From a virus: a stretch of 64,000 bases of DNA. The stretch covers positions 1 through 64,000 of the IMG/VR virus record IMGVR_UViG_3300029827_000001; one strand, written 5' to 3'. A program made the translations under genes and the position numbers. Shown in pieces: positions 1 to 64,000 of the stretch; within the stretch, counting starts at the first letter, position 1; each line of letters starts with the position of its first letter. The notes under the pieces are model-generated. The model did not search any database, had not been told where the DNA came from, and saw only the letters and a list, made by a program, of their open reading frames with translations.

Positions 1-36
1 ACAACCAACACATTGACGATATACCACTTCTCCCAT
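1..36 (-). CDS. N-terminal fragment of a gene leaving the window, CxxC protein
   Basis: Only twelve codons are inside the window. A good ribosome site (AGGAGTGAGG) sits just upstream of the ATG at 36, and the first residues end in a CxxC pair (C-V-G-C), as in the many small zinc-ribbon proteins of this block. No function can be given from so little sequence. Confidence 0.5.
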   Translation of the reverse strand, partial: MGEVVYRQCVGC

Positions 37-42
37 ATTTCC

Positions 43-444
43 TCACTCCTTCAATAACCTGCTCAATAAGATACCATCAAACCCAAGAAAAGAACTCTCC
101 TCTCCTCTAGCATTATGGAGAACTGAAAAGAATAAAGCAGATCTCCGAAACATTAAAACCGACCTTAAAAATTCTTCAAAGCTGTCAAACATAAAAATAT
201 ACACACTATTCTCAAGAACAGTCTTACAGAACTTAAGAGCTTCATTAACAATATGGTCGTCAATTGAAGCATCTGGTTCATGTAGACTCATCATCGCATT
301 AATCTCAAGAAATATAGCCTCATGAACTAAAGTTGAAGATATTCCAAACTCTTGCGAAACAGAATTACAGAATAACTCTGCTTGCGGAAAAAACTCAAAA
401 AAATACTTGCTCATCGAGGCTCCTATCTTTGATATAGAGGCCAT
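43..444 (-). CDS. hypothetical protein, 133 aa
   Basis: Not recognised. A helical, soluble-looking protein with scattered Cys and aromatic residues, no signal peptide and no catalytic motif that I can see. The ATG at 444 follows an AAAGGAG site. It is the last complete gene of the minus-strand block that begins at 9235 and is packed four bases after the preceding zinc-ribbon gene, so it is probably co-translated with it. Loosely similar in length and helical character to the 111 aa protein at 1547-1882, but I could not establish homology by eye. Confidence 0.7.
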   Translation of the reverse strand: MASISKIGASMSKYFFEFFPQAELFCNSVSQEFGISSTLVHEAIFLEINAMMSLHEPDASIDDHIVNEALKFCKTVLENSVYIFMFDSFEEFLRSVLMFRRSALFFSVLHNARGEESSFLGFDGILLSRLLKE

Positions 445-447
445 AGT

Positions 448-873
448 TCATACTCCTTTCCTCATATTCCAAAGCTTCTCAGCACTTGTGGGACTCTTCG
501 CCCAACCACCCTGAGAAGCACAAGATATACATCTATAGTAATAAGCATATGCCTCAAAATCCTCATCCTTACAACCATCTCTGAGTTCTTTATCAAGCAT
601 AGCCTTACCCCCACAAAAAGGACAATTTTTTAAATCTCCCATAACGAGTTCTTTGCCTCCTATACACATTTGCTTTCTCACAAATCTTTTTTCACAGATC
701 TTACAGTTGGGTCCTTTCCTCTTTTCAGATACTAATTCAACAACAGTAGGATAACTTAAAACATACTTTTTACAGAGAGAACATGAAAGTCGGAGATCAT
801 CTGGTCTCCTAACGAATAGATGTCTAACTCTTGATGTAGTAGTATAAGCCCACCCAACTTTTACAGCTCTCAT
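448..873 (-). CDS. small zinc-ribbon protein, 141 aa
   Basis: Four CxxC knuckles are visible: C-S-L-C near residue 33, C-K-I-C near 58, C-P-F-C-G-G near 84 and C-I-S-C near 117, enough to bind two zinc ions as two treble-clef or ribbon domains. The C-P-F-C-G-G knuckle followed by a Trp-rich end (near A-E-K-L-W-N-M-R) resembles Lar-like restriction-alleviation proteins, whose usual form is a single such domain of about 60 aa, so Lar-like is a possible but unproven reading of the C-terminal half. I chose ATG 873 because a GGGGGAGGG site precedes it. A longer reading from a GTG at 927 would run through the 3' arm of the RNA stem at 899-974. Confidence 0.75.
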   Translation of the reverse strand: MRAVKVGWAYTTTSRVRHLFVRRPDDLRLSCSLCKKYVLSYPTVVELVSEKRKGPNCKICEKRFVRKQMCIGGKELVMGDLKNCPFCGGKAMLDKELRDGCKDEDFEAYAYYYRCISCASQGGWAKSPTSAEKLWNMRKGV

Positions 874-898
874 ACCAAACCCTCCCCCTATAAAAAAA

Positions 899-974
899 GC
901 AGCAACCGAGAGGTCAGACGGGGGCACTCCTCCTTTCTTGGAAAAAAGAGGCAGTCTACCGCCTCGGTTGCTGC
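899..974 (-). ncRNA. structured leader RNA or long-loop terminator (element A)
   Basis: On the minus strand a perfect 12 bp stem joins 963-974 with 899-910 and encloses 52 bases. The 3' arm is followed at once by seven U residues and then the ribosome site of the gene at 873. Inside, GAGGC and GCCTC can form a small hairpin whose loop (GGUAGAC) can pair, with one bulged G, to GUCUGACC near the 3' arm. The stem plus U run looks like an intrinsic terminator, but the large ordered insert and the position directly before a gene suggest attenuation or a regulated leader. Confidence 0.55.
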
Positions 975-1000
975 AGAAATTAACTATTGTATCTCTACTT

Positions 1001-1252
1001 TTAGCCTCCCCTTTTTCTCTTCAATCTCAATGATTCCATTCGCAGAAAAACTAAGCAATAACCCACGGCAATACCAAGATATCCATAAACAACAGTCATC
1101 ATAACAAAGTTACCAACGCCAAGATTAGATCGAATAATTCCAATTATAATTGGAGATAAAAGAAGAAGAATAATAAAAAATAAATCTCTCAAAGACCAAA
1201 TCAAAGTAGAGATAGCAGCAAATATAATTATATGGTATGTACCTGGGTGCAT
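1001..1252 (-). CDS. small integral membrane protein, 83 aa
   Basis: Three hydrophobic segments (about residues 5-19, 24-42 and 48-69) and a basic C-terminal tail (R-L-K-R-K-R) predict a three-helix inner-membrane protein with its C-terminus in the cytoplasm. Start ATG 1252 has a GGAGG site. No family recognised. Lies in a run of membrane and exported proteins, so it may act at the host envelope (lysis control or superinfection exclusion are possible, neither shown). Confidence 0.7.
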   Translation of the reverse strand: MHPGTYHIIIFAAISTLIWSLRDLFFIILLLLSPIIIGIIRSNLGVGNFVMMTVVYGYLGIAVGYCLVFLRMESLRLKRKRGG

Positions 1253-1267
1253 GTTTAATCTACCTCC

Positions 1268-1519
1268 TTACTTACGATACCAAGGCACATATTTTCCATT
1301 ACTAGAGTTGTCTACTCTAATAATAGACCAATATGGAAACATGACTGATGTAGGAAGTCGTGGATTTCGATCAGCTGGATTCACAACATATGAAAGAGAT
1401 ACTCCTTCCTCCCCATAATATGCTTTTTCTGCCGTAACCCTTCTGACCTCACTACCATCCCAATAAGTTATCACAACCGCTAATGATAACATCATCAAAA
1501 AAGCGACCAGTTTCCTCAA
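1268..1519 (-). CDS. exported or membrane-anchored protein, 83 aa
   Basis: One N-terminal hydrophobic helix (about residues 4-16) is followed by a short polar domain, the pattern of a signal anchor. I prefer the TTG at 1519 because the GTG at 1528 lies inside the GGAGGTG ribosome site itself. Same start pattern as the genes at 6248 and 32367. Function unknown. Confidence 0.6.
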   Translation of the reverse strand: MRKLVAFLMMLSLAVVITYWDGSEVRRVTAEKAYYGEEGVSLSYVVNPADRNPRLPTSVMFPYWSIIRVDNSSNGKYVPWYRK

Positions 1520-1546
1520 CTCGACCACCTCCTTTTCTCTTAATTT

Positions 1547-1882
1547 CTAATGATAACCAATTATCTCTGCCAGCGCCATATCAGACCCATCACTAATATC
1601 TTTTAACTTCTCAAGAAAGTCAGGCAAAGAATGTTCAAAATAAAACGAAGCAAAATCAAAACCTTTGACGTCAATAACTTTACTAGCAACAGAAGCAAGA
1701 AATTTTACCCCTTCTTCTCCACCCTCCTTATAAGCATTTGAACCTACCATCAACGAAAAAGCATAGTAGAATTTTCCGTACATATAAATAAAAAAAGGAA
1801 CTAAAGAAGGGTCAATTGAAAGTTCTTCAACTAAAGATGAAGCAAACTCAGCATACTCTTCTCTAATATTTGAAAAATCCAT
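1547..1882 (-). CDS. hypothetical protein, 111 aa
   Basis: A helical acidic protein rich in aromatic residues, not recognised. The ATG at 1882 is preceded by AAGGAGG. A longer reading upward from 2032 would overlap the well-supported zinc gene at 1893-2090 and is not used. No signal peptide. Confidence 0.7.
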   Translation of the reverse strand: MDFSNIREEYAEFASSLVEELSIDPSLVPFFIYMYGKFYYAFSLMVGSNAYKEGGEEGVKFLASVASKVIDVKGFDFASFYFEHSLPDFLEKLKDISDGSDMALAEIIGYH

Positions 1883-1892
1883 TTGATCCTCC

Positions 1893-2090
1893 TTATAAAT
1901 CTGATGGTTTTCCAATGCCCGGAAAGTTAAAATCTCCTCTCCTAACAGCTTCTTGGTCAGCTTCAAGAGCTTCTTTAAATTTTGGGTGCTTTCTCTCCTT
2001 TTCTTCACACTCCATACATATATTATCTTCATTGAAATATGACATAATACTCATTCCAGTATCAGTTCCACACCGATCACATTTTGTCAT
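1893..2090 (-). CDS. small zinc-finger phage protein, 65 aa
   Basis: Two CxxC knuckles (C-D-R-C near residue 4, C-M-E-C near 25) followed by E-R-K-H-P and a C-terminal N-F-P-G-I-G motif. I recognise this arrangement (CxxCG, S-x-F-N, CxxC, ERKHP, NFPGIG) as a small conserved protein seen in many phages and bacteria, function unknown. Start ATG 2090. Confidence 0.8.
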   Translation of the reverse strand: MTKCDRCGTDTGMSIMSYFNEDNICMECEEKERKHPKFKEALEADQEAVRRGDFNFPGIGKPSDL

Positions 2091-2095
2091 TTCTT

Positions 2096-2323
2096 TTAAC
2101 CCCTTTTATCAATAAAGACATCAATCGAAGCTAACTCCTTGATCATCTTAGTCAAGCGATCCTCATCTTGACCATAAAAAATTATGATCTCCAACCAGTC
2201 AAAACCCAACTCCTTTCCCTTAATAAAAATTGGATCTCCTTCTTTAAGTCTCCTAACATTTTCTTCAGTGATTCCTAAACCAATCAAAGTACTTCTATCT
2301 CCCATTGTAGTAAATTTAATCAA
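2096..2323 (-). CDS. hypothetical protein, 75 aa
   Basis: Small alpha/beta protein with a segment N-V-R-R-L-K-E-G-D-P-I-F-I-K-G suggestive of a short nucleic-acid or ligand-binding fold, but not assignable. The TTG at 2323 is well spaced from AGGAGG; ATG 2305 is in frame but has no good site. It overlaps the end of the preceding gene by eight bases. Confidence 0.6.
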   Translation of the reverse strand: MIKFTTMGDRSTLIGLGITEENVRRLKEGDPIFIKGKELGFDWLEIIIFYGQDEDRLTKMIKELASIDVFIDKRG

Positions 2324-2573
2324 TATTATCCTCCTCGCCCCAATTATAAGTATCATACATAAAGCAACAACCATCTCGATGCCACTTTTTCCAAGGTTCA
2401 GTATACTGAGTGCACCTTAAACTTCCTCTTATTTTCTTCATATATGGACACCTGCGAGGACCCTCTGCGGGACATCTAGGAGTAATCTCGCCAAAAGTTC
2501 TGGGAGCTTCCGTATACTTTATCTCACTAGAATCAAGATCAGGCTTTTTAAATTTTCTAGATTTCTTTGCCAA
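2316..2573 (-). CDS. Cys-rich small protein, 85 aa
   Basis: Basic N-terminus then five Cys (C-P-A-E, C-P-Y-M, C-T-Q-Y, C-C) between residues 33 and 70, consistent with a metal site. Starts with TTG at 2573 behind GGAGGAAGAA. Not recognised. Part of the metal-binding small-protein series of this block. Confidence 0.65.
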   Translation of the reverse strand: MAKKSRKFKKPDLDSSEIKYTEAPRTFGEITPRCPAEGPRRCPYMKKIRGSLRCTQYTEPWKKWHRDGCCFMYDTYNWGEEDNID

Positions 2574-2582
2574 TTCTTCCTC

Positions 2583-2684
2583 CTACCACTTCGCACCAAA
2601 GAGTGGTCCAAGTGCCCAAATAAAAAGAAAAAAGAGGGCAACCATGATCAATGTTTCAATTATATGTCTTTTAAGTGATTTCAT
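2583..2684 (-). CDS. 33 aa single-helix membrane peptide
   Basis: Start ATG 2684 has a strong site (GGAGGGCAAC) and the reading frame ends at 2583 just before the next gene's ribosome site. A basic N-terminus (K-S-L-K-R-H) is followed by one hydrophobic helix of about 18 residues. Likely a single-pass inner-membrane peptide. It fills the only gap between its neighbours, which supports it being real. Confidence 0.6.
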   Translation of the reverse strand: MKSLKRHIIETLIMVALFFLFIWALGPLFGAKW

Positions 2685-2698
2685 GTTGCCCTCCTTTT

Positions 2699-3307
2699 TT
2701 ACTGAATCTCTTTAACTTTCTCATCCTTCTTCCCATTAGAACCTGTGTCGCCAGGTGACTGAATACCTCCTATGTCTCCCCCACCAATACCAGGACTAGG
2801 ACTACTTATTCCAGGAGAATTAGGATCTACTGGAGGTTTATCTCCAACACCCCCTTTCTCTAGTATGTCCTTAAATTGAGGTGGATTCTGAGGACCAGGT
2901 GTCTCCGGTTTATCTGTAGCTTGAGCGAGTTGAAGTGAACTTTCTTGTTGCCATATTAACCGAATATGTCTTTCTTCAGAGACAGTCATAACTACGTTGT
3001 TGGTATTCGAATCAATTACTATGACCTTTTTTGGATAATAAGCCCACGAAAGGTCGCCAGCAAAATCTAGTCTCTTCTGATTTTCAAGTTTAAAGTAATC
3101 CTCACCGATGTAAATATATACTTCCTTACCCCTAAAAAGAGTATCCTTGATAAGATATTGATAAGGAGATAATCTCTGCTCAACAGTCATAGTATCTGAA
3201 TTTCTAAGAGCACATCCAGGTACTAACATGAGAAGAGTCAGAAAGGATAACGCCAAAATGAGAGACACCAAAATTACTATAATAGGTGATGGTTTTCTAT
3301 CTAACAT
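2699..3307 (-). CDS. putative lipoprotein with Pro/Gly-rich tail, 202 aa
   Basis: An N-terminal hydrophobic stretch ends in L-V-P-G-C-A (about residues 28-33), which fits a lipobox, so the mature protein would begin with a lipid-modified Cys near residue 32. The central part is a beta-rich domain of about 100 residues; the last 70 residues are low-complexity (P, G, S, D), like a flexible spacer. May be an envelope protein that reaches across the periplasm. No family recognised. Confidence 0.65.
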   Translation of the reverse strand: MLDRKPSPIIVILVSLILALSFLTLLMLVPGCALRNSDTMTVEQRLSPYQYLIKDTLFRGKEVYIYIGEDYFKLENQKRLDFAGDLSWAYYPKKVIVIDSNTNNVVMTVSEERHIRLIWQQESSLQLAQATDKPETPGPQNPPQFKDILEKGGVGDKPPVDPNSPGISSPSPGIGGGDIGGIQSPGDTGSNGKKDEKVKEIQ

Positions 3308-3318
3308 AACCTCCTCCT

Positions 3319-3594
3319 CTAAGATCTAAGAACGACCTCATACTTACAATGTCTTTGACCTTTTCTAATATATGTTTCTGCTAATAAAATCTTGACACCT
3401 AGCGGGACAACCTTCTTACTAAAAAATCTTGCTCTCCTCGACCACTCTTCTGACCATATCTTAATCTGGACAGAAACTAAATCAACCTGTTTCTCTGGAG
3501 GTTCATTATTGTCAACTACAGCAATGAAAACAGGATCTAAATCAGAGAATTTCTCAATAATCTTTTCAGGTAATTTTTTATAAAAACTAGTCAT
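3319..3594 (-). CDS. hypothetical protein, 91 aa
   Basis: A compact alpha/beta protein with a basic middle (W-S-R-R-A-R-F-F-S-K-K), no signal peptide and no known motif. Its ATG at 3594 overlaps the last codons of the upstream gene, which also carry its GGAGG site, so the two are translationally coupled. Confidence 0.65.
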   Translation of the reverse strand: MTSFYKKLPEKIIEKFSDLDPVFIAVVDNNEPPEKQVDLVSVQIKIWSEEWSRRARFFSKKVVPLGVKILLAETYIRKGQRHCKYEVVLRS

Positions 3595-4075
3595 GACCTC
3601 CTACCTCCGTAAATCTCGCACCAAAACTTAAACCCATATCTTCAATTTTAACTCTTACATAAGTAGGTCTGACATTCGTAAAATAAGTTACTAATCTCTC
3701 CTCTCCAGGTTTAATTAAGCATGGATAAATACCTTTCTGAGTTACTCGGTCGTTTTCAGTAATTGAAGCATGGATAATCCCAGTAAAAACTTTCTCATCT
3801 CGATTAAGAACGGAGAAATAAACTTTATACCAAGCTTCCCGAATCCTCTTCACTGTTGCAACTCCCATACTCAGATTCATTGGTCTTATAGATTCAGTAA
3901 CTGGTTTAGAAATCTCAATAATCGGGACTTCCCTTGGTTTAACTTTTACTGGATCTAAAAGATAACCAATAAAAGAAATAATAACAAAAACAAATACTAA
4001 AAAGACAAAGATTTGAAGACCAGATAAACTCTTGTCTGCCTCGTATGATGTATACCTCCTATAACGTGGTCTCAT
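3587..4075 (-). CDS. membrane-anchored protein with beta domain, 162 aa
   Basis: A basic N-terminus (R-P-R-Y-R-R-Y) leads into one transmembrane helix (about residues 24-42), then a beta-rich domain of 115 residues. The sign pattern predicts the C-terminal domain outside the cytoplasmic membrane. ATG 4075 follows AAAAAGG; upstream in-frame codons to 4144 run through the RNA stem 4101-4172 and lack a site. Function unknown. Confidence 0.65.
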   Translation of the reverse strand: MRPRYRRYTSYEADKSLSGLQIFVFLVFVFVIISFIGYLLDPVKVKPREVPIIEISKPVTESIRPMNLSMGVATVKRIREAWYKVYFSVLNRDEKVFTGIIHASITENDRVTQKGIYPCLIKPGEERLVTYFTNVRPTYVRVKIEDMGLSFGARFTEVGGHD

Positions 4076-4100
4076 CTTTATTTCCTTTTTAAAAAAAGAA

Positions 4101-4172
4101 TCCCGCAGATAGGCATAATGTCTGGAAGGGCGCACATCTCCCAAACATTGAAGGAGAGTCCCATCTGCGGGA
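4101..4172 (-). ncRNA. structured leader RNA or long-loop terminator (element B)
   Basis: On the minus strand a perfect 10 bp stem joins 4163-4172 with 4101-4110 (extendable by two pairs past a bulged U) around 52 bases. TTCTTTTTTT follows, then the ribosome site of the gene at 4075. Inside, UCUCCU pairs with GGGAGA; this helix needs one G-U pair that works only in minus-strand RNA. Its loop holds AAUGU, which can pair with ACAUU downstream. Same plan as element A. Confidence 0.55.
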
Positions 4173-4182
4173 AGCTGGTTAG

Positions 4183-4827
4183 TTACAGTGGATCCCCTTG
4201 AGGACTACCATCTGTCCATAAAATTGGACCGACAATCACATTTTCAGTAATTGTCACAATTGGAGCCTTCAAAAGGTAAACTCCTTGAGTATCAGGATCT
4301 TGAAATCTTAAGTTCCCTCCAGCTTTATATAAGTCTATATCAGAGTCAGTCATGCGTGCTGGAAAGAAATAGAGAACTTTCCCTTCTGGAGAATAGACTC
4401 TAATATCAAGTCTTTGATCAAATTTCACATCCCCAGGAGGCATTATCTGATCTGAAGTTACCCCATAGTCAGCTTCGTCAACAACTTCAAGTGCATAACG
4501 ATACTCAAGCGGTTTAGCAATAATAATTGGAGCATCAAGCATTCCCTTCAAGGCATACGTACCCCCATACCGGAGTTTATCTCCATTTAAGAATGCCTGC
4601 TCATCCTCATCCACAACCCATGCTTTAGTATCCGCATGAAAGAATATATGACCTCCCTCAGTCAAACCGTATAGGTCAAACATACGAATACTTCTTGGAT
4701 AGTAGTTTGTGGAAATAGCAACAGTATTTTCATCGGATGCATAAGCATTCCCGTCAGAATTACTTGAGCATCCAAAACAGAATGCTAGAAATGTTATCAA
4801 GCATCCTATAATTAACATCCTCTTCAT
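4183..4827 (-). CDS. putative lipoprotein, 214 aa
   Basis: A textbook lipoprotein signal: basic start (M-K-R-M), hydrophobic core and C-F-G-C-S-S near residues 17-22. The mature part is beta-rich, about 190 residues, with no motif I know. Strong GGAGGG site before ATG 4827. Would sit on the outer face of the cytoplasmic membrane, or in the outer membrane of a diderm host. Confidence 0.7.
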   Translation of the reverse strand: MKRMLIIGCLITFLAFCFGCSSNSDGNAYASDENTVAISTNYYPRSIRMFDLYGLTEGGHIFFHADTKAWVVDEDEQAFLNGDKLRYGGTYALKGMLDAPIIIAKPLEYRYALEVVDEADYGVTSDQIMPPGDVKFDQRLDIRVYSPEGKVLYFFPARMTDSDIDLYKAGGNLRFQDPDTQGVYLLKAPIVTITENVIVGPILWTDGSPQGDPL

Positions 4828-4926
4828 CGAAGTCCCTCCTTTTTTAAATTATATTGAGCGAGGATACACTTCAAGCCCGGTGCATTTCCCTAGTGCGCCA
4901 CCTCAGAACGAGGTGAAGACCTAACC
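4828..4926 (-). other. 99-base gap with a small hairpin
   Basis: No reading frame here has a start site. On the minus strand CACCTC and GAGGTG (around 4900-4917) can form a 6 bp hairpin, and CTTCA with TGAAG could enclose it. This is weaker than the stems at 899-974, 4101-4172 and 5805-5913, so I list the gap without claiming a defined RNA. Confidence 0.35.
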
Positions 4927-5343
4927 TTATGGTTTTATCGCTCCTGGCGGAGGTTGAATACCCCACCTCATAAAATGTACCAGAGAACGACAGTTATGGA
5001 CAGCTTTTGCATTTGAATTTCTAGAACCATAACAATTCACAGAATAATAATAACCTCCCCCTTTAGTCTCTTTTCTTATAATAAGATAACCAATATTGGA
5101 AGAATTCTCAGGAGGCATAAAAGTTTGAATGGTATCATTCTCAACTTTCTGAACGCTAGTAGAACTGTAATTCACCAACCAGTTAATTGCTCTTGTCCAA
5201 ACTCTCTCCTCATCATCCTTTGACGCATAAAACTGAAAAGGTTCATATTGAATAGTATTAAGATACTTTATCCTTTCCTCTTTCCTTGCTGACGCGCAAC
5301 CTGCTATAACGAATATAAGTAAGATTAACATAAGTTTACGCAT
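4927..5343 (-). CDS. putative lipoprotein, 138 aa
   Basis: Signal with lipobox V-I-A-G-C-A (Cys at residue 16) after M-R-K-L-M. The mature protein of about 120 residues has two further Cys near the C-terminus (N-C-Y, N-C-R) that could form a disulfide. Size and lipobox would also fit an outer-membrane spanin subunit, but there is no matching inner subunit beside it, so I do not name it. Confidence 0.65.
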   Translation of the reverse strand: MRKLMLILLIFVIAGCASARKEERIKYLNTIQYEPFQFYASKDDEERVWTRAINWLVNYSSTSVQKVENDTIQTFMPPENSSNIGYLIIRKETKGGGYYYSVNCYGSRNSNAKAVHNCRSLVHFMRWGIQPPPGAIKP

Positions 5344-5367
5344 AACATCCTCCTTTTAGTTTTTTAG

Positions 5368-5580
5368 TCACCTCCTCGTTAATATCTTTATTATTATCCA
5401 AAATACCACAATATTAAACCAAAACCAACCAGATAAGAAATATAGAAAAGATGTACCACCCTCAGCAAGATTAGTCCACGTCCATTTCTTTACAGGATGA
5501 TCATCTGGTAGAAGCGGTTTCATTATCCTCGCAATCAACCATGGAAATAAGACAAATATCTTCTTTAGCCATAGTTCCAT
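5368..5580 (-). CDS. small membrane protein, 70 aa
   Basis: Two hydrophobic segments (residues 5-18 and about 44-65) flanking a polar loop with H-P-V-K-K-W. Predicted two-helix membrane protein, aromatic-rich. The start ATG shares a base with the stop of the upstream zinc gene, so translation is coupled. Function unknown; holin-like topology is possible but not supported by any motif. Confidence 0.65.
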   Translation of the reverse strand: MELWLKKIFVLFPWLIARIMKPLLPDDHPVKKWTWTNLAEGGTSFLYFLSGWFWFNIVVFWIIIKILTRR

Positions 5581-5774
5581 TACTCTGTCTCCGTGTCTTC
5601 CTCACGTTTAACTTCTCCCACACCAGCTTGAAAAACTCTTCTGCAATCAAAGCAGATAAAAAATATTGGAGTCTTCATTGGAACTGGATCTTTCTCAATT
5701 AATAAGTCAACATATTCTCCACAATATCTGCATATTGACTTATCACTTTTCTGTATTATATAGATAGGTATCAA
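5580..5774 (-). CDS. zinc-ribbon protein with TTG start, 64 aa
   Basis: Two knuckles, C-R-Y-C-G near residue 15 and C-F-D-C near 38, form a classic rubredoxin-like or treble-clef zinc ribbon. The last 20 residues are acidic. The start is TTG at 5774, seven bases after AAGGAG. The ribosome site lies directly 3' of the pseudoknot arm of the RNA element at 5791-5913, so translation of this gene may respond to that RNA. Molecular function unknown. Confidence 0.7.
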   Translation of the reverse strand: MIPIYIIQKSDKSICRYCGEYVDLLIEKDPVPMKTPIFFICFDCRRVFQAGVGEVKREEDTETE

Positions 5775-5790
5775 AGGAAATCTCCTTCTT

Positions 5791-5913
5791 AAAAGTGGAG
5801 GACACTCGGGATCGTGGTTCCTAAAACCGTAACATACTCAGGGGATGACTAAGTATTCTGAAGAACAACCACTTTTCCTTTCTTCAGATTTTTTTAGGAT
5901 TTTCGATCCCGAG
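5791..5913 (-). ncRNA. pseudoknotted three-way-junction RNA (element C)
   Basis: In minus-strand order: 5904-5913 pairs perfectly with 5805-5814 (10 bp, extendable outward by a G-U and a C-G); after a 4x4 internal loop 5892-5899 pairs with 5819-5826 (8 bp). Inside are two adjacent hairpins: 5880-5888 with 5857-5865 (9 bp, 14-base loop) and 5849-5856 with 5834-5841 (8 bp including one U-G pair valid only in minus-strand RNA). The 14-base loop holds AAAAGUGG (5869-5876), exactly complementary to CCACUUUU at 5791-5798, just past the closing stem and next to the AAGAAGGAG ribosome site. No known RNA class recognised. Confidence 0.7.
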
Positions 5914-5921
5914 CGATTTGG

Positions 5922-6248
5922 TTAGAGCTTTCTATATTTGGGGGGCTTAAAAATATGCGTTGAGGAGGGTTCCATCGTACCAAGTGGACTCTGACCTTTC
6001 TCATACTTAATCCAAGTATCAGATCCACAAGGTCTCCAGTACTTGTACTCAGTAATAGACTGGGTTTGTGTTTTACCATCAACGATGGATGTACTATCTG
6101 TTGTCTGCATTTTAAACTCAATACAAGCACCGTCATCAACCTGAACTTGAAGCTGATTGCCTGACCCCTTAATTACAATATTCGCACTAGTATAACTAGA
6201 AAATAGAAAAATAGAAATAAGGGGAACTAAAAGTAACATCCTCTTCAA
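5922..6248 (-). CDS. secreted protein, 108 aa
   Basis: Signal peptide (about residues 1-19, ending in S-Y-T-S-A) followed by a small beta-rich domain with two Cys (D-G-A-C and R-P-C-G) that could form a disulfide. TTG 6248 lies a good distance from GGAGGTGA; the GTG at 6257 would be inside that site. Not recognised. Confidence 0.6.
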   Translation of the reverse strand: MKRMLLLVPLISIFLFSSYTSANIVIKGSGNQLQVQVDDGACIEFKMQTTDSTSIVDGKTQTQSITEYKYWRPCGSDTWIKYEKGQSPLGTMEPSSTHIFKPPKYRKL

Positions 6249-6253
6249 TTTAA

Positions 6254-6709
6254 TCACCTCCTTTCTTCTATGATTTCTGCTTCTTCGACCGGCTCCTTAA
6301 CCGGTTGTAGTATATTAACGTTACTGTGATACTCATACTCCTTTATCCAAATGTGACAATTTTTAAGTTCTTCTTCAAAACCAAACTCTTCCATTATTGA
6401 AGTTAATACTTCTTCTTTTGGTATCGCTCTAGTCCCAGAAATGCTAACAGAAAGGTGTTTAGACAAACCAATAGGATGTTCTTCAATTGAGTAAACTATT
6501 ACAAAATTGAACATACCAACTAGTCGAGACTTATCTTTCTCCAATAAATGGTAACCTCCCTTATCCAGCATGTCTTGTAACTTTTCACTAGTAATAATAT
6601 TTTTTTCAGCATATTTCTTGATATGCTTTATCTCATTTCTTGTATATTCATCAAATATAATCTTTCTTGGACTGGTTCTTCGCTTAAACCTCTTAAGAGC
6701 TTCTGTCAT
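6254..6709 (-). CDS. hypothetical protein, 151 aa
   Basis: N-terminal basic helical region (residues 5-40) then an alpha/beta domain and an acidic C-terminal tail rich in Glu. No signal peptide, no catalytic motif. Overlaps the end of the upstream membrane gene by 17 bases, so it is likely translated together with it. Confidence 0.65.
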   Translation of the reverse strand: MTEALKRFKRRTSPRKIIFDEYTRNEIKHIKKYAEKNIITSEKLQDMLDKGGYHLLEKDKSRLVGMFNFVIVYSIEEHPIGLSKHLSVSISGTRAIPKEEVLTSIMEEFGFEEELKNCHIWIKEYEYHSNVNILQPVKEPVEEAEIIEERR

Positions 6710-6914
6710 TTTTCCTTCCCGGTTCTATTGGTTTAAAATCAATACTATCGTATGGATGAGGGTTCTTAATTCGTCCCTCTAAAAATTCTCTCCGTTTCTT
6801 GTCTAATTCCTCATCTCTTTGCTTCTTCAATAAAACATAGTAGATATATCCAAAGATGCAAGAGGCAATAACCACAACCCCTATAATGATAAGGAACTCC
6901 TTCAAAAGGTCCAT
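6693..6914 (-). CDS. single-pass membrane protein, 73 aa
   Basis: One N-terminal transmembrane helix (about residues 5-27) followed by a charged, helical cytoplasmic tail (K-K-Q-R-D-E-E-L-D-K-K-R-R). The layout is that of an inner-membrane anchor with a coiled segment, as in inner spanins, but the tail is short and highly basic, so I leave it unnamed. Confidence 0.65.
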   Translation of the reverse strand: MDLLKEFLIIIGVVVIASCIFGYIYYVLLKKQRDEELDKKRREFLEGRIKNPHPYDSIDFKPIEPGRKNDRSS

Positions 6915-6925
6915 AATCTATCCCT

Positions 6926-8368
6926 CTAAAAATCTGAGTTCATTAATTGCTGCATTTCAGTAAATTCTTCTTCTAACTTATCTGCAAAATACAAACTATA
7001 AAATCTTATCATATCATCCTCTATCTTTGACAATGGAATTCCAACCAACCTCTGGCCATCAAAAATATTACAAAAACTGACCCTAGAAATCCTTCCAACA
7101 AAGTAACTTAAAACTTTATGCGGATATAACTTTGTTCTAAAACCATAAAAATTATCCATCTCATTCTGTATATTTATATAGTTGTGAATCCCCTTCAACT
7201 TATATGTAGTTGTCACTGAAGGTTGCTCAAGTGGATAGTAATCAAGCAAAGAAAATAAATTCTTATACTGTCCCTTAAATACCCTCTTAAGCAAACCATT
7301 CAAATATACAGAAAGAACTGCTGCATGCTCAGGAGAAATTGTCTTAAAATGGATATATGGTATATTTGTCAATCTTGACAGAATAGGAAAAACCAAACAC
7401 TCACAAAGAGGTGATACAAACTTTATTTGACCTACTCTGTTCTGAAAATCAACGATTGAACTATCTGAGTTTGTTTTTTCATCGAAAACGGAAATTGTTG
7501 GTCTCTCAATAGAGTTGTATATTTGATCATACGCAATCCCTTTCAACCTACCCAACGTATCGTTATATGAGTAGGTCTTAAGATTATTCACGCTCTGTGA
7601 GTGAATATCTTCAGTTGCAACGGAATCATCATAAATAATTGATCCTTTATAAACTGATCTCAGAAACCACTTCACAGATTCATCAACCACTCCGACAAAA
7701 TAGGTAATCGGATTCCGCCCATCACAAAGAACAAGAATTGAGTTCATAATAAAATTAAATATCTCAATCACATGAACGTCAATTCCCTTTCCTTGTATCA
7801 TTTTGATATAATCCCACATATACCTGTCTGTAAGATTATATCGAAAGGTTTTTGTCTTAATTACATTAAAAATCTTAAAAACAATCTCAGTAGCCAAAAT
7901 GTCATCCGCAAATAAGTTATAAATCTTCTTATGCAATCTATCACTTAACCTCAAATTCTCACTGTTTGAAATAATTGCATATAGTTTTAAGTAGTTTGAC
8001 AACTGAACTATCCTCTGAATCTCATCAGCAGTAAATAAAATTGAAGTCTTCTTTGCCTTTGACTCATCAACAAACTGGTTAAAATCCACGTTTTCTATGC
8101 TCATCGTCATATCTACGTATTTCTTAATCATCGGAACATTCTCAGAAAGGTAAACGTATCTCTTCTCTGGATTACCAATGTACTCAGAAAGAAATTTACC
8201 AAACCAACTATCAAAGTCTTGACCACAGAGAGAAGAAACACTTTCAATAAAAGTCGTAACTACATCAAACTTATTCGTTATTGAAGATGACATTAAGTCA
8301 AGACGAAAGTCACTATCTCCAATAGTGAGAATCCAACTTTTTGAGTCTTCCTGAGTGAAATTTATCAA
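6926..8368 (-). CDS. hypothetical protein, 480 aa
   Basis: Largest protein of this block and not recognised. Mostly helical with an acidic overall charge, no membrane helix and no nucleotide-binding loop. Starts with TTG at 8368 behind AGGAGGAAGGAATC and overlaps the upstream repeat gene by four bases. Its size, solubility and place next to the virion genes would fit a structural or assembly protein, which is inference only. Confidence 0.65.
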   Translation of the reverse strand: MINFTQEDSKSWILTIGDSDFRLDLMSSSITNKFDVVTTFIESVSSLCGQDFDSWFGKFLSEYIGNPEKRYVYLSENVPMIKKYVDMTMSIENVDFNQFVDESKAKKTSILFTADEIQRIVQLSNYLKLYAIISNSENLRLSDRLHKKIYNLFADDILATEIVFKIFNVIKTKTFRYNLTDRYMWDYIKMIQGKGIDVHVIEIFNFIMNSILVLCDGRNPITYFVGVVDESVKWFLRSVYKGSIIYDDSVATEDIHSQSVNNLKTYSYNDTLGRLKGIAYDQIYNSIERPTISVFDEKTNSDSSIVDFQNRVGQIKFVSPLCECLVFPILSRLTNIPYIHFKTISPEHAAVLSVYLNGLLKRVFKGQYKNLFSLLDYYPLEQPSVTTTYKLKGIHNYINIQNEMDNFYGFRTKLYPHKVLSYFVGRISRVSFCNIFDGQRLVGIPLSKIEDDMIRFYSLYFADKLEEEFTEMQQLMNSDF

Positions 8369-8883
8369 GATTCCTTCCTCCTCTTGAATTTAGAAATCAC
8401 ATTTTTAAGTGAATTAAGTTTTGATTTTTTCTTTCCAATCTCTTTATCAACTTGTGCTCGTTTGCTAGTACTTGAAAAAATCTTTACCCTACTCTCAAGG
8501 CGATCTCTTTTATACTCAAAGTATAACTGAGCATCAACTGGATCTGTAATCCTGGCAAGAACTTCTCGATCACTCCTAATTAGGGTACAATAATTCAATG
8601 CCCATTCAGAATCAACAATTCTTTCTCTTACATCAGGCAGATCTTCAACATGCTGACAAAACATATAAGCCCACTTTGAAGTCGTGATCATATTTATTAA
8701 ATCTAAATCGAATTCTTTACCATCTTCTTTAAGTTTGAGACACTGGTAATATGCCCATTGAGAAATGGCATCTTCACTAACCCACAACTTGGTCTCACGA
8801 AGCATTGGATAAACATCATCTTCTAACATTCCATATTTCATCATATTCTTACGTTCTTTTGCTTCACGATCTTCATCAGACAT
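8365..8883 (-). CDS. WA-x2-YC repeat protein, 172 aa
   Basis: Contains four copies of a repeat of about 25-30 residues with the pattern W-A-Y-x-x-C or W-A-L-N-Y-C, a polar stretch and R-E-x-I/V. The repeats are probably pairs of helices that stack as a small solenoid. A basic C-terminal tail follows (K-K-K-S-K-L, K-F-K-R-R-K). A paralogue lies directly upstream at 8885-9235. Solenoids of this kind usually bind proteins; partner unknown. Confidence 0.65.
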   Translation of the reverse strand: MSDEDREAKERKNMMKYGMLEDDVYPMLRETKLWVSEDAISQWAYYQCLKLKEDGKEFDLDLINMITTSKWAYMFCQHVEDLPDVRERIVDSEWALNYCTLIRSDREVLARITDPVDAQLYFEYKRDRLESRVKIFSSTSKRAQVDKEIGKKKSKLNSLKNVISKFKRRKES

Positions 8884-8884
8884 T

Positions 8885-9235
8885 CTATACCTCCGCTATT
8901 CGTTCAACTATCCTTCCTAGGAGTTTTGGGTAAGCTCCAGAATACTTTTGTGCTTCGGATGGATCTCGCTTAATAAATTTATAATAGTAATATAGCCACT
9001 GCTTCTCAGTAATTTTCTCTCTCATATCTTTATCATCTGAAACATCCTCACAATAAAACGCAGCATACTCGGATTCTCTAATTAGTTGCCTGACTTCTGA
9101 CCGATTACTAACATACTTACAATAGAGGTACGCATACTTTGATCCCTCAATCATTGACCAAACTTCAGGATCATCTTTCACATTACGACAATAATCGAAT
9201 GCCCACCTATCAATATAATCTTGCTCCAACCACAT
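8885..9235 (-). CDS. WA-x2-YC repeat protein, 116 aa
   Basis: Almost the whole protein is four repeats: W-A-F-D-Y-C, Y-A-Y-L-Y-C, Y-A-A-F-Y-C and W-L-Y-Y-Y-Y starts, each followed by a D/S-R/D-x-E/D-V-R/W segment and an I. Clearly a paralogue of the next gene. First gene below the promoter motif at 9295-9310, with a GGAGAGGGG site before ATG 9235. Confidence 0.7.
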   Translation of the reverse strand: MWLEQDYIDRWAFDYCRNVKDDPEVWSMIEGSKYAYLYCKYVSNRSEVRQLIRESEYAAFYCEDVSDDKDMREKITEKQWLYYYYKFIKRDPSEAQKYSGAYPKLLGRIVERIAEV

Positions 9236-9294
9236 CCCCTCTCCTCTTTTTTAGTTTAAAAAAAAAACGAAAAAACCACAATCCCATAATCTAT

Positions 9295-9310
9295 TAATTA
9301 ATATATATAG
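9295..9310 (-). promoter_or_regulatory. candidate phage promoter motif, copy 1
   Basis: Minus-strand CTATATATATTAATTA, 60 bases upstream of ATG 9235. This copy has only a minus-strand gene to serve, which helps set the orientation of the whole motif class (other copies at 36717, 51234, 60939 and 63082). Confidence 0.6.
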
Positions 9311-9347
9311 AAAATCTGCTTAAATAGGAAGGTAATTTTTTGGAAGG

Positions 9348-9881
9348 TTATCCATTGACTGCTTTATCTATCCGAGAGGCAAGAGTATTCCACCATTTTA
9401 ACCATTCATCTTGCTTAGCACATTTATAATACAGAGGTGCAGCACAAATAATTCTAGGTCTCTTCTCAACCCCTATATCCCACCCAGCTCTAGTATTTTT
9501 ATCTCTATTTAATTTCTTTACAACATCATCTGCTTTCTTCTTACTCTCAACACTTGGATCCAAACGAAAACCAACATATGTAGGCCAATCAAGTACCATT
9601 TCTCCGGGAGGACCATGCCCTTCACAGGAAGATCTAGTTTCAATATTTTTTACCCTATTAAGATCATCTAGCCACTTATCTTTCAAATGTTTATCAACAT
9701 AATAATTTTTATAAGGTCTTTCCTCTGTTCCACCAGGAGCCCTACCAGGTCTCCACCCAGGATACTCCTTTCCATGTACTAATTCCCAAGCAAAAGTTGG
9801 AGCAGGTTTCTTTCCTGGTCGCTGACCCCTAATATAATGTTGATCTTGAAGATATTTTAAATATCTTTCAACTATTAACAT
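9348..9881 (-). CDS. hypothetical virion-region protein, 177 aa
   Basis: Begins with an amphipathic leader (residues 2-14, with E-R-Y-L-K-Y-L-Q) like those of the proteins at 12276 and 41930. Residues 15-75 are Pro/Gly-rich; around residues 86-100 is S-S-C-E-G-H-G-P-P, then a basic domain with two Cys. The C-E-G-H segment could bind a metal. Next to the amidase, so it may be a virion or internal protein. Function unknown. Confidence 0.65.
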   Translation of the reverse strand: MLIVERYLKYLQDQHYIRGQRPGKKPAPTFAWELVHGKEYPGWRPGRAPGGTEERPYKNYYVDKHLKDKWLDDLNRVKNIETRSSCEGHGPPGEMVLDWPTYVGFRLDPSVESKKKADDVVKKLNRDKNTRAGWDIGVEKRPRIICAAPLYYKCAKQDEWLKWWNTLASRIDKAVNG

Positions 9882-9898
9882 CCTATCCTCTACCTTTC

Positions 9899-10417
9899 TT
9901 ATTTTAGTACAAACCTTCGCACCATCGCAATAACAATATCCTTATCCATAAAATCTCCTGGACAGGTTTTATCCTTGATATCTGAAACTTCATGGTGAAA
10001 TTTAATTCTATTGGGATTTAAAAGAAACATCTTTAGGAGAGGATTAATTAATCTAAAAGCAAGCACCTCATATAACCTTTTCTCAGGAACTTTAAAATCA
10101 TATGAACCTAGTAAAGCAATATGAATTGCTGAGTTATTAATGTTCGTAGTAATATCACTATAGTCACAAAGAGTCACAAAGGGTCTACAAGTTATAGGAA
10201 CATAATCTTCTTTTATCTTATCTATAACAAAATGATAATTCACATCACCATGCTTTTGCTCTAAAACTTGGTTAAATATACTTTTCATCTGATATTTAGA
10301 ATTATCAACCTTTGCATCAATTGCACCAGGATATTCATCAATCGTATGATGCAGGATAATCCACTTAACCTTTGTACGTCTCATTTTAAGTAGGGATGGT
10401 TTAAGTGGTATCCTCAT
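9899..10417 (-). CDS. N-acetylmuramoyl-L-alanine amidase-like (Amidase_2/PGRP fold)
   Basis: Predicted to cut the amide bond between muramic acid and L-Ala in peptidoglycan. Visible are W-I-I-L-H-H-T (His 23-24), a Y-H-F-V-I-D strand near residue 60, an I-A-L-L-G-S segment near 98 and F-H-H-E-V plus K-T-C-P-G near 141-154. The order H...H...C-P-G matches the zinc site of this fold. Length (172 aa) is right for a stand-alone domain. It directly follows the gp5-like hub gene, with its start overlapping the hub stop, so it probably replaces the lysozyme that T4 carries inside gp5 and acts in tail-mediated entry; lysis is the alternative. Confidence 0.75.
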   Translation of the reverse strand: MRIPLKPSLLKMRRTKVKWIILHHTIDEYPGAIDAKVDNSKYQMKSIFNQVLEQKHGDVNYHFVIDKIKEDYVPITCRPFVTLCDYSDITTNINNSAIHIALLGSYDFKVPEKRLYEVLAFRLINPLLKMFLLNPNRIKFHHEVSDIKDKTCPGDFMDKDIVIAMVRRFVLK

Positions 10418-11376
10418 TATGTATCTCTTTCTCCTTGTGGATCAGCTTCCTCAGCAGGTTCTGCTACACCAGAAGGTTGTGAAGCTCCAGTTTGATCCTG
10501 TATTAATGCTCCATCCGAATTAATATTTCCAGTAGCCAAGTCGTTTATATCCTGAAATGCTTGCCTATTCAAACTTCCCCCGGCTCTAATATTAAAATCA
10601 TCTGCAGATTCTTGATTAATATTCGCATCTGAAAGCAGATTCATATCTTCAGTCGAGTCTAAATTAAGTTTAGCTCCAGATTTAATATCAATATTCTCCT
10701 CAGCATATAAAAGAAATGACTTAGAGGTTTTAATAACTATATCCTCTGCAAAATATGCTTGAAGTTTCTGTTCATCTATATCTATATGAAAGAAGTCACC
10801 CTTATAAGTTCTTATAAGGATCTTCTCCTTACCAGTCCTTTCATCAAAGAGTATAGTCGTCTGATTGCCGTCAATCGCATAGACCGAAGCGACGTCGCCA
10901 GAAGGGGGCGATTTAATTTGCCGCTTTTTTCCAGTGATCTCAACTCTCGCATCAAACGGGTCATCCGAGATAACGACACATCTTCCGTCGTGTGATTTGA
11001 AGATGACCCATTTGTGCTCATATTCTGATCCTTCACTTGATTCAGCCTGACATTCAGCTAAAACCTTTGCACTTTCAATATCTAGAGCAGCAAAATAATA
11101 TGGTCGATTTATGTTGCCCGCTTCAAAAAATACCCAAACCCATGACCCCTTCTTTGGTATATAACAAGTACCAGCATAATTCTGTGCTGGATCATCAACA
11201 ATATTTCTTCCACCAGTAGGATTATTAGCTGGGCGTGCCCAAAGTCCAGTATTATCCTGAATAAGTGGCATTATATCCGGAATCCAAACGAGAACTCGCC
11301 CAAACTTCTCAGGATCTCTATTATCTACAACTTTAGCTCTATACATCCCGAGCATAGGGGTTCCTACTTCAGCCAA
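10417..11376 (-). CDS. baseplate hub/spike protein, gp5-like
   Basis: Residues 8-110 read as the OB-fold domain of the phage gp5/VgrG class (Y-R-A-K-V-V-D-N-R-D-P-E-K-F-G-R-V-L-V-W-I-P, then K-G-S-W-V-W-V-F-F-E-A-G). The C-terminal third has short D/N-I-N-rich repeats typical of the gp5 triple beta-helix. No lysozyme domain lies between them. TTG start at 11376 behind GGGAGATAGAA. In the virion it would sit at the centre of the baseplate under the PAAR tip (48535-48837). Residues about 122-172 are encoded by an unusually GC-rich patch. Confidence 0.75.
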   Translation of the reverse strand: MAEVGTPMLGMYRAKVVDNRDPEKFGRVLVWIPDIMPLIQDNTGLWARPANNPTGGRNIVDDPAQNYAGTCYIPKKGSWVWVFFEAGNINRPYYFAALDIESAKVLAECQAESSEGSEYEHKWVIFKSHDGRCVVISDDPFDARVEITGKKRQIKSPPSGDVASVYAIDGNQTTILFDERTGKEKILIRTYKGDFFHIDIDEQKLQAYFAEDIVIKTSKSFLLYAEENIDIKSGAKLNLDSTEDMNLLSDANINQESADDFNIRAGGSLNRQAFQDINDLATGNINSDGALIQDQTGASQPSGVAEPAEEADPQGERDT

Positions 11377-11378
11377 TT

Positions 11379-12272
11379 CTATCTCCCTCTAAAAGCTATT
11401 TTTGCAATCTCTACTATACTACTAAAAGCCTCACTATTATAAGTATGAATAAAAGTAGGAACAATAGTTGAACCTGTCAATGTACTAACTGTTAATACTG
11501 AAATACATCTAGATAAATCCTCAACTGCAGGTATAAAATTTATTGTTAAATGTTTCAAAAGTTTAGCCATAAAAGTATGTTGGTTTATTCCTGGCATAAC
11601 TTTAAAGTCAGATAGTGATTTAATAAAACTTACTATATTCGAGAAGTCATATCTATCTAAATCATCGGTCATGTTTCGTGGATCAAACGTTGCAACAATC
11701 GAAGATCTTCTATATAAATCTTTCTTATTAGCACCAAAGAACGAAGACATAATATAGCAAGTTAGTAAAAACTTTAACTTTGGTATCTCGGTCGCATATG
11801 CTCCAACTAGGCCATACTCCTTCCCAAATAATCTAACAAAGACTGCAAGAAAATAATTTACAAAATTAGCAATATAAGCATCTCTAATTTTTACTTTCCC
11901 AGTTACTAGATCAGAAAACAGAACAGCATAAACGGTTGATGCGTAAATATTTCTAGGATCAACTCTAGACATATCGTCAGTACCAAAAGCTCTAAGATTA
12001 ATAATTTTCCCTTTAGTTTTCTTATTATAAGATGCAGGAAGGTTATACTCAGTAAAACTCACAACATGAATTTTTCTTAACTGGGCGGGGTCTGAGATAA
12101 TCGAAAAAATACCATCCTTTGTAAAATGATTAATTCTTCTCTCAATAAGTTTTAATGTAGCAGCTAGAGTTCGAGGACCATCCTCAATTGAGTTTGCTTT
12201 TACTGTGGATGCTGATATATCAAGAACATTTGGTACATCCCTCAAAAGAGAAAATTTTTCTTTAACAACCAT
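11379..12272 (-). CDS. hypothetical virion-region protein, 297 aa
   Basis: Not recognised. Mixed alpha/beta without membrane segments or nucleotide motif. It starts four bases before the gp5-like gene's leader and is flanked by other baseplate-like genes, so a tail or baseplate role is likely by position only. Confidence 0.6.
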   Translation of the reverse strand: MVVKEKFSLLRDVPNVLDISASTVKANSIEDGPRTLAATLKLIERRINHFTKDGIFSIISDPAQLRKIHVVSFTEYNLPASYNKKTKGKIINLRAFGTDDMSRVDPRNIYASTVYAVLFSDLVTGKVKIRDAYIANFVNYFLAVFVRLFGKEYGLVGAYATEIPKLKFLLTCYIMSSFFGANKKDLYRRSSIVATFDPRNMTDDLDRYDFSNIVSFIKSLSDFKVMPGINQHTFMAKLLKHLTINFIPAVEDLSRCISVLTVSTLTGSTIVPTFIHTYNSEAFSSIVEIAKIAFRGR

Positions 12273-12275
12273 ATT

Positions 12276-12641
12276 TTACCTTCCAGCACGACTACGATAC
12301 ATTGATAGATATTTATATAATTTGCCTAGCTTCTCCTCCTGACGAGCAATTTTCTTTGCCATCTTTTCACGACACTTCTCGCGATTGTTTGCTTCCTCAC
12401 AATTCGCTACACTCCTTTTCATCTCACCAATTAATCGTCTCATGCCATTTATTTTAATCGAAACTTCACAGATCGACTTGTCTAAACCTTCTCGTCCCTC
12501 ACATGCTCGTTGAGCAGTATTAAGGAAATCTTCATACATCTTCATAGCGGCAGCAGAAAGCATAGCAGCTGTATATTTCGCAACTCGTTCAGTCAAACCT
12601 TCTTGGAGAAAAATTAAGTAACTTTCAATTAAGTCAGTCAT
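12276..12641 (-). CDS. small basic helical protein with N-terminal leader, 121 aa
   Basis: Residues 3-16 (L-I-E-S-Y-L-I-F-L-Q-E-G) form an amphipathic leader like that of the proteins at 9348 and 41930. The rest is helical, very basic (many K/R), with four Cys (A-C-E, I-C-E, N-C-E, K-C-R). The mix of a leader and a basic body is what one expects of a phage internal head protein, though this is inference. Confidence 0.6.
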   Translation of the reverse strand: MTDLIESYLIFLQEGLTERVAKYTAAMLSAAAMKMYEDFLNTAQRACEGREGLDKSICEVSIKINGMRRLIGEMKRSVANCEEANNREKCREKMAKKIARQEEKLGKLYKYLSMYRSRAGR

Positions 12642-12653
12642 AATTATCCCAAC

Positions 12654-13046
12654 TCACCAGTTAGCAGTTTCTAGATCAGAAACATCTTTCTCTGAAAATT
12701 TATCTTTTATTATATCTACAATTGCTTGAAAAGTAGGTACTACAACTGTCTCAAGGTCAAAATCTTCAGCACAGAATACTCCGTTTACATACATTAACAC
12801 AGGAGCAAGAATAGCAGTTCCATACTCATCATAAGACATATAATCTGGTCTCATCTTGTATTTTGGTTCAAAATTCTTCTGATCTGAATTTCTCAAAAGA
12901 TAATATAAATGTTTCTCCAATGTCCATAAAGATGGAGAAGTGAAAGTAAAAAGGTCATTCTCCGTCACATACCTATCGGCAAAGAAATCAAGATCAATAG
13001 GTAATCTCTTATTATCTTTTGCTTCAATATCAACTAATTCAGGCAT
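12654..13046 (-). CDS. baseplate-wedge-like protein, 130 aa (tentative)
   Basis: The segment R-P-D-Y-M-S-Y-D-E-Y-G-T-A near residues 66-80, followed by a hydrophobic strand and N-G-V, resembles the R-P-D-x-x-S-x-x-x-Y-G pattern of gp53-type baseplate wedge proteins. The length is shorter than T4 gp53 (about 196 aa). Neighbours are also virion-like. Low-level resemblance only, so no gene name is given. Confidence 0.55.
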   Translation of the reverse strand: MPELVDIEAKDNKRLPIDLDFFADRYVTENDLFTFTSPSLWTLEKHLYYLLRNSDQKNFEPKYKMRPDYMSYDEYGTAILAPVLMYVNGVFCAEDFDLETVVVPTFQAIVDIIKDKFSEKDVSDLETANW

Positions 13047-13651
13047 TATCTACTCACTCCAGCTGAAACATAATTGTCTCGTGACCACTGACAATTAGAG
13101 TTATTAATGGATAGAAGATAATTGATCCTTTCAGTATCTTCATCATCTAAATAGCTAGAAAGGTTATTAATAAACCAATTATAATCTCCTCTAATCAACT
13201 CAATTGGAATTGTCAAATACCCATTATGAAATTTCTCATGCATGCTCTTTAAGAGAACAGCATACCCTACTCGATTTGCGTAGTGAACTTCGATTGTCTC
13301 CAACGCAATATCATATGTAGAAAACTCTTGCTCTTTTTCAACTTTTCTATTAACCAATGCCTTTACTAACGTATATAGAGAAGGAATATGATGGTGAACA
13401 TCAATAGTTACTTCATCCATCTTTTCCTGAGTTATCATACAACAATTGACTTGTAAGATATCCTTAATATAAGCAGTCCATAAACGATACTCCAAACTAC
13501 GGCGAATTATTGCTTCAACATTTTTTATAAATCTTTTATGCTCAGCTTCAGTTTCAAAATTTCTAATTCTTAAAGATAACCTAAAAGGGTAATGGTCACT
13601 ATATAGCTCCAGTCCCTCAACGTTTGAGCAAATCTCTCTATTTTCCATCAT
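13046..13651 (-). CDS. hypothetical virion-region protein, 201 aa
   Basis: Not recognised. Mixed alpha/beta, no signal, a few Cys in the first half. Its stop overlaps the next start by one base. Position between two virion-like genes suggests a baseplate or tail accessory. Confidence 0.6.
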   Translation of the reverse strand: MMENREICSNVEGLELYSDHYPFRLSLRIRNFETEAEHKRFIKNVEAIIRRSLEYRLWTAYIKDILQVNCCMITQEKMDEVTIDVHHHIPSLYTLVKALVNRKVEKEQEFSTYDIALETIEVHYANRVGYAVLLKSMHEKFHNGYLTIPIELIRGDYNWFINNLSSYLDDEDTERINYLLSINNSNCQWSRDNYVSAGVSR

Positions 13652-13663
13652 TTTAAATACCTC

Positions 13664-15484
13664 TTATACAATATCTTCACCCGGCGGTCCTCCAATAATT
13701 ATTGCAGCAGTTATGGCAAATAAACCAATTGTTAAAAAAGCAGGTACAAGCCCAACATTTAATGCCATAGCTGTAAATGCAGTTATAGTGCCCACTCCAA
13801 AAACTGAAGTCATAATAGCTGCAAGTACCTTTTCTGCCTTTATCTGCTTCTGAACATCAGGAGTTCTAAATCTAGTAACAAAAAGCTTTAAGTTATTTCT
13901 AGTTTCAGACATCATATTCTCTTTTACCGAAGACTTAATCGCAATAATAGCAGAAACCGGTTCTACCAATTTACTAGGAAAATTAGGAAGAGAGTTAGAA
14001 ATTACTTTTTTAGATAGTTCATAACTCTTATTAAAATCGGGTATCATCCTTTTCGCAAAATTCTCAACTCTGCTAAAGTTTAACCTTGGAATTTTAGCCT
14101 TATTAAGCACTTCCATAATTTTCTTATCACTTTTGGATTTAACTGCGTTATCCAAATCAGATGAAATTTTCTTCAGAATATTAGGTGAGAACTTCTTAGC
14201 CAAAGAACCTATATCTTCAGTTAAAGGTTCTGCCTTGTATTCCAGAAGATACTTCTCTAACTTTGTTGCTGCCAAACACTCTCCAAATAACTTACTTGAT
14301 TTAGTAGATAACTTAAAGAATGGACTTGATGCTTTTCGAACATCTTCTAGACTCTCATAAACTTTTCCCTGCTCTAACGAGTTATATATAAATGCATATG
14401 GTACAGTGGAACAAAGACCACTAAATTCACGCATACAAAATATTGCTCTCTTATCAACATCATCAGAAATAACAAAAGAGTTCCAACCAAGTTTATAGAG
14501 TTTAGCAATACCTCCAGCCCTTCTGGTAAACTCATCATCAAGATCCATATAACTCAAACAAGTAAAAACTCTATCTCTATGGACAGAGGTATTAAAAATA
14601 ACATCTTGCCTTACATCTCCAGAAAGTGGTTTTCTTCCCAAGAATGGCAATCGACCAACAGTCTTGTACCATAATCCATAAAGACCCCTTACAGTCTTTC
14701 GGTAAACAGAGATACACTGTGCCATCATAAATCCAAGTTGTCTATCACTCATCATTAACTCAGATAATGTCGCATCAGATCTCACCGGAAACGAAATGAC
14801 TTTAACTCCAAGAATACTAGGTCCAAGACGAGTTTCAACCTTTACCCAAGTAGGTTCGGCCGTTACTGACCCTCCAAGATCAGTAGTTCTAATATCTACT
14901 TTAGACCTTTCTCTTCTATCCTTCGCAACCTCACGATCTCTCTCTTCTTTCTCCTTCTGACCTTTTAACTGGTCAAGCTCTTTCTGGGCCCTTTCTAATT
15001 CCCTACTAACATAATCTCTTTGCTTACCTGTATCATTTAATTCTTTACTAAGTTTACGTATCTCTTCTTTATCTTTTCTTTTTTCTGCTTCATCGAGTGC
15101 TCGTTTAATATCTCTCCACTTATTATCAATATCATCAAATTGCTTCTTAGTTCTCTCATAAGTTCTACTTAGATCATCAAACTTCCTCTTTAGTTCTTCA
15201 TACTCTTTCTCATACTTAGATCTAGACCAGCCTGAAGTATCAGAACCTTTCTTTCCTTGCTCTTCAACATAATCCTCAAGAAACATCAACCCCCTATCTT
15301 CCTTTAAACGGAGCTTCATACCAGTACTAAGTTCAATCGACTGCTTTCCATGAGCTTTCGAAGCTCTCATAATCGAATCAAACTCATATATTAAAATATA
15401 TCTCTCTAAAACTTTCGCAATACCAGGTAATGCAGCTGGAGAAACTGCAGAAGAACTTAACATTGGATAAACATAAATAGCCAT
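13664..15484 (-). CDS. large coiled-coil protein with C-terminal membrane-like segment, 606 aa
   Basis: Residues about 85-195 are a long charged coiled coil (many E/K/R, heptad spacing). A mixed domain follows to residue 550, and the last 45 residues contain two strongly hydrophobic stretches (T-A-F-T-A-M-A-L-N-V-G-L and L-F-A-I-T-A-A-I-I-I-G-G). This could be a tail protein that inserts into the host membrane during entry, or a tape-measure-related protein, but it is short for a tape measure. Strong CGGAGG site before ATG. Confidence 0.65.
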   Translation of the reverse strand: MAIYVYPMLSSSAVSPAALPGIAKVLERYILIYEFDSIMRASKAHGKQSIELSTGMKLRLKEDRGLMFLEDYVEEQGKKGSDTSGWSRSKYEKEYEELKRKFDDLSRTYERTKKQFDDIDNKWRDIKRALDEAEKRKDKEEIRKLSKELNDTGKQRDYVSRELERAQKELDQLKGQKEKEERDREVAKDRRERSKVDIRTTDLGGSVTAEPTWVKVETRLGPSILGVKVISFPVRSDATLSELMMSDRQLGFMMAQCISVYRKTVRGLYGLWYKTVGRLPFLGRKPLSGDVRQDVIFNTSVHRDRVFTCLSYMDLDDEFTRRAGGIAKLYKLGWNSFVISDDVDKRAIFCMREFSGLCSTVPYAFIYNSLEQGKVYESLEDVRKASSPFFKLSTKSSKLFGECLAATKLEKYLLEYKAEPLTEDIGSLAKKFSPNILKKISSDLDNAVKSKSDKKIMEVLNKAKIPRLNFSRVENFAKRMIPDFNKSYELSKKVISNSLPNFPSKLVEPVSAIIAIKSSVKENMMSETRNNLKLFVTRFRTPDVQKQIKAEKVLAAIMTSVFGVGTITAFTAMALNVGLVPAFLTIGLFAITAAIIIGGPPGEDIV

Positions 15485-15501
15485 TTGTATTTTACCTCCG
15501 A

Positions 15502-16422
15502 CTACATAAGAAAGACTGGGGATTTAGCTTCTTCTTTCTTCACTTCCTCTTTATATGGGAGCCTCATCTTTGTAGGATCTTTCTTACAATAATCCATATA
15601 AAGGCAATATTTACATTGATCAGAAGTTGCACCAACCGGATCTGGCACCTTATTCTCAGAAATTGAAGATTGTAAAAGGAGTGAGTTATCAAGGAAGGAC
15701 TTTGCTAAAGTATTATCTAGCGGAAGGTCAAAAGGAAAAATACGCTTAAAATTTCTCGGAACATAAACAAGGGTTATCGTATGTATATCATAATTGTACT
15801 CATTATTAAGAATATATGCATAGATTAACCCCTGGTTATAATCCCTAACCACGTAAGTATTTTTGAACTTCCTATCATCAATTGTCTTAATTTCAATTAA
15901 AAATTCCTCCCTAAGACCATCAACTCTCCCTTTAACTTTATATTTCTCACTTATTACTGTTTTCTCGACTTCTTGAAAGTCATAAAGACTTCCAATAAAC
16001 TCATGAACTGAGTCTCCAACATGATTGATTAGTGATAAATAAGCAAATCTATATTGCTCATTTACATCTATAGAATATCTCTTTCTAACATAGTAACTCT
16101 TTCTAATACAGACAACCAGTTCATTAACCGAGATATATGGCCGGTCATAACTTTGTAATCTCTTAAATTCATCAACTAATCTTGCACGCATAAGGGATTC
16201 AAACTTTTGTAAATCAAAACCCTTAGAACTTGGTACCCCCTTTAACCGAGGCACATCTGAATGAATCTCAACTGAGCATTCTTCAATTAATTTCTTAGTT
16301 TTTTGTTCAATGATTTGTCTACTTCTAATCTCAGCATTCTCTCTCGAACTAACCTCATCTTCAAGAAAATTTTCTAAATAATCAAGCAGCTTAGAATATT
16401 CATGATCTAGATAATTAGGCAT
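15502..16422 (-). CDS. Cas4-like PD-(D/E)XK nuclease with Fe-S cysteines
   Basis: Family enzymes are exonucleases that trim DNA ends. Motifs visible: V-K-G-R-V-D-G-L near residue 160, then L-I-E-I-K-T near 172 (the D...ExK active site), and a Q-G-L-I-Y-A-Y motif near 193. One Cys lies before the nuclease core (V-V-C-I-R-K-S-Y-Y, near 103) and three near the C-terminus (C-K-Y-C-L-Y-M-D-Y-C, about 275-284), the 1+3 arrangement that holds a 4Fe-4S cluster in Cas4 and AddB. No CRISPR genes are near, so a role in recombination or genome-end processing is more likely. Confidence 0.75.
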   Translation of the reverse strand: MPNYLDHEYSKLLDYLENFLEDEVSSRENAEIRSRQIIEQKTKKLIEECSVEIHSDVPRLKGVPSSKGFDLQKFESLMRARLVDEFKRLQSYDRPYISVNELVVCIRKSYYVRKRYSIDVNEQYRFAYLSLINHVGDSVHEFIGSLYDFQEVEKTVISEKYKVKGRVDGLREEFLIEIKTIDDRKFKNTYVVRDYNQGLIYAYILNNEYNYDIHTITLVYVPRNFKRIFPFDLPLDNTLAKSFLDNSLLLQSSISENKVPDPVGATSDQCKYCLYMDYCKKDPTKMRLPYKEEVKKEEAKSPVFLM

Positions 16423-16972
16423 CTTCCTGAATTAGCATCGCCTGCTCAACCAAAGAATCTCTGAGAATTTTATACGCATCTTCAATAATTCTACCTTCCC
16501 ACTCGTTCATCTTCTTATACTCAACTGACTCAGAGATAGTCTTTGCAATAAGCAAATTATCAAGAGCTAGACGACTAGCTTTCTCTCGGATTTTCTCCTT
16601 CACTAAAGATTCAATATCAACCTTTTCAGCTTGCTCGATGACTTGCCTTAACTCAGTTTTAATATCCTGACGTCCTTTGCTAGATACAACCAAATTCTCA
16701 CAATTTTTTCTAGCAACTTTTGCACTCTCTCTAGCCATCTTGGCAAGCGCTTTCGAATTGACTGCCTCTTTGATAGGCTGAGGATTATGATCGACCAGTT
16801 TGTATAACTCAATTAACACTGAAAGTAACGCACCTTTAATCGAGGTATACTCATCAACTAGTCCCTCACAACAAACTTCTCGCAGTTTGGCAACTGGTTT
16901 ACCAAAGAGGACGTAGTCAATCGCATAAAAGTTCTCAAGTACCCTAATTTTTGACTCTTTACTTAGTCTCAT
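16415..16972 (-). CDS. helical protein, 185 aa
   Basis: Highly helical and charged with coiled-coil-like stretches (A-K-M-A-R-E-S-A-K-V-A-R-K and a long E/K-rich middle). ATG 16972 has TTTAGGAGG in front; the in-frame ATG at 16999 does not. Lies between the Cas4-like nuclease and the KH protein. Not recognised. Confidence 0.65.
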   Translation of the reverse strand: MRLSKESKIRVLENFYAIDYVLFGKPVAKLREVCCEGLVDEYTSIKGALLSVLIELYKLVDHNPQPIKEAVNSKALAKMARESAKVARKNCENLVVSSKGRQDIKTELRQVIEQAEKVDIESLVKEKIREKASRLALDNLLIAKTISESVEYKKMNEWEGRIIEDAYKILRDSLVEQAMLIQEDA

Positions 16973-16988
16973 AATTTTTCCTCCTAAA

Positions 16989-17312
16989 TTAACTCTCACA
17001 AACTGGTTCCTTTGTCCTCACGTTATGAGGTTCATCTTCAATCAACTCCAACGAAACTTTCCTTGTATCACTACAGAAATGTGTATTCTTAATAGCCAAA
17101 GAAATAGTTTTCAATGCATCTATAGTTCTCCCTTTTCTACCAATTATTTTGCCAAAATCTTCTTTCATTACTCTTATTTGAACTATAATAGACTTAGTAG
17201 AAGTTACAATACTAATCTCAACATCTTCTGGATTATCAACTAGTCTTTTTGCTGTTTGTAATATAAACTCCTCAAGCATATCTTTCATTTCTTGAATAGT
17301 ATTATTTTGCAT
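16989..17312 (-). CDS. KhpA-like KH-domain RNA-binding protein
   Basis: Matches the bacterial KhpA (YlqC, UPF0109) pattern: L-V-D-N-P-E-D-V-E-I near residue 20-30, then I-V-Q-I-R-V, and the KH signature D-F-G-K-I-I-G-R-K-G-R-T-I-D-A-L-K-T near 53-70. The G-x-x-G loop (G-R-K-G) that grips RNA is intact. Host KhpA is about 75-85 aa and works with KhpB as an RNA chaperone affecting many mRNAs and small RNAs; this copy has about 15 extra residues at each end. Rare in phages as far as I know. It could bind phage or host RNA, including the structured leaders in this window (inference). Confidence 0.85.
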   Translation of the reverse strand: MQNNTIQEMKDMLEEFILQTAKRLVDNPEDVEISIVTSTKSIIVQIRVMKEDFGKIIGRKGRTIDALKTISLAIKNTHFCSDTRKVSLELIEDEPHNVRTKEPVCES

Positions 17313-17403
17313 TTAACTGCTCCCTCCCAGCATTAGAACGCAAAGGAACTATCAATTTAATTTTATTTTTGTTCTCGACTTCAGATGGCATTGGTCATTT
17401 CAA

Positions 17404-18657
17404 CTAGAAGACTTTTGGATTATATGTCTCAACTATATCCTTTTGAATTGCCTCTTTGACAGCAGTATCAAATGCCTGCTTAAAATCTCCATTCTCGCTA
17501 TACAACTGGGGAGCATCCTTTGTCCTAAATTTCTTGTCCGGTAGAGAAATAAGATAATTCCATGCGCCAGAATTTAGTCTCTTTGTCTCCTTCAAAAATT
17601 CGTAGTTGGTCCAAAAATTACTGAACCCCCTTACGAAATCACCTACAAGTTGAATTTCAACATTAGGTGGAAAGAGTTTATTTTTTACACATTTTGCACT
17701 TGCCTTTATCCCCTCAAATCCATAAGTTTCTGGTTTTAACACCTCCCTTACTTTCATTTCTAATAACTGAAATGCGTTAAACTTAAGAACATTCCCACCA
17801 GGCATATCTTTGTGAGAACTCATAAATTTCAAATCTCTTGGAGTCTGGTAGGGACCCATAGAAATAACATCTCTAAGTTGATTTACTGCAACCAGACAAA
17901 TATTATAACTGCCAATCTTCGATACATACTTAGGAATAAGAATAGAAAATAAACGAGCTTTATAACCAATAACAGAATTTGGATCTTCTGCTTCTCTCTC
18001 TTTTATACTAAGAGTATTGGCAATTGAATCCCATACAACAAACGAAGGAACACTAACAATTTTTTTCTGAAGTTTAAAAATACATAATCCTTCTATAAAT
18101 CTAAAAACTTTCTCAACCGTTATATCTACATAAGGTTTAATCATTGGGTACCTAACTCCAAGATTTGCTAACCTCACTGTTGTAGTTGCCTCTTCAGAAT
18201 CAAGATACGATGCTAGTAACTTTCCTCTATAAATTTTCTGAGCATTGCCCTGTGCCTGCATAGCAAGCATTGACTTCCCGCTTCCGGGTTGACCAACAAT
18301 AATATTTAATGAACCAACAGCAAAACCTCCACCTAAGATTGCATCAAGAATATCAAGTCCCGTTGGAATAACTTGTTTTGTTCCTCGATCTTCAGTAATC
18401 TCAACTTTCTGCTCAAGAAAGGTATTAAACTCCTTATAAAGTGTTACTGCTTCTTCTTCAATTGAACCTATAGCTGGTTCTTCTGTAGTAGGTACTGTAG
18501 ATACAACTGGCGGTTCAGGTGGAGTAGAAGGTATATCGGGGGCAACTTCACCATCAATTTTCACACTATCCATAACTTCTTTAAGATTAATCTGTTCAAC
18601 TTCTGGTTGTCTCTCAGAATTCTTATCTTCGATAGCATCACTTTTTTCTTCTTCCAT
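17404..18657 (-). CDS. RecA/UvsX-like recombinase
   Basis: ATP-dependent strand-exchange protein. After an acidic, Pro-rich, probably disordered N-terminal region of about 90 residues come T-G-L-D-I-L-D-A-I-L-G-G-G-F (100-111), Walker A G-Q-P-G-S-G-K-S (122-129), a Y-L-D-S-E-E strand near 146, the Walker B-like V-V-W-D-S near 205 and L-V-A-V-N-Q-L-R near 250, equivalent to the RecA loop 1 region. The motifs are those of RecA/UvsX and archaeal RadA core domains. Needed for recombination-dependent replication in T4-type phages. The long acidic head is unusual and could bind mediator or ssDNA-binding proteins. Confidence 0.8.
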   Translation of the reverse strand: MEEEKSDAIEDKNSERQPEVEQINLKEVMDSVKIDGEVAPDIPSTPPEPPVVSTVPTTEEPAIGSIEEEAVTLYKEFNTFLEQKVEITEDRGTKQVIPTGLDILDAILGGGFAVGSLNIIVGQPGSGKSMLAMQAQGNAQKIYRGKLLASYLDSEEATTTVRLANLGVRYPMIKPYVDITVEKVFRFIEGLCIFKLQKKIVSVPSFVVWDSIANTLSIKEREAEDPNSVIGYKARLFSILIPKYVSKIGSYNICLVAVNQLRDVISMGPYQTPRDLKFMSSHKDMPGGNVLKFNAFQLLEMKVREVLKPETYGFEGIKASAKCVKNKLFPPNVEIQLVGDFVRGFSNFWTNYEFLKETKRLNSGAWNYLISLPDKKFRTKDAPQLYSENGDFKQAFDTAVKEAIQKDIVETYNPKVF

Positions 18658-18680
18658 CTATCCCTCCGACTTTTAATTTA

Positions 18681-19061
18681 TTACTGATCCGAAGAAATTC
18701 TGTCCTTCTCTCTTTGAGCTTTCTCGACTCTTTCAGCAAGTCGAGATATATCTAACAGACCTTCAAGGTCATCAATAGGTCCAGATATTCTTCTTCTTAT
18801 ATCCATCTCATCCTTTAAGCTCCTAGAAATTTCTTTCCTTATATCAAGCAAACTGTTGAAAAATGCAGTCGCTGTTTTGACTTTCTCTTCAAAAAGGTAC
18901 CTATATCGACTATCAATTTTGTCTGGAAAAATCTTAGCTACTTCATCCTTTATACCTTCAATACTACTTAACATTTCTTTCAAAGCTTCACGATTCTCAC
19001 GATACTCCTCTAGGAGTTCAGCGATCAACGGATCAGCGTTTGGTGAACCACGTTCTGCCAT
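18681..19061 (-). CDS. coiled-coil protein, 126 aa
   Basis: Nearly all helical and charged, with likely coiled coil over residues 15-120 and no Cys. GGAGG site before ATG 19061. It sits just before the RecA-like gene, the place where mediator proteins such as UvsY could be expected, and the size fits (UvsY is 137 aa). The sequence itself gives no identification. Confidence 0.55.
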   Translation of the reverse strand: MAERGSPNADPLIAELLEEYRENREALKEMLSSIEGIKDEVAKIFPDKIDSRYRYLFEEKVKTATAFFNSLLDIRKEISRSLKDEMDIRRRISGPIDDLEGLLDISRLAERVEKAQREKDRISSDQ

Positions 19062-19207
19062 ACTTCAGGCCTCCAAGCATAGAAGATTTTCCTAGTCTCA
19101 TAAGATATAAGACCATTACATTTTTCACTACAAATATTTAGTAGAAGACAGTTAATACATGGACTAGGATTCTCCCTCTGAAATTCTTCTAGTCTCTTTT
19201 TGCACAA
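19025..19207 (-). CDS. Cys-motif protein (P-C-x2-C family), about 60 aa
   Basis: Carries S-P-C-I-N-C-L-L-L-N-I-C-S-E-K-C, the same P-C-x2-C-x5-C-x3-C block seen in proteins at 29996, 35431, 35784 and 36093. TTG 19207 follows AAGGAAATT; ATG 19222 is an alternative with a poorer site. It overlaps both neighbours by about 40 bases, which is unusual but fits the dense packing. Probably a metal-binding domain. Confidence 0.55.
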   Translation of the reverse strand: MCKKRLEEFQRENPSPCINCLLLNICSEKCNGLISYETRKIFYAWRPEVWQNVVHQTLIR

Positions 19208-19349
19208 AATTTCCTTTTTCATCTACTAACTCGCAAGTAAATTGGTGGTCTCTAGTTATAGTTCCTCGGCAAAAGAAATCCTTACTTTTTTTATCAGCAA
19301 ATGGACAAATATCAGAATATAAACAAATTTCATCTGGACCCAGCTTCAT
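19164..19349 (-). CDS. small Cys-containing protein, 61 aa
   Basis: Four Cys in the pattern C-x5-C-x11-C-x11-C, enough for one metal site. ATG 19349 sits three bases after the stop of the ribonucleotide reductase gene and probably uses its GGAGCT as ribosome site. Not recognised; may be an accessory of the reductase by position, with no direct evidence. Confidence 0.55.
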   Translation of the reverse strand: MKLGPDEICLYSDICPFADKKSKDFFCRGTITRDHQFTCELVDEKGNFVQKETRRISEGES

Positions 19350-19351
19350 TA

Positions 19352-21097
19352 CTAAGCTCCGCAACTATTATCAGAAAGTGGGCACACTATATCCGACTCG
19401 CTCAAAGAATGGTCTGTCTTTTTCCCATTATCTTTCAAGTACTTAAGCACAGTGTCTCTATCCATTTTATTGTAAATCTGACCATACCTTACTCCATCAA
19501 CATAAACTGTTACTCCCTTCAACTCCTTTATATACTCAAGCAACAAATCACTCAGTTGTTGAGGAGTAGTACCAGCAGGCATATTAATTGTCTTACTCAC
19601 AGCTCCATCAACATATCTCTGAACTGCTGCCTGTATATTAAAATGATCCTTAGGTTCAAGGTCAAAGGAGTCAACAAACCAATCAGGTATCTCTTCGCCA
19701 GATAAAAGAAATTGCTCATATATTGGGTGAACATATATTCTTTCACCAACACGGTCCTTTCTTATATAGGCTTTAGAAAATAAAGGTTCTATACCACTCG
19801 TAACATCAGCCAAAAGAGAAATTGTACCAGTTGGAGCAACTGCCATTCCCGTCACACAACGAGAACCATGATTCTTTATATCTAACCTCAAATCTCCAGG
19901 AAGTTTCCTAACAAATGAAGCATTAACATAATTACTTTTATCAAATTTTGGAAACGCCCCTTTTTCATCTGCAAGTTTTACAAAAGTTCTATATATTGTA
20001 TCCCGAATTGCTCGCATTACTTTCTCAGTTTCTTCTAAAGACTTTTGAGATCCATATCTGAGTTTCTTTGCAAATAAATACTCAGCTAAACCCATAACTC
20101 CTACCCCTATCCTCCTTGAGTTATGAGCTTTTATATCAATCTCTTTCAATGAGTACTTATTAACATCAATAACATTATCTAAAAAACGTACTGCTAACTC
20201 CACCACCCCTTCAAGTTTTTTCCAATTTGTATAGATATTCCCAGTGATAAAATTTGGCAGGACAAGTGAACCCAAATTACAGACGTCATAAGGGGCCAAA
20301 ACAGCTTCTCCACAAGGGTTTGTACCTGAAACCGGATCATAATAATAAGAGTTATTCTTTTTCAAACAATCCCAATTAAGTAACCCTGGTTCAGCACACT
20401 TAATCATATTTGTTATTATCTTATCCCAAATATCTCTAGCTTTCATAGATCCATAAGATCTTTGTTTAAACTTGAATGTCCAATCTTTATCCTGCTCAAC
20501 AGCATAAAGAAATTCTTCATCTATTACTACTGAAATATTAAAATGCGGAAGTTTGCCATGCTCTAGCTTTGCATCTATAAACTCACATACTTCTGGATGA
20601 CTTACTTCTACAGAGGCTAGTGCTGCTGCCCTCCTAGCTCCTCCGCTTTCAATTGTCTCAGCTAGACCATCTGCTGCTTTAATAAAACTAACCAGTCCAG
20701 ATGATCTTCCCCCTTTTCCCAAAATACTATCTCCTTTAGGTCTCAATAAAGAAAAGTTACACCCAACTCCTCCTCCATCAGCCCAAAGAATTAAAGCATC
20801 ATTCATAAACTTAGCAATCTCTTCAATTGAATCACCACAAGGCAAATGATAACAATTAAAAAGTGTCCCTCTTGGTCTACCACAATTCCTCAAAATCCTT
20901 CCAGCGGGGAGAAAATCCCGGTTATAAATCATTTCATAAAAAGAATCAAAATAAAAACTCTGATTCTTTCTTTCAACGCTTGAAATTAAGCGAGCAACCC
21001 GTTGACAACAACCATCCCATGTTTCCCCCTCCATAAAATATCTCGACTCCGCAACTTTTTGTGCATTAGGAGAGAGTGTAACTTTTGTCTTAGCCAT
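19352..21097 (-). CDS. nrdJ: class II (adenosylcobalamin-dependent) ribonucleotide reductase
   Basis: Reduces ribonucleotides to deoxyribonucleotides using vitamin B12 coenzyme, with no separate radical subunit. Seen: F-N-C-Y-H-L near residue 80 and G-V-G-C-N-F near 111 (substrate-site region), the N-P-C-G-E motif at 260-264 that carries the radical Cys and catalytic Glu, A-P-T-G-T-I-S near 430 and a C-terminal C-x6-C pair (Cys 572 and 579) that passes electrons from thioredoxin. Length 581 aa is compact for the family but every catalytic element is present. Supplies dNTPs for phage replication; needs a host that makes or imports B12. Confidence 0.9.
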   Translation of the reverse strand: MAKTKVTLSPNAQKVAESRYFMEGETWDGCCQRVARLISSVERKNQSFYFDSFYEMIYNRDFLPAGRILRNCGRPRGTLFNCYHLPCGDSIEEIAKFMNDALILWADGGGVGCNFSLLRPKGDSILGKGGRSSGLVSFIKAADGLAETIESGGARRAAALASVEVSHPEVCEFIDAKLEHGKLPHFNISVVIDEEFLYAVEQDKDWTFKFKQRSYGSMKARDIWDKIITNMIKCAEPGLLNWDCLKKNNSYYYDPVSGTNPCGEAVLAPYDVCNLGSLVLPNFITGNIYTNWKKLEGVVELAVRFLDNVIDVNKYSLKEIDIKAHNSRRIGVGVMGLAEYLFAKKLRYGSQKSLEETEKVMRAIRDTIYRTFVKLADEKGAFPKFDKSNYVNASFVRKLPGDLRLDIKNHGSRCVTGMAVAPTGTISLLADVTSGIEPLFSKAYIRKDRVGERIYVHPIYEQFLLSGEEIPDWFVDSFDLEPKDHFNIQAAVQRYVDGAVSKTINMPAGTTPQQLSDLLLEYIKELKGVTVYVDGVRYGQIYNKMDRDTVLKYLKDNGKKTDHSLSESDIVCPLSDNSCGA

Positions 21098-21098
21098 C

Positions 21099-21500
21099 TT
21101 ATTTACCCTCCTTACCCTTAAATAATAAATACGACTCTCCTTTTGTATCTTTAAAAACCGATAAAAAATGATATAGTCCTTTCACCTTCCTCCCCTTGAA
21201 ATCTACTACTATATGCCTCTTAGGTTCGTACTTAAGAATTATACAACTCCCATCATCCCACTTCTTTAAAACCCCAGCACCATAACCGGATTCAATAGTT
21301 CCAGTAAAAAGAGCTTCTTCTTCAGTGTGGTCTGTAGTTCGAGTCACCATTACCCTAGTACCCTCTTTAGTTGGGATTTCCTTTCTGGAAGCAAAAGACA
21401 TCCACATCTTGCTCCTTGGCATTCTAAAACGAACGTCATAATGGAGACCAGCTCTCTTTGCCTTATGTTCCATAATTACAAATCGGCTACTTATGTTCAT
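21099..21500 (-). CDS. stand-alone LigD-type 3'-phosphoesterase domain
   Basis: The family removes 3' ribonucleotides and 3' phosphates to leave clean 3'-OH ends; in bacteria it is usually fused to the NHEJ ligase LigD. Here the domain stands alone at 133 aa. Visible: E-H-K-A-K-R-A-G-L-H-Y-D-V-R-F (His12, His20, Asp22), T-T-D-H (His58), and G-Y-G-A-G-V-L-K-K-W-D-D-G (73-84), matching the manganese ligands and signature of the family. No Ku or ligase is in the window. It lies between RuvC-like and reductase genes, so end repair during phage recombination or replication is the likely job. Confidence 0.85.
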   Translation of the reverse strand: MNISSRFVIMEHKAKRAGLHYDVRFRMPRSKMWMSFASRKEIPTKEGTRVMVTRTTDHTEEEALFTGTIESGYGAGVLKKWDDGSCIILKYEPKRHIVVDFKGRKVKGLYHFLSVFKDTKGESYLLFKGKEGK

Positions 21501-21972
21501 CTTTAAATTCCTCCAAAGCTAAACGAGCGAGACAGTAAGCATCACACAAATTATCATCTTCAAATGTTTCTCCCCATCTTTTATAACACTGTAAAAGCAT
21601 CAAGTTTTTCTTTGCATTTCCATTTTTCGTAACAAACTTTTTCAGAGTTTTTGGTGGGATAATATTTAACTGAATATTATTTTGGAAAAAACTAACTCGG
21701 ATTAGGAAATGAAGTCCAGCAAGTTCAAACAGACGACTGGACTTTGAGAAATAGGCAAGATCTTCAATATATACCTTCTCTAATCTAGGTACTCCCTTTA
21801 TAAATGAAATCCCTTTTAGAATATCTATTAACCTTTGCTCAATAGAAATATCTGAAGTTGTAGAAATCAGTTTTTTCTCAGCTATCTCCCCATTTTCATC
21901 AATTACAACCACTCCAGTTCCAACTAAACTCGGGTCAATGCCAACGAAGTATTTCCCTCCTACTTTACTCAT
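21487..21972 (-). CDS. RuvC-like Holliday-junction resolvase
   Basis: RNase H-fold nuclease predicted to cut four-way DNA junctions. F-V-G-I-D-P-S-L-V-G-T-G (Asp near residue 11), Y-I-E-D-L near 68 and the C-terminal D-D-N-L-C-D-A-Y-C-L-A (Asp near 140-144) supply the four acidic residues of the active site. Length 161 aa is normal for RuvC (about 173). ATG 21972 follows AAGGAGATTTTTCTA; the upstream reading from 21999 begins inside the previous gene. Would resolve recombination intermediates before packaging. Confidence 0.85.
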   Translation of the reverse strand: MSKVGGKYFVGIDPSLVGTGVVVIDENGEIAEKKLISTTSDISIEQRLIDILKGISFIKGVPRLEKVYIEDLAYFSKSSRLFELAGLHFLIRVSFFQNNIQLNIIPPKTLKKFVTKNGNAKKNLMLLQCYKRWGETFEDDNLCDAYCLARLALEEFKDEHK

Positions 21973-21985
21973 TAGAAAAATCTCC

Positions 21986-22708
21986 TTAACCGTGATCAAT
22001 AATTACATTAGGTAGGGCTCCAGCAGTCATCTTTTCAATAATATCTCTTTTCTTTTCCTTACCTTCATCCCCAATTTCAGAACTCAAAGGTATCTCACCA
22101 AATGGTGTCCTGAGAGTGCCATCTCCATATCTCTTCCTAATTCTTCCAATAACAATCATAGTATCAGCAAGAGCCATCTCACAGAACATTACCTGAAACT
22201 CATTCTTTATCCTTCTAAAGTCAGGGGGATGAATACGTTCATATTCAACAGTTACCGTCGAACCAGAGCTTTGAAGAACGGGAGATATTCTTAATTTATT
22301 TGGATGGATAAACTCATGAGTATAATCCCAACTAGAAAACATTTTTACTTGCATTGATACTTCAACAGCTAATGCCCATTCCTTTAACTCCCCATGAGAT
22401 AAAGGACCCAAAGGTGGATGACCATGTAGTATATAATTTCCTTGATCAAAATATACATCAACGACATTTAAGATTTCCAACCCTTCTGGATCATATATAT
22501 AAAACTCATTACTACGACCAGGAACTTTATTCTTTTCTATAGTTAAATTAAGACCAATCCTCTCCATATCAGGAAAGTAATGAGAGTATTCTCGAAGTGT
22601 ATAATTCTTAACATACTCCAAAATCTGATCATCTGTTAACTCTAGAAAATTGAATGGAAAGGCAAGATTATCTTTTATGTATTTTAATACCCTACTCGGA
22701 TTTAACAT
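21986..22708 (-). CDS. phage structural protein, possible neck or tail-completion type, 240 aa
   Basis: The start T-L-R-E-Y-S-H-Y-F-P and the end motif G-R-I-R-K-R-Y-G-D-G-T-L-R-T-P-F-G-E-I-P are a pattern I associate with conserved structural proteins of large myoviruses, although I cannot name the exact T4 counterpart. ATG 22708 has a GGAGGCGACA site and overlaps the FEN gene. A virion gene amid replication genes is notable. Confidence 0.55.
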   Translation of the reverse strand: MLNPSRVLKYIKDNLAFPFNFLELTDDQILEYVKNYTLREYSHYFPDMERIGLNLTIEKNKVPGRSNEFYIYDPEGLEILNVVDVYFDQGNYILHGHPPLGPLSHGELKEWALAVEVSMQVKMFSSWDYTHEFIHPNKLRISPVLQSSGSTVTVEYERIHPPDFRRIKNEFQVMFCEMALADTMIVIGRIRKRYGDGTLRTPFGEIPLSSEIGDEGKEKKRDIIEKMTAGALPNVIIDHG

Positions 22709-23846
22709 TGTCGCCTCCATTAAAATAAATAGTTTCTAAAATATCTCTATCAATAAAAACTCTATTCATTTCTAGAGCTTTCTTCATACTTTCCAATCTA
22801 GCTTGCCTTCTATCAGATAGGATACTCAGAATATGCTCTCTCTTATCAACCATCTCTGTAGATGAAGGATCATCTAACTCTCTTGTTAATAACTCAAAGG
22901 AAACCAATTTCAAATTCTTAGATATTAAATTCCTCTCATTTTCTTCTTTAACTATTTGATTTATATATTTGTTCTTGAAATTTGAGTCACCAAATTGAAA
23001 AATTGGTTGAGAATTAAACACATCATCATAGAGTTTCTCTATTCCTCCTAATAAATCAACTAACTCTCCCAGAAAACTAGCAACTCTCTTCTGACCAATC
23101 CCTTGAACTCCATCAACATCATCTCCAGTATCTCCAACTATTGCCATAGCAAGAGGTAAGTACTCGTCTGGAAAATCATTACTGAATTTCAAGTATTCAT
23201 CCATTACTTTATTTTTCTTTATTATTTTCTTCTTTCTTCCAGACTTGCAAAACATATAAGAATTATCTCCAATACACTGATAAAGATCATGGTCATTTGA
23301 GTAAATAATATGAGCAACATTTGGATTAGTATCAACTAAAGAATTTCTTAGAAGATAATAAGGAATAAAATCAGTTTCAAGATTAGGTACTCTAATCACT
23401 TTAATATTCGGCATCAAATTACACGCACTACTAATCAAAAGAAAATTCTTCTGAACTATCTCTGTAAAAAGTTCTCTTTTTTCCCGTTCCAGACCATAAA
23501 GATCGTCTATTGCTCTTGAGATCTTATACTTCTTGCTAATATTAGTATGATAATAAGATCTTCCAGTTTCAAAAAATATATAAAAATTTATATCTATCTT
23601 TCTCTTGATAGCATATAACTTATGAAAAGATAAAAAAGAAAGAAGAGATTCAAAAACCGCAGTGTTTATATAATTAGACTTCAACGTAGTCTCAACCAAA
23701 TTAACAATCGCATGCTTCATATATAAAGACTGCATATTGTTCTTTAAGTCAAGATAAAGATTCAAAGTATCATAATCAGAATAAGACAAAACTTCATCCA
23801 AAATAGAGTATGTTGGATAATAACTAAGAATTGACGACGGATGCAT
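22692..23846 (-). CDS. FEN/RNase H-type 5'-3' nuclease
   Basis: Removes RNA primers and flaps during lagging-strand synthesis, as T4 Rnh or T5 D15 do. Seen: N-L-E-T-D-F-I-P near residue 180, Y-S-N-D-H-D-L-Y near 200 and the helix-three-turn-helix motif with acidic cluster V-G-D-T-G-D-D-V-D-G-V-Q-G-I-G-Q-K-R near 255-272. The N-terminal 70 residues are more divergent and the first conserved Asp is not obvious to me. ATG 23846 follows GGGAGATAATA. 384 aa is somewhat longer than T4 Rnh (305). Confidence 0.8.
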   Translation of the reverse strand: MHPSSILSYYPTYSILDEVLSYSDYDTLNLYLDLKNNMQSLYMKHAIVNLVETTLKSNYINTAVFESLLSFLSFHKLYAIKRKIDINFYIFFETGRSYYHTNISKKYKISRAIDDLYGLEREKRELFTEIVQKNFLLISSACNLMPNIKVIRVPNLETDFIPYYLLRNSLVDTNPNVAHIIYSNDHDLYQCIGDNSYMFCKSGRKKKIIKKNKVMDEYLKFSNDFPDEYLPLAMAIVGDTGDDVDGVQGIGQKRVASFLGELVDLLGGIEKLYDDVFNSQPIFQFGDSNFKNKYINQIVKEENERNLISKNLKLVSFELLTRELDDPSSTEMVDKREHILSILSDRRQARLESMKKALEMNRVFIDRDILETIYFNGGDNVKSE

Positions 23847-24333
23847 TATTATCTCCCAAAGAATGATATTTTTTTCCAACTTCTATAATTTTTTTATCAA
23901 TCTCATATATTTGTTCTCGAATTTGTCCCAATTCTCTTTCCTTTTTCTTTAATTCTTGTTCTTTAAAGTCTCTTCGTCTGACCAGGTCAACCAACTCAAG
24001 CGGCTGGTTAACCCTCTCATCATCCAGGTAGATTTCCCAATCAACCTTATCTCCAATAAATTTCTTTAAATACTTTATTCTTTTCATATTAGTTTTATGA
24101 GAATCATAGTGTACTTCCCAACCCGCCAGAAGGTTTCCATCCAGATCATAAACATTATACTCAATAAGAGCATACTCAGGTTGACTTTTATTCCAACTCT
24201 CAAGAGACTTTGGAAATTCCACAACAATATCATCTAAACTATCATACTCATATACATCAGTATAAGTACTCTTGCTCTGACAACACCCACACCAATATCC
24301 ATTATGACTTATCTCCTCAATCTTGAAATACAT
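23824..24333 (-). CDS. hypothetical protein with C-G-C-C and coiled-coil tail, 169 aa
   Basis: Starts with a C-G-C-C cluster at residues 15-18, a beta-rich middle (L-L-A-G-W-E-V-H-Y) and a 50-residue coiled-coil C-terminus. Overlaps FEN by 23 bases and abuts the clamp gene, so it probably belongs to the replication module. Not recognised. Confidence 0.6.
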   Translation of the reverse strand: MYFKIEEISHNGYWCGCCQSKSTYTDVYEYDSLDDIVVEFPKSLESWNKSQPEYALIEYNVYDLDGNLLAGWEVHYDSHKTNMKRIKYLKKFIGDKVDWEIYLDDERVNQPLELVDLVRRRDFKEQELKKKERELGQIREQIYEIDKKIIEVGKKYHSLGDNNASVVNS

Positions 24334-25073
24334 TATTCTTCCTCTAAACTAGATAGAGTAGACCTACAGTATACATTAATATCAATATCAGATATTGCAG
24401 TTGAAATACGATTCAAGCAAGCAGTATCTTCAACATTATACATTGAAAAAACCATATCACCGTCGTGATCAATAACAAACGGAACTGAAACAATATTTGT
24501 AATGGCCTCTAGCTCACGATTAGGTATAATGCCACTTACTAACTTTGCAAACTGATCTTTTGACTGAGTTCGAGTAGTTATAGCAGCCGAACCATTTTCA
24601 AATAAAACCTGAACATTATTTACATTAAAACTAGAAGTAATAATTTTCATCCTATCAGAAATCATCTTCCCAATGGAATGAGTCAAAATAATATCCGACT
24701 CATCAACAGTAAATATACTATTCATTTCTTCATCGGGGATGAACTTATTATCCATAAATTCCAAATTTGGAGAATCAAAACGAATTGAAGAATGCTCATC
24801 CGAAAAAGTAAAATCTCTCTGATTTACAGTTATCTCAACTTCTTGCTCACTAAAGCATTTTAATAAATCTATCTTCTGCTTCAGATTTACCAAGGGAATA
24901 TCTAATCCTGGTATTACACTACTTAAATCCATCTCAAAAATTGCTGATAAGTCATTAGTTCTCTGTCTGATCATTCCATTTCTAATATCTACATCATGAC
25001 ATTCTTCCTTAAGAAGAGAAATACATCTAAGAAATTTTTCGAATTCTTCAGCGCTACGGGTTACAGTAACCAT
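24333..25073 (-). CDS. sliding DNA clamp (PCNA/gp45-like)
   Basis: Processivity clamp that rings DNA and tethers polymerase and other proteins. Evidence is length (246 aa, T4 gp45 is 228), the PCNA-like alternating strands with I-R-F-D-S-P-N-L-E near 95 and S-S-F-N-V-N-N-V-Q-V-L-F-E near 145-157, an acidic C-terminus and the position next to primase and clamp loader. Forms a trimer in the T4 family. The residues of the ring interface cannot be judged by eye. ATG 25073 has AGGAGAAATGG in front. Confidence 0.75.
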   Translation of the reverse strand: MVTVTRSAEEFEKFLRCISLLKEECHDVDIRNGMIRQRTNDLSAIFEMDLSSVIPGLDIPLVNLKQKIDLLKCFSEQEVEITVNQRDFTFSDEHSSIRFDSPNLEFMDNKFIPDEEMNSIFTVDESDIILTHSIGKMISDRMKIITSSFNVNNVQVLFENGSAAITTRTQSKDQFAKLVSGIIPNRELEAITNIVSVPFVIDHDGDMVFSMYNVEDTACLNRISTAISDIDINVYCRSTLSSLEEE

Positions 25074-25467
25074 CCATTTCTCCTTTCTTGTTAACTTTCT
25101 TGACAATAACCATATACACAAACTTCTCTTCTTTTACTTCTCTTGAACTGGAAAAATCTATAGTTGTAAAGCATTCCTCAACATTCTCAATCACTTCCAT
25201 AACTCGCTCAGAAATATGTTTACTCCCAACTTCTTTCGAGTTTACAGGGATAGAAAAAAGCATCAGAACAGCATCTTGATCATCAAACTTACAATTAAAC
25301 ATACAGGTATTATTTCCCATCAACTTAAATAAACGATCTTTTGCCGCTGACTTACATAACAGATTATAGTAATCCACTTCTTTAACACTACCTGTATACT
25401 TCGCATCTGAATCAATAGTTGCTTCAAATATCTCTCTCAACTTTTGTCTTACAACTTCTTTTCCCAT
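25054..25467 (-). CDS. hypothetical protein beside the clamp, 137 aa
   Basis: Mixed alpha/beta, acidic, five Cys in scattered positions, no motif. Stop overlaps the clamp start by 20 bases. May be a clamp or primase accessory by position only. Confidence 0.55.
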   Translation of the reverse strand: MGKEVVRQKLREIFEATIDSDAKYTGSVKEVDYYNLLCKSAAKDRLFKLMGNNTCMFNCKFDDQDAVLMLFSIPVNSKEVGSKHISERVMEVIENVEECFTTIDFSSSREVKEEKFVYMVIVKKVNKKGEMDGYCNP

Positions 25468-25476
25468 ATCAGTACC

Positions 25477-26484
25477 TCATCTGTCAATCCCTATAACTTC
25501 AAACTGAGGATATAGAGGAGTCATATTAAAATCTTTACGATCTTTCTTTATGCCGTTATAAACAACCGTTAAGCTATTTATATATCTTCCAACGGAATTC
25601 GACATATTCTTATAAAAATCAAGAGTAATATCTTTATCAGATAAGATATATACATCAGGATAAAGAACTCTTTCATTTTTCATTATACTAACAATCAAAG
25701 AAGCATATGAAGTTGAAAACCCACAAGCATATAATCTAGTGTCTTTCTTTATATTTGTAGAGTCAAATATATGTTCTGTGAATATATTAAATATTCCTTC
25801 TGATAGTACAACAGTTTTACCAAATGGACTACCTCCTTTTAACTTATAGTAATCAAGAAACTTCGTTTCATAAAGACTATATTTCCAATGGTTGAATTCC
25901 TGCTTCTCATCAATATTTCTAAAATATAAACGAGTTTGATTTTCAGCTATAAAACATACAAAATTCTCCTGAAGATAATCTCTTAAACGAAATAGAGATG
26001 GACTAACTGGAATCTCATTTATATCTATAAAGTTATTAATATCAAAAACTAAACCTTTAATAGCTTCAAGTCTAACATTTCTAAATTTTAATCTTTGTTT
26101 TACATAAAGAGCTTTAGATTTAAATCTTCCCTCATCTAACTCAGGTCTCTTCAACTTTTTTGCTGGAATAATCTGTTGTCTAACAAGTTTTGTCCTTGCC
26201 TTTTCCTTCTTCTTCATTTCCCCTTCATCAACAAACTGATCCGACAAATCTTTGCCTTCAATCTTCATTACCAATTTTGGTATCAGTCCACTAACATTAC
26301 ATGCTCCATGAAAACAGTGAAAAATTGGTGCTTCTAAAGATATATACATATGATAATGCTTCTTCTGCCTACCATACTCACACCACGGACAACGACAAAT
26401 AATATTAGTTGAAGAGATTTTAATTGGTTCGCCCAATCTATCTCTTAGAAATTGAAGAAAACTATCCTGATAGATTCCAACCAT
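25477..26484 (-). CDS. DnaG-like primase
   Basis: Makes RNA primers. N-terminal zinc-binding domain with C-R-C-P-W-C near residue 26-31 and H-C-F-H-G-A-C near 55-61, then a TOPRIM domain: V-V-L-S-E-G-I-F (the Glu, near 225) and Y-I-L-S-D-K-D-I-T (the D-x-D, near 280). 335 aa is similar to T4 gp61 (342). Together with the clamp and loader genes it forms a compact replisome cluster. Confidence 0.85.
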   Translation of the reverse strand: MVGIYQDSFLQFLRDRLGEPIKISSTNIICRCPWCEYGRQKKHYHMYISLEAPIFHCFHGACNVSGLIPKLVMKIEGKDLSDQFVDEGEMKKKEKARTKLVRQQIIPAKKLKRPELDEGRFKSKALYVKQRLKFRNVRLEAIKGLVFDINNFIDINEIPVSPSLFRLRDYLQENFVCFIAENQTRLYFRNIDEKQEFNHWKYSLYETKFLDYYKLKGGSPFGKTVVLSEGIFNIFTEHIFDSTNIKKDTRLYACGFSTSYASLIVSIMKNERVLYPDVYILSDKDITLDFYKNMSNSVGRYINSLTVVYNGIKKDRKDFNMTPLYPQFEVIGIDR

Positions 26485-26665
26485 GTAGAGCCTCTCTATC
26501 TAAAGGTGTTAAAGCTTCAAAACGATCTTCATCAATATAATAAACAGCACTAAGCTTCTCATCATCTAGACACTCAAAGATTACTTTTCTCTCTTCTTCA
26601 TAAACTTTAAGAGCAAAAAGGTAACCATCAATTTTTCTCAGTTCTCTAATACGAATCCAAGTCAT
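26462..26665 (-). CDS. hypothetical protein, 67 aa
   Basis: Small beta-rich protein with pattern V-I-F-E-C-L-D-D-E and a C-terminal L-T-P-L-D-R-E-A-L-H-G. Overlaps both neighbours by about 20 bases, which supports it as an expressed member of the cluster. Not recognised. Confidence 0.6.
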   Translation of the reverse strand: MTWIRIRELRKIDGYLFALKVYEEERKVIFECLDDEKLSAVYYIDEDRFEALTPLDREALHGWNLSG

Positions 26666-26918
26666 CTAATTTCTTGTAATCTCCACCAGTCATTAAATGG
26701 TCAATCCAATAAACTAGTCCTCTGCCTTCACACTTATCACAATATGAACCATCCCATGCCATATAAGTATTATTACCATCTCTCCACTCTTGAAGACCAG
26801 CTAATCCAGTACCTTTACAGTGCTCACATTTCTCAGTAGCTCCAGGAGGTAATTTCTCAAGTTCTTTATATCTTCTTCTCAAAGCAATCATTCGTTCTGC
26901 AGAATGTCTAACTGCCAT
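26646..26918 (-). CDS. DnaJ-type zinc-finger protein, 90 aa
   Basis: Two C-x2-C-x-G-x-G modules (C-E-H-C-K-G-T-G near residue 32 and C-D-K-C-E-G-R-G near 61) make one DnaJ-like cysteine-rich zinc domain. There is no J domain, so it is not a co-chaperone by itself. Such stand-alone domains occur in phages and may bind unfolded proteins or nucleic acid. ATG 26918 shares bases with the previous stop. Confidence 0.7.
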   Translation of the reverse strand: MAVRHSAERMIALRRRYKELEKLPPGATEKCEHCKGTGLAGLQEWRDGNNTYMAWDGSYCDKCEGRGLVYWIDHLMTGGDYKKLDDLDSY

Positions 26919-27232
26919 CACTCATCCCCAAACCAATGCATGTACTCGTCCTCAGTCATCATTATTGGCCAATAATTACCAGACTCAATATCTTTATGAC
27001 TAGAGTCTGAACCAATGTGCCAACCAGACTTGCCACAAGGATATTTTATCCTAATAACTAACCATCTCCACCAATATCTTAATCTTGTATATAAATACCA
27101 ATGAAAGAACCCAAACCATCGTTTCTTAAAATCGTAAGTACATCCGCACTCAGCATATTCAACCCATAACCTCCTTCTACGCGTTGATGCCTGACTAGTA
27201 GTAGGAGATGAAGCACTAGTCGTTGAACTCAT
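26918..27232 (-). CDS. hypothetical aromatic-rich protein, 104 aa
   Basis: Starts with a Ser/Thr-rich stretch, then many Trp, Tyr and Arg (W-Y-L-Y-T-R-L-R-Y-W-W-R-W) and three Cys. AAGGTGAGACAA lies before ATG 27232. The Trp/Arg-rich strip could bind nucleic acid or membrane. Not recognised. Confidence 0.6.
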   Translation of the reverse strand: MSSTTSASSPTTSQASTRRRRLWVEYAECGCTYDFKKRWFGFFHWYLYTRLRYWWRWLVIRIKYPCGKSGWHIGSDSSHKDIESGNYWPIMMTEDEYMHWFGDE

Positions 27233-27242
27233 TTGTCTCACC

Positions 27243-28226
27243 TTAGGAAGCAACTGCTTTTCGATAATCCATAAGTACTTTAATGACTTCATAGATACAA
27301 CCCATAAAATGCATTGATGGTACTAGACAATTCCCATGACTATTTGAGTATTTATTAATAACTATCTTTGCAGGCATAGGAATTCCCTTTCTAAAAAATA
27401 AATTAGAATACATACTTCTATATTCCAGGTCTCTTTCATTTAACTTTGAGATAATTATATTTACTAATTTGCTTATCTTATGCTGTTGATCTGTCTTTAA
27501 TGCATCAACTATCTCAACAACAGAACTAATTATAACTCTCTCACTCGTTAAAGCAATATCTTTATCTACTTTTAAAGAACCCGTTCTTGAACTTTTTTGT
27601 AGTCTATTAACAATCCTTCTTATATCGGGATAAAAATTATCAATGATAAATTTCAAATCTTCATCAGTATACTTTACTTGCTCACTATCAAGAATCTTCC
27701 TACAATAACTAGCTACAAACTCTATTGGTAACTGTTTAAAAAAATACTCTTGAAATCTGCTTTGAATAGCCTCAGGAAGTTTAGAAATATAATTGCAAGT
27801 CAATACAAATCTTCCAAACTTCTCATACTTCTCAATTATAGACCTTAAAGAATGAAAACTAGCATCTGTTAGATAATCAGCCTCATCAATAAATACCACC
27901 CGAAAAGGATCAGATCCAGCAGGAGGGATTTTTAAGAAAGGTTCAATAACATCTTCAACAAAAGAAATTCCTCTAGTCTTCTTTGACGATCCATTTATCT
28001 CTAACAAGTTATCTCTTGGATTACTAAGAATCCCTTTTTTAGAAACTAAAATTCTAGCAATTGTCGTCTTGCCTCCTCCAGGAGGACCATGAAAAAGAAA
28101 ATTCGCTATATCCCTCTGATTAATACACCTTTTAAAATCTTCTTTATAATCATCAGGTAAAACTAAGTCTTCAATAACTTCTGGTCGATACTTCTCAACC
28201 CATAACCTTCCAAGAATTTTCTCCAT
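27243..28226 (-). CDS. clamp loader ATPase (RFC small subunit/gp44-like)
   Basis: Opens and loads the sliding clamp. R-L-W-V-E-K-Y-R-P near the N-terminus is the RFC box; Walker A G-P-P-G-G-G-K-T at 47-54; Walker B V-V-F-I-D-E-A-D near 106; sensor T-C-N-Y near 138; arginine finger S-R-F-Q near 151. Length 327 aa equals that of T4 gp44 (319). Probably forms the loader with a small partner, for which the next gene is a candidate. Confidence 0.9.
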   Translation of the reverse strand: MEKILGRLWVEKYRPEVIEDLVLPDDYKEDFKRCINQRDIANFLFHGPPGGGKTTIARILVSKKGILSNPRDNLLEINGSSKKTRGISFVEDVIEPFLKIPPAGSDPFRVVFIDEADYLTDASFHSLRSIIEKYEKFGRFVLTCNYISKLPEAIQSRFQEYFFKQLPIEFVASYCRKILDSEQVKYTDEDLKFIIDNFYPDIRRIVNRLQKSSRTGSLKVDKDIALTSERVIISSVVEIVDALKTDQQHKISKLVNIIISKLNERDLEYRSMYSNLFFRKGIPMPAKIVINKYSNSHGNCLVPSMHFMGCIYEVIKVLMDYRKAVAS

Positions 28227-28241
28227 TACGACTCCAAAAAA

Positions 28242-28649
28242 CTAGCAGTGATAACCTTCAACACTATGAAGTAGATGTAGTTGCTTCTGCTTCTCAATAA
28301 AATCTTTTATAATATCGTTTGTTAGTTCTCGCTCGAATGCTCTAACTGCTGTGTGCCCGGTTACTAAATTAGTTGAACCATCTTCTGATGGTTCATGAAA
28401 AAATGGTTCAGATATCTCAATATCTAATCCTCTTATCTGCCTCAAAACTAAAATCTGAAAAGCTGCTGAAGTTGGATCAGTCGCTGCATTAAAAGAAACA
28501 TATAACTTCTTCTCACTAACTTTATAAACTAATATTGAATAATCCGACATAAAAGAATACGCATCTTTATTATTTGGATTGTCTTTAATCTTAACATCTC
28601 CATCATACTCTTCCAGCTTCTCAATAATTTTTTGAACCATCTTAACCAT
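28242..28649 (-). CDS. hypothetical protein next to clamp loader, 135 aa
   Basis: Alpha/beta protein with F-M-S-D-Y-S-I-L-V-Y-K-V and V-S-F-N-A-A-T-D in beta strands. ATG 28649 follows GGGAGTTATGTT. In T4 the gp44 gene is paired with gp62 (187 aa), and the place would fit, but the sequence shows no match. Confidence 0.5.
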   Translation of the reverse strand: MVKMVQKIIEKLEEYDGDVKIKDNPNNKDAYSFMSDYSILVYKVSEKKLYVSFNAATDPTSAAFQILVLRQIRGLDIEISEPFFHEPSEDGSTNLVTGHTAVRAFERELTNDIIKDFIEKQKQLHLLHSVEGYHC

Positions 28650-28719
28650 AACATAACTCCCTTTTATTTTTAATTTGTTCCATACCAAAAAAATTCATAC
28701 TCAAGATGATATTAGAACC

Positions 28720-28751
28720 AAAAAAAAGAGTCGAAAAGCAACTCTTTTTTT
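28720..28751 (-). terminator. intrinsic terminator below the zinc gene
   Basis: 11 bp stem (28721-28731 with 28741-28751), 9-base loop, A and T runs built into the arms. It lies three bases after the stop of the zinc gene at 28755, so it is read on the minus strand, and separates the upstream genes of the 36.7 kb transcript from the replisome genes. Confidence 0.75.
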
Positions 28752-28754
28752 CTG

Positions 28755-28961
28755 TTATGTAGGGTCAAAACGGGACTTTAGTATTTGAAATACCTCATCC
28801 ATTGCGTGTTGTATTTCATCACTAGATATACAACTCCGACCAAAACACACAGAACATATGACAGAACCTATAAACTCCTCACCCTTTATAGAAGCTATAG
28901 GTCGATGACACAAGCTACAAAAAACCACTGTATCATCTGAAGTTATTAAGTTATCCTCCAT
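28755..28961 (-). CDS. zinc-ribbon protein, 68 aa
   Basis: C-S-L-C near residue 15 and C-S-V-C near 36 with an extra F-G-R-S-C. One zinc ribbon with an acidic helical tail. Directly followed by the terminator at 28720-28751. Function unknown. Confidence 0.7.
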   Translation of the reverse strand: MEDNLITSDDTVVFCSLCHRPIASIKGEEFIGSVICSVCFGRSCISSDEIQHAMDEVFQILKSRFDPT

Positions 28962-28991
28962 TATCTACCCCTCTTTTAAAAATCGTGAATT

Positions 28992-29570
28992 CTAAATTTT
29001 AGGTAAAGTAATAGAATTACCCTCTCTACAAGCAGGACAATCTGCTTCATCCCAATCAACAATCTCATGTTGAATAAGAGATATAGTTTCAATATAAGGA
29101 TGTTTCCAATGTGTTCTATTCCATATTGAAAATATACCTGAAATAAAAGCTCCATCCTGCTCCGCTTGTGAGATCAAACCACTAACGGAATTTCCAGTAG
29201 TAATTACATCTTCAATTACAATTAAATCACACTTTGATAATTTAGATACCGATGTTGACCTAAACCTGAATGGATCATTCCAATTATTTACTTTCTCAGC
29301 AATGACAAATTTTAGTCCTAATTTGTATGCCAACATTCCAGCTAAAATCATTCCAGCTTCAGGTGGCCCAGTAATTGTATCAAACTTATACTTAAAGAGA
29401 GAAAGTTGTGTCGCTAATGAGTCAATAACTTTTGTTCTCAATATTTCATCATACAATATCAAATCTTTTTCTACATAACTCAGTGTATGTCTTCCAGAAT
29501 TTAGTAAAAAATGACCATTAAGCACAACTTTCTCAATCAAAAGATCTTTAAGACTTGTCTTTTCGCTCAT
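28992..29570 (-). CDS. orotate phosphoribosyltransferase-like enzyme
   Basis: Type I PRTase fold. S-G-R-H-T-L-S-Y near residue 20, P-P-E-A-G-M-I-L-A near 64, then the PRPP loop V-I-E-D-V-I-T-T-G-N-S near 116-126. This order is that of PyrE, which makes OMP from orotate and PRPP. The C-terminus ends in D-C-P-A-C-R-E, an added CxxC not found in ordinary PyrE. It could supply pyrimidines or salvage a base for DNA synthesis; other PRTases of the same fold cannot be excluded. Confidence 0.8.
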   Translation of the reverse strand: MSEKTSLKDLLIEKVVLNGHFLLNSGRHTLSYVEKDLILYDEILRTKVIDSLATQLSLFKYKFDTITGPPEAGMILAGMLAYKLGLKFVIAEKVNNWNDPFRFRSTSVSKLSKCDLIVIEDVITTGNSVSGLISQAEQDGAFISGIFSIWNRTHWKHPYIETISLIQHEIVDWDEADCPACREGNSITLPKI

Positions 29571-29985
29571 TCCCTTTCCTCACCATATTTTCAACTACAG
29601 ATTTGATAAGTTGCTCATTTAGCATTGGAAAAGAATCAATAAAGTATCTTACAGTTCTAGCTTTACATAAGTCACATCTACTAACTAAATCACACCAAGC
29701 ATCATTTATAGCAAAAGAATTCATTTTGATACCTTTCATCCAGGTATCTAAATAAGGAGTAACATCTTCAAGAGGAGACCGATGATTATACCCTCTATGT
29801 TCCATCTCCTCGACAATTTCATCATGCCTCTTATTCAAATATTGAGGAACGAGAAAATTCTTCTCAATATAACCTCTTACTGATCTCCCTTTCTTAATAT
29901 TTCCGAGAAACTTATGATGCTCAAAATGTTCTCCACGTAAATGTTGTCCACATAATAATCTGGGTGGTAGAAACCATTGTCTCAT
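29548..29985 (-). CDS. endonuclease V (pyrimidine-dimer glycosylase)-like protein
   Basis: The first 80 residues match the DenV/Pyr-dimer glycosylase pattern: M-R-Q-W, L-L-C-G-Q-H-L-R-G-E-H (Glu near residue 20 in the place of the T4 catalytic Glu23), K-K-G-R-S-V-R-G-Y, R-H-D-E-I-V-E-E-M-E-H-R-G-Y-N-H-x-S-P-L. T4 enzyme uses the amino group of its second residue; here that would be Arg after Met removal. A further 60 residues at the C-terminus have C-D-L-C and are new. Expected to nick UV-damaged DNA. ATG 29985 is favoured over TTG 29988. Confidence 0.7.
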   Translation of the reverse strand: MRQWFLPPRLLCGQHLRGEHFEHHKFLGNIKKGRSVRGYIEKNFLVPQYLNKRHDEIVEEMEHRGYNHRSPLEDVTPYLDTWMKGIKMNSFAINDAWCDLVSRCDLCKARTVRYFIDSFPMLNEQLIKSVVENMVRKGNERKDKS

Positions 29986-29995
29986 CAACCCTCCT

Positions 29996-30202
29996 TTATA
30001 AGTAACGAATAATTAACATTATCAAAAAGTAAGCAAAGATACCAATAACAGGAGAAATGTCTCTTAGGTCTTGGACAAGGGACTTAATTGTTACTACTTT
30101 TCGGTAATACTTACTATACTCAACACAAGTCTCTATGCATATAGGACTAATTATACACTCACAACATGGACTTCTTCCATAAACAAATCTACGAAACCAC
30201 AA
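29996..30202 (-). CDS. membrane-anchored Cys-motif protein, 68 aa
   Basis: S-P-C-C-E-C-I-I-S-P-I-C-I-E-T-C lies near residue 10, the same Cys block as in the proteins at 19025, 35431, 35784 and 36093, and the C-terminus is one hydrophobic helix (I-G-I-F-A-Y-F-L-I-M-L-I-I). TTG 30202 sits seven bases after AAGGAG and overlaps the helicase end by only 14 bases, so it is better than the ATG at 30259. Confidence 0.6.
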   Translation of the reverse strand: MWFRRFVYGRSPCCECIISPICIETCVEYSKYYRKVVTIKSLVQDLRDISPVIGIFAYFLIMLIIRYL

Positions 30203-31448
30203 AGAGCTTCTCCTTCGCCCTTGTGACCCCAGTATATAACCATCTTCGAAAATAGTCATCGTCCCAATACCGACTCCTTTCCTCAAATAAAATAACTTTC
30301 TTCCAATCACTCCCCTGAGCTCGGTGAACAGAAATAGCATATCCAAAGTCAAAAAAGTCAACACCATCAAAACCAGTACCTTTTAGACCTGCCTGAATTT
30401 TCTTAAAATCAATATCTCCAAGACTATCTTGATAGTTTTCCTTTCCAAAACAGCAATTATGAACTAAACCATTATAGTTGTCATTATAATCATCCATCTC
30501 AATCGTGGCACTATACATATTTTCAGAAAAAGGCAACAACCACATCAAAGTACCAAGTTGCCCATTCATTACTTTCGTATTATAGTTGTTCTTAAGACAA
30601 ATAAGTCTTTCACCTGGATATGGATCAGCAGAATCGAAACCAATTTTCTTTCTAACCATATTATTTATTAAAACTCTAGACTTATTCATCCCACATAATG
30701 CAATAACTTCATCATTAAAATCAGTTGCCTCAAAAATTTCTCGACATTTCTTCTCATGCCATGAAAGTTTAAAAACACCTGGACTGTGCACTCCATATGG
30801 AATAGCTCCATTATTTCTAACAATCATTGACAAGTTGATAATTGGATTATCCAATGCTTGTCTATGAATCTCCTTTAAAACATAGTTAGGTTTCTTCATA
30901 AGATAAAAATCTTCTCCAACAGGAGGCAATTGACCATGATCGCCAAAAGCTATTATAGGAACTCCATAACTTCCCAGATCACTCCAAATTTCTTTATTAA
31001 TCATTGATGATTCATCAATTATGATCAAATCTCCTGGGATCTCTAGCTTTCTCTTCCAACCATATACAACTTTCTTTCCTGCTTTATCAATTCGATATAT
31101 TGGTTGATACATCAATGAATGTATAGTTCCAATAAAATCAGTATCATATAACGCATCAGCCTCTCGTAACCTTGTAGCAAGTACTGATGTTGCTTTTCCA
31201 GTAAATGCACAAAAAGAAATATCATAACCTCTTCCAATTTTATTATAAATCTCATGTCTTAAGTGTGGGATAAGGTGAGTTTTACCAGTACCAGCGTATC
31301 CTCCAACTAACTTATAATCCTCAGGAATAGCTATTCCCTCAAAATCAGAACCACACACTGCTTGGATATATCTTGGTTTTATCGAATACTTTACCCAACC
31401 AATTAACTCATCTAAAATAAAAGATTGCTCAGAATTTAGATTATTCAC
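30189..31448 (-). CDS. SF1B DNA helicase (Dda/RecD-like)
   Basis: 5'-3' DNA helicase. Motif I G-G-Y-A-G-T-G-K-T (49-57), motif II I-I-D-E-S-S-M near 146, motif III F-G-D-H-G-Q-L-P-P-V-G near 167, motif V/VI V-H-R-A-Q-G-S near 378 and W-L-Y-T-G-V-T-R-A near 405-413. 419 aa is close to T4 Dda (439). Starts with GTG 31448 after AGAGGAG. In T4 it works at replication forks and remodels recombination intermediates. Confidence 0.88.
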   Translation of the reverse strand: MNNLNSEQSFILDELIGWVKYSIKPRYIQAVCGSDFEGIAIPEDYKLVGGYAGTGKTHLIPHLRHEIYNKIGRGYDISFCAFTGKATSVLATRLREADALYDTDFIGTIHSLMYQPIYRIDKAGKKVVYGWKRKLEIPGDLIIIDESSMINKEIWSDLGSYGVPIIAFGDHGQLPPVGEDFYLMKKPNYVLKEIHRQALDNPIINLSMIVRNNGAIPYGVHSPGVFKLSWHEKKCREIFEATDFNDEVIALCGMNKSRVLINNMVRKKIGFDSADPYPGERLICLKNNYNTKVMNGQLGTLMWLLPFSENMYSATIEMDDYNDNYNGLVHNCCFGKENYQDSLGDIDFKKIQAGLKGTGFDGVDFFDFGYAISVHRAQGSDWKKVILFEERSRYWDDDYFRRWLYTGVTRAKEKLFVVS

Positions 31449-31701
31449 GATACTCCTCTAGTAATTTAGTTATTTTTACTAACGCATAGCCAAAAAACTT
31501 CTTGGGATCCTTAATCTCCTTTTTCTCAAACTGACTAACAAGTATAGTTTTTAAATCTCCAAAAAATGGATTAAAATCAATTGAAATGCCCGATGAGGTT
31601 TTCTCTTTTGCCATCGGGCATTTCTTACCTGGAATAATTGGATGAAGAAATCCACATTCTGGACATACTTGACCAACAGTAGGAATATCTTTACCAGCCA
31701 T
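31441..31701 (-). CDS. zinc-knuckle protein, 86 aa
   Basis: V-C-P-E-C-G-F-L-H near residue 9 and K-K-C-P-M form a short metal site, followed by a helical 60-residue tail. The ATG at 31701 has GGTGTGAGA; the reading from 31749 begins inside the small membrane gene. Not recognised. Confidence 0.6.
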   Translation of the reverse strand: MAGKDIPTVGQVCPECGFLHPIIPGKKCPMAKEKTSSGISIDFNPFFGDLKTILVSQFEKKEIKDPKKFFGYALVKITKLLEEYRE

Positions 31702-31714
31702 TCTCACACCTTTC

Positions 31715-31864
31715 TTAAAAGAACCATTTAATGTACTGACAAATACCAATCGCCCAAGGCACTACTCCAAAAACTATAAAAACAAAAAGTCCACCAAAAA
31801 CTACTACTTTCGAAATAATATCTGACCTTTCTTTTTCCCAGTATCTCACAACTCGTTCAACCAT
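31715..31864 (-). CDS. 49 aa single-helix membrane protein
   Basis: ATG 31864 follows TAGGAGTT. Charged N-terminus (R-Y-W-E-K-E-R-S-D) and a long hydrophobic helix from about residue 19 to 42. The stop is at 31715, just above the start of the zinc gene. Likely a membrane peptide. Confidence 0.6.
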   Translation of the reverse strand: MVERVVRYWEKERSDIISKVVVFGGLFVFIVFGVVPWAIGICQYIKWFF

Positions 31865-31894
31865 GAGTAACTCCTATTCTTTATTTTTTTGTTC

Positions 31895-31922
31895 CCTCCC
31901 GGGATATAAGTATCCCGGGAGG
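31895..31922. repeat. perfect 12 bp GC-rich inverted repeat
   Basis: 31895-31906 and 31911-31922 are perfect inverted repeats (centre GGGATA-taag-TATCCC) with a four-base loop, the strongest hairpin in this part of the window. It lies between the stop of the gene at 31931 and the start at 31864. On the minus-strand RNA it is followed by A residues, not U, so it is not a plain terminator. A processing or stabilising hairpin, or a protein-binding site, would fit. Confidence 0.65.
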
Positions 31923-31930
31923 TTCTATAA

Positions 31931-32143
31931 TTATAACCAAATCGAGTTTTCTTCCTTCTTTTGTTCGAAAACCACTCTCGCCGATTTTATATCTGCTCCT
32001 GAGATAAATATTGGATTAGAGCAGAAATTGCAAAAGTATACTCCAATAAGGGCAGTTTTGGACATCTTATTAGTACAGTTGTTACACTCAAACTCAACAT
32101 ACTCCTCACCACTCTTATAGACAATAGTAACATTTTTACTCAT
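31931..32143 (-). CDS. zinc-ribbon protein, 70 aa
   Basis: F-E-C-N-N-C near residue 19 and Y-F-C-N-F-C near 37 make a short zinc ribbon between two beta strands. Ends just before the palindrome at 31895. Function unknown. Confidence 0.65.
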   Translation of the reverse strand: MSKNVTIVYKSGEEYVEFECNNCTNKMSKTALIGVYFCNFCSNPIFISGADIKSARVVFEQKKEENSIWL

Positions 32144-32151
32144 AACTCCTC

Positions 32152-32367
32152 CTATCTTTGACCTTTTCTATTAATAACTTTTAAAACTTTCTCAAGAAGA
32201 ACCTTCCATCCATCGTCATAACGATGTTTGATTACATAATCTTTAAAACCCTTGGGATAAACTATTTTATAACTATATATTTTCCTCCTTTCGCTTCGCT
32301 CCTCTAATCTTTGAATATGAATCTGACCAATATTTTCATAATCCACAAACGCATGAATTACTAGCAA
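32152..32367 (-). CDS. hypothetical protein, 71 aa
   Basis: Small basic alpha/beta protein (R-L-E-E-R-S-E-R-R-K, then Y-K-I-V-Y-P-K). TTG 32367 is well spaced from the GGAGGG site, while GTG 32376 lies within it. Not recognised. Confidence 0.55.
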   Translation of the reverse strand: MLVIHAFVDYENIGQIHIQRLEERSERRKIYSYKIVYPKGFKDYVIKHRYDDGWKVLLEKVLKVINRKGQR

Positions 32368-32368
32368 A

Positions 32369-32881
32369 TCAACCACCCTCCTTCAAAACTTTAAATTCAA
32401 AAGGACCCAGATTGCCCTTATATACTTCATTGATCAAAAGATTTTCTTGAAGCATAAGATTACTAATAGCCTTCTTATCGTTGGTATACCCAATATGACC
32501 ACTTATATACTCAATAGTCACAATCCTCTCACTATCAGTCACAGGAAAAGTCTTTACTCCCTCTCCACCAATCATACTCGGGATACCGTCGGCAAACTTT
32601 AAACCAGTTTCCTTAGCAATCCGATCTGCAAAAACCTTGTCCCAAATTGGAATAGATATAACTCCCCAATATATCTCTTCCCACTTAAGAACCACAAGTT
32701 GAAAAAGATCATTCTTGAGAGTATCAGGAGGATAATGGCGATACTCTAAGAGAGTACTGAAAAGAGCAAAACCAATCCTACCAGGATGAAGCATACCAAT
32801 TACAAAAAACTTGGTTTCATCTTTGGTCATCTCCTCCAGTTCTCCACTTGCTAGTGGTCTACTTATTTCAGGTTCAGTCAT
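32369..32881 (-). CDS. hypothetical protein, 170 aa
   Basis: Alpha/beta protein without signal peptide or metal motif. GGAGGC site before ATG 32881. Follows the winged-helix gene. Not recognised. Confidence 0.6.
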   Translation of the reverse strand: MTEPEISRPLASGELEEMTKDETKFFVIGMLHPGRIGFALFSTLLEYRHYPPDTLKNDLFQLVVLKWEEIYWGVISIPIWDKVFADRIAKETGLKFADGIPSMIGGEGVKTFPVTDSERIVTIEYISGHIGYTNDKKAISNLMLQENLLINEVYKGNLGPFEFKVLKEGG

Positions 32882-32899
32882 ATAGCCTCCCGTAAAATT

Positions 32900-34093
32900 T
32901 CAACTTGAAAAGGATCTAAGCTTTTCTCTAAGACTTATCTTGCCATCCTGCTTAATTTGATCTAGTTCAAGTTCTATTTCTGCTAAACGAACATCTTTAG
33001 TAGCTAGATCACTCTCAAGTTGGAGTATCTTCGCATTTTTGTGATCGAGTTCTTCTTTCTTAAGATCAAGTTCTTTCTTAATCTCAGAAAATCCATTAAC
33101 AAATGGTTCCAGTTCCTGAACTTTTTTCTCAAGAGACTTAATAGTATTTTCCCGATCAACCATGTATGCAAACACTTTTTTACCAAGATCAGCGTCAGTA
33201 TAAATTGAGTCTAGTACATGAGTCTCTTGCGTATCTTCTTTGATCTCTTCTATAGGTTCTATGGATTCCTCTTTAGAAATACTATTTGTTGTCATCTTCT
33301 GCTTCTCCTTTATAGAACTCCAGATTTCCTCTAACTTGGGGTCTCTGAATTTAATACTTGTTCTGGGTTGTCCCTCAACTATTCGAGTTTCTCTTTTTTC
33401 ACCTTTAGCCACTTTTCGAAAGAAACTCGAAGTTAGTTCAGTAGGAAGATCTTTTGTGATAAGATAGTGAACCGGCTGTCTAGCTCCTGCTAATTTTACT
33501 CTTTCTAACCCACAATCTGACTGAAATATAGCATTCAGATAATTAGTTACTGTTGATGGTTTTATTTCTAGATTTCTAGCAGATGCGATTACTTCCAAGT
33601 CTTTCCTATTAAATATACTTCTAACTTCCATTTCCAGAAGCATATTATATATAGTTTTATATACGGAATCGGATCGTGCTTTCCACCCAAGAGGTCTTTT
33701 TGATAAAGTTTCACAGACTTCCCTTTTCTTTTCCTCATTATAAATCAGTTTATCTATAGGAAAGTAATTGACCTTTTTGGTTGTAATAACTCCTCTTTCT
33801 TTACGAAGAGCACAGGCTCTATTAAAAATTTGAGAGAAAGAAAGATCTATAGGTATATTTCCAGTTACCCTATAGAAAACTTCAGTAGAACCACTAGGTT
33901 TTAATTTATCTATACCATATCCTGCCTGTATGATATAGTCCAAATAGTTAAAGAGAGTTGATTTTCTAATATTAAAACCTAGATCTACTAGTCTCTGTTG
34001 GAATGTTATTAGCTTAAACGAACACGCATCCATCGACGCCAGATGTACAATGACTGCATCAAATATACTTTTTTTCATATTTAATTTAGACAT
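32900..34093 (-). CDS. tandem winged-helix protein with coiled-coil tail, 397 aa
   Basis: Two similar helical units of about 110 residues are visible, each ending with a wing-like pair of strands: F-N-Y-L-D-Y-I-I-Q-A-G-Y-G-I-D-K-L near residue 50 and T-N-Y-L-N-A-I-F-Q-S-D-C-G-L-E-R-V near 185, both followed by a Y-x-V/I-T strand and P-I/T-D/E-L. This looks like an internal duplication of a DNA-binding domain. The last 90 residues are a coiled coil. Possibly a regulator or origin-binding protein. Confidence 0.65.
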   Translation of the reverse strand: MSKLNMKKSIFDAVIVHLASMDACSFKLITFQQRLVDLGFNIRKSTLFNYLDYIIQAGYGIDKLKPSGSTEVFYRVTGNIPIDLSFSQIFNRACALRKERGVITTKKVNYFPIDKLIYNEEKKREVCETLSKRPLGWKARSDSVYKTIYNMLLEMEVRSIFNRKDLEVIASARNLEIKPSTVTNYLNAIFQSDCGLERVKLAGARQPVHYLITKDLPTELTSSFFRKVAKGEKRETRIVEGQPRTSIKFRDPKLEEIWSSIKEKQKMTTNSISKEESIEPIEEIKEDTQETHVLDSIYTDADLGKKVFAYMVDRENTIKSLEKKVQELEPFVNGFSEIKKELDLKKEELDHKNAKILQLESDLATKDVRLAEIELELDQIKQDGKISLREKLRSFSS

Positions 34094-34114
34094 CTTAAAT
34101 TCTCCTTCCATCTT

Positions 34115-35407
34115 TTATTTATATACAAACAAGATAGATAACATTGGAGTCGTATCCTGGTATGTAAAAACTTGTACATCAATTACACAACCATAATTTG
34201 AAATAATAGGAATACGCTTATAACAGAATTTTAACTGGGTATGCTCTTGAGAACCCATTGGAATTTTATTTCCAAACAACTTACCTCCATGAAATCCTTC
34301 AAGTTCAGAGTTTAAACCTGAGTCTTGAAATATAGTTTGAAGTACTTTAAATCTTTCTGATGGGCCTCCATCATTTCGAGTAGATACTGTAAAAGTTAGA
34401 AATTTAATGGAGTCAGGCAGAAAGTAAAGTTGAGTTAATATGCATCTTGTTATTATGTTTACCTCCCCTTTTATGGATCCCATTAAATCAAGATCTATAT
34501 ATTGGCAATCTGGAATGATAATATCAGCCAAATCGGCTTTAATAAGGTTTACATTTCCATTAATATAATTTGGACATATTAACGCTTCACTGTAAATTTT
34601 CCGGAATACCCCTTTCTCTCTTTCCACAACATATACCTTATCTGCAACTGTAGAAAATAAGTTTTCAATGTGTCGATTGTAGTCAGGACCAGTTACTGAC
34701 AAACAGCTTATTTTCTGTCCATGTATATATTGCTTAACTGTTGTAAGGAAATGATTCTCTACAAAATCTTTATTTAGTCCTAATTTTGTAAATCTATTGA
34801 TAATTTTTATAGACTTCATCCCAACATTACTGGAAACTGATTTCTTTTTCCTTTTTGACTTTGTACTCTTCTTACCAGTATACCATTTAATGTGATCCTG
34901 AACGAAAAGATCCCATTCTTCTTCCGTTATATCTTTATTGGCGAGAACAAGTCTTTTTGGAAACCGACCTTTACCTGATGCTCTCATCAGATTATTAATA
35001 CCATTGTGTTTAACAATACCCTTCTTGATAGCATAACCGAAAAAGCGATAGAGATAACCTCGGTTCACTTGTTTTTGGACTGGAGTGACCTTCTGGTATG
35101 CCTGCTCAATTTCCAAGAGAACCAGCCCCTGTTTAGACGAGTTTAGAATTGCTGGTAATTTGCTCAAATCCTTCTGCCTTGTTCGCATATGTTCATATTT
35201 ATACCCCTTTTTAGGTCCCTTCTTTTGTAATTCAATCTTCTTCAAAATTTTATATTTACCTCGTCCTATCCTTTCGACATTCCCATTCTCATGAAGTGAG
35301 TAAAAGTAGTTACCAACCATAGCTGGTTTTGAAAAATCCTGAAGTGCTACAGTTTTTCCAACTCTCTCATTCAAAAAATCTCTAACTTCTTGCCTTGTAT
35401 TAATCAT
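34115..35407 (-). CDS. winged-helix plus methyltransferase-like fold protein, 430 aa
   Basis: N-terminal 60 residues look like a helix-turn-helix with wing (R-I-G-R-G-K-Y-K-I-L); a basic linker rich in Lys follows near residue 185-195. Residues 235-345 resemble a Rossmann methyltransferase core: S-V-T-G-P-D-Y-N-R, V-Y-V-V-E-R-E, L-I-K-A-D-L-A-D and Y-I-D-L-D-L-M-G-S. The classical G-x-G loop is replaced by T-G-P-D, so SAM binding is uncertain. May be a DNA-modifying or DNA-binding protein. Confidence 0.55.
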   Translation of the reverse strand: MINTRQEVRDFLNERVGKTVALQDFSKPAMVGNYFYSLHENGNVERIGRGKYKILKKIELQKKGPKKGYKYEHMRTRQKDLSKLPAILNSSKQGLVLLEIEQAYQKVTPVQKQVNRGYLYRFFGYAIKKGIVKHNGINNLMRASGKGRFPKRLVLANKDITEEEWDLFVQDHIKWYTGKKSTKSKRKKKSVSSNVGMKSIKIINRFTKLGLNKDFVENHFLTTVKQYIHGQKISCLSVTGPDYNRHIENLFSTVADKVYVVEREKGVFRKIYSEALICPNYINGNVNLIKADLADIIIPDCQYIDLDLMGSIKGEVNIITRCILTQLYFLPDSIKFLTFTVSTRNDGGPSERFKVLQTIFQDSGLNSELEGFHGGKLFGNKIPMGSQEHTQLKFCYKRIPIISNYGCVIDVQVFTYQDTTPMLSILFVYK

Positions 35408-35430
35408 ATGATACCCCCATATATCTTATC

Positions 35431-35790
35431 TTATATTCTCTCTATTCCAAATGGACTAGCATTAAATCTATGCCTACATTTAGCACACATAATATTAGTA
35501 GACGCACCACCACTAGGTCCTTCAAGAAATTTCTTCCCTCCACAATCTGGACAACAGTTATATTTTCTGGCTATCTCAGTCAACTTATTATCATCTTTCT
35601 CAACCTTATCACATAACTCGGTACAGTTTGCTGCAACTATACATCCCTCACATGGATATATCTCTTTCTCAATTTCAATAACCACATTCGTTGGTTTAAC
35701 CATTTCACAAGTAACATCTGATGAGTGTTCATACCCTTCATCTTTCACCAATCCAAAAAATCTCATAATACTTTGAATAATACTCACCAT
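35431..35790 (-). CDS. Cys-motif protein with second zinc ribbon, 119 aa
   Basis: First Cys block Y-P-C-E-G-C-I-V-A-A-N-C-T-E-L-C near residue 42, then C-C-P-D-C-G-G near 75 and M-C-A-K-C near 98 as a second ribbon. It shares the first block and overall order with the two genes just upstream. Start ATG 35790 overlaps the previous gene by seven bases. Confidence 0.65.
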   Translation of the reverse strand: MVSIIQSIMRFFGLVKDEGYEHSSDVTCEMVKPTNVVIEIEKEIYPCEGCIVAANCTELCDKVEKDDNKLTEIARKYNCCPDCGGKKFLEGPSGGASTNIMCAKCRHRFNASPFGIERI

Positions 35791-36080
35791 ACACTCCCCA
35801 CCCCATAGTTAAAAGTACAGGTATTGCATCTATATACACTACATAATGTTGGAGGAATAGAACCATCAAACCAACGAGTCTCTCCAGTCCCTATAATCTT
35901 TCCTCCACAGTATGCACATAGGTTAGGATACTTATCCTGCATATAATGAATAACCGCCATATTTAACTTTATACAATCTTCATTTTTCATAGTACAAGCG
36001 GTTAATAATAAACATCCTCGGCAAGGCGGTCTATACCTTGCTAACTCTAGTTTGTTTCTCAATCTTTTAAACCATCCCAA
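35784..36080 (-). CDS. Cys-motif protein with zinc ribbon, 98 aa
   Basis: P-P-C-R-G-C-L-L-L-T-A-C near residue 18, then L-C-A-Y-C-G-G near 51 and Y-R-C-N-T-C near 84. TTG 36080 follows AGGAGATAACT. Same domain order as its two neighbours, so the three genes come from duplications. Confidence 0.65.
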   Translation of the reverse strand: MGWFKRLRNKLELARYRPPCRGCLLLTACTMKNEDCIKLNMAVIHYMQDKYPNLCAYCGGKIIGTGETRWFDGSIPPTLCSVYRCNTCTFNYGVGSVW

Positions 36081-36092
36081 AGTTATCTCCTC

Positions 36093-36674
36093 TTAGTAGT
36101 GAATCTTTTCATCTCCTCTTCGATAAATCCTCTGAGTTATTTGAAGATCAAAATTAAAGTAATGACCACAGTTTCTACACTCATAGGCGTCTGGTCCAAC
36201 ACTACCTATCAATCTACGTCTGGCGTCAACTACTAAAAATCTTATATGGTCAAAACGGTTGTGACCACAATCAACACAACATCTCTCAGATATAAACCTT
36301 TCTGTATCAAAATGTCTTTTTTCTTTAACTTCCTCACAAAACTCAGTACAACTTGATATTAGCAAGCATTCTCGACACGGATAAATGGATTCTATTTTCC
36401 TTTTCTTAAACATAAAAAAGATATCAATGATACTTCTATTTAAAAAAGACAATACTAACTCTATTGAATAAAATGCCGCTAGAAATACTAATGCGCTAGT
36501 TTTCTTAATGACCATTGATATTATTATCTGACTTGCAATACTTCCAAACAAACCGAATCTAAAAGCATTAACTCGGTGTCTTCTCCTCTTATTTCTAGCA
36601 ATTATAAGAGGTTCAATAACATCATCAACTAATATATTACTACGTAAAGTCTTTTTCTTAAGCTTAGTTTCCAT
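36093..36674 (-). CDS. membrane-anchored Cys-motif protein, 193 aa
   Basis: A basic N-terminal part, then two hydrophobic segments (about residues 42-62 and 68-83), the block Y-P-C-R-E-C-L-L-I-S-S-C-T-E-F-C near 100, and C-C-V-D-C-G-H plus Y-E-C-R-N-C-G-H. It is the first gene under the promoter motif at 36717. The family is anchored in the membrane here and in the protein at 29996. Confidence 0.65.
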   Translation of the reverse strand: METKLKKKTLRSNILVDDVIEPLIIARNKRRRHRVNAFRFGLFGSIASQIIISMVIKKTSALVFLAAFYSIELVLSFLNRSIIDIFFMFKKRKIESIYPCRECLLISSCTEFCEEVKEKRHFDTERFISERCCVDCGHNRFDHIRFLVVDARRRLIGSVGPDAYECRNCGHYFNFDLQITQRIYRRGDEKIHY

Positions 36675-36716
36675 CCACACCTCCAATCAAATAAAATAAA
36701 CAAGCACAGCATTCAT

Positions 36717-36732
36717 AAATTAATATATATAG
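36717..36732 (-). promoter_or_regulatory. candidate phage promoter motif, copy 2
   Basis: Minus-strand CTATATATATTAATTT, 43 bases above ATG 36674, in the divergent gap before the plus-strand gene at 36837. Would drive the long minus-strand replication and virion block. Confidence 0.6.
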
Positions 36733-36836
36733 TTTATTGAAAGATGAAAAATTATAAATTTAAACTCGAGCGAGATACTTTTTTGGAATATGGTAACAAA
36801 TAAATGATAGAATTTGATTTTTAAAAAGGAGTCAGT

Positions 36837-37802
36837 ATGAAAGTGAAAATTGAAAGATCAATAAGGCAAGCTCTATCTCCTCATAGATTTGGTTCATGGG
36901 GAGACAACTTTAAATGCTCATCGGCAAATGGATCAAAACCTTCATTTAACATTGATGGTATGCTAATGGTCAATATCATTCATGACCTAATGATTAGTGG
37001 ATACTGGAAATATGAAAATGAAGGTGATATACCAAAAAGTTGGAAAAAAGAAATTGTCTGGAAAAATCGAGAACCAATATATCATAAGAATACTTGTAAT
37101 GATGCTTATGATAGTTTTCTTAAGAACTCAAATGATAAGAGAACTAAAGAATATTCTTACTCTGAGTTGTCAACAAAAATGTACCCATTCCTAAGAGATA
37201 GAATCAGTAGTGCATCATCTTTTAAGAAGACAATTATTAATCTTAGCAACCTAAGGTTTAACTTAAATCTAAGGATAAGATCTGTATATCACTCCAAGAA
37301 AACTCTATATAATAATAAGACTTTTAAAAACTTTACTATTGAGTTTCCTGAAATTGAAACATTCTATCTAAATACAAAAAATAATCCTCCATCTAGTTTA
37401 ATGGACTTTGTGATAGTTGATGAAACAGATTTTAGTCGAGGGGGAATATCTGATCTAAAGTTCTATATAAAACTCCATAATCCATTGATGGCAGTTATGC
37501 GTCAAGGAGCAATGTATATAAACTTTGACTGGATACCAGAAGAAATCTATACTACTAAAATGAATAGTTATAGTAAATTTCTATATATACTGATGCTGGC
37601 GGGAAAAATTAATAAAGAGTATGAGTATACGATATATGAAATAGTTGATAGATTACAATTAAATCCTAATCAAAGCATTAATCAACTTTGTGGTTTAGTT
37701 GAAGGATATCTAGGAAGTCTGGAAAAAAATCAGTTCATAACAGTAAATAAGATAAACGGAAAATTTAAAAATAGAAGGTATTTTATTACTAATAGGAAGT
37801 AA
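36837..37802 (+). CDS. possible DNA-binding protein, 321 aa
   Basis: Not recognised as a whole. The last 75 residues (Y-S-K-F-L-Y-I-L-M-L-A-G-K, then Y-T-I-Y-E-I-V-D-R-L-Q-L-N, Y-L-G-S-L-E-K-N-Q-F-I) look like a winged helix of the kind found in plasmid initiators. It is followed by a 309-base noncoding region with palindromes. An initiator or regulator acting on that region is an inference. AAAGGAG site, ATG 36837. Confidence 0.5.
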   Translation: MKVKIERSIRQALSPHRFGSWGDNFKCSSANGSKPSFNIDGMLMVNIIHDLMISGYWKYENEGDIPKSWKKEIVWKNREPIYHKNTCNDAYDSFLKNSNDKRTKEYSYSELSTKMYPFLRDRISSASSFKKTIINLSNLRFNLNLRIRSVYHSKKTLYNNKTFKNFTIEFPEIETFYLNTKNNPPSSLMDFVIVDETDFSRGGISDLKFYIKLHNPLMAVMRQGAMYINFDWIPEEIYTTKMNSYSKFLYILMLAGKINKEYEYTIYEIVDRLQLNPNQSINQLCGLVEGYLGSLEKNQFITVNKINGKFKNRRYFITNRK

Positions 37803-37970
37803 GAACATTAGTAAGGCAGTAAGTATACTATTTTACTCTGTGAGTGGAATTTAAGGAAAAAAACTACGTTATTTGAGAAAAAATGTATTAAACTAAAATT
37901 GAAATTTAATAACAATTTCATACAATTATAGATCTCAGTTCCCTATATGATTTATGATAATGATTATGAA

Positions 37971-38016
37971 CACTTTGGTATAGATAGCTAGGTTGAGAAC
38001 CTGCTATACCAAAGTG
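37971..38016 (+). terminator. terminator-like hairpin
   Basis: 13 bp perfect stem (37971-37983 with 38004-38016), an inner 5 bp stem (AGGTT-gag-AACCT), then CTTTT. The T run is short, so a processing hairpin is the alternative. Confidence 0.6.
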
Positions 38017-38069
38017 CTTTTGGGCATGCGCCCAGGTTATTAAAGAACAAATTCTTATAGGAAAAATTC

Positions 38070-38093
38070 AACCTTAATAAATTTATTAAGGTT
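38070..38093. repeat. 24 bp perfect palindrome upstream of 38112
   Basis: AACCTTAATAAA followed by its exact complement, no spacer. It lies 18 bases above ATG 38112, so it would overlap the 5' leader; an operator for a dimeric repressor or a translation-blocking hairpin both fit. Confidence 0.65.
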
Positions 38094-38111
38094 CAGAAAG
38101 GAGATCAACGA

Positions 38112-40103
38112 ATGTTTAATGGAGATGAAACAATTTGGGTAAATCAAAAGGAATTCCAGTACAAAGATGTAGAGTTTGGATCAGCTTCAATGCTAGATAT
38201 AGCTACTTCAATCAACACGAAAGATTATAAGTACTTCTCTTATGTAACTCTAAATATCTCAATTACTTCAGATTCAGATCGTACAAGAAGAAGCTGTAAC
38301 CTTCAAATTCAAGATGTGAAGAAACTCTTCAACTCATTCAGAGAAGTATCAAAAGATTATGAGGAGGCATATTATAAGAATTCAGAAATCTCTCTCAAGG
38401 TTGGAGATAGATATTTGGAGTTCAAGTATAAAGAGTCAACCTCTGGAACTAGATGTGTGATAATCATAATTGCCTATAGTGAGAATGATTATGGCAGAGT
38501 AATAGTACCATTGGAAGATTTTGAGACAATTATTCATATATTCTCAACTTTCTTTTATGGTTATCAGAACTTTAGGAAAGAGTTAAAAGATCAAATTGTT
38601 AATCATAAGATTGCTGAAACTAACTTATCAATAGAGAGAGGTATAAGGTTACTCCCATCTTCTATTTCAATAGGAGGTATGGAAACTCCAACTTTAGATA
38701 CAGAAACCAAAACTCCTTCTGATGAGCAAGATCTTCTAAAGGACTTTGAGAAACATATAGATGAAAGTCTTGAGAAACCTCTTGAGGAAGAAAAGAAAAT
38801 TCAGGCAGAAGAGAAAATGGAAGTTATTCCAGATATTAATAGTAGTTTTATTAAAGACACCTTGAAGTTAGATTTAGCAAATTATGAAAGAATACTAGTT
38901 GCTGCATCTGGAGAGTATAACTCAACTCAAGCAGTTATAGATAGATTGAAAGAGTCAATGTCCTTACCTAAAGATTTTATGGATCTTCCAGGGATCTCCG
39001 AGAAAGATTATAAGTCAACATTATATATTTCAAGATTCAATTATCTTACAGCATTCAAATTATATATAAGAGATAAAAGTCCAGTTCCCATTTCAATGCC
39101 CCCAATAAAATATAAACCAGATCATTCAAAAGTTCATAGTTCTAACGTTGAGTTAGCATATGATCTTCTTGTTATTAGTGCTTACCTGAAGAATCTGACG
39201 CAAAAGATCGCTCAGAAAAATGCTGATAGTCAGGAGAATAAAGCATTATTCTATTATGCGCATAGATGTTTTACAGATATCTTGTGCTTTAGTTTTCTAG
39301 ATGAAAAAGATGCTGACATTATTAAAAATTGTGTATTAAGTAGATTTCGAGATTATGAAAAAGCTGGTTTCTTTGCTCAATATCAAAACTTATTGTTTGA
39401 GAAAACTTGTACTCCTATAAGTGAGAAAGACATATATAGTTTTCTCGATTTATTAGTTCAGAAAGTACTCCCATCAAAGATGTATGTAGATGACTTTCAT
39501 AGTAAACTTTTTGAAGATCGTTTACTAGTACCACCTTCAAACAATATTAGTTTAGAACAAATAATAAATGAGGTTGTTAAGATTAACGTTCTACATTGTG
39601 TTAATGAACTCAATATTTATGAGGTTGATCTTGCTCAGCTAAATCAAATAATTGATTCTCGAGTTTCTCCGGAAGTATTTGATATTTTGCGAACTCCTAA
39701 AAGTACAAGGAAACAAGTTGAGAAAGTGAAATATACCTCAAATCTTCATTGGTATTTTAATAAGTACAGAGGAGATCTCCCAAAAGGAGAGGGTGATAAA
39801 CTTGTTGAGTACTTTAAAGTATTGGGAGAGAACGATTTTCCATTTAATAACCCTCCAGTTAATTTGGAAGATCTTGATGAAAGGTATGTACGAGCACTAT
39901 ATCATCATAATAACTTAGAGGGAAGTAAGAGAAATTTAGATAGAAATGGTTTTGTTACTTATATTCACGATAGTTGTGATATGACCAAAAGGGATATTCT
40001 TGATAAATATAAAGCAGAAGAAGAATCATCTGAAAAGGGCGAAAGTACTGAACAACCAGCGACCGATGCAGATATATTTAATAATATCTCATGGGATTTA
40101 TAG
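38112..40103 (+). CDS. hypothetical large protein with acidic tail, 663 aa
   Basis: N-terminal 160 residues are beta-rich; residues 200-245 are acidic and low-complexity; the rest is helical. It ends D-A-D-I-F-N-N-I-S-W-D-L, an acidic tip with a final hydrophobic motif like the protein-binding tails of ssDNA-binding proteins. I cannot assign a family. First gene of the plus-strand operon that runs to 48837. GGAGATC site. Confidence 0.6.
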   Translation: MFNGDETIWVNQKEFQYKDVEFGSASMLDIATSINTKDYKYFSYVTLNISITSDSDRTRRSCNLQIQDVKKLFNSFREVSKDYEEAYYKNSEISLKVGDRYLEFKYKESTSGTRCVIIIIAYSENDYGRVIVPLEDFETIIHIFSTFFYGYQNFRKELKDQIVNHKIAETNLSIERGIRLLPSSISIGGMETPTLDTETKTPSDEQDLLKDFEKHIDESLEKPLEEEKKIQAEEKMEVIPDINSSFIKDTLKLDLANYERILVAASGEYNSTQAVIDRLKESMSLPKDFMDLPGISEKDYKSTLYISRFNYLTAFKLYIRDKSPVPISMPPIKYKPDHSKVHSSNVELAYDLLVISAYLKNLTQKIAQKNADSQENKALFYYAHRCFTDILCFSFLDEKDADIIKNCVLSRFRDYEKAGFFAQYQNLLFEKTCTPISEKDIYSFLDLLVQKVLPSKMYVDDFHSKLFEDRLLVPPSNNISLEQIINEVVKINVLHCVNELNIYEVDLAQLNQIIDSRVSPEVFDILRTPKSTRKQVEKVKYTSNLHWYFNKYRGDLPKGEGDKLVEYFKVLGENDFPFNNPPVNLEDLDERYVRALYHHNNLEGSKRNLDRNGFVTYIHDSCDMTKRDILDKYKAEEESSEKGESTEQPATDADIFNNISWDL

Positions 40104-40114
40104 GAGAATTTTGA

Positions 40115-40726
40115 ATGGGTTTAAGTTTGGGAAAATCCCTTGATCGTTGCTTTAGTATAAGACTACCTATTCTCGATGGTTACTATAATATAGGGATATT
40201 TTTTAACAAGAGGTCAACTTTTTTACTTTTTAAAGTTGACCCCGATTTCCCTAAAGGAGATAGACTCTCTCATGGAATGAAGATAAATATGTTTAAGAAT
40301 ATTGAGTCATCTAAATTCTGTGAGACCTTTTTAAACTTACACAGCTATAGAGGAGACAATCTAGATATCTTAAATCAGTTTGACTCAATCAAAGATGAAT
40401 ATTACTCAGAAATAAACTTTATCTTAAATGAAACAATAGTTCTATCAAAAGTAAGTGTTGGTGATAAGTCTCTATTTGATCAATTAATAATATATGGTTT
40501 TACTCTTTCCGCTTTTCAGTCTGAGATAATCTTTCTCCTAGCTGAAAGGCAAAATATTGTAAAAAGATTAAGCAAGAAAATTGTAAGAACAACTGGAATT
40601 CAAGTTTCGACAACATCTGCCATAGATATGATAAATGAGTTTCATGAGGATTTTAGAACTGGAGGAAAACTAGCAACAAAACCAAGGTTTCCATCAGATG
40701 AAATAATAAAATTAGAGGATGAATAA
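40115..40726 (+). CDS. hypothetical protein, 203 aa
   Basis: Mixed alpha/beta, acidic C-terminus, no motif. GGAGAATTTTGA before ATG 40115; stop overlaps the next ATG by one base. Lies between the unknown 663 aa protein and a virion-like gene. Confidence 0.6.
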   Translation: MGLSLGKSLDRCFSIRLPILDGYYNIGIFFNKRSTFLLFKVDPDFPKGDRLSHGMKINMFKNIESSKFCETFLNLHSYRGDNLDILNQFDSIKDEYYSEINFILNETIVLSKVSVGDKSLFDQLIIYGFTLSAFQSEIIFLLAERQNIVKRLSKKIVRTTGIQVSTTSAIDMINEFHEDFRTGGKLATKPRFPSDEIIKLEDE

Positions 40727-41943
40727 TGCCAACCAAACCAGATAGATATGAATATACTTTTATACATAATGTTTATGCTCATTTCTTTAGTGATACTGCA
40801 AAGTATTTCTCTGAGCATGTTTGGCCAAGATTTGAGTGGGTAACAATTGGAACATACGATAAAGCTGTTGAGTATATAACAAAGAGGCAACAGGAGCAAA
40901 GGGAAACTGATAAACCGTTGCTTCCTGCTCTTATTCTAAATCCGACTGGTGATTGGAATGTTTCTGACTATGGGGGTAAGCAGTATTGGAGATTTCCAAA
41001 CTTGCAACCTGGAATGGTCGATAAATTATTTGACCCCATATATCAAGATCAGAATGTTTTAATCACTCCAGCTTTTACAAGAATAAGAGGAGATATAGAA
41101 TTAATTATGCTTCTAAACTCCTTTTATGAGTACTGTGATGTTAGAACATTATTTCTTTTAATATTTGGTGGTATGGAGAGAATAATCTATCCTCGATGGT
41201 TTCATAGTTTTATAATTCTTCCAGACGAGCTAATAAACTATAGATATGATAATCCAGTTACTGGACTTTCATATAAATTGGACTGGGACTCAGCAAATGC
41301 TAATCATCAACTAGTAAAAACTACGAACAGGAACGAGTTAGTTGTTCCCTGTCAAATTAGACCATGGTATAAACTAACTTCTATAGGAGATGCCAGTACT
41401 AGATATGGTGGAGATCGACTAGCAGACTGGCGACTTAGTGCTACAATTGAATATGAAGTTGAAATGCCAACTTTTCTTGTTATTAAATCAGATTATCTAG
41501 CTGAAAATATTGAGTGGGAATTAAGGTATGAGTCAGTTTATACAAAGTATCCTGATTATAATAGTGAACTTCCAGGAGACAGGAATTCTTGGAAAAGTCA
41601 TTGGGATTGGAATCTAGATGAAACATCTAGTACTATAATTGAGCTTGAGGATGGACCAGATATAGTTAAGTCAGAGGATTTTAGTTTTAAAACCAGATAT
41701 TTTCATGTGGTGACTACTGCTGAGGCTGACTCGACTTCAAACATTATAATATCCATGCCAGAAGCAATAACTGATGAGAAGCGGCTAATTGTAAATTCTT
41801 ATGATGGTCCACTAAGTTATTGGGATCATTATGAACTTATTGATAGTGGTACTAAGATGGTTATAAAAATACCGGAAGTTAAGTTAAATGAAGGAGATAT
41901 TATAGAACTATACGTTTATGAGGTAACTTATGAAAATCCTTGA
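40726..41943 (+). CDS. probable virion structural protein, 405 aa
   Basis: Rich in Trp, Tyr and beta strands throughout with a C-terminal beta domain (V-I-K-I-P-E-V-K-L-N-E-G-D-I-I-E-L-Y), the composition typical of tail or baseplate proteins. No enzyme motif. Specific role not recognised. Confidence 0.55.
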   Translation: MPTKPDRYEYTFIHNVYAHFFSDTAKYFSEHVWPRFEWVTIGTYDKAVEYITKRQQEQRETDKPLLPALILNPTGDWNVSDYGGKQYWRFPNLQPGMVDKLFDPIYQDQNVLITPAFTRIRGDIELIMLLNSFYEYCDVRTLFLLIFGGMERIIYPRWFHSFIILPDELINYRYDNPVTGLSYKLDWDSANANHQLVKTTNRNELVVPCQIRPWYKLTSIGDASTRYGGDRLADWRLSATIEYEVEMPTFLVIKSDYLAENIEWELRYESVYTKYPDYNSELPGDRNSWKSHWDWNLDETSSTIIELEDGPDIVKSEDFSFKTRYFHVVTTAEADSTSNIIISMPEAITDEKRLIVNSYDGPLSYWDHYELIDSGTKMVIKIPEVKLNEGDIIELYVYEVTYENP

Positions 41944-42490
41944 TAGGTACTTAGAAAGTTTGATAGGTCAAGAGGATAAAGTCCAAGTCGAAGTAAACGT
42001 TGCGGCAGCGGTAATAATGAGACTTGATGACACAGGAAGTCCCGAAGTACTGTTGATTCAAAGAGCCAGAGAAGATCATTGGCCCAGTCACTGGGAATTT
42101 CCTAGAGGAAAATGTGATCAAGGACCAGATGAGAAACTATACCCTTGTTTGAAAAGGGAAATAAAAGAAGAAACTGGACTTGATGTTATCCCTGTTAGGT
42201 TTATAAACAAATTCGAGTATCTGGCAGATGGGGGAACTAGGAGATCAACTCAGTATAACTATTTATGTAAAATGAAAGATCCTGGTCAACCTATTAAGTT
42301 ATCAAAAGAGCATCAAGACTATCGTTGGGTAAGAACTGCTGGAGAAGTTGAGCTTATGGTTAATGCAGGTGAGATGAAGAAGACTCTTGTAAAAGTTTTT
42401 GATTCAGACCATAAAGTAGTAACATATCCTGAGAACGGAGCAACTGAGAAGATTGAAGAATCCATTGAGAAACTATTAGGAAAAATATGA
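41930..42490 (+). CDS. Nudix hydrolase with N-terminal leader
   Basis: Nudix enzymes hydrolyse nucleoside diphosphates linked to another group (damaged NTPs, ADP-ribose, NAD, RNA caps). The Nudix box begins at G-K-C-D-Q-G-P-D-E-K near residue 60 and continues with the catalytic R-E-I-K-E-E-T-G-L (about 75-83). Before the Nudix fold is a leader, I-L-D-R-Y-L-E-S-L-I-G-Q-E-D (3-16), absent from ordinary enzymes and like those of two virion-region proteins. The C-terminal 40 residues are an extra helical extension. Confidence 0.85.
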   Translation: MKILDRYLESLIGQEDKVQVEVNVAAAVIMRLDDTGSPEVLLIQRAREDHWPSHWEFPRGKCDQGPDEKLYPCLKREIKEETGLDVIPVRFINKFEYLADGGTRRSTQYNYLCKMKDPGQPIKLSKEHQDYRWVRTAGEVELMVNAGEMKKTLVKVFDSDHKVVTYPENGATEKIEESIEKLLGKI

Positions 42491-42957
42491 AACTTATAAT
42501 TAGACAAACTGGATTTTTTCTATCATTAACTGGACTAAAACCATTTAGGACACCTGCAATAGTAGATATTTCAAAAGTAAATCTTAACACTCTCAAACTT
42601 GAATTGAAGCAACAAGGAGTTGGGAAGTATGAGATTTCTGAGGAACCTTATCTTCCCATATCTATAGAACCAGATAAAAAACCAGCGGTTAGTGATAGTT
42701 CAAATAAGTTAAATGAGATACATAAAATGTTGAGTCAATTGTTGTCTAGACAACCAACAGTTGAGCATCATTATCATGCTGCTGTACAAACTTTAGATAG
42801 ATTGGTTGAAGAGAAATCTGAACCTGATATAGAAGAATTTATTCCTGATATTGATCTTGAAGAATTCTCAGATGTTGAACTAGAATATAGAACTGAGAAA
42901 TCTGAAGATGCATTTGGTACAGCAGAAGCATTAAGAAAACTAAAAGGAGATAAATAG
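42487..42957 (+). CDS. hypothetical protein, 156 aa
   Basis: N-terminal beta strands, a middle helix with H-H-Y-H and an acidic second half (E-E-F-I-P-D-I-D-L-E-E-F). The stop is next to the start of the actin-like gene, so it may be a partner. Not recognised. Confidence 0.6.
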   Translation: MKLIIRQTGFFLSLTGLKPFRTPAIVDISKVNLNTLKLELKQQGVGKYEISEEPYLPISIEPDKKPAVSDSSNKLNEIHKMLSQLLSRQPTVEHHYHAAVQTLDRLVEEKSEPDIEEFIPDIDLEEFSDVELEYRTEKSEDAFGTAEALRKLKGDK

Positions 42958-44046
42958 ATGAGTGATGAGAAGAAAAATGGCATCATCGAAGAACCTGCCA
43001 AGCAACCTCCACCGCCACCTCCAAAGAAAGAAGATAGTAGATTATTTGTAGGTCTAGATTGTGGGACAATGAATATATGTTGTGCTAGGAGTGATAATAA
43101 TGTAGTTAAAATTACTAGAAATGTTTTTCTTCCCTTAAATGATGAGTCGATCTCAATGTCTGAACTATCGAATATCAGCTATGTCAAATCGGATGATAAC
43201 GATTTATTTATTATAGGGGAAGATGCATTTAAATTTGCAAATATATTTGGTCAAGCTGTTTCAAGACCTATGGAGAAGGGACTAATTTCTCCAAAGGAGA
43301 TATCTGCTATTGATGTTCTAACATTAATAATTAGAGATTTAATAGGTCCAATAAAAGGTAAAGATGTATACTGTGCATATAGTATTCCTGCTGAAGCAAT
43401 TGATGAAAGTAGATCTGTTGTTTATCATACGAGAGTATTTGGAAGAATTCTCAGTGCACTTGGTATAAATCATAGACCAGTTAATGAAGGTGCAGCAATC
43501 ATATATTCTGAATGTAGTCAGGAGAGGTTCTCTGGAGTTGGCATATCTTTTGGAGCTGGAATGTGTAACGTTGCAATAATGTATAAAGGTGTAGAAGTAT
43601 TAAAATTTTCAACTTCAAGAAGCGGAGACTATATTGATAATTCTGTGGCTGAGTCTCTTAGTATAGTTCCTAATAGAGTTACCTCTTTAAAGGAAAGAAA
43701 ACTAGATTTAGCTAAGGGATTTGTAGCTGAGAAAGACAAAAAAATTAGGAGAGTTTTGGAAGCAATTGAGTATTACTATAATGCTCTTATAAATTATACT
43801 ATAAAGAAGATAATTAATGAATTTAATGAAAAAGTTGATATTGAAGTTGATGAAAGTTTGCCAGTCATTATATCTGGAGGAACTTCAATGCCAAACGGAT
43901 TCCTGGAACTATTCAAATCTACAATATCTCAATATGAGTTGCCTTTTGGAGTAAGTGAAGTTAGACGAGCAAAAAATCCACTTACTTCAGTTGCAAACGG
44001 TTTACTAGTATTGACACTTGCAGATTTTTCCGGAACAAAAAAATAA
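42958..44046 (+). CDS. actin-like ATPase (ParM/MreB superfamily)
   Basis: Filament-forming ATPase. Phosphate-1 loop G-L-D-C-G-T-M (32-38), connect-1 near A-Y-S-I-P-A-E-A, phosphate-2 loop S-F-G-A-G-M-C-N-V near 200, and adenosine motif I-I-S-G-G-T-S-M-P near 305. 362 aa is normal for the fold. The first 26 residues hold a run of six prolines, not seen in ParM. Known phage actins segregate or position DNA and virions. GGAGATAAATAG before ATG. Confidence 0.85.
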   Translation: MSDEKKNGIIEEPAKQPPPPPPKKEDSRLFVGLDCGTMNICCARSDNNVVKITRNVFLPLNDESISMSELSNISYVKSDDNDLFIIGEDAFKFANIFGQAVSRPMEKGLISPKEISAIDVLTLIIRDLIGPIKGKDVYCAYSIPAEAIDESRSVVYHTRVFGRILSALGINHRPVNEGAAIIYSECSQERFSGVGISFGAGMCNVAIMYKGVEVLKFSTSRSGDYIDNSVAESLSIVPNRVTSLKERKLDLAKGFVAEKDKKIRRVLEAIEYYYNALINYTIKKIINEFNEKVDIEVDESLPVIISGGTSMPNGFLELFKSTISQYELPFGVSEVRRAKNPLTSVANGLLVLTLADFSGTKK

Positions 44047-44063
44047 AATAGGAGGAGTTAACA

Positions 44064-44468
44064 ATGAAGCCAGAGAATATGGTAGATCTTATACTAGATG
44101 GAAAGTATAATAAAGTTAAAAAGGCTGAAAAAATTACTGATAGGTTACTAGAGTTTGAAGATGTTGAAACTACAACAGGCACTGATGTTGGAGATTCTTC
44201 TGGTCAACTATCTCCAGTTGATGATCTGAAAGATAAAAGAAAAGAAGACATCGCTGAAAAAATCAATACGGCCTTGAAAGAAGCTGATGAACTTACTGCT
44301 GATGATTTTAAAGACTACTTTGATGACCTCAAGAAGAAGGGTCTGACTGATGAAGATAAACTAAAGGGTATGCTTAGTCGGGCAAAAGAAATTGCGAAGA
44401 AGCAAGGTAAAGAGAATGATAAGCAAGCGGTTATGGGAATTATGCAAGGTTTCATGGGTGGAAAATAA
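44064..44468 (+). CDS. small acidic partner of the actin-like gene, 134 aa
   Basis: Very charged and helical, with K-K-A-E-K near residue 20 and a C-terminal half of L-T-A-D-D-F, G-L-T-D-E-D helices ending G-F-M-G-G-K. It follows the actin gene by 17 bases with its own GGAGGAG site. It could be a filament adaptor of ParR type or a scaffold-like protein; sequence does not decide. Confidence 0.55.
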   Translation: MKPENMVDLILDGKYNKVKKAEKITDRLLEFEDVETTTGTDVGDSSGQLSPVDDLKDKRKEDIAEKINTALKEADELTADDFKDYFDDLKKKGLTDEDKLKGMLSRAKEIAKKQGKENDKQAVMGIMQGFMGGK

Positions 44469-44494
44469 TCGAATTTTCGAAAGGGGTTTGACAA

Positions 44495-45754
44495 GTGAGG
44501 AAAAGATTAAGGTACTCAGAGCAGCCCGTAGTAAAGGAGATAACGACTTCTGAACTAAAAAGGTTTGGCCTATCAGAAGATTCAGTAAGGTTGGTTGAAA
44601 GAATTGAGGAACTACGATCTGACCCTCCAAATATAATTATTGCTGAGTGTATCAAGACTGCTCACTTCATTCAAAATAAGTTTAAACAGCAAGTAGTAAG
44701 AAAGAAGAATAGATATGTAATGGGTCTCGGAGTCTATGAGCAGCTAAAATTTGAACCAAGATTAAGATCGAAGATTCTGAAACCTGCTAATGTAAAGTTT
44801 AAAAATATATATAGACCATATACTGGTCAAGATCTTGAGGATGAAACTTTACTAGTCTGGAGAACTGGAGGGATAGGAGATCTTCTTTTCATTCAACCAA
44901 ATTTAAATTATCTCAAAGAAATATATCCAACCTGTGAAATAATTCTTGGGTGTGGTCCTCAATATCAAGCAATGGTTGAGGATTGGCCTTCCGTTGATAA
45001 GATTCTAGATCTACCATTTCCATTTCAATATTTAATTCGTTCTGATTATCACGCGGTATTTGAAGGAGTTATTGAAAGATGTAAAGAAGCACAAATTACT
45101 AATGCTTATAACTTGTTTACTAGATGGTTAGGGTTGGATTTACCAAAAGAAAAGCTCCTTCCTAAGCAAACTGTAAAAGCTGATAAAGTTGAAGAATGTA
45201 AAAGAATACTAGAAGATGAATGGAATTTGGAAGGTATAGATTTTATTATAATTCAACTAAGAGCTAGTTCTCCCGTTAGGTCTCCTCGCTTAGGTCTTTG
45301 GGGTGATATAATAAATCGTATAACAAAGAATGACCATGTAGTAATTATTACTGATGCTCCTCATTATGCGAAGGAGATAGATTTTTTAATTGACAAGTTT
45401 ATAAAAGATAAAGACCTTGTGTTTAATTTTGCTCGTCATTCGAAAAGTTTAGATTATACAATTGCTCTCACATCTTTAGCAAAGATGGCAATATCAACTG
45501 ATACTGCGTTGATGCATCTTGCTGCTGCTCTAGATGTTAAGAGTTTTGGAATATATGGACCTTTTCCTGGAGAGATTCGACTTACTACTTATCCAAAAGC
45601 TAGATGGATAAATGTTCAATTACATTGTACTCCATGCTTTTTACATGGTCATAAACCCTGTCCGAACTCAGCATTAGATGGAACCTCTAAGTGTTATGAA
45701 GAGTTGAATTTAGATGAGTTTGCTGAAAAGGTTGAGGAACTCTATAATGATTAA
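44495..45754 (+). CDS. GT9-family glycosyltransferase (heptosyltransferase-like)
   Basis: W-R-T-G-G-I-G-D-L-L-F-I-Q-P near residue 125 is the family N-terminal motif; L-I-I-Q-L-R-A-S and A-I-S-T-D-T-A-L-M-H-L-A-A-A-L near 345 are the donor site, and the C-terminus has C-T-P-C-F-L-H-G-H. Transfers a sugar (heptose in LPS enzymes) from a nucleotide donor. The 110-residue N-terminal extension is unusual. GTG start behind AAGGGG. Donor and acceptor are unknown. Confidence 0.8.
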   Translation: MRKRLRYSEQPVVKEITTSELKRFGLSEDSVRLVERIEELRSDPPNIIIAECIKTAHFIQNKFKQQVVRKKNRYVMGLGVYEQLKFEPRLRSKILKPANVKFKNIYRPYTGQDLEDETLLVWRTGGIGDLLFIQPNLNYLKEIYPTCEIILGCGPQYQAMVEDWPSVDKILDLPFPFQYLIRSDYHAVFEGVIERCKEAQITNAYNLFTRWLGLDLPKEKLLPKQTVKADKVEECKRILEDEWNLEGIDFIIIQLRASSPVRSPRLGLWGDIINRITKNDHVVIITDAPHYAKEIDFLIDKFIKDKDLVFNFARHSKSLDYTIALTSLAKMAISTDTALMHLAAALDVKSFGIYGPFPGEIRLTTYPKARWINVQLHCTPCFLHGHKPCPNSALDGTSKCYEELNLDEFAEKVEELYND

Positions 45755-46577
45755 AATTGCAGTTACTATACGCAATCGACTTGCGATTACAAAAAAATGT
45801 GTAGCTGCGATTAAGAAACACTCAAAAATTCCTCATCAATTATATTTATATAATAACTCTACTAGTCATCTTATAAAAGAACATTTTGAGTATGCATATA
45901 ATCTCTACAGGCAAGGTTTAGTCACTCAGGTAACTTTTAATACAGATGCTAGTACATATAAAGCATTTAGTAAAGCTTCTGCATTAAATGCTTTCGGATT
46001 AGCTCATGAACAAGATCCAAACAAAGACAAATTTTACTACTTAGTATTTCTGGATAATGACGTTATTGTAACTCCAAATTGGGATTCTACTTTATATGAA
46101 GCCTGGAAATTTGTTAATGAAAAGAAATTATCTCATATAAAAGTAGTAGGTCAACTTCCTGGAGGAATAAAAAGTAGAACACCTTTAAAGACTACTGTTG
46201 CTGGATGTAATATGGCAACAGGAAAACTGGGTGGGTCTGGTCTATGGACTGTCAGATCAAATTTCTTTCGAGATGTTGGATTTCTTGAGATAAAAAATCT
46301 TATTGGCCATAATAAACGTCATGATCAGATGTACTGGAGTATAATGAATAGTAAGAATCATGGCAAAGATTATATTCTAGGTGTTAGGAAGAAGATTGGC
46401 TATCACTGTGGATCTTATGCTGGATCCGTATGTAATGTTTTGACAAAATCTGGTAAGAATATAGATAAGAATGAAGCAATAAAATTTGAGTCTCAGGAGA
46501 AATTAATTGAGTCAATGACATTTGAAGAATTTTATGAGAGGATAAGCGAGGATCCAAAACTTCAACGAGGTTGGTAA
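45747..46577 (+). CDS. GT2-like glycosyltransferase (GT-A fold)
   Basis: N-terminal V-T-I-R-N-R-L-A-I-T-K-K-C and L-Y-L-Y-N-N-S are family strands; Y-L-V-F-L-D-N-D-V near residue 100 contains a D-x-D that would bind metal and donor sugar. ATG 45747 overlaps the GT9 stop. Confidence 0.7.
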   Translation: MIKIAVTIRNRLAITKKCVAAIKKHSKIPHQLYLYNNSTSHLIKEHFEYAYNLYRQGLVTQVTFNTDASTYKAFSKASALNAFGLAHEQDPNKDKFYYLVFLDNDVIVTPNWDSTLYEAWKFVNEKKLSHIKVVGQLPGGIKSRTPLKTTVAGCNMATGKLGGSGLWTVRSNFFRDVGFLEIKNLIGHNKRHDQMYWSIMNSKNHGKDYILGVRKKIGYHCGSYAGSVCNVLTKSGKNIDKNEAIKFESQEKLIESMTFEEFYERISEDPKLQRGW

Positions 46578-47494
46578 TGCAGGAAGCAGTCTTAATGGGT
46601 CCCTTTATTGGGGAGATGGGTTGGGAATTATTAAGGTTTGCTCCAATGCTCCCGTATATGAAGCTAAAGAAATATAAGAATCGAAATATAAAGTATATAA
46701 TCTTTACGAGGCCAGAGAGGTTTGACCTATATGGTGCTTGGGCAGATACTCTAGTGCCTCTTCGTATTGAAAATGACTATTACAAATATAAACCTGAATG
46801 CTTTAGAGCAATTGGTTTTTCAGTCGAGGACTATAAAAAATTAGCCCAACAGTTTAAACTACAATTTTCCAAAAGGTTTAAAATTGTTGAGCATATATTT
46901 CCCAACATAACTAAACCATCATACTTAAGAAAAAATCAATATCCACAAAAGTTAATGGTTTATGATTTTCGACCAAGAAAGTCTAACCGACTTTTGGTTA
47001 GTAAATATGTTCCTAATGATAAACCGGTTATAGTTCTTGGTCCTAGATTTAGGAAAGGGTTTAAAAGAAATTGGCCACATTGGCAGAAATTTTACAATAT
47101 GATTTCTATTAATAGCTGGTTAATGAATAATTTTCACTTTGTTATTTGTGGTAGAGAACCTGAGTATATCCCGGATGAGAAAGAAAGGTTTTTTGATATT
47201 AATAGTATTGAAGAAAGTGAAAGTAGTTCTCTAATTGGACTTACTCTTGAGACAATAAGGCGTTCTATATTAGTAGTTGGATCTCAATCTGCTATACCAA
47301 ATATTGGAATGATTTTAAAAGTTGAAGTACTACAGTGGGGCAATGAACCAAAAGAACATACGAAAACTTATAACGTATTTAATACGAAAGTACACTTCAT
47401 TACTGATAGGCAGTATCAAACAAAACCAGAAAAAGTTATCTCAGAAATGACGAAAATTCTAAAAACTAAACTTCATGAAGGAGTAAAGAAATGA
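46577..47494 (+). CDS. sugar-related hypothetical protein, 305 aa
   Basis: N-terminal V-L-M-G-P-F-I-G-E-M-G-W-E-L and later V-V-G-S-Q-S-A-I-P-N-I-G resemble GT-B-fold proteins of polysaccharide clusters, though the family is unclear. ATG 46577 shares its A with the previous stop. Its position in a GT run supports the reading. Confidence 0.5.
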   Translation: MQEAVLMGPFIGEMGWELLRFAPMLPYMKLKKYKNRNIKYIIFTRPERFDLYGAWADTLVPLRIENDYYKYKPECFRAIGFSVEDYKKLAQQFKLQFSKRFKIVEHIFPNITKPSYLRKNQYPQKLMVYDFRPRKSNRLLVSKYVPNDKPVIVLGPRFRKGFKRNWPHWQKFYNMISINSWLMNNFHFVICGREPEYIPDEKERFFDINSIEESESSSLIGLTLETIRRSILVVGSQSAIPNIGMILKVEVLQWGNEPKEHTKTYNVFNTKVHFITDRQYQTKPEKVISEMTKILKTKLHEGVKK

Positions 47495-47772
47495 GTGAAA
47501 ACGTATGGTTAATCTCGAATCGAAGAAGGGTAGATACATTAATCCGACAGTTTGAAGAGTATCGAATGATGGGATCTTATGGAGGAAAAATAAACTTTGG
47601 TGAAGGGATCCTTTTAGTTAGAGGTCTAGTAAATGAACTTGAAAGAGTAAACAAAGAACTAGAAAAGAAAGCGGATGAAGATGTTATTAAGAAACTGAAA
47701 GCCAGAAATGAGATTTTAGAAACAGAAATCAAGCATCTAAAGCAAAAGATACAAAGTTTAAAGGGAGAATAA
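47491..47772 (+). CDS. small coiled-coil protein, 93 aa
   Basis: N-terminal 40 residues basic and mixed, then a coiled coil (E-L-E-R-V-N-K-E-L-E-K-K and R-N-E-I-L-E-T-E-I-K-H). AAGGAG site; overlaps the previous stop by four bases. Confidence 0.6.
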   Translation: MSENVWLISNRRRVDTLIRQFEEYRMMGSYGGKINFGEGILLVRGLVNELERVNKELEKKADEDVIKKLKARNEILETEIKHLKQKIQSLKGE

Positions 47773-47773
47773 A

Positions 47774-48526
47774 ATGGCTCTTCCTATTGACTCAGTCTAC
47801 GCGGGTACTAATGTTAAAATAGCGGACGTACAAGCAAAATATAATGACTGCCTTACTTTATTTCCTGATATTCAAAATCAACTTAATATAGTCTCAGCAA
47901 ATGTAGCATCTATGTATAATGACTCAGTTGATGCAATTAGTACAGAGATAAGTGGTTTACTTGAACAGTATGGTATAAACTGTGCATCTAGAGCATACTT
48001 TGGTCAAGATGCTGATGACTTGATAACTAATAAGTATGATATATATAAGAAGATGCAGAGTGGAGATATATATGGGCCAATTACTAATACATTAGATAGT
48101 ATGCTTGATGAAACTGGTCCCTTTGACTGTAGTATACCAGCAATTGAAGCTTGGGTCAGGAGTCTATTTGATGGACTATCATTTGAGACAGATAGTCGTG
48201 TGGACCTTATGAATACAGTAAAAGATTTTATAAATAGTGCACAAGAATTTTTTGACGATGTAAATCGTGCCTTAGGATTCTTAGGAGAGTGGTTGGGGTG
48301 TGGTGAGCAAATGTTTGGCAACTTTGTTGATCTTGGGCCAGCCATGGAGACATATAATACATATGCTAATGAAACTTTTAGTGCAGTTCAAGATGCAAAA
48401 TCAATAACAGACAATCCAAAAGAAATTTATGACCGGTCAGTAGCACAAACGAAAGAAACATTAGGTTTACAAACAAGAATTGATGATCTTAAAAGTGAGG
48501 CAGATTCAATATTGACTATATTCTAG
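47774..48526 (+). CDS. hypothetical virion protein, 250 aa
   Basis: Starts A-L-P-I-D-S-V-Y, helical, with four Cys in the middle and an acidic character. It immediately precedes PAAR, the usual spot for spike or hub partners, so it is probably a tail or baseplate protein. Confidence 0.55.
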   Translation: MALPIDSVYAGTNVKIADVQAKYNDCLTLFPDIQNQLNIVSANVASMYNDSVDAISTEISGLLEQYGINCASRAYFGQDADDLITNKYDIYKKMQSGDIYGPITNTLDSMLDETGPFDCSIPAIEAWVRSLFDGLSFETDSRVDLMNTVKDFINSAQEFFDDVNRALGFLGEWLGCGEQMFGNFVDLGPAMETYNTYANETFSAVQDAKSITDNPKEIYDRSVAQTKETLGLQTRIDDLKSEADSILTIF

Positions 48527-48534
48527 GAGGTAAA

Positions 48535-48837
48535 ATGCCAGCAACTGCATATCTTACGTCCATTGGAGTTGGAACTTGTTGTTGTCATAATGATCCAAAG
48601 TGCAGATCCAAAACTGGGATGATTGTGACTGGTTCTCCAAATAAAGTTACAAATGGGTTACCAAACGCTAGACTCGGTGATTTATTCTTGGGAACTTGTG
48701 GTCATATATCTGTAATGGTAGGAGGATCACCAAATACTTTTGTGAACGGACTACCTCAGTGTAGAACTGGTGATCCTTTTTCAGGATGTATAGTTGGAGT
48801 AATTGTGACTGGTTCTCCAAACTCTATCACTAATTAG
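48535..48837 (+). CDS. PAAR-repeat spike tip protein
   Basis: Sharp tip on the phage tail spike (or T6SS-like tip) that punctures the host surface. The protein is 100 aa, as expected, with the repeated motif G-S-P-N-K/S-V/I-x-N-G-L-P-x-A/C-R-x-G-D near 35-50 and 66-80, and six Cys plus His that can hold the iron or zinc at the tip. GGAGG site. Should sit on the hub encoded at 10417-11376. Confidence 0.88.
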   Translation: MPATAYLTSIGVGTCCCHNDPKCRSKTGMIVTGSPNKVTNGLPNARLGDLFLGTCGHISVMVGGSPNTFVNGLPQCRTGDPFSGCIVGVIVTGSPNSITN

Positions 48838-48846
48838 ACAAAAAAA

Positions 48847-48865
48847 GGGAGGTGGGGAACCTCCC
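48847..48865 (-). terminator. convergent terminator hairpin
   Basis: Stem GGGAGGT/ACCTCCC with a five-base loop; T7 follows on the minus strand. Ends the minus-strand island that begins at 51173. Confidence 0.75.
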
Positions 48866-48888
48866 ATAAATCACCCCACCTGGTTGAG

Positions 48889-49260
48889 TTATGAAGATGC
48901 AGCCTCTTTTGGCCGCTTCTCTTCGAACATAATGACTTTACTCTCATCCACTTTCGGTCTGGTCTTAAATTTCCCTTCTCTTATATCTTTCTTATGCTGC
49001 TTCCACATCTCAATCTTTTCAACTCCGGTATCTAGAAGATCAGCAAAGAAGACTTGAGAATACGAGGATCCACACTGAGGACAAGACAAGTAAGATAGAG
49101 AATTATATGCACATCTACAATTCTCACACATCTTGGCGTTTGTCCAATTAGACACTGCTTCGATGGGAATTTCTCTCTTCTTGACATTGTCTTCATGGAT
49201 AAGAGAATAAACAACTACACCTATCAGTACCCCAACTACTAATACAATTAACGTCTGCAT
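48889..49260 (-). CDS. membrane-anchored zinc-ribbon protein, 123 aa
   Basis: An N-terminal helix (residues 3-20), then C-E-N-C and C-P-Q-C-G near residues 45 and 60 and a basic acidic C-terminus. A cytoplasmic or exported zinc domain on a membrane anchor. Confidence 0.65.
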   Translation of the reverse strand: MQTLIVLVVGVLIGVVVYSLIHEDNVKKREIPIEAVSNWTNAKMCENCRCAYNSLSYLSCPQCGSSYSQVFFADLLDTGVEKIEMWKQHKKDIREGKFKTRPKVDESKVIMFEEKRPKEAASS

Positions 49261-49276
49261 ATCTATCAGCCCCTTT

Positions 49277-49438
49277 CTATTTATTTATACATTTTGGACA
49301 GAGACCAGTTTTCAAGAATTTCTTTATTTCATCCTCATTTACAAACTGGTCTATTGACACATTTGAAAGACACATAGGACAACGTCCTTGCTTGTCTGAT
49401 TGAGATATACTCCTTTTTTGTTTGTTCTTGTCGTTCAT
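49277..49438 (-). CDS. zinc-binding protein, 53 aa
   Basis: R-C-P-M-C near residue 20 and L-C-P-K-C near 48, a single small zinc site joined by a helix. ATG 49438 overlaps the upstream stop (ATGA). Confidence 0.6.
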   Translation of the reverse strand: MNDKNKQKRSISQSDKQGRCPMCLSNVSIDQFVNEDEIKKFLKTGLCPKCINK

Positions 49439-49884
49439 ATTGGATACTCCCCTAAGTGTTCAAGTACCACTTGAGGATTTCCCTTCTTATTCTTCTTTTT
49501 TAGTTCTTTTAGTTCTTCCTCAAGGGGTTCAATCAACCTCTTTCTGACGTGGTTTGTCATCTCATTGAATTGGTCATAGAGATGAGGAGTTCGAGCGATT
49601 ATTTCTTCTTGAAAAGCTTCAACCATCTCTAGCTGGTTTTTCATGTGGTTTATTCTTTTAGACATCTCGGTAGACCCTTTGATGACTTCAATATTTGACT
49701 TTAGTGAGACGTTGGAGCTTTCGAGTACCAGCCTCATCTTTTTATGCATATTGGTCAGTGCAAGTATTAATATGATTAGTAATGTGAAAGAGACAACATT
49801 AAGCACTAGTTGTGTAAGCATAAAACGATGGACTGCTTTTGGTCCTGCTTCTGTAAATTTCTTATACCGTAACATCGTTAACAT
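49435..49884 (-). CDS. membrane protein with coiled-coil tail, 149 aa
   Basis: One hydrophobic helix (about residues 27-45), then a long coiled coil, E-L-K-E-L-K-K-K-N-K-K at the end. Likely anchored in the inner membrane with the coil in the cytoplasm or periplasm. Not recognised. Confidence 0.65.
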   Translation of the reverse strand: MLTMLRYKKFTEAGPKAVHRFMLTQLVLNVVSFTLLIILILALTNMHKKMRLVLESSNVSLKSNIEVIKGSTEMSKRINHMKNQLEMVEAFQEEIIARTPHLYDQFNEMTNHVRKRLIEPLEEELKELKKKNKKGNPQVVLEHLGEYPI

Positions 49885-49897
49885 AGGTGCTCTCCTT

Positions 49898-50203
49898 TCA
49901 CCTAGCTTGCTGTTTTAGTTCTTGAATCTCCTGGTTGCTTAGAGCACGTATTTGTATTACAGTAGCTGATGGTATTGCCAACCACAGACTTCTATGGAAA
50001 TAGTCTCCACCTGGATCCTCCAAGTAGCAATAGACAAAGGTCTCTTCCGGAGAGACTTTAAAATACTGAGTGTTGATGGATTGTATTGCCACCATAAACT
50101 CAGGGTCTCCAGCTCTTCTGTCTTGATTTGGCAACCAGTACTTATAGGTAATATTAAACATAAGTACCAGCATGATGATAAAACCTAAGAATTTCTTCCC
50201 CAT
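49898..50203 (-). CDS. membrane-anchored or secreted protein, 101 aa
   Basis: Signal-anchor helix near residues 5-20, then a beta-rich domain with one Cys. ATG 50203 has AAGGAGGATGCTA; ATG 50209 is too close to it. Function unknown. Confidence 0.6.
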   Translation of the reverse strand: MGKKFLGFIIMLVLMFNITYKYWLPNQDRRAGDPEFMVAIQSINTQYFKVSPEETFVYCYLEDPGGDYFHRSLWLAIPSATVIQIRALSNQEIQELKQQAR

Positions 50204-50218
50204 TAGCATCCTCCTTAT

Positions 50219-50377
50219 TTATTCATATTTTGGTAGATTTTCTTTCGCATACTCTTTTGCTCTCTCAAAAAGGTCGTCAATGGATTCATGCTCCATTATA
50301 TCGAAGGTTTCCATATGAGTTGCTTTGGTGGTATCAATTATTACTTCAATTCTAAATTGTCTTACTATTTCTGGCAT
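50219..50377 (-). CDS. small acidic protein, 52 aa
   Basis: One beta strand and helical acidic body (E-S-I-D-D-L-F-E-R-A-K-E-Y). GGAGATATAGAG before ATG 50377. Fills the gap between two exported proteins. Not recognised. Confidence 0.55.
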   Translation of the reverse strand: MPEIVRQFRIEVIIDTTKATHMETFDIMEHESIDDLFERAKEYAKENLPKYE

Positions 50378-50379
50378 CT

Positions 50380-50874
50380 CTATATCTCCTTCCTTCGGAG
50401 TAATAGGAAGACAAAGTCAGTAGTTATTCTAACCTCACTTTTGTTATAACGCCAACCTCCTATCCCTACTCCATATCCTGAAGCTTCATTGACTGTTTCA
50501 CTTCCTAGGAAAAGTACCTGATGAGCACCGTCATGACTTGCAAACTTTAGAATCCGATCCATTACGTCGTTGATGCTACATTTCTTTGGACCCGACATTC
50601 TTATAGTCAAAAATCCAATTGGTTCTAAACCTTCTGGCATTTCTTTGACCAGTTCGCTCTTAGATGTTGGTTCATACTTTCCGCTTAGATCATGTACCAC
50701 AATCAGCGCACAGATCTCATCAGGTTTAACTCCAGATTTCTCAAGTCTTTTAAAAACTTCGAATACTCCTTCTGGTGTACTTTCAAGAACTTCTGGAGAT
50801 TTCTGAGTTTCAGCAAAACAAGTTGTCGAAAACAGGACTAAAACTATCAGTATGACTTGCTTAGAAAAGTTCAT
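50380..50874 (-). CDS. secreted protein, 164 aa
   Basis: Clear signal peptide with cleavage near F-A-E (residue 21). Mature domain is alpha/beta with one Cys (K-C-S). Not recognised. AGGAGGAAAAG site. Confidence 0.65.
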   Translation of the reverse strand: MNFSKQVILIVLVLFSTTCFAETQKSPEVLESTPEGVFEVFKRLEKSGVKPDEICALIVVHDLSGKYEPTSKSELVKEMPEGLEPIGFLTIRMSGPKKCSINDVMDRILKFASHDGAHQVLFLGSETVNEASGYGVGIGGWRYNKSEVRITTDFVFLLLRRKEI

Positions 50875-50897
50875 AATTTCTTTTCCTCCTTAAAGAA

Positions 50898-51173
50898 CTA
50901 TTTTGATAGGAACTTTCCTTCTCTTGGTAACCTGGTCTGTTCTATAGGGAGGATTGCTATCCCCACTGCATGACCGTATGTTTTACTATTTACAATCCAG
51001 ATAACCACACCCGCTTGTTGATCTATAATTCGGGTTACTATAGATTCATCATCTTTCAAATCGACGTAAAAATCTGAGATGGTTGTTGGGAGTGATGTTG
51101 TTGGTTCAGCATAACATAAACCAGTAGAAAGAAGTAAAACTACTATTAATAAAACTAAAACCTTCGTTTTCAT
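50898..51173 (-). CDS. secreted protein, 91 aa
   Basis: Signal peptide (L-V-L-L-I-V-V-L-L-L-S-T-G-L-C-Y-A) then a small beta domain. ATG 51173 follows GAGGAGGTACT and is the first gene below the promoter motif at 51234. Function unknown. Confidence 0.65.
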   Translation of the reverse strand: MKTKVLVLLIVVLLLSTGLCYAEPTTSLPTTISDFYVDLKDDESIVTRIIDQQAGVVIWIVNSKTYGHAVGIAILPIEQTRLPREGKFLSK

Positions 51174-51233
51174 AGTACCTCCTCTATCTTTGACATTCAA
51201 AATTTTAATATAAACCTATCGACTTGTTATTGG

Positions 51234-51249
51234 TAATTAATATATATAG
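51234..51249 (-). promoter_or_regulatory. candidate phage promoter motif, copy 3
   Basis: Minus-strand CTATATATATTAATTA, 61 bases above ATG 51173, in the divergent gap with the sugar operon at 51305. Confidence 0.6.
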
Positions 51250-51304
51250 AGTAACTTATATTATCTAAAAGAACAAATTAATAATTAAAAATGAAAGGAA
51301 TAAT

Positions 51305-52300
51305 ATGAGAATTCTTTTTAACTCAGTGAATTGTGGGTTAGGTAATAATGGCGGGTCTTCAACTATAGTACATTCTGCTAATACCCTTATTGAACTGGGG
51401 CATGACGTTAAAATTATTGATAGCATGAGAAATCAGTTTACTTGGTTTGAGCTAAAGGCAAAACATATAGTCTTAAAAGATCTAAATGATAGTCCAGACG
51501 CAGATGTTGTAATTGCAACTGGTTATAAAACTGTTAGCTCTACCCTTAGGTTGCCAAAAAGGTGTGGGATTAAAGCACATTGGATAAGAGCATGGGAACA
51601 CTGGCAAATGTCAGATGATCAGATTTTTACTAGAGTACTAAACGTTCCAACTATAAAGTTAGTTAATAGTATATGCCTACAAAGGAAACTAGAACAATAT
51701 CAAATTTCTTCCCATATAGTTCGTCCTGGATATGATTTTGGAAAGTTGTATCCTCTAAACTTAAGAAATTATAATAGGGGAGAATTTGTAGTAGGAGCTT
51801 TATACCGAGAAGGAGTTCATGGACAAAGAAAAAGAACCAAATGGTCTCTTGATATTATAAAAGAACTAAAATCAAGAAAAAGAATAAAATTCTGGATGTT
51901 TGGGTCTGAACCAAAACCAAATTTTTCTTTCATTGATAACTATCTGAAATCTCCATCATTCCAGGAGAAGAATGATTTTTATAATAGAGTACATTTATGG
52001 ATTGCTCCTACAATGTCTGAAGGTTTACACTTACCCCCTGCTGAAGCAATGATGACTGAATGTCCGGTTGTTGGTACCAATGCTCAAATGAGTGGTATGC
52101 AAGACTACTTAATTGATAGAGAAACTGGTAGAGTTTCTGGAGATAGTATAAGTTCCTTTAGAGAAACTATCAGAGAAGTTCTTGATGATCCTAAAAGCAT
52201 GGAACAGATGGGAAAAAAAGCTAGGCTAAAAATAGCTGATCTTGGAGATAGAAAAACTAATATGTATCTAATGGTAAACTATTTGAAGAGTTTAATATGA
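51305..52300 (+). CDS. GT4-type glycosyltransferase
   Basis: GT-B fold. G-L-G-N-N-G-G-S-S near residue 11 and W-I-A-P-T-M-S-E-G-L-H-L-P-P-A-E-A-M near 235 with the E-x7-E-like acceptor/donor site. First gene of the sugar operon, AAAGGAAT site. Confidence 0.78.
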   Translation: MRILFNSVNCGLGNNGGSSTIVHSANTLIELGHDVKIIDSMRNQFTWFELKAKHIVLKDLNDSPDADVVIATGYKTVSSTLRLPKRCGIKAHWIRAWEHWQMSDDQIFTRVLNVPTIKLVNSICLQRKLEQYQISSHIVRPGYDFGKLYPLNLRNYNRGEFVVGALYREGVHGQRKRTKWSLDIIKELKSRKRIKFWMFGSEPKPNFSFIDNYLKSPSFQEKNDFYNRVHLWIAPTMSEGLHLPPAEAMMTECPVVGTNAQMSGMQDYLIDRETGRVSGDSISSFRETIREVLDDPKSMEQMGKKARLKIADLGDRKTNMYLMVNYLKSLI

Positions 52301-53130
52301 GCGTAAAAATATATAAAGTCAAAGAGATTTTAGATAGCTTAGAGGAATGTATAGTTGAGAGAAAACCTTTCTCTCTAATAAGATTTGGAGATGGAGGGAT
52401 CAAATTGATCCACTCATATTTCTATAGAGATTATAATCAGTTGCTTAAGATATGTAAAAAAGAAGGTCTACCGAATGATAAAGTTGAACATATAATTAGA
52501 CTTTGGGCAAGATATGCAAACGAAGCTGATTTTATTGACTCTCCTCAAGTATATTTCTCTAATAAATTCTGGGGTAAATACAAAAAAGGGTTTATCCACG
52601 CTTCTGATAAAACTTTAATTAGAATGAAAATGTGGAAGGATTTATATCAAAGGGCAGGTATTGATATTCATAAGGTCAAATTCTGTAACCCAGAAGTAAA
52701 TTACTTGATGTGTATAACTATACCTTCTAAAAGAACTATTTTTGAGTTAATGAAAGGTAGAAAAATATGTTGTATAACGTCTTGTCCTGAAGCGATTAAT
52801 AATTTATCAAAGTATAATATTGACGTTGTCAAGATTGTTGGGCACTATGAAAATCAGTTTGAAAATTCTTTCTCAGATGTAGTTAGTGTTATTGAAGGAA
52901 GAGCACTGTTATATGACTTTTGGATGGTTGGTGCTGGAGAACTTGGGAGAATATACTCAGGTTTGATAAAAGCTAGAGGTGGTCGAACTATTGATATGGG
53001 ATTTGTTATTGACTATTGGAAGAATCATGAGATACCAGCACGTCTTGGTGAATTTGTATCTTCTCATCCACTAGATCCTCTGAAATTTGTCTTAACTAAA
53101 TATGGAAATCCCTATGCAGACCATATCTAA
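52297..53130 (+). CDS. GT-D-fold (DUF1792-like) glycosyltransferase
   Basis: The N-terminal P-F-S-L-I-R-F-G-D-G-G motif near residue 21-31 is that of the GT-D/DUF1792 enzymes that add glucose to serine-rich adhesins. 277 aa is the right size. Overlaps the previous stop. Confidence 0.65.
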   Translation: MSVKIYKVKEILDSLEECIVERKPFSLIRFGDGGIKLIHSYFYRDYNQLLKICKKEGLPNDKVEHIIRLWARYANEADFIDSPQVYFSNKFWGKYKKGFIHASDKTLIRMKMWKDLYQRAGIDIHKVKFCNPEVNYLMCITIPSKRTIFELMKGRKICCITSCPEAINNLSKYNIDVVKIVGHYENQFENSFSDVVSVIEGRALLYDFWMVGAGELGRIYSGLIKARGGRTIDMGFVIDYWKNHEIPARLGEFVSSHPLDPLKFVLTKYGNPYADHI

Positions 53131-53857
53131 GATTGATATTACAATGACAAGTGTTCTTCGACCTGGAATAGTTAATGAAACGCTTGAGTCATTTTGTAAT
53201 AATCTCTTTACCGAAAAGAGCAGGTATCGCCTAGTAATCAATATTGATCCAGTTGGTGAGAAAGTAAAAGCAAAAGAAGTAGTAAAAGTTTGCCAAAAAT
53301 ACTTTGATGATGTTGTTTATAATATTCCAAACAAACCATCTTTTCCAGCAGCTGTAATATGGACATGGAAAAATTCCAGGTCAGATTGGGTTTTTCACCT
53401 TGAAGATGATTGGAAGATAAATAGTAAAGTTGACATAAATCATATGATCAGCATACTTAATAAGTATAAAGATGTTGCTTGTCTCAGAATGTCAAAACAT
53501 CCTCTTCCTAGGAGAAAGATAATTAAGCTATTTAGATCGAATTATAGTTTTAAACCAGAAGGTTTTTTTATTGGTCAAGATAGAAAAGCTCAGTTTGGAC
53601 TGAATCCTGTACTTATAAGAGGAAAATTCATTAAACGAGCATTACCATATATGGTTACTACTAAGAACCCTGAGAAGCAGTTTAGATATGGCAATGAACT
53701 TCTAAGAGACTTTATTATGAAATGGAGATATGCTATTTATGGAAGACCAGGTCAAGGTGCTCTAGTGGTTGATAACGGATCAAAATGGAGGAAAGATTTT
53801 GGATTTGATAAACCAGACCCAGAGGAGGGTCCGTTTTTAGTATGGAAAAAGAAATAA
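53114..53857 (+). CDS. GT2-like glycosyltransferase
   Basis: Family N-terminus (I-D-I-T-M-T-S-V-L-R-P), V-F-H-L-E-D-D-W near residue 95 as the D-x-D site. ATG 53102 is in frame but has no site; 53114 is also only moderate. Confidence 0.65.
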   Translation: MQTISKIDITMTSVLRPGIVNETLESFCNNLFTEKSRYRLVINIDPVGEKVKAKEVVKVCQKYFDDVVYNIPNKPSFPAAVIWTWKNSRSDWVFHLEDDWKINSKVDINHMISILNKYKDVACLRMSKHPLPRRKIIKLFRSNYSFKPEGFFIGQDRKAQFGLNPVLIRGKFIKRALPYMVTTKNPEKQFRYGNELLRDFIMKWRYAIYGRPGQGALVVDNGSKWRKDFGFDKPDPEEGPFLVWKKK

Positions 53858-54609
53858 AATTATTCTGGAGTCGTCAAGATAATAATTTTGGAGATAAATT
53901 ATCTCCTTATATTGTTGGAAAAATATCTAAAAGAAAAGTAAAATATTGTAATTCTCCAACTCCAACTAGAACAGTATATTTGGCTGTTGGAAGTATTTTA
54001 CATCATTTAGGTTCTTCTATGAAATGGTGTGAAATTTGGGGTTCTGGTTTAATGGATCAGAATCATAAATTGTTATCTCCCAAGAAGATTCATGCAGTTA
54101 GAGGTCCACTAACTAGACAATTTCTAATAAGACAGAGTATAAATTGCCCAGACATTTATGGAGATCCAGCTCTTTTATTACCTCGGTTATTTAATCCTGA
54201 CATTGAGAAAAAATATAAAGTTGGTATTGTTCCACACTTCGTCGATCAAAAAGATAACTGGATTGGTATTCAATGTTTAAGAAAAGATGTTTTGTTTATA
54301 GATGTTTATGAACCTGTTGAGAAAGTTATTACTAACATTTTATCTTGTCAAGCAATCCTTTCTAGTTCTCTACATGGTTTAATTGTTGCAGATGCATATA
54401 GAGTTCCATCCTTATGGATTGAACTATCTGGTAAAGTAAAAGGAAAAGGTTTTAAGTTTAGAGATTATCTATTATCTGTTGGAGTTGAACCTTATAAACC
54501 ATATACTCTTGGTCTTCCTTATAGGAGTATTGATGCCCCTTTGAGGTTTGTAAAGAAATATGATCTAAAGATTGATCTGGATAAGCTTTTAGAGAGTTGT
54601 CCATTCTGA
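53842..54609 (+). CDS. polysaccharide pyruvyl transferase-like enzyme
   Basis: W-S-R-Q-D-N-N-F-G-D-K-L-S-P-Y near residue 8 and A-V-R-G-P-L-T-R near 86 with S-S-L-H-G-L-I-V-A-D-A-Y-R near 176-188 are the family pattern (CsaB/WcaK type). Would add a pyruvyl ketal to a sugar, giving the glycan a negative charge. Confidence 0.8.
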   Translation: MEKEIKLFWSRQDNNFGDKLSPYIVGKISKRKVKYCNSPTPTRTVYLAVGSILHHLGSSMKWCEIWGSGLMDQNHKLLSPKKIHAVRGPLTRQFLIRQSINCPDIYGDPALLLPRLFNPDIEKKYKVGIVPHFVDQKDNWIGIQCLRKDVLFIDVYEPVEKVITNILSCQAILSSSLHGLIVADAYRVPSLWIELSGKVKGKGFKFRDYLLSVGVEPYKPYTLGLPYRSIDAPLRFVKKYDLKIDLDKLLESCPF

Positions 54610-54621
54610 GGAGTTACAAAA

Positions 54622-55902
54622 ATGAAAATTACTTTGATATATCTACCTCATCCGTATTTAAAGCAACCAGATGCTCAGGCTCCTTTGGGTATTATGTATC
54701 TGGCATCAGTCATAGAAGAAAATGAATTTGAAGTTGAAATAAAAAATTATTCTTCTTACTTAACATATGAAGCGATTGCTGACCTTAATGAATCTGACTT
54801 TTATGGAATAACAGTAACCAGTTTAGAACTTCCACAAGCAAATAGATTTGCATACCTTATAAAGGAAAAGTTTCCAGAAGCAATTATTGGTTTAGGTGGT
54901 CCCGGAACTTATACAGAAGAGTTTGTTGACTGGTCAGTTGTGGATACTATTTGCAAGGGAGAAGGTGAGATTACTTTTCTTAATATGTTAGAAGATGTAA
55001 GGAATAAGAAACTAAAGAAAATCTACAACGGTCAAATAGTTGATAATCTTGATACAATTCCATTTCCATCAAGAGATTTACTTAAGGATAAGCAAGGAGG
55101 AAATATCTTTGCGTATAACAAAACATATAAAGAAGGAGGTAGTACCGTTCTCTTAACATCTCGTGGATGTCCTTTTAAATGTACTTTCTGCTCAGCTCCC
55201 AAGTTTACTTATAGTAAGAAGGTTCGTCATAGAAGTTCCAAGAATGTTAAACAAGAAATAGAGCATGTCATCCAGAAGTATGGCATAAGGCAATTCAGAA
55301 TTTCAGATGATATGTTTACTGCTAATAGAGATAGAGTCCTAGATTTATGTGATCACTTGAGTTCCCTTGATATAGTATGGAGAATTTCGACTAGAGTTAA
55401 ACCAATTGATTATGAGATGTATAAAATTATGTTTGAATCTGGTTGTCGAGAAGTTTCTTTTGGAATTGAAAGTTTTGACGACGATGTATTAAAAGTTTTA
55501 AGAAAGGGAACTACCTCTAAAGATAATGCTAGAGCATTAGAGATAGCTCATCAAGTTGGAATGAAAAGCAGAGTTTTATTTATGATAAGAACTCCAGGTC
55601 AAACTAAGGAGACAGTTAAAAAGAATATTGAGTGGCTACAGAAAGTTCCATACGATATTATTTGTGTAACTAGTTTTGTTCCCTTACCTGGTTCTGAGAT
55701 ATGGGAAAAACCAGATGAGTTTGGAGTAGAAATTTTATCTAGAAATTTAGATGACTATAATTTTTACTTCTTCGGTTCTTCAGGAGAGAATGAACTAAAA
55801 AATGTAATTAAGATTAAAAACAGAAGTTTGGAAGAGTTTAATGAAGAAACGCAGTATTTTAAGGATTGGATTAAGGCAACTGGTAAATTGAATATTGGGT
55901 AA
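54622..55902 (+). CDS. B12-binding radical SAM enzyme
   Basis: N-terminal B12-binding Rossmann domain (residues 1-130) with Q-A-P-L-G-I-M-Y-L-A and I-I-G-L-G-G-P-G-T; then the radical SAM C-x3-C-x2-C (Cys183, 187, 190). The domain order is that of class B radical SAM methyltransferases. May methylate or rearrange a sugar in the operon. Strong GGAG site. Confidence 0.85.
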   Translation: MKITLIYLPHPYLKQPDAQAPLGIMYLASVIEENEFEVEIKNYSSYLTYEAIADLNESDFYGITVTSLELPQANRFAYLIKEKFPEAIIGLGGPGTYTEEFVDWSVVDTICKGEGEITFLNMLEDVRNKKLKKIYNGQIVDNLDTIPFPSRDLLKDKQGGNIFAYNKTYKEGGSTVLLTSRGCPFKCTFCSAPKFTYSKKVRHRSSKNVKQEIEHVIQKYGIRQFRISDDMFTANRDRVLDLCDHLSSLDIVWRISTRVKPIDYEMYKIMFESGCREVSFGIESFDDDVLKVLRKGTTSKDNARALEIAHQVGMKSRVLFMIRTPGQTKETVKKNIEWLQKVPYDIICVTSFVPLPGSEIWEKPDEFGVEILSRNLDDYNFYFFGSSGENELKNVIKIKNRSLEEFNEETQYFKDWIKATGKLNIG

Positions 55903-55907
55903 AAAGC

Positions 55908-56603
55908 ATGAGCATACTGAATGAATCTCAAGAGCAACGTGATATAGAACTATCTAAGATAACCAAAATCTCTCTGAAAAAGATTAAATCAATTATACCG
56001 AAAAGTCCTGACTCAATAAGAATTTATGATGGGCAGTCTTCTATTAAAAGTGAAAATGATATTCTATCATTGTATAAAGAGTATAAGTGTTTAGATATTA
56101 TTGCGTACTTAAAAACTTTAATGGTTACTAGTATTGAATCTAGACATCGTGAACTATACTCTCTTATTAGAAAAACTAGTAGAAAAGTGTGCCTAGATTT
56201 TGGAAGTGGAGTTGGAACTCATGCAATTGCTCTATTTGAGAATTCCAATGAAGTTTCTATACTCGATGTCCCAGGGCCTCTTCTTAATTTTACTTTAGAT
56301 CGAGTTAGGTTAAGAGGATTTAATCCAAAGGTTTACTACCATGATTCTCAACTGCCCGATTCATTCTTTGATTTAGTTATTTGTACCGATGTATTAGAAC
56401 ACGTATATGATCCAGTACGAGAGTTAGCAAGAATAACCAATTGCTTAAAGAGATCTGGTATATTACATCTACAAGTCAGTTCAAAGATTAAACCTTCTTC
56501 TGGTCATTTTGAATCTTCAATTAGAAAGTGGAAAATTGAGGGACCTAAGTTTCTTGGTGGTAACTATAAGAAAATTGGTGAAACTATATATAGGAAATTA
56601 TGA
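55908..56603 (+). CDS. SAM-dependent methyltransferase, 231 aa
   Basis: C-L-D-F-G-S-G-V-G-T-H near residue 88 is the SAM loop; D-L-V-I-C-T-D-V-L-E-H near 153 the second motif. An 80-residue helical head precedes it. Substrate likely a sugar or a glycan intermediate. Confidence 0.8.
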   Translation: MSILNESQEQRDIELSKITKISLKKIKSIIPKSPDSIRIYDGQSSIKSENDILSLYKEYKCLDIIAYLKTLMVTSIESRHRELYSLIRKTSRKVCLDFGSGVGTHAIALFENSNEVSILDVPGPLLNFTLDRVRLRGFNPKVYYHDSQLPDSFFDLVICTDVLEHVYDPVRELARITNCLKRSGILHLQVSSKIKPSSGHFESSIRKWKIEGPKFLGGNYKKIGETIYRKL

Positions 56604-57085
56604 TGATTACTGCTAAACTTACTCAGGGGAAAAATTGCTCCATATCTAAAAACGCGCTTATAGGATTTAAGGAACACGGTGGAGAAATTATTCTTGGTAA
56701 CAATGTTGTAATCCGGCATGGAGTGATTCTAAGAACTTGTACTGGTGTAATAAAGATTGGCAATAATACTATTATTAACTATCATTGTATTATGCATGGA
56801 CTTGGTGGAATCACAATTGGTAATGATGTTGTGTTTAGTCCATATGTTCAAATATATGCTCAAAACCATGGAATCTTACCAGATAAGTTAATACGAGAAC
56901 AAAAGAATACTGGTCAGGGAGTCATAATAGGAAATGATGTTTGGATAGGTGCAGGAGCAATTATTACAGATGGAGTAATGGTTCAAACTGGATCTATAAT
57001 AGGTGCAGGTTCAATTGTAACAAAAAATATTGGAAGTTATCAGATATGGGCAGGAAATCCTGCTAGAAAAATTGGAGATAGATAA
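56600..57085 (+). CDS. hexapeptide-repeat acyltransferase
   Basis: Left-handed beta-helix repeats ([I/V]-G-N-N-x-x-[I/V]-x) fill most of the 161 aa: I-I-L-G-N-N-V-V, I-G-N-N-T-I, I-G-N-D-V-V, I-G-N-D-V-W-I-G-A-G. It ends W-A-G-N-P-A-R-K-I, typical of WbbJ/O-acetyltransferases. Would acetylate a sugar. Confidence 0.88.
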   Translation: MMITAKLTQGKNCSISKNALIGFKEHGGEIILGNNVVIRHGVILRTCTGVIKIGNNTIINYHCIMHGLGGITIGNDVVFSPYVQIYAQNHGILPDKLIREQKNTGQGVIIGNDVWIGAGAIITDGVMVQTGSIIGAGSIVTKNIGSYQIWAGNPARKIGDR

Positions 57086-57673
57086 TTGAAGAAGTTAAAG
57101 AATATACCAGTTTTGGTAAAGTGGATTCATTGGAGAATGTCGAATTTAGTGAGTGAGTATGAACCTACTAGCATTATTGATATGGGTGGGGTTGGAAGAA
57201 TAAAGAGTTTTGTAAACTGTAAAGTTGTAGATGCAAATCTTAAAGCGGGAATTGATGCAACTAAATTACCATTTAAAGATAACTCATTCGATATATCCTT
57301 ATCAATTAATACTTTAGAGCATATTAAGAATAAAAAGAAATTTCTCTTAGAAGCAATTCGAGTAGCAAAAGTTGCTTCGATACATTGGTTTCCTTATGGA
57401 GCAGGTGCTAAACTAACTGAGAAGTTAAAAAAAGAGCTTGGCCACAAGCACCCCTGTAGTATCCCAGAATATCAGGATATTCTCCCATTTTTAACTGACT
57501 CAAAGACTAGTTGTAAATTTAAAGAATCTATAAGTTGTAAAGATCATTTACTGCTGTTAGCATCTATAAATGAAAAAATGAATAACAGTAAAACATTTGA
57601 GTTTATTGAGAAATACGGAAACGTACCTTATAGTTTTATCTTGTCAGCAGAATATCGAAGAGGTGAAGAATGA
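57086..57673 (+). CDS. SAM-dependent methyltransferase (type 11-like), 195 aa
   Basis: I-I-D-M-G-G-V-G-R near residue 31, then D-A-T-K-L-P-F-K-D-N-S-F-D and S-I-N-T-L-E-H near 56-77, the small-molecule MTase order. TTG start with GGAGATAGATAA before it. Confidence 0.7.
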   Translation: MKKLKNIPVLVKWIHWRMSNLVSEYEPTSIIDMGGVGRIKSFVNCKVVDANLKAGIDATKLPFKDNSFDISLSINTLEHIKNKKKFLLEAIRVAKVASIHWFPYGAGAKLTEKLKKELGHKHPCSIPEYQDILPFLTDSKTSCKFKESISCKDHLLLLASINEKMNNSKTFEFIEKYGNVPYSFILSAEYRRGEE

Positions 57674-58563
57674 AGATTCTCTATTTTTCGGACGGATATG
57701 CTTGGCATGTTATGGGAACCAAACGCTCGATTTATGAAGAAGTTCAGAAACGGGGTCATGAAGTTATCTATCTTGATAAGGGTTTAGTTTGGAATATACC
57801 ACAACTTATATTTGATCATAATCCGGATCAGATTTGGTTAGTTCATACTGGATTATCTTTCTCGGGACAAGATAGAAAGAAAATAAAAGTACCAATTGTT
57901 GGGTTCGGTTTTAGTGATCCAGTGTATAGAATTATAGACTATAGTATCTTTGATATTTATGTAACTAACCATTTTGAGACATATAAGAAGGTTTCAAAAA
58001 AGATGAAATGTATTTATAACCCAACTGCGTGTGATCTTAAATTTCACCAGAAACTTAGCATTCCAAAAACGACAGATCTCTTAATGATTGGAACTGGAAC
58101 TCATGCTAGGTTTAAGAGTAAGAAAATGAGAATAACATATGTTAATAAACTTAGAAAAGATACAAGTTGGATTGTCACAGCGTATGGAAAAAATTGGCCT
58201 AAGCATATTAGAAATCATGGTCATATTGAAGGTCAAGAATTTCTAGTTGCTATAAATAGCGCAAGATTAGGTTTAGATATCCAAGATGAAGTATCTCCTT
58301 TAGCTCATAGGATGTTTGAATTTGGAGCGTGTGGAGTTCCAGTTATAACCAAACACAGACCAGAAGTCTTAATACATCTTGAAGATGGTAAAGAAATTCT
58401 AACCTATCATAACTATAATGACCTTTTGGAGAAAGTAAATCATTATCTTAATAACCAATCTGAGTTAGAACAAATAAGTACAAATGTATTGGAAAGGTGT
58501 GTGAGAGACCATAATATAAGTAATAGGGTTAATCACATATTGGCAGAACTTCAACGAGGGTAA
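57670..58563 (+). CDS. CgeB-like glycosyltransferase, 297 aa
   Basis: GT-B-like with C-terminal D-E-V-S-P-L-A-H-R-M-F-E-F-G-A-C-G-V-P-V-I near residue 205-225, the donor-binding motif of the CgeB/DUF3880 group. Confidence 0.75.
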   Translation: MKILYFSDGYAWHVMGTKRSIYEEVQKRGHEVIYLDKGLVWNIPQLIFDHNPDQIWLVHTGLSFSGQDRKKIKVPIVGFGFSDPVYRIIDYSIFDIYVTNHFETYKKVSKKMKCIYNPTACDLKFHQKLSIPKTTDLLMIGTGTHARFKSKKMRITYVNKLRKDTSWIVTAYGKNWPKHIRNHGHIEGQEFLVAINSARLGLDIQDEVSPLAHRMFEFGACGVPVITKHRPEVLIHLEDGKEILTYHNYNDLLEKVNHYLNNQSELEQISTNVLERCVRDHNISNRVNHILAELQRG

Positions 58564-58566
58564 TAA

Positions 58567-59598
58567 ATGACTAAGGACTTTTGGTTATTTAGAACAAACC
58601 TGAGGCCATTAGAGTATTACCATCAGTATAAGAGCTTAGAAAACTTTGAAAAGAATTGTCATGACTTTTATCTACTAATGGGAATATGGTTTCTTAGAAA
58701 CCACATATACGATAACTTTATTGTCTGGCGACTAAACCCGAAAAGACAGAAATTAGCAGATATTACTTTTAATATAGATGGTAAGAAATTTATCCAGAGA
58801 TGGGTAGATAACTTTAATGAAGTATTCGATTACATCCCACCAAAAATTTCCTTCTTTCGAGGAGGATTCCCTGAGTACTGTAAACTTACAAAAATCAATC
58901 CTGACCATTTTGGGAAGAAACTATACCTCGGTGCTGGCAAAAGAGTCTATCCTCAGCATGGTGGTAACTATGATTTAATACTTTTAGAAAGTGAAAAAGA
59001 TAATCAAAACGAATATAAAACTGCACCTTTCTATAAAACTGCTAATAATGAGATATTTAAACCACTTGGAATGCCAAAAAAATATAACCTATGCTGGATT
59101 TGTAATTTTGCTCAAATAAGGCACAAAGGTCAAGAATTTTTTATAAGTGAGATTTCTAAATCTATTCACTTAAAAGGATTATCTATTGTTCACTTGGGGA
59201 ATAAACCAGAAGATGGGCAAAGAATGTGTAAGAAATATGGAGTTAATAATATTGACTTTGTTGGGTGGGTTGAAAGACCAATTCTAAATGAGTATCTAAA
59301 TTCTAGTTTTTTTGGGGTAGTAACATCAAATGAGCAAGATGGTTGTCCTAGAGTTATAACAGAAATAATGATGTCTGGAGTACCTCTACTATTAAGAAAA
59401 AGAACTAGACTCCTTGACTTCTATAAAAGGTCTGGAGTAATAATATTTGATGATAAAAGTTTAGAAATGAAGATACAGCACGCGATGCATAAGTATCAAG
59501 ATTATAATAATCAAGCGAAAAAAAATGTTGAAGAAAAACTAATCATGGATAAAGTCTGTAATATGAACTTAAATCTATGGAACAACTCAAAAAAATGA
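58567..59598 (+). CDS. GT1/GT4-like glycosyltransferase, 343 aa
   Basis: GT-B fold with N-Y-D-L-I-L-L, W-I-C-N-F-A-Q and V-T-S-N-E-Q-D-G-C-P-R-V-I-T-E-I-M near residue 255-272 with the E near the donor site. Last gene of the operon. Confidence 0.75.
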   Translation: MTKDFWLFRTNLRPLEYYHQYKSLENFEKNCHDFYLLMGIWFLRNHIYDNFIVWRLNPKRQKLADITFNIDGKKFIQRWVDNFNEVFDYIPPKISFFRGGFPEYCKLTKINPDHFGKKLYLGAGKRVYPQHGGNYDLILLESEKDNQNEYKTAPFYKTANNEIFKPLGMPKKYNLCWICNFAQIRHKGQEFFISEISKSIHLKGLSIVHLGNKPEDGQRMCKKYGVNNIDFVGWVERPILNEYLNSSFFGVVTSNEQDGCPRVITEIMMSGVPLLLRKRTRLLDFYKRSGVIIFDDKSLEMKIQHAMHKYQDYNNQAKKNVEEKLIMDKVCNMNLNLWNNSKK

Positions 59599-59616
59599 GG
59601 GGACCCGACTCCCCTC
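59597..59616 (-). terminator. convergent terminator hairpin
   Basis: GAGGGGA/TCCCCTC stem, six-base loop, followed on the minus strand by ATTTTTTT. Ends the island from 60887. Confidence 0.75.
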
Positions 59617-59642
59617 TAATCACGAGTTCACTTCTGATCTCT

Positions 59643-60674
59643 TTAGAAAACCCAGTGATAAACCTTTTTGGCTTTTTCGCTTACCCAGTTATAGGCACCC
59701 GAGAAATAGTTACTTTTCTTTTCCTCTTTGGCCTTGACAGTTCCTTCTGCTTCAGCAGCTCTCTGGATGGCGTCGATGGGCTCATTGTCAATCTTGACCT
59801 TGAAACTGTCTCCCTTTATCACTCCATTTAAGTTCTCAGAGTGAATGACAATCTTTTGCTCATCGGTCTTCCAGAGGATTGAGGCAAAGCGAACAGATTC
59901 CTGGCGGATTGTCAAGTCCCCCTGAACCCAATTTTTGATTGGATCAGGCCATGTTCGCCTATCTGGGTTTGACATAAACGCAAAGCATTTCTTGAGACCC
60001 ATTGATCTCATTTTGTCAATGATAATCTCAAGATCTGTTTCATCCTGACCTTGGAAGTCGGTCCAGAAGACTCTGCCACCTAATGAGTTATAGGCTCTCC
60101 CAACTAGTAAAGAATCGTAACCCCAACTCTTCACCTTATGGGACATATCCTCAATTGCCTTTGATCTCACTTGATCTTTGTAGACGGTTGTAGGAAATAT
60201 CATAGTGAAACCATCTGAATCAGTGATAGTTTCAACGCCGATCAACTCGGGGTTTTTGACGTCTTTGATTCTTTTTGATAAAACGTCAACCAACTGCTTT
60301 TCAAGGTGTTGCTGCTCTGCTGCGTAGTTGATTGCTTTCTTGATTGCTTCAGGTCCAGTCTCATGGAAAATGTATACTCCTGCTATGGTGAAGATCAAAG
60401 CAAGAGAAACTATTGAGTACATAAGGACCCTAATTACATAAGCAAACCCACCTTGAGCTTGTTCCCTCGGTTTTCTGAACAACCGAAAGCTTTTCGGTTT
60501 GTCGACCAACTCTGAAAGTTCCCGACTGACTCTTGATAGATTTTCCTTGATCACTAGTAGTCTCTCCTTGTCCTCGGTGGTTGCGATTCCCTTATTGACT
60601 CTCTCTTCTAATTCTGCGCTTTGACGGAGTAAGGAGACTCGCTCCTCACGAAGTAATTTTTCTTTCTCCTTCAT
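59643..60674 (-). CDS. coiled-coil membrane protein, 343 aa
   Basis: Coiled coil over residues 1-60, one transmembrane helix near 85-104, then a soluble 220-residue domain without known motif. The base composition is clearly higher in GC than in the neighbouring sugar genes (29 of 60 at 59941-60000 against 16 of 60 at 59101-59160), suggesting separate origin. AGGAGG site. Confidence 0.65.
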   Translation of the reverse strand: MKEKEKLLREERVSLLRQSAELEERVNKGIATTEDKERLLVIKENLSRVSRELSELVDKPKSFRLFRKPREQAQGGFAYVIRVLMYSIVSLALIFTIAGVYIFHETGPEAIKKAINYAAEQQHLEKQLVDVLSKRIKDVKNPELIGVETITDSDGFTMIFPTTVYKDQVRSKAIEDMSHKVKSWGYDSLLVGRAYNSLGGRVFWTDFQGQDETDLEIIIDKMRSMGLKKCFAFMSNPDRRTWPDPIKNWVQGDLTIRQESVRFASILWKTDEQKIVIHSENLNGVIKGDSFKVKIDNEPIDAIQRAAEAEGTVKAKEEKKSNYFSGAYNWVSEKAKKVYHWVF

Positions 60675-60698
60675 AGTAATATCCTCCTTCTACTTTGG

Positions 60699-60887
60699 TT
60701 AGACTATTTCTTCCCCTCCTGTTTCTGGAATTGCAAAACCCTTAATCACTCTCCATCCATAGGATGGAAAAGCAATTGCTCCAATGATTGTTCCGACAAT
60801 TGATCCTACACAACCTCCTAGAAATGCTAGAGATAAGAGAATCAGTACACACGCCACCACCGCCAGAACATCGAGAACTAGTTTCAC
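60699..60887 (-). CDS. small Gly-rich membrane protein, 62 aa
   Basis: One long hydrophobic region with G-G-C-V-G-S-I-V-G-T-I-I-G-A, a glycine-zipper pattern that packs helices together. GTG start behind AAGGAGGA. First gene below the motif at 60939. Confidence 0.6.
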   Translation of the reverse strand: MKLVLDVLAVVACVLILLSLAFLGGCVGSIVGTIIGAIAFPSYGWRVIKGFAIPETGGEEIV

Positions 60888-60938
60888 CTTCTATCCTCCT
60901 TCCAAATATTAGTTTTAGATACAATAACTTTATTCCAG

Positions 60939-60954
60939 TAATTAATATATATAG
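60939..60954 (-). promoter_or_regulatory. candidate phage promoter motif, copy 4
   Basis: Minus-strand CTATATATATTAATTA, 52 bases above GTG 60887, divergent from the QueC-like gene at 61037. Confidence 0.6.
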
Positions 60955-61036
60955 CTTTGGGACAGTAACCAAAGAACTATATGAGACATAAATTTTGGAT
61001 ATGAGAACATATTATAAAAATGAAAGGAGTAGTTTT

Positions 61037-61636
61037 ATGGTAAATTTAGGTCCATTAAAAGAAGATGTGCGAGATCTATTAATTCTTTATAGCGGCGGAG
61101 CAGATAGTCGGTTGATGCTGGAAATCGCTTTTAGAACAAATAGAAAGCCTTATTGTCTACTAATTGATTATGGACAATTACATAAAGAAGAACTAGATTT
61201 TGCTGTTAATCAACTTGACAAACTTAAAGTTCCTTGGCAATTAGTCTCAGTATCAGGTTTACTATATGATAGTGCTTTAACTGGAAGTGGTGAGCAGGGC
61301 ACGTTTGGAAGTAAAGATGAAATTAGTATTTTTCATGTTCCAGGTAGAAATACAATGTTTGCAGGCATTGCACTAGGAGTTGCTGAGAACAAAAGGATCA
61401 GTGAGATTTGGCATGGGGCTGATTTTTCAGATCGTTTAAATCTATTTCCAGATTGTTATCAAGAGTATGCAGTTAAGTTGAATGAATTATTTGCAATTGC
61501 TGGCCCAAGTCCAATTAAATATTTAGTTCCTTTAGCTGGTATGACAAAAGAGATGATACTTGATTTACTAAAAGCATATGGGGTTAATTTAGCTACTATT
61601 TTTTCAGGATATGGAGAGATTCAAGCAGAGTTATAA
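61037..61636 (+). CDS. QueC-like 7-cyano-7-deazaguanine synthase without zinc site
   Basis: QueC makes preQ0 from 7-carboxy-7-deazaguanine with ATP and ammonia. PP-loop S-G-G-A-D-S (19-24), I-D-Y-G-Q-L-H-K-E-E near 41, F-H-V-P-G-R-N-T near 98, G-A-D-F-S-D near 127 and P-L-A-G-M-T-K near 170 match. QueC usually continues with a four-Cys zinc site (C-x-x-C near the end); this 199 aa protein stops at S-G-Y-G-E. No other preQ0 genes are in the window. AAAGGAG site supports ATG 61037. Confidence 0.82.
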   Translation: MVNLGPLKEDVRDLLILYSGGADSRLMLEIAFRTNRKPYCLLIDYGQLHKEELDFAVNQLDKLKVPWQLVSVSGLLYDSALTGSGEQGTFGSKDEISIFHVPGRNTMFAGIALGVAENKRISEIWHGADFSDRLNLFPDCYQEYAVKLNELFAIAGPSPIKYLVPLAGMTKEMILDLLKAYGVNLATIFSGYGEIQAEL

Positions 61637-61658
61637 GACAAAAAAATAACTGAGAAAC

Positions 61659-61687
61659 AAAAAGGCATTGGTGAAATATGCCTTTTT
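61659..61687. terminator. bidirectional terminator hairpin
   Basis: AAAAAGGCAT/ATGCCTTTTT, 10 bp perfect, nine-base loop. Serves both the QueC-like gene and the minus-strand gene ending at 61715. A second hairpin (CTATCC/GGATAG, about 61690-61713) lies beside it. Confidence 0.8.
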
Positions 61688-61714
61688 GACTATCCGTTGA
61701 ATCTAGTGGATAGC

Positions 61715-61891
61715 TTATTCACTACCGAACTTTGATTCCATCATAGCTGAGACAAACAGGTTTAAGCTCTCAGCGATTGCGATCAGAGCAAACTTTATCT
61801 TCTCATTGTCCCTATAGTCAGGACCATCAGACTTTGCTCTGTCGATGTACTTTCTTATTTCTTTTAGTGTGAGCTCTTCTTTAGTGCTCAT
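61715..61891 (-). CDS. small helical protein, 58 aa
   Basis: Charged N-terminal helix (E-E-L-T-L-K-E-I-R-K-Y) and an amphipathic helix with A-L-I-A-I-A-E-S-L-N-L-F. GGAGGAAACA before ATG 61891. Not recognised. Confidence 0.6.
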   Translation of the reverse strand: MSTKEELTLKEIRKYIDRAKSDGPDYRDNEKIKFALIAIAESLNLFVSAMMESKFGSE

Positions 61892-61904
61892 TGTTTCCTC
61901 CTGG

Positions 61905-62462
61905 TTAGAAGGTTCTCCAACGATTGTTTTTCCACATGAGTTGACGGTCGGCCATGATGGTCGTATTCTTTTTCTTAGCTACATTTGCAGCCATCAGACC
62001 GATTGTATCATGAGTAGTGTTAGTAAAAGTGTGACCCAACTCATGAGCAGTAACTATGCCTGAACCCTGCATAGTCGACCTAATGAGAATATACCGACCA
62101 GCATTCTTTGCCATAAAGGGTTTCCCTGGAAGATTCAGGTAACCAATAGCAACGTCATAATCAATCTTCTTCTCAAGTTGCTTCGCTCTCTTTGTGAGTT
62201 GCATCATTATATGGGCACCTGTTTTCTTGTTCCAGTGATACTCTTTAACTGCTACAATCTCAAGCTCCATATAGACCTGACCCTTTATGATATTGGTGGC
62301 ATTTGAAACTGCCTGGTAGATCCGGTCTTGCCTGAACACACCATCTGTCAAAACCAGGACTTTTAAAGTCCGAACTTCGAAACTCTCAGCAAGTACTGGA
62401 CTTGCCAAACTGAGAACTAACACTATGATCAATAGTGATCTTAACATCATTCTTCGTTTCAT
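61905..62462 (-). CDS. secreted metzincin-like zinc metallopeptidase
   Basis: Signal peptide (about residues 1-25, S-P-V-L-A). The zinc motif H-E-L-G-H (140-144) with H151 and a G-L-M-A turn near 155-158 follows the metzincin plan, but the third His is one residue further than in the usual HExxHxxGxxH. 185 aa is small for the class. Would cut a host or envelope protein outside the cytoplasm. AAGGAGGATAATACC before ATG. Confidence 0.75.
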   Translation of the reverse strand: MKRRMMLRSLLIIVLVLSLASPVLAESFEVRTLKVLVLTDGVFRQDRIYQAVSNATNIIKGQVYMELEIVAVKEYHWNKKTGAHIMMQLTKRAKQLEKKIDYDVAIGYLNLPGKPFMAKNAGRYILIRSTMQGSGIVTAHELGHTFTNTTHDTIGLMAANVAKKKNTTIMADRQLMWKNNRWRTF

Positions 62463-62489
62463 GGTATTATCCTCCTTGAAACTATTAGT

Positions 62490-62750
62490 TTATTTCTCTT
62501 TTAGTAACTTCCTTACAAATGGGTAAACTTCATTTATCGTAGTATGGACTCCTGCAACTAGCGCTGCGACTGCTAGTCCTATTCCAAGTATCACGAATGT
62601 CCATGCCAGAAAGTGAGACGAGTGGACGAATGTCCATGAAGTTCTTGAAGCGGTAAACGATAAACCCCCAATACATAGAGCAACTACTAACTGACCAATT
62701 ATTCTCTTTACTTGGTCAATATTTCTTTTTTCAAACTCACTAAGTTTCAT
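62490..62750 (-). CDS. two-helix membrane protein, 86 aa
   Basis: Hydrophobic segments near residues 16-36 and 48-67 with short polar ends. AAGGAGG site. Holin-like topology is possible, no motif. Confidence 0.6.
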   Translation of the reverse strand: MKLSEFEKRNIDQVKRIIGQLVVALCIGGLSFTASRTSWTFVHSSHFLAWTFVILGIGLAVAALVAGVHTTINEVYPFVRKLLKEK

Positions 62751-62774
62751 TTTAACTACCTCCTTGTTTGAAAC

Positions 62775-63026
62775 TTACTCTGAAAGACTGGGATGTATTA
62801 GTAACTCCCGGCTCTTTTGAGTTATTATATCTCTGTACTTCTTAGAGACTAAGTTTTTGAGATCTTCTGATGACTCAACTTTCTTAACCAATGCCGTTGA
62901 GAGATTTACCATACCTCTCTCTTTAAATCTAGATATTGCTTTTTCAATCTGACTTTGAGGAAGACCCTTTTCCTCAAGGTCTTGTCTCACTAACTCTTCA
63001 ATGAGACACTGTAGGATCTTTTTCAT
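62775..63026 (-). CDS. small helical protein, 83 aa
   Basis: Soluble and helical. ATG 63026 follows AAGGAGGTAATATC and is much better than the upstream ATG at 63068. First gene below the motif at 63082. Confidence 0.6.
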   Translation of the reverse strand: MKKILQCLIEELVRQDLEEKGLPQSQIEKAISRFKERGMVNLSTALVKKVESSEDLKNLVSKKYRDIITQKSRELLIHPSLSE

Positions 63027-63081
63027 GATATTACCTCCTTGTAAAGTAGATACCAAGAAACCAAACATTCCGCCCTATCAT

Positions 63082-63097
63082 TAAGTAATATATATAG
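63082..63097 (-). promoter_or_regulatory. candidate phage promoter motif, copy 5
   Basis: Minus-strand CTATATATATTACTTA, 56 bases above ATG 63026, only one mismatch from the consensus. Confidence 0.55.
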
Positions 63098-63125
63098 TAG
63101 CAAATCTTTATATATGGTGGTGAAA

Positions 63126-63500
63126 ATGGATCCAACTAAACCTGGAAAAATTATTGGAATTATTGGTACTAGAAGAAGAGATAGATTTAATGACTATAAA
63201 GTAGTTGAGGAAGCATTCTTTAAAGCTTATGAAGAAGGTGATTGGATTTGCTCTGGTGGTTGTCCTCAGGGCGGAGATAGATTTGCTGAAAAGATTGCAA
63301 AGAAGTATGGAATACCAATTCTTATATTTTATCCGGATTGGAAAAAGTTTGGTAGAGGAGCGGGTATTGTAAGAAATACTTATATAGCATTAATGTCTGA
63401 TATTTTGATTGCTTGCGTTGCAGAAGATAGAACTGGTGGATCTGAAGATACCATTGAAAAGTTTGAGAAATATAAGAAAATGGAGGCGGTGTTAGTATGA
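63126..63500 (+). CDS. SLOG-superfamily protein (DUF2493/YspA-like), 124 aa
   Basis: Rossmann-like: I-G-I-I-G-T-R-R-R-D near residue 8, then C-S-G-G-C-P-Q-G-G-D-R-F near 36-47, which is the nucleotide-binding S-G-G-x-x-G-x-D motif, and R-T-G-G-S-E-D near 106. SLOG proteins bind nucleotides or NAD-derived signals. GGTGGTGAAA supports ATG 63126; ATG 63114 is possible. Confidence 0.75.
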   Translation: MDPTKPGKIIGIIGTRRRDRFNDYKVVEEAFFKAYEEGDWICSGGCPQGGDRFAEKIAKKYGIPILIFYPDWKKFGRGAGIVRNTYIALMSDILIACVAEDRTGGSEDTIEKFEKYKKMEAVLV

Positions 63501-64000
63501 AACTAAGAGTATATCTAGGTGGTTATTCTCGTGAATCCAAATACCGAGAACTAGTAAAAAAAGATTATGGGGATAAGATTAACTTTATTGATCCTATTAT
63601 GGTACATAAAGTAGGAGGGACTGACCCTTCGGAGATTCCTCCAGCAGATAAACTTATGATTCTTTCTTGTCATGTTCTCGTTGTATATATTAGAAGAGCT
63701 TCTTTTGGAACACCTATGGAGATAATGTTTGCTCATACACACGGGATACCCGTTATATTAATTGATCCAACAGATGATCAAATTGCTTCAAGAGATATCT
63801 GGGTTTCTTATCATATAGATTTTACATTTGCTTCAATCTCATCTTGCTTCAATTATCTTTTAAGTCATCAATTAGACTATATAGAACAAAAAAATAAAAA
63901 GGAGTCGGTTATGGCAGAACCAAAAGTAAGTACAGTAATTCTAGGAAAACACTATTCTCCGTTTATTATTAGAAAAACAAATAAGTTTGGTTTTCCTCTC
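63497..64000 (+). CDS. nucleoside 2-deoxyribosyltransferase-like protein, cut by window end
   Basis: Start ATG 63497 overlaps the SLOG stop. Y-L-G-G-Y-S-R-E-S near residue 4, F-G-T-P-M-E-I-M-F-A near 75-84 and G-I-P-V-I-L-I-D near 90 match the family, which swaps bases on deoxyribose. The frame stays open past a second, well-placed start at 63911 (GGAGTCGGTT before it), so the last 30 codons could be a second product or a fused domain. Confidence 0.6.
   Translation, partial: MKLRVYLGGYSRESKYRELVKKDYGDKINFIDPIMVHKVGGTDPSEIPPADKLMILSCHVLVVYIRRASFGTPMEIMFAHTHGIPVILIDPTDDQIASRDIWVSYHIDFTFASISSCFNYLLSHQLDYIEQKNKKESVMAEPKVSTVILGKHYSPFIIRKTNKFGFPL

Follow-up and report, generated by a model that had tools for sequence, protein, structure and literature searches.

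What is the folded segment that separates two genes in the genome of an uncultured large bacterial virus, and what might it do there? The window analyzed here, a 64,000-nt stretch of that genome, carries on its minus strand (approximately 5791-5917) a folded mRNA segment that fills the gap between sec111 and zn64. Its parts, compared with two homologues termed A and B, are listed below in the direction of transcription.

5922-6257, minus strand: sec111, the upstream cistron (111 aa), with an N-terminal signal-peptide-like stretch; its stop codon lies 6 nt before P1
5904-5915, minus strand: 5' strand of helix P1, CGCUCGGGAUCG (RNAfold); two-sided change from A-U (window, A) to G-C (B), and a one-sided G-U/G-C change
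5900-5903, minus strand: 5' side of the internal loop, AAAA (RNAfold)
5892-5899, minus strand: 5' strand of P2, UCCUAAAA (RNAfold; homologue comparison)
5857-5888, minus strand: P3 hairpin (5880-5888 with 5857-5865), with a 14-nt loop that contains AAAAGUGG
5869-5876, minus strand: 5' strand of the putative pseudoknot, AAAAGUGG, in the P3 loop (exact 8-bp match)
5834-5856, minus strand: P4 hairpin (5849-5856 with 5834-5841; RNAfold)
5819-5826, minus strand: 3' strand of P2, UUUUAGGA (RNAfold), with compensatory changes in homologue B
5815-5818, minus strand: 3' side of the internal loop, the ACCA of an ACCACGA that is invariant in all three homologues
5803-5814, minus strand: 3' strand of P1, CGAUCCCGAGUG (RNAfold), 10-11 of 12 positions identical between homologues
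5791-5798, minus strand: 3' strand of the putative pseudoknot, CCACUUUU, 3 nt before the Shine-Dalgarno site
5782-5787, minus strand: Shine-Dalgarno site of zn64, AAGGAG (from the sequence), 7 nt before the UUG start
5580-5774, minus strand: zn64, the downstream cistron (64 aa, zinc-ribbon-like, CxxC..CxxC, TTG start)

RNAfold gives the minus strand a nested P1-P4 fold on which the minimum free energy and centroid structures agree (-44.6 kcal/mol, z -7.7 for 5801-5919). P1 comprises 12 bp, including one G-U pair, and is joined through a 4x4 internal loop (AAAA/ACCA) to the 8-bp P2, while P3 and P4 contribute 9 and 8 bp. Every helix placed by the initial annotation is reproduced, with P1 extending to 5904-5915/5803-5814, and its estimate of about 43 base pairs becomes 45 upon recounting with the pseudoknot included, within an element of ~125 nt. 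In a folding scan of both strands of the 64-kb window (130-nt windows, step 30), the element ranks first with a z of -5.67, followed by a runner-up at -4.98. The second strongest fold, at 37951-38100, is a long hairpin (CACTTTGGTATAG...CTATACCAAAGTG), after which come GGGCATGCGCCC and the AT palindrome ACCTTAATAAATTTATTAAGGT, immediately ahead of the Shine-Dalgarno site that serves a 663-aa ORF at 38112.

The plus strand of the element folds more weakly (-39.7, z -5.0), as any inverted repeat would. This second fold, and the fact that P1 is a long inverted repeat, would be compatible with an element that acts as DNA, such as a cruciform or a recombination or replication site. We regard this as most improbable, given that the better fold lies on the minus strand, that orientation and place relative to the genes are fixed in all three viruses, and that the G-U pairs of P1 (present in two of the three viruses; 5914-5804 in the window) and the one in P4 favor minus-strand RNA, being mismatches in plus-strand RNA. 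The stronger minus-strand fold, these G-U pairs and the compensatory changes described below sustain the original view that a structured RNA of the minus strand has been under selection.

Homologues were sought at loci around relatives of two neighboring proteins and then by low-stringency blastn. Homologue A lies on a 277-kb contig (L020 12509-12644) and homologue B on a 72.6-kb contig (L021 4560-4678), both from uncultured viruses, and a covariance model derived from just the window sequence returns the two with E-values of 7.2e-9 and 6e-6 in a 323-kb search. The z of the fold is -7.7, -3.5 and -4.2 in the window, A and B, respectively. All three share the gene order p480 - p151 - sec111 - RNA - zn64 - m70 - spanin-like - lip214 - p185, into which A alone inserts a 142-aa ORF between the RNA and zn64, and B inserts further ORFs. 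Gene content in the module varies, as B shows: just before sec111 it carries two inserted ORFs that share a CWHCY motif and have signal-like N termini (L021 2683-4203), and a radical-SAM-like ORF (ECPHC) follows zn64 (4835-5644).

The distribution of the element is narrow. Among 27 p480 relatives, the RNA is found in the two known homologues only; relatives with p480 at 65% identity or less are without the RNA, sec111, zn64, m70, spn138, lip214 and p185, and L002 and L004, otherwise the nearest relatives, are of insufficient length to be informative on its presence. Profile searches with three neighboring proteins led to the same two contigs only, as did a strict DNA pattern run against viral contigs, and a relaxed pattern that selected ten viral and at least 119 genome stretches yielded no match when the viral ones and 80 genome loci were searched by covariance. 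No similar element occurs in 72,556 plasmid records or in 50,697 phage records, where the window sequence gave short chance matches at E 6 and the sequences of A and B no match at E 1. The window virus carries T4-type replication genes, with a clamp loader at 32% identity to cyanophage gp44; no p480 relative was found in cultured phages. The initial annotation had matched the RNA to no known class and, in agreement, Rfam covariance models find no match at or above the gathering cut-off, either in the window or at six related loci. The three sequences, all from one narrow clade, make up an RNA family that Rfam lacks, and elements of this general kind are known.

Several helices, a possible pseudoknot, and the location of the most conserved unpaired parts in the internal loop and the strand joining P1 and P2 are features that a small-molecule riboswitch or a new self-cleaving ribozyme might share. 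Such an identity is nevertheless very unlikely, as positions 5760-5940 give no Rfam riboswitch or ribozyme match even at E<=10 (plus-strand chance matches only, E 2-8), the downstream genes are non-metabolic phage genes without an assigned role, and the P3/P4 region is not conserved.

Comparison of the window with A or B gives identities of 58-68% for sec111, zn64 and the spanin-like gene, and of 41-52% at their third codon positions. P1 together with the ACCA loop side is identical to the window at 29 of 30 positions in A and 27 of 30 in B. In a structure-fitted alignment, 92% of cells are paired and six pairs show two-sided change, versus zero to one in slid controls; as such an alignment leans toward structure, pairs were recounted by eye, anchored on the invariant ACCACGA. 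Two-sided compensatory changes number one in P1 and two to four in P2, and those recovered by eye (A-U to G-C in P1; C-G to U-A and U-A to C-G in P2) all lie in B, the few events counted reflecting three sequences from one narrow clade. Both the conservation of the fold and its compensatory change are shown; the initial annotation had staked its structural claim on such changes in homologues, and both P1 and P2 carry them. Considered by itself, P2 has strong pairing in the window; in B the pairing is moderate, with 6.6% of shuffles equal to it, and in A it is weak, at 27%. The P3/P4 region is variable: P3 is retained in A with one G-U change and is weak or absent in B, and P4 has a shorter equivalent in A and is replaced in B, which has other pairings instead. 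A hammerhead-like CUGAnGA in P3 was considered and set aside, as it is kept in neither A nor B.

The 8-bp pseudoknot of the initial annotation fared unevenly across these genomes. In the window, the match is exact (chance about 1%): its loop-to-tail pairing is equaled by 0.8% of the 15-nt stretches in the rest of the genome and by 3.7% of shuffled tails, making the pseudoknot credible there. In B, whose pairing is of the AAAGAAAA/UUUUCUUU type, 5.3% of same-length genomic stretches do as well, which is suggestive but borderline, and in A the figure is 48%, so that a pseudoknot in that genome is unsupported. The invariant ACCAC could instead pair with GUGG, which the P3 loop contains as GUGGUU in the window and as GUGG in A, and a GUGGU partner adjoins P2 in A and B; on sequence grounds, this pairing is an optional competitor of the loop-to-tail pairing. 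Two further rearrangements were examined and rejected. A switch between two local hairpins (GGGAU/AUCCU and GUGGU/ACCAC) is present in the sequences and minor in the predicted ensembles, and an outer helix between the stop region of sec111 and the Shine-Dalgarno site, predicted by RNAfold in A and B, is at chance level (fractions 0.09-0.66).

The position of the RNA within its operon is closely constrained. P1 starts 6-7 nt past the upstream stop codon in all three viruses (TAA, TAA and TAG) and its end lies 9-15 nt ahead of a Shine-Dalgarno site, within intercistronic gaps of ~147, 149 and 131 nt in the window, A and B. On the minus strand near the element, consensus scans turned up no site resembling a terminator, promoter-like sites were fewer than in shuffles, and no intrinsic terminator (a compact G+C-rich hairpin with a loop of 3-8, then a T run) was found at 5791-5915. 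P1 encloses ~90 nt; in the window and in A, no T run comes directly after it, and the sequence in B is UUUUCUUUU.

A free-standing functional RNA cut from the late mRNA, whether a trans-acting regulator, a decoy or a packaging RNA, would account for a compact, self-contained fold with few homologues and a conserved core sequence. We consider it improbable, since the RNA lacks a promoter or terminator of its own in the consensus scan, is squeezed between stop codon and Shine-Dalgarno site in three of three viruses, and has no second copy in any record searched. The initial annotation had left the choice between a translation switch and a free-standing RNA; the tight fit between stop codon and Shine-Dalgarno site and the absence of a promoter or terminator favor an element that acts in cis.

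The gene downstream is, as first annotated, a TTG-started zinc-ribbon gene, a 64-aa ORF with two CxxC motifs at 5580-5774. Its AlphaFold model is all-beta (pLDDT 84.6) and has no significant fold match in the PDB, the best non-significant matches including the Rpb9 zinc ribbon, and its sequence matches nothing in Pfam, PHROG or NCBIfam. The tie between this gene and the RNA, also part of the original proposal, holds in that both belong to the same operon, but the two are not adjacent in A, where the 142-aa ORF directly follows the RNA. In that genome, zn64 is joined to the inserted ORF by a GTGA overlap, and would thus still depend on initiation after the RNA. Two other roles were tried and rejected: fold-stimulated readthrough or frameshifting, because the downstream frame stays open for just 26 codons in the window and 7 in A, and a type III toxin-antitoxin RNA, as no repeats were seen.

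The ribosome termination structure, which bacteria place just past stop codons and which is enriched at intercistronic gaps of at least 25 nt (PMC7518266), offers a ligand-free explanation: a translation insulator or an mRNA-stability element, whose post-stop fold blocks scanning ribosomes or 3'-5' nucleases and thereby uncouples expression of sec111 from that of the genes below. The stable fold 6-7 nt past the stop codon and the gap of ~131-149 nt match such structures (PMC7518266). They are, however, described as a folding-energy signal and not as a sequence family (PMC7518266), whereas the element has a near-invariant stem and loop and spans the gap to the next Shine-Dalgarno site. A pure barrier needs no conserved stem sequence, yet P1 and the ACCACGA loop hardly vary though compensatory pairs would do, and we judge this explanation possible but rather unlikely.

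We propose instead, with about even confidence, that the element is a cis-acting intercistronic translational operator in a polycistronic phage mRNA. Because the P1 and loop sequence is conserved beyond base pairing, a bound ligand is favored, most simply a protein. The conserved P1 and inner loop (ACCACGA side) would most likely form the protein binding site, with zn64 as a candidate autogenous repressor and the apical hairpins as a variable scaffold; in the window genome, one hairpin loop may pair with the strand just before the Shine-Dalgarno site. Formation or melting of the fold would then set ribosome initiation, or re-initiation after sec111, at the downstream gene. We infer that the ligand is a protein, and likewise the direction of its effect and the role of the pseudoknot; to our knowledge, zn64 has no known RNA-binding activity. 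Predicted accessibility of the Shine-Dalgarno site varies among the three viruses and depends on the surrounding sequence supplied, and hence reveals no on/off switch common to them. A more specific and, in our estimate, unlikely extension is a class of RNA switch in which the zinc-ribbon protein, or another ligand, attaches to the P1/ACCACGA core and the ACCAC/GUGG and loop/pre-Shine-Dalgarno pairings are exchanged, coupling translation of the two genes across the ~140-nt gap.

Phage mRNA operators known to have complex folds are few. GOLLD and ROOL, which are free-standing and several hundred nt long, are likewise phage-linked structured RNAs without known function, whereas the element here is ~125 nt, sits inside an operon and matches neither Rfam model. 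The nearest functional analogues of the element, similar to it in position and overall logic, are the ribosome termination structure and the T4/RB69 gene 32 operator. The T4 gene 32 product, gp32, is a zinc protein that binds the 5' pseudoknot of its operator. The operator is a ~28-nt pseudoknot followed by more than 40 nt of less structured RNA with UUAAA-type repeats (PMC535899), and a 2010 review considered the T4-type gene 32 pseudoknot perhaps the sole viral example in translational autoregulation (PMC3014915). Like the T4 and RB69 operators, the element is an intercistronic structured mRNA, with a putative pseudoknot, upstream of a ribosome site in a large phage whose replication genes are T4-like, and a small cysteine-rich protein is encoded downstream. 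It differs in its ~125-nt length, its long conserved closing stem and its lack of UUAAA/UAAA repeats, with only AAG and the Shine-Dalgarno site separating the tail from the start region, and in a downstream gene unrelated to SSB. Ribosomal-protein leader operators such as the rpsO (S15) pseudoknot operator (PMC3014915) are also leaders near the ribosome site with a pseudoknot, here putative, and are regulated by the encoded protein, a role for which zn64 is here a candidate, but the present case concerns a phage gene and has no Rfam match. The element represents a conserved RNA family that one clade of uncultured large phages carries and Rfam lacks, with zn64 as a small candidate partner, and such phages carry structured mRNA elements beyond Rfam coverage.

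Other structured RNAs were noted in relatives at 64% identity. Directly upstream of p480, a different RNA of ~130-140 nt occurs at L022 9786-9913, L023 9776-9916 and L024 637-777, with a P1 of AGCTCAGTAGCGTT/AACGCTACTGGGCT versus AACCCAGCAACG/CGTTGCTGGGTT and a conserved ACACTTCCGRACG, followed by a small hairpin and a Shine-Dalgarno site; the window, whose p480 overlaps the gene before it, lacks this RNA. At L022 20200-20289 and L023 20190-20285, nearly perfect stems of 20-23 bp differ in sequence and have a similar apical part (GTTAGCA..GCACTGAAAAATGTGCGCT), and are likely a compensatorily evolving hairpin RNA.
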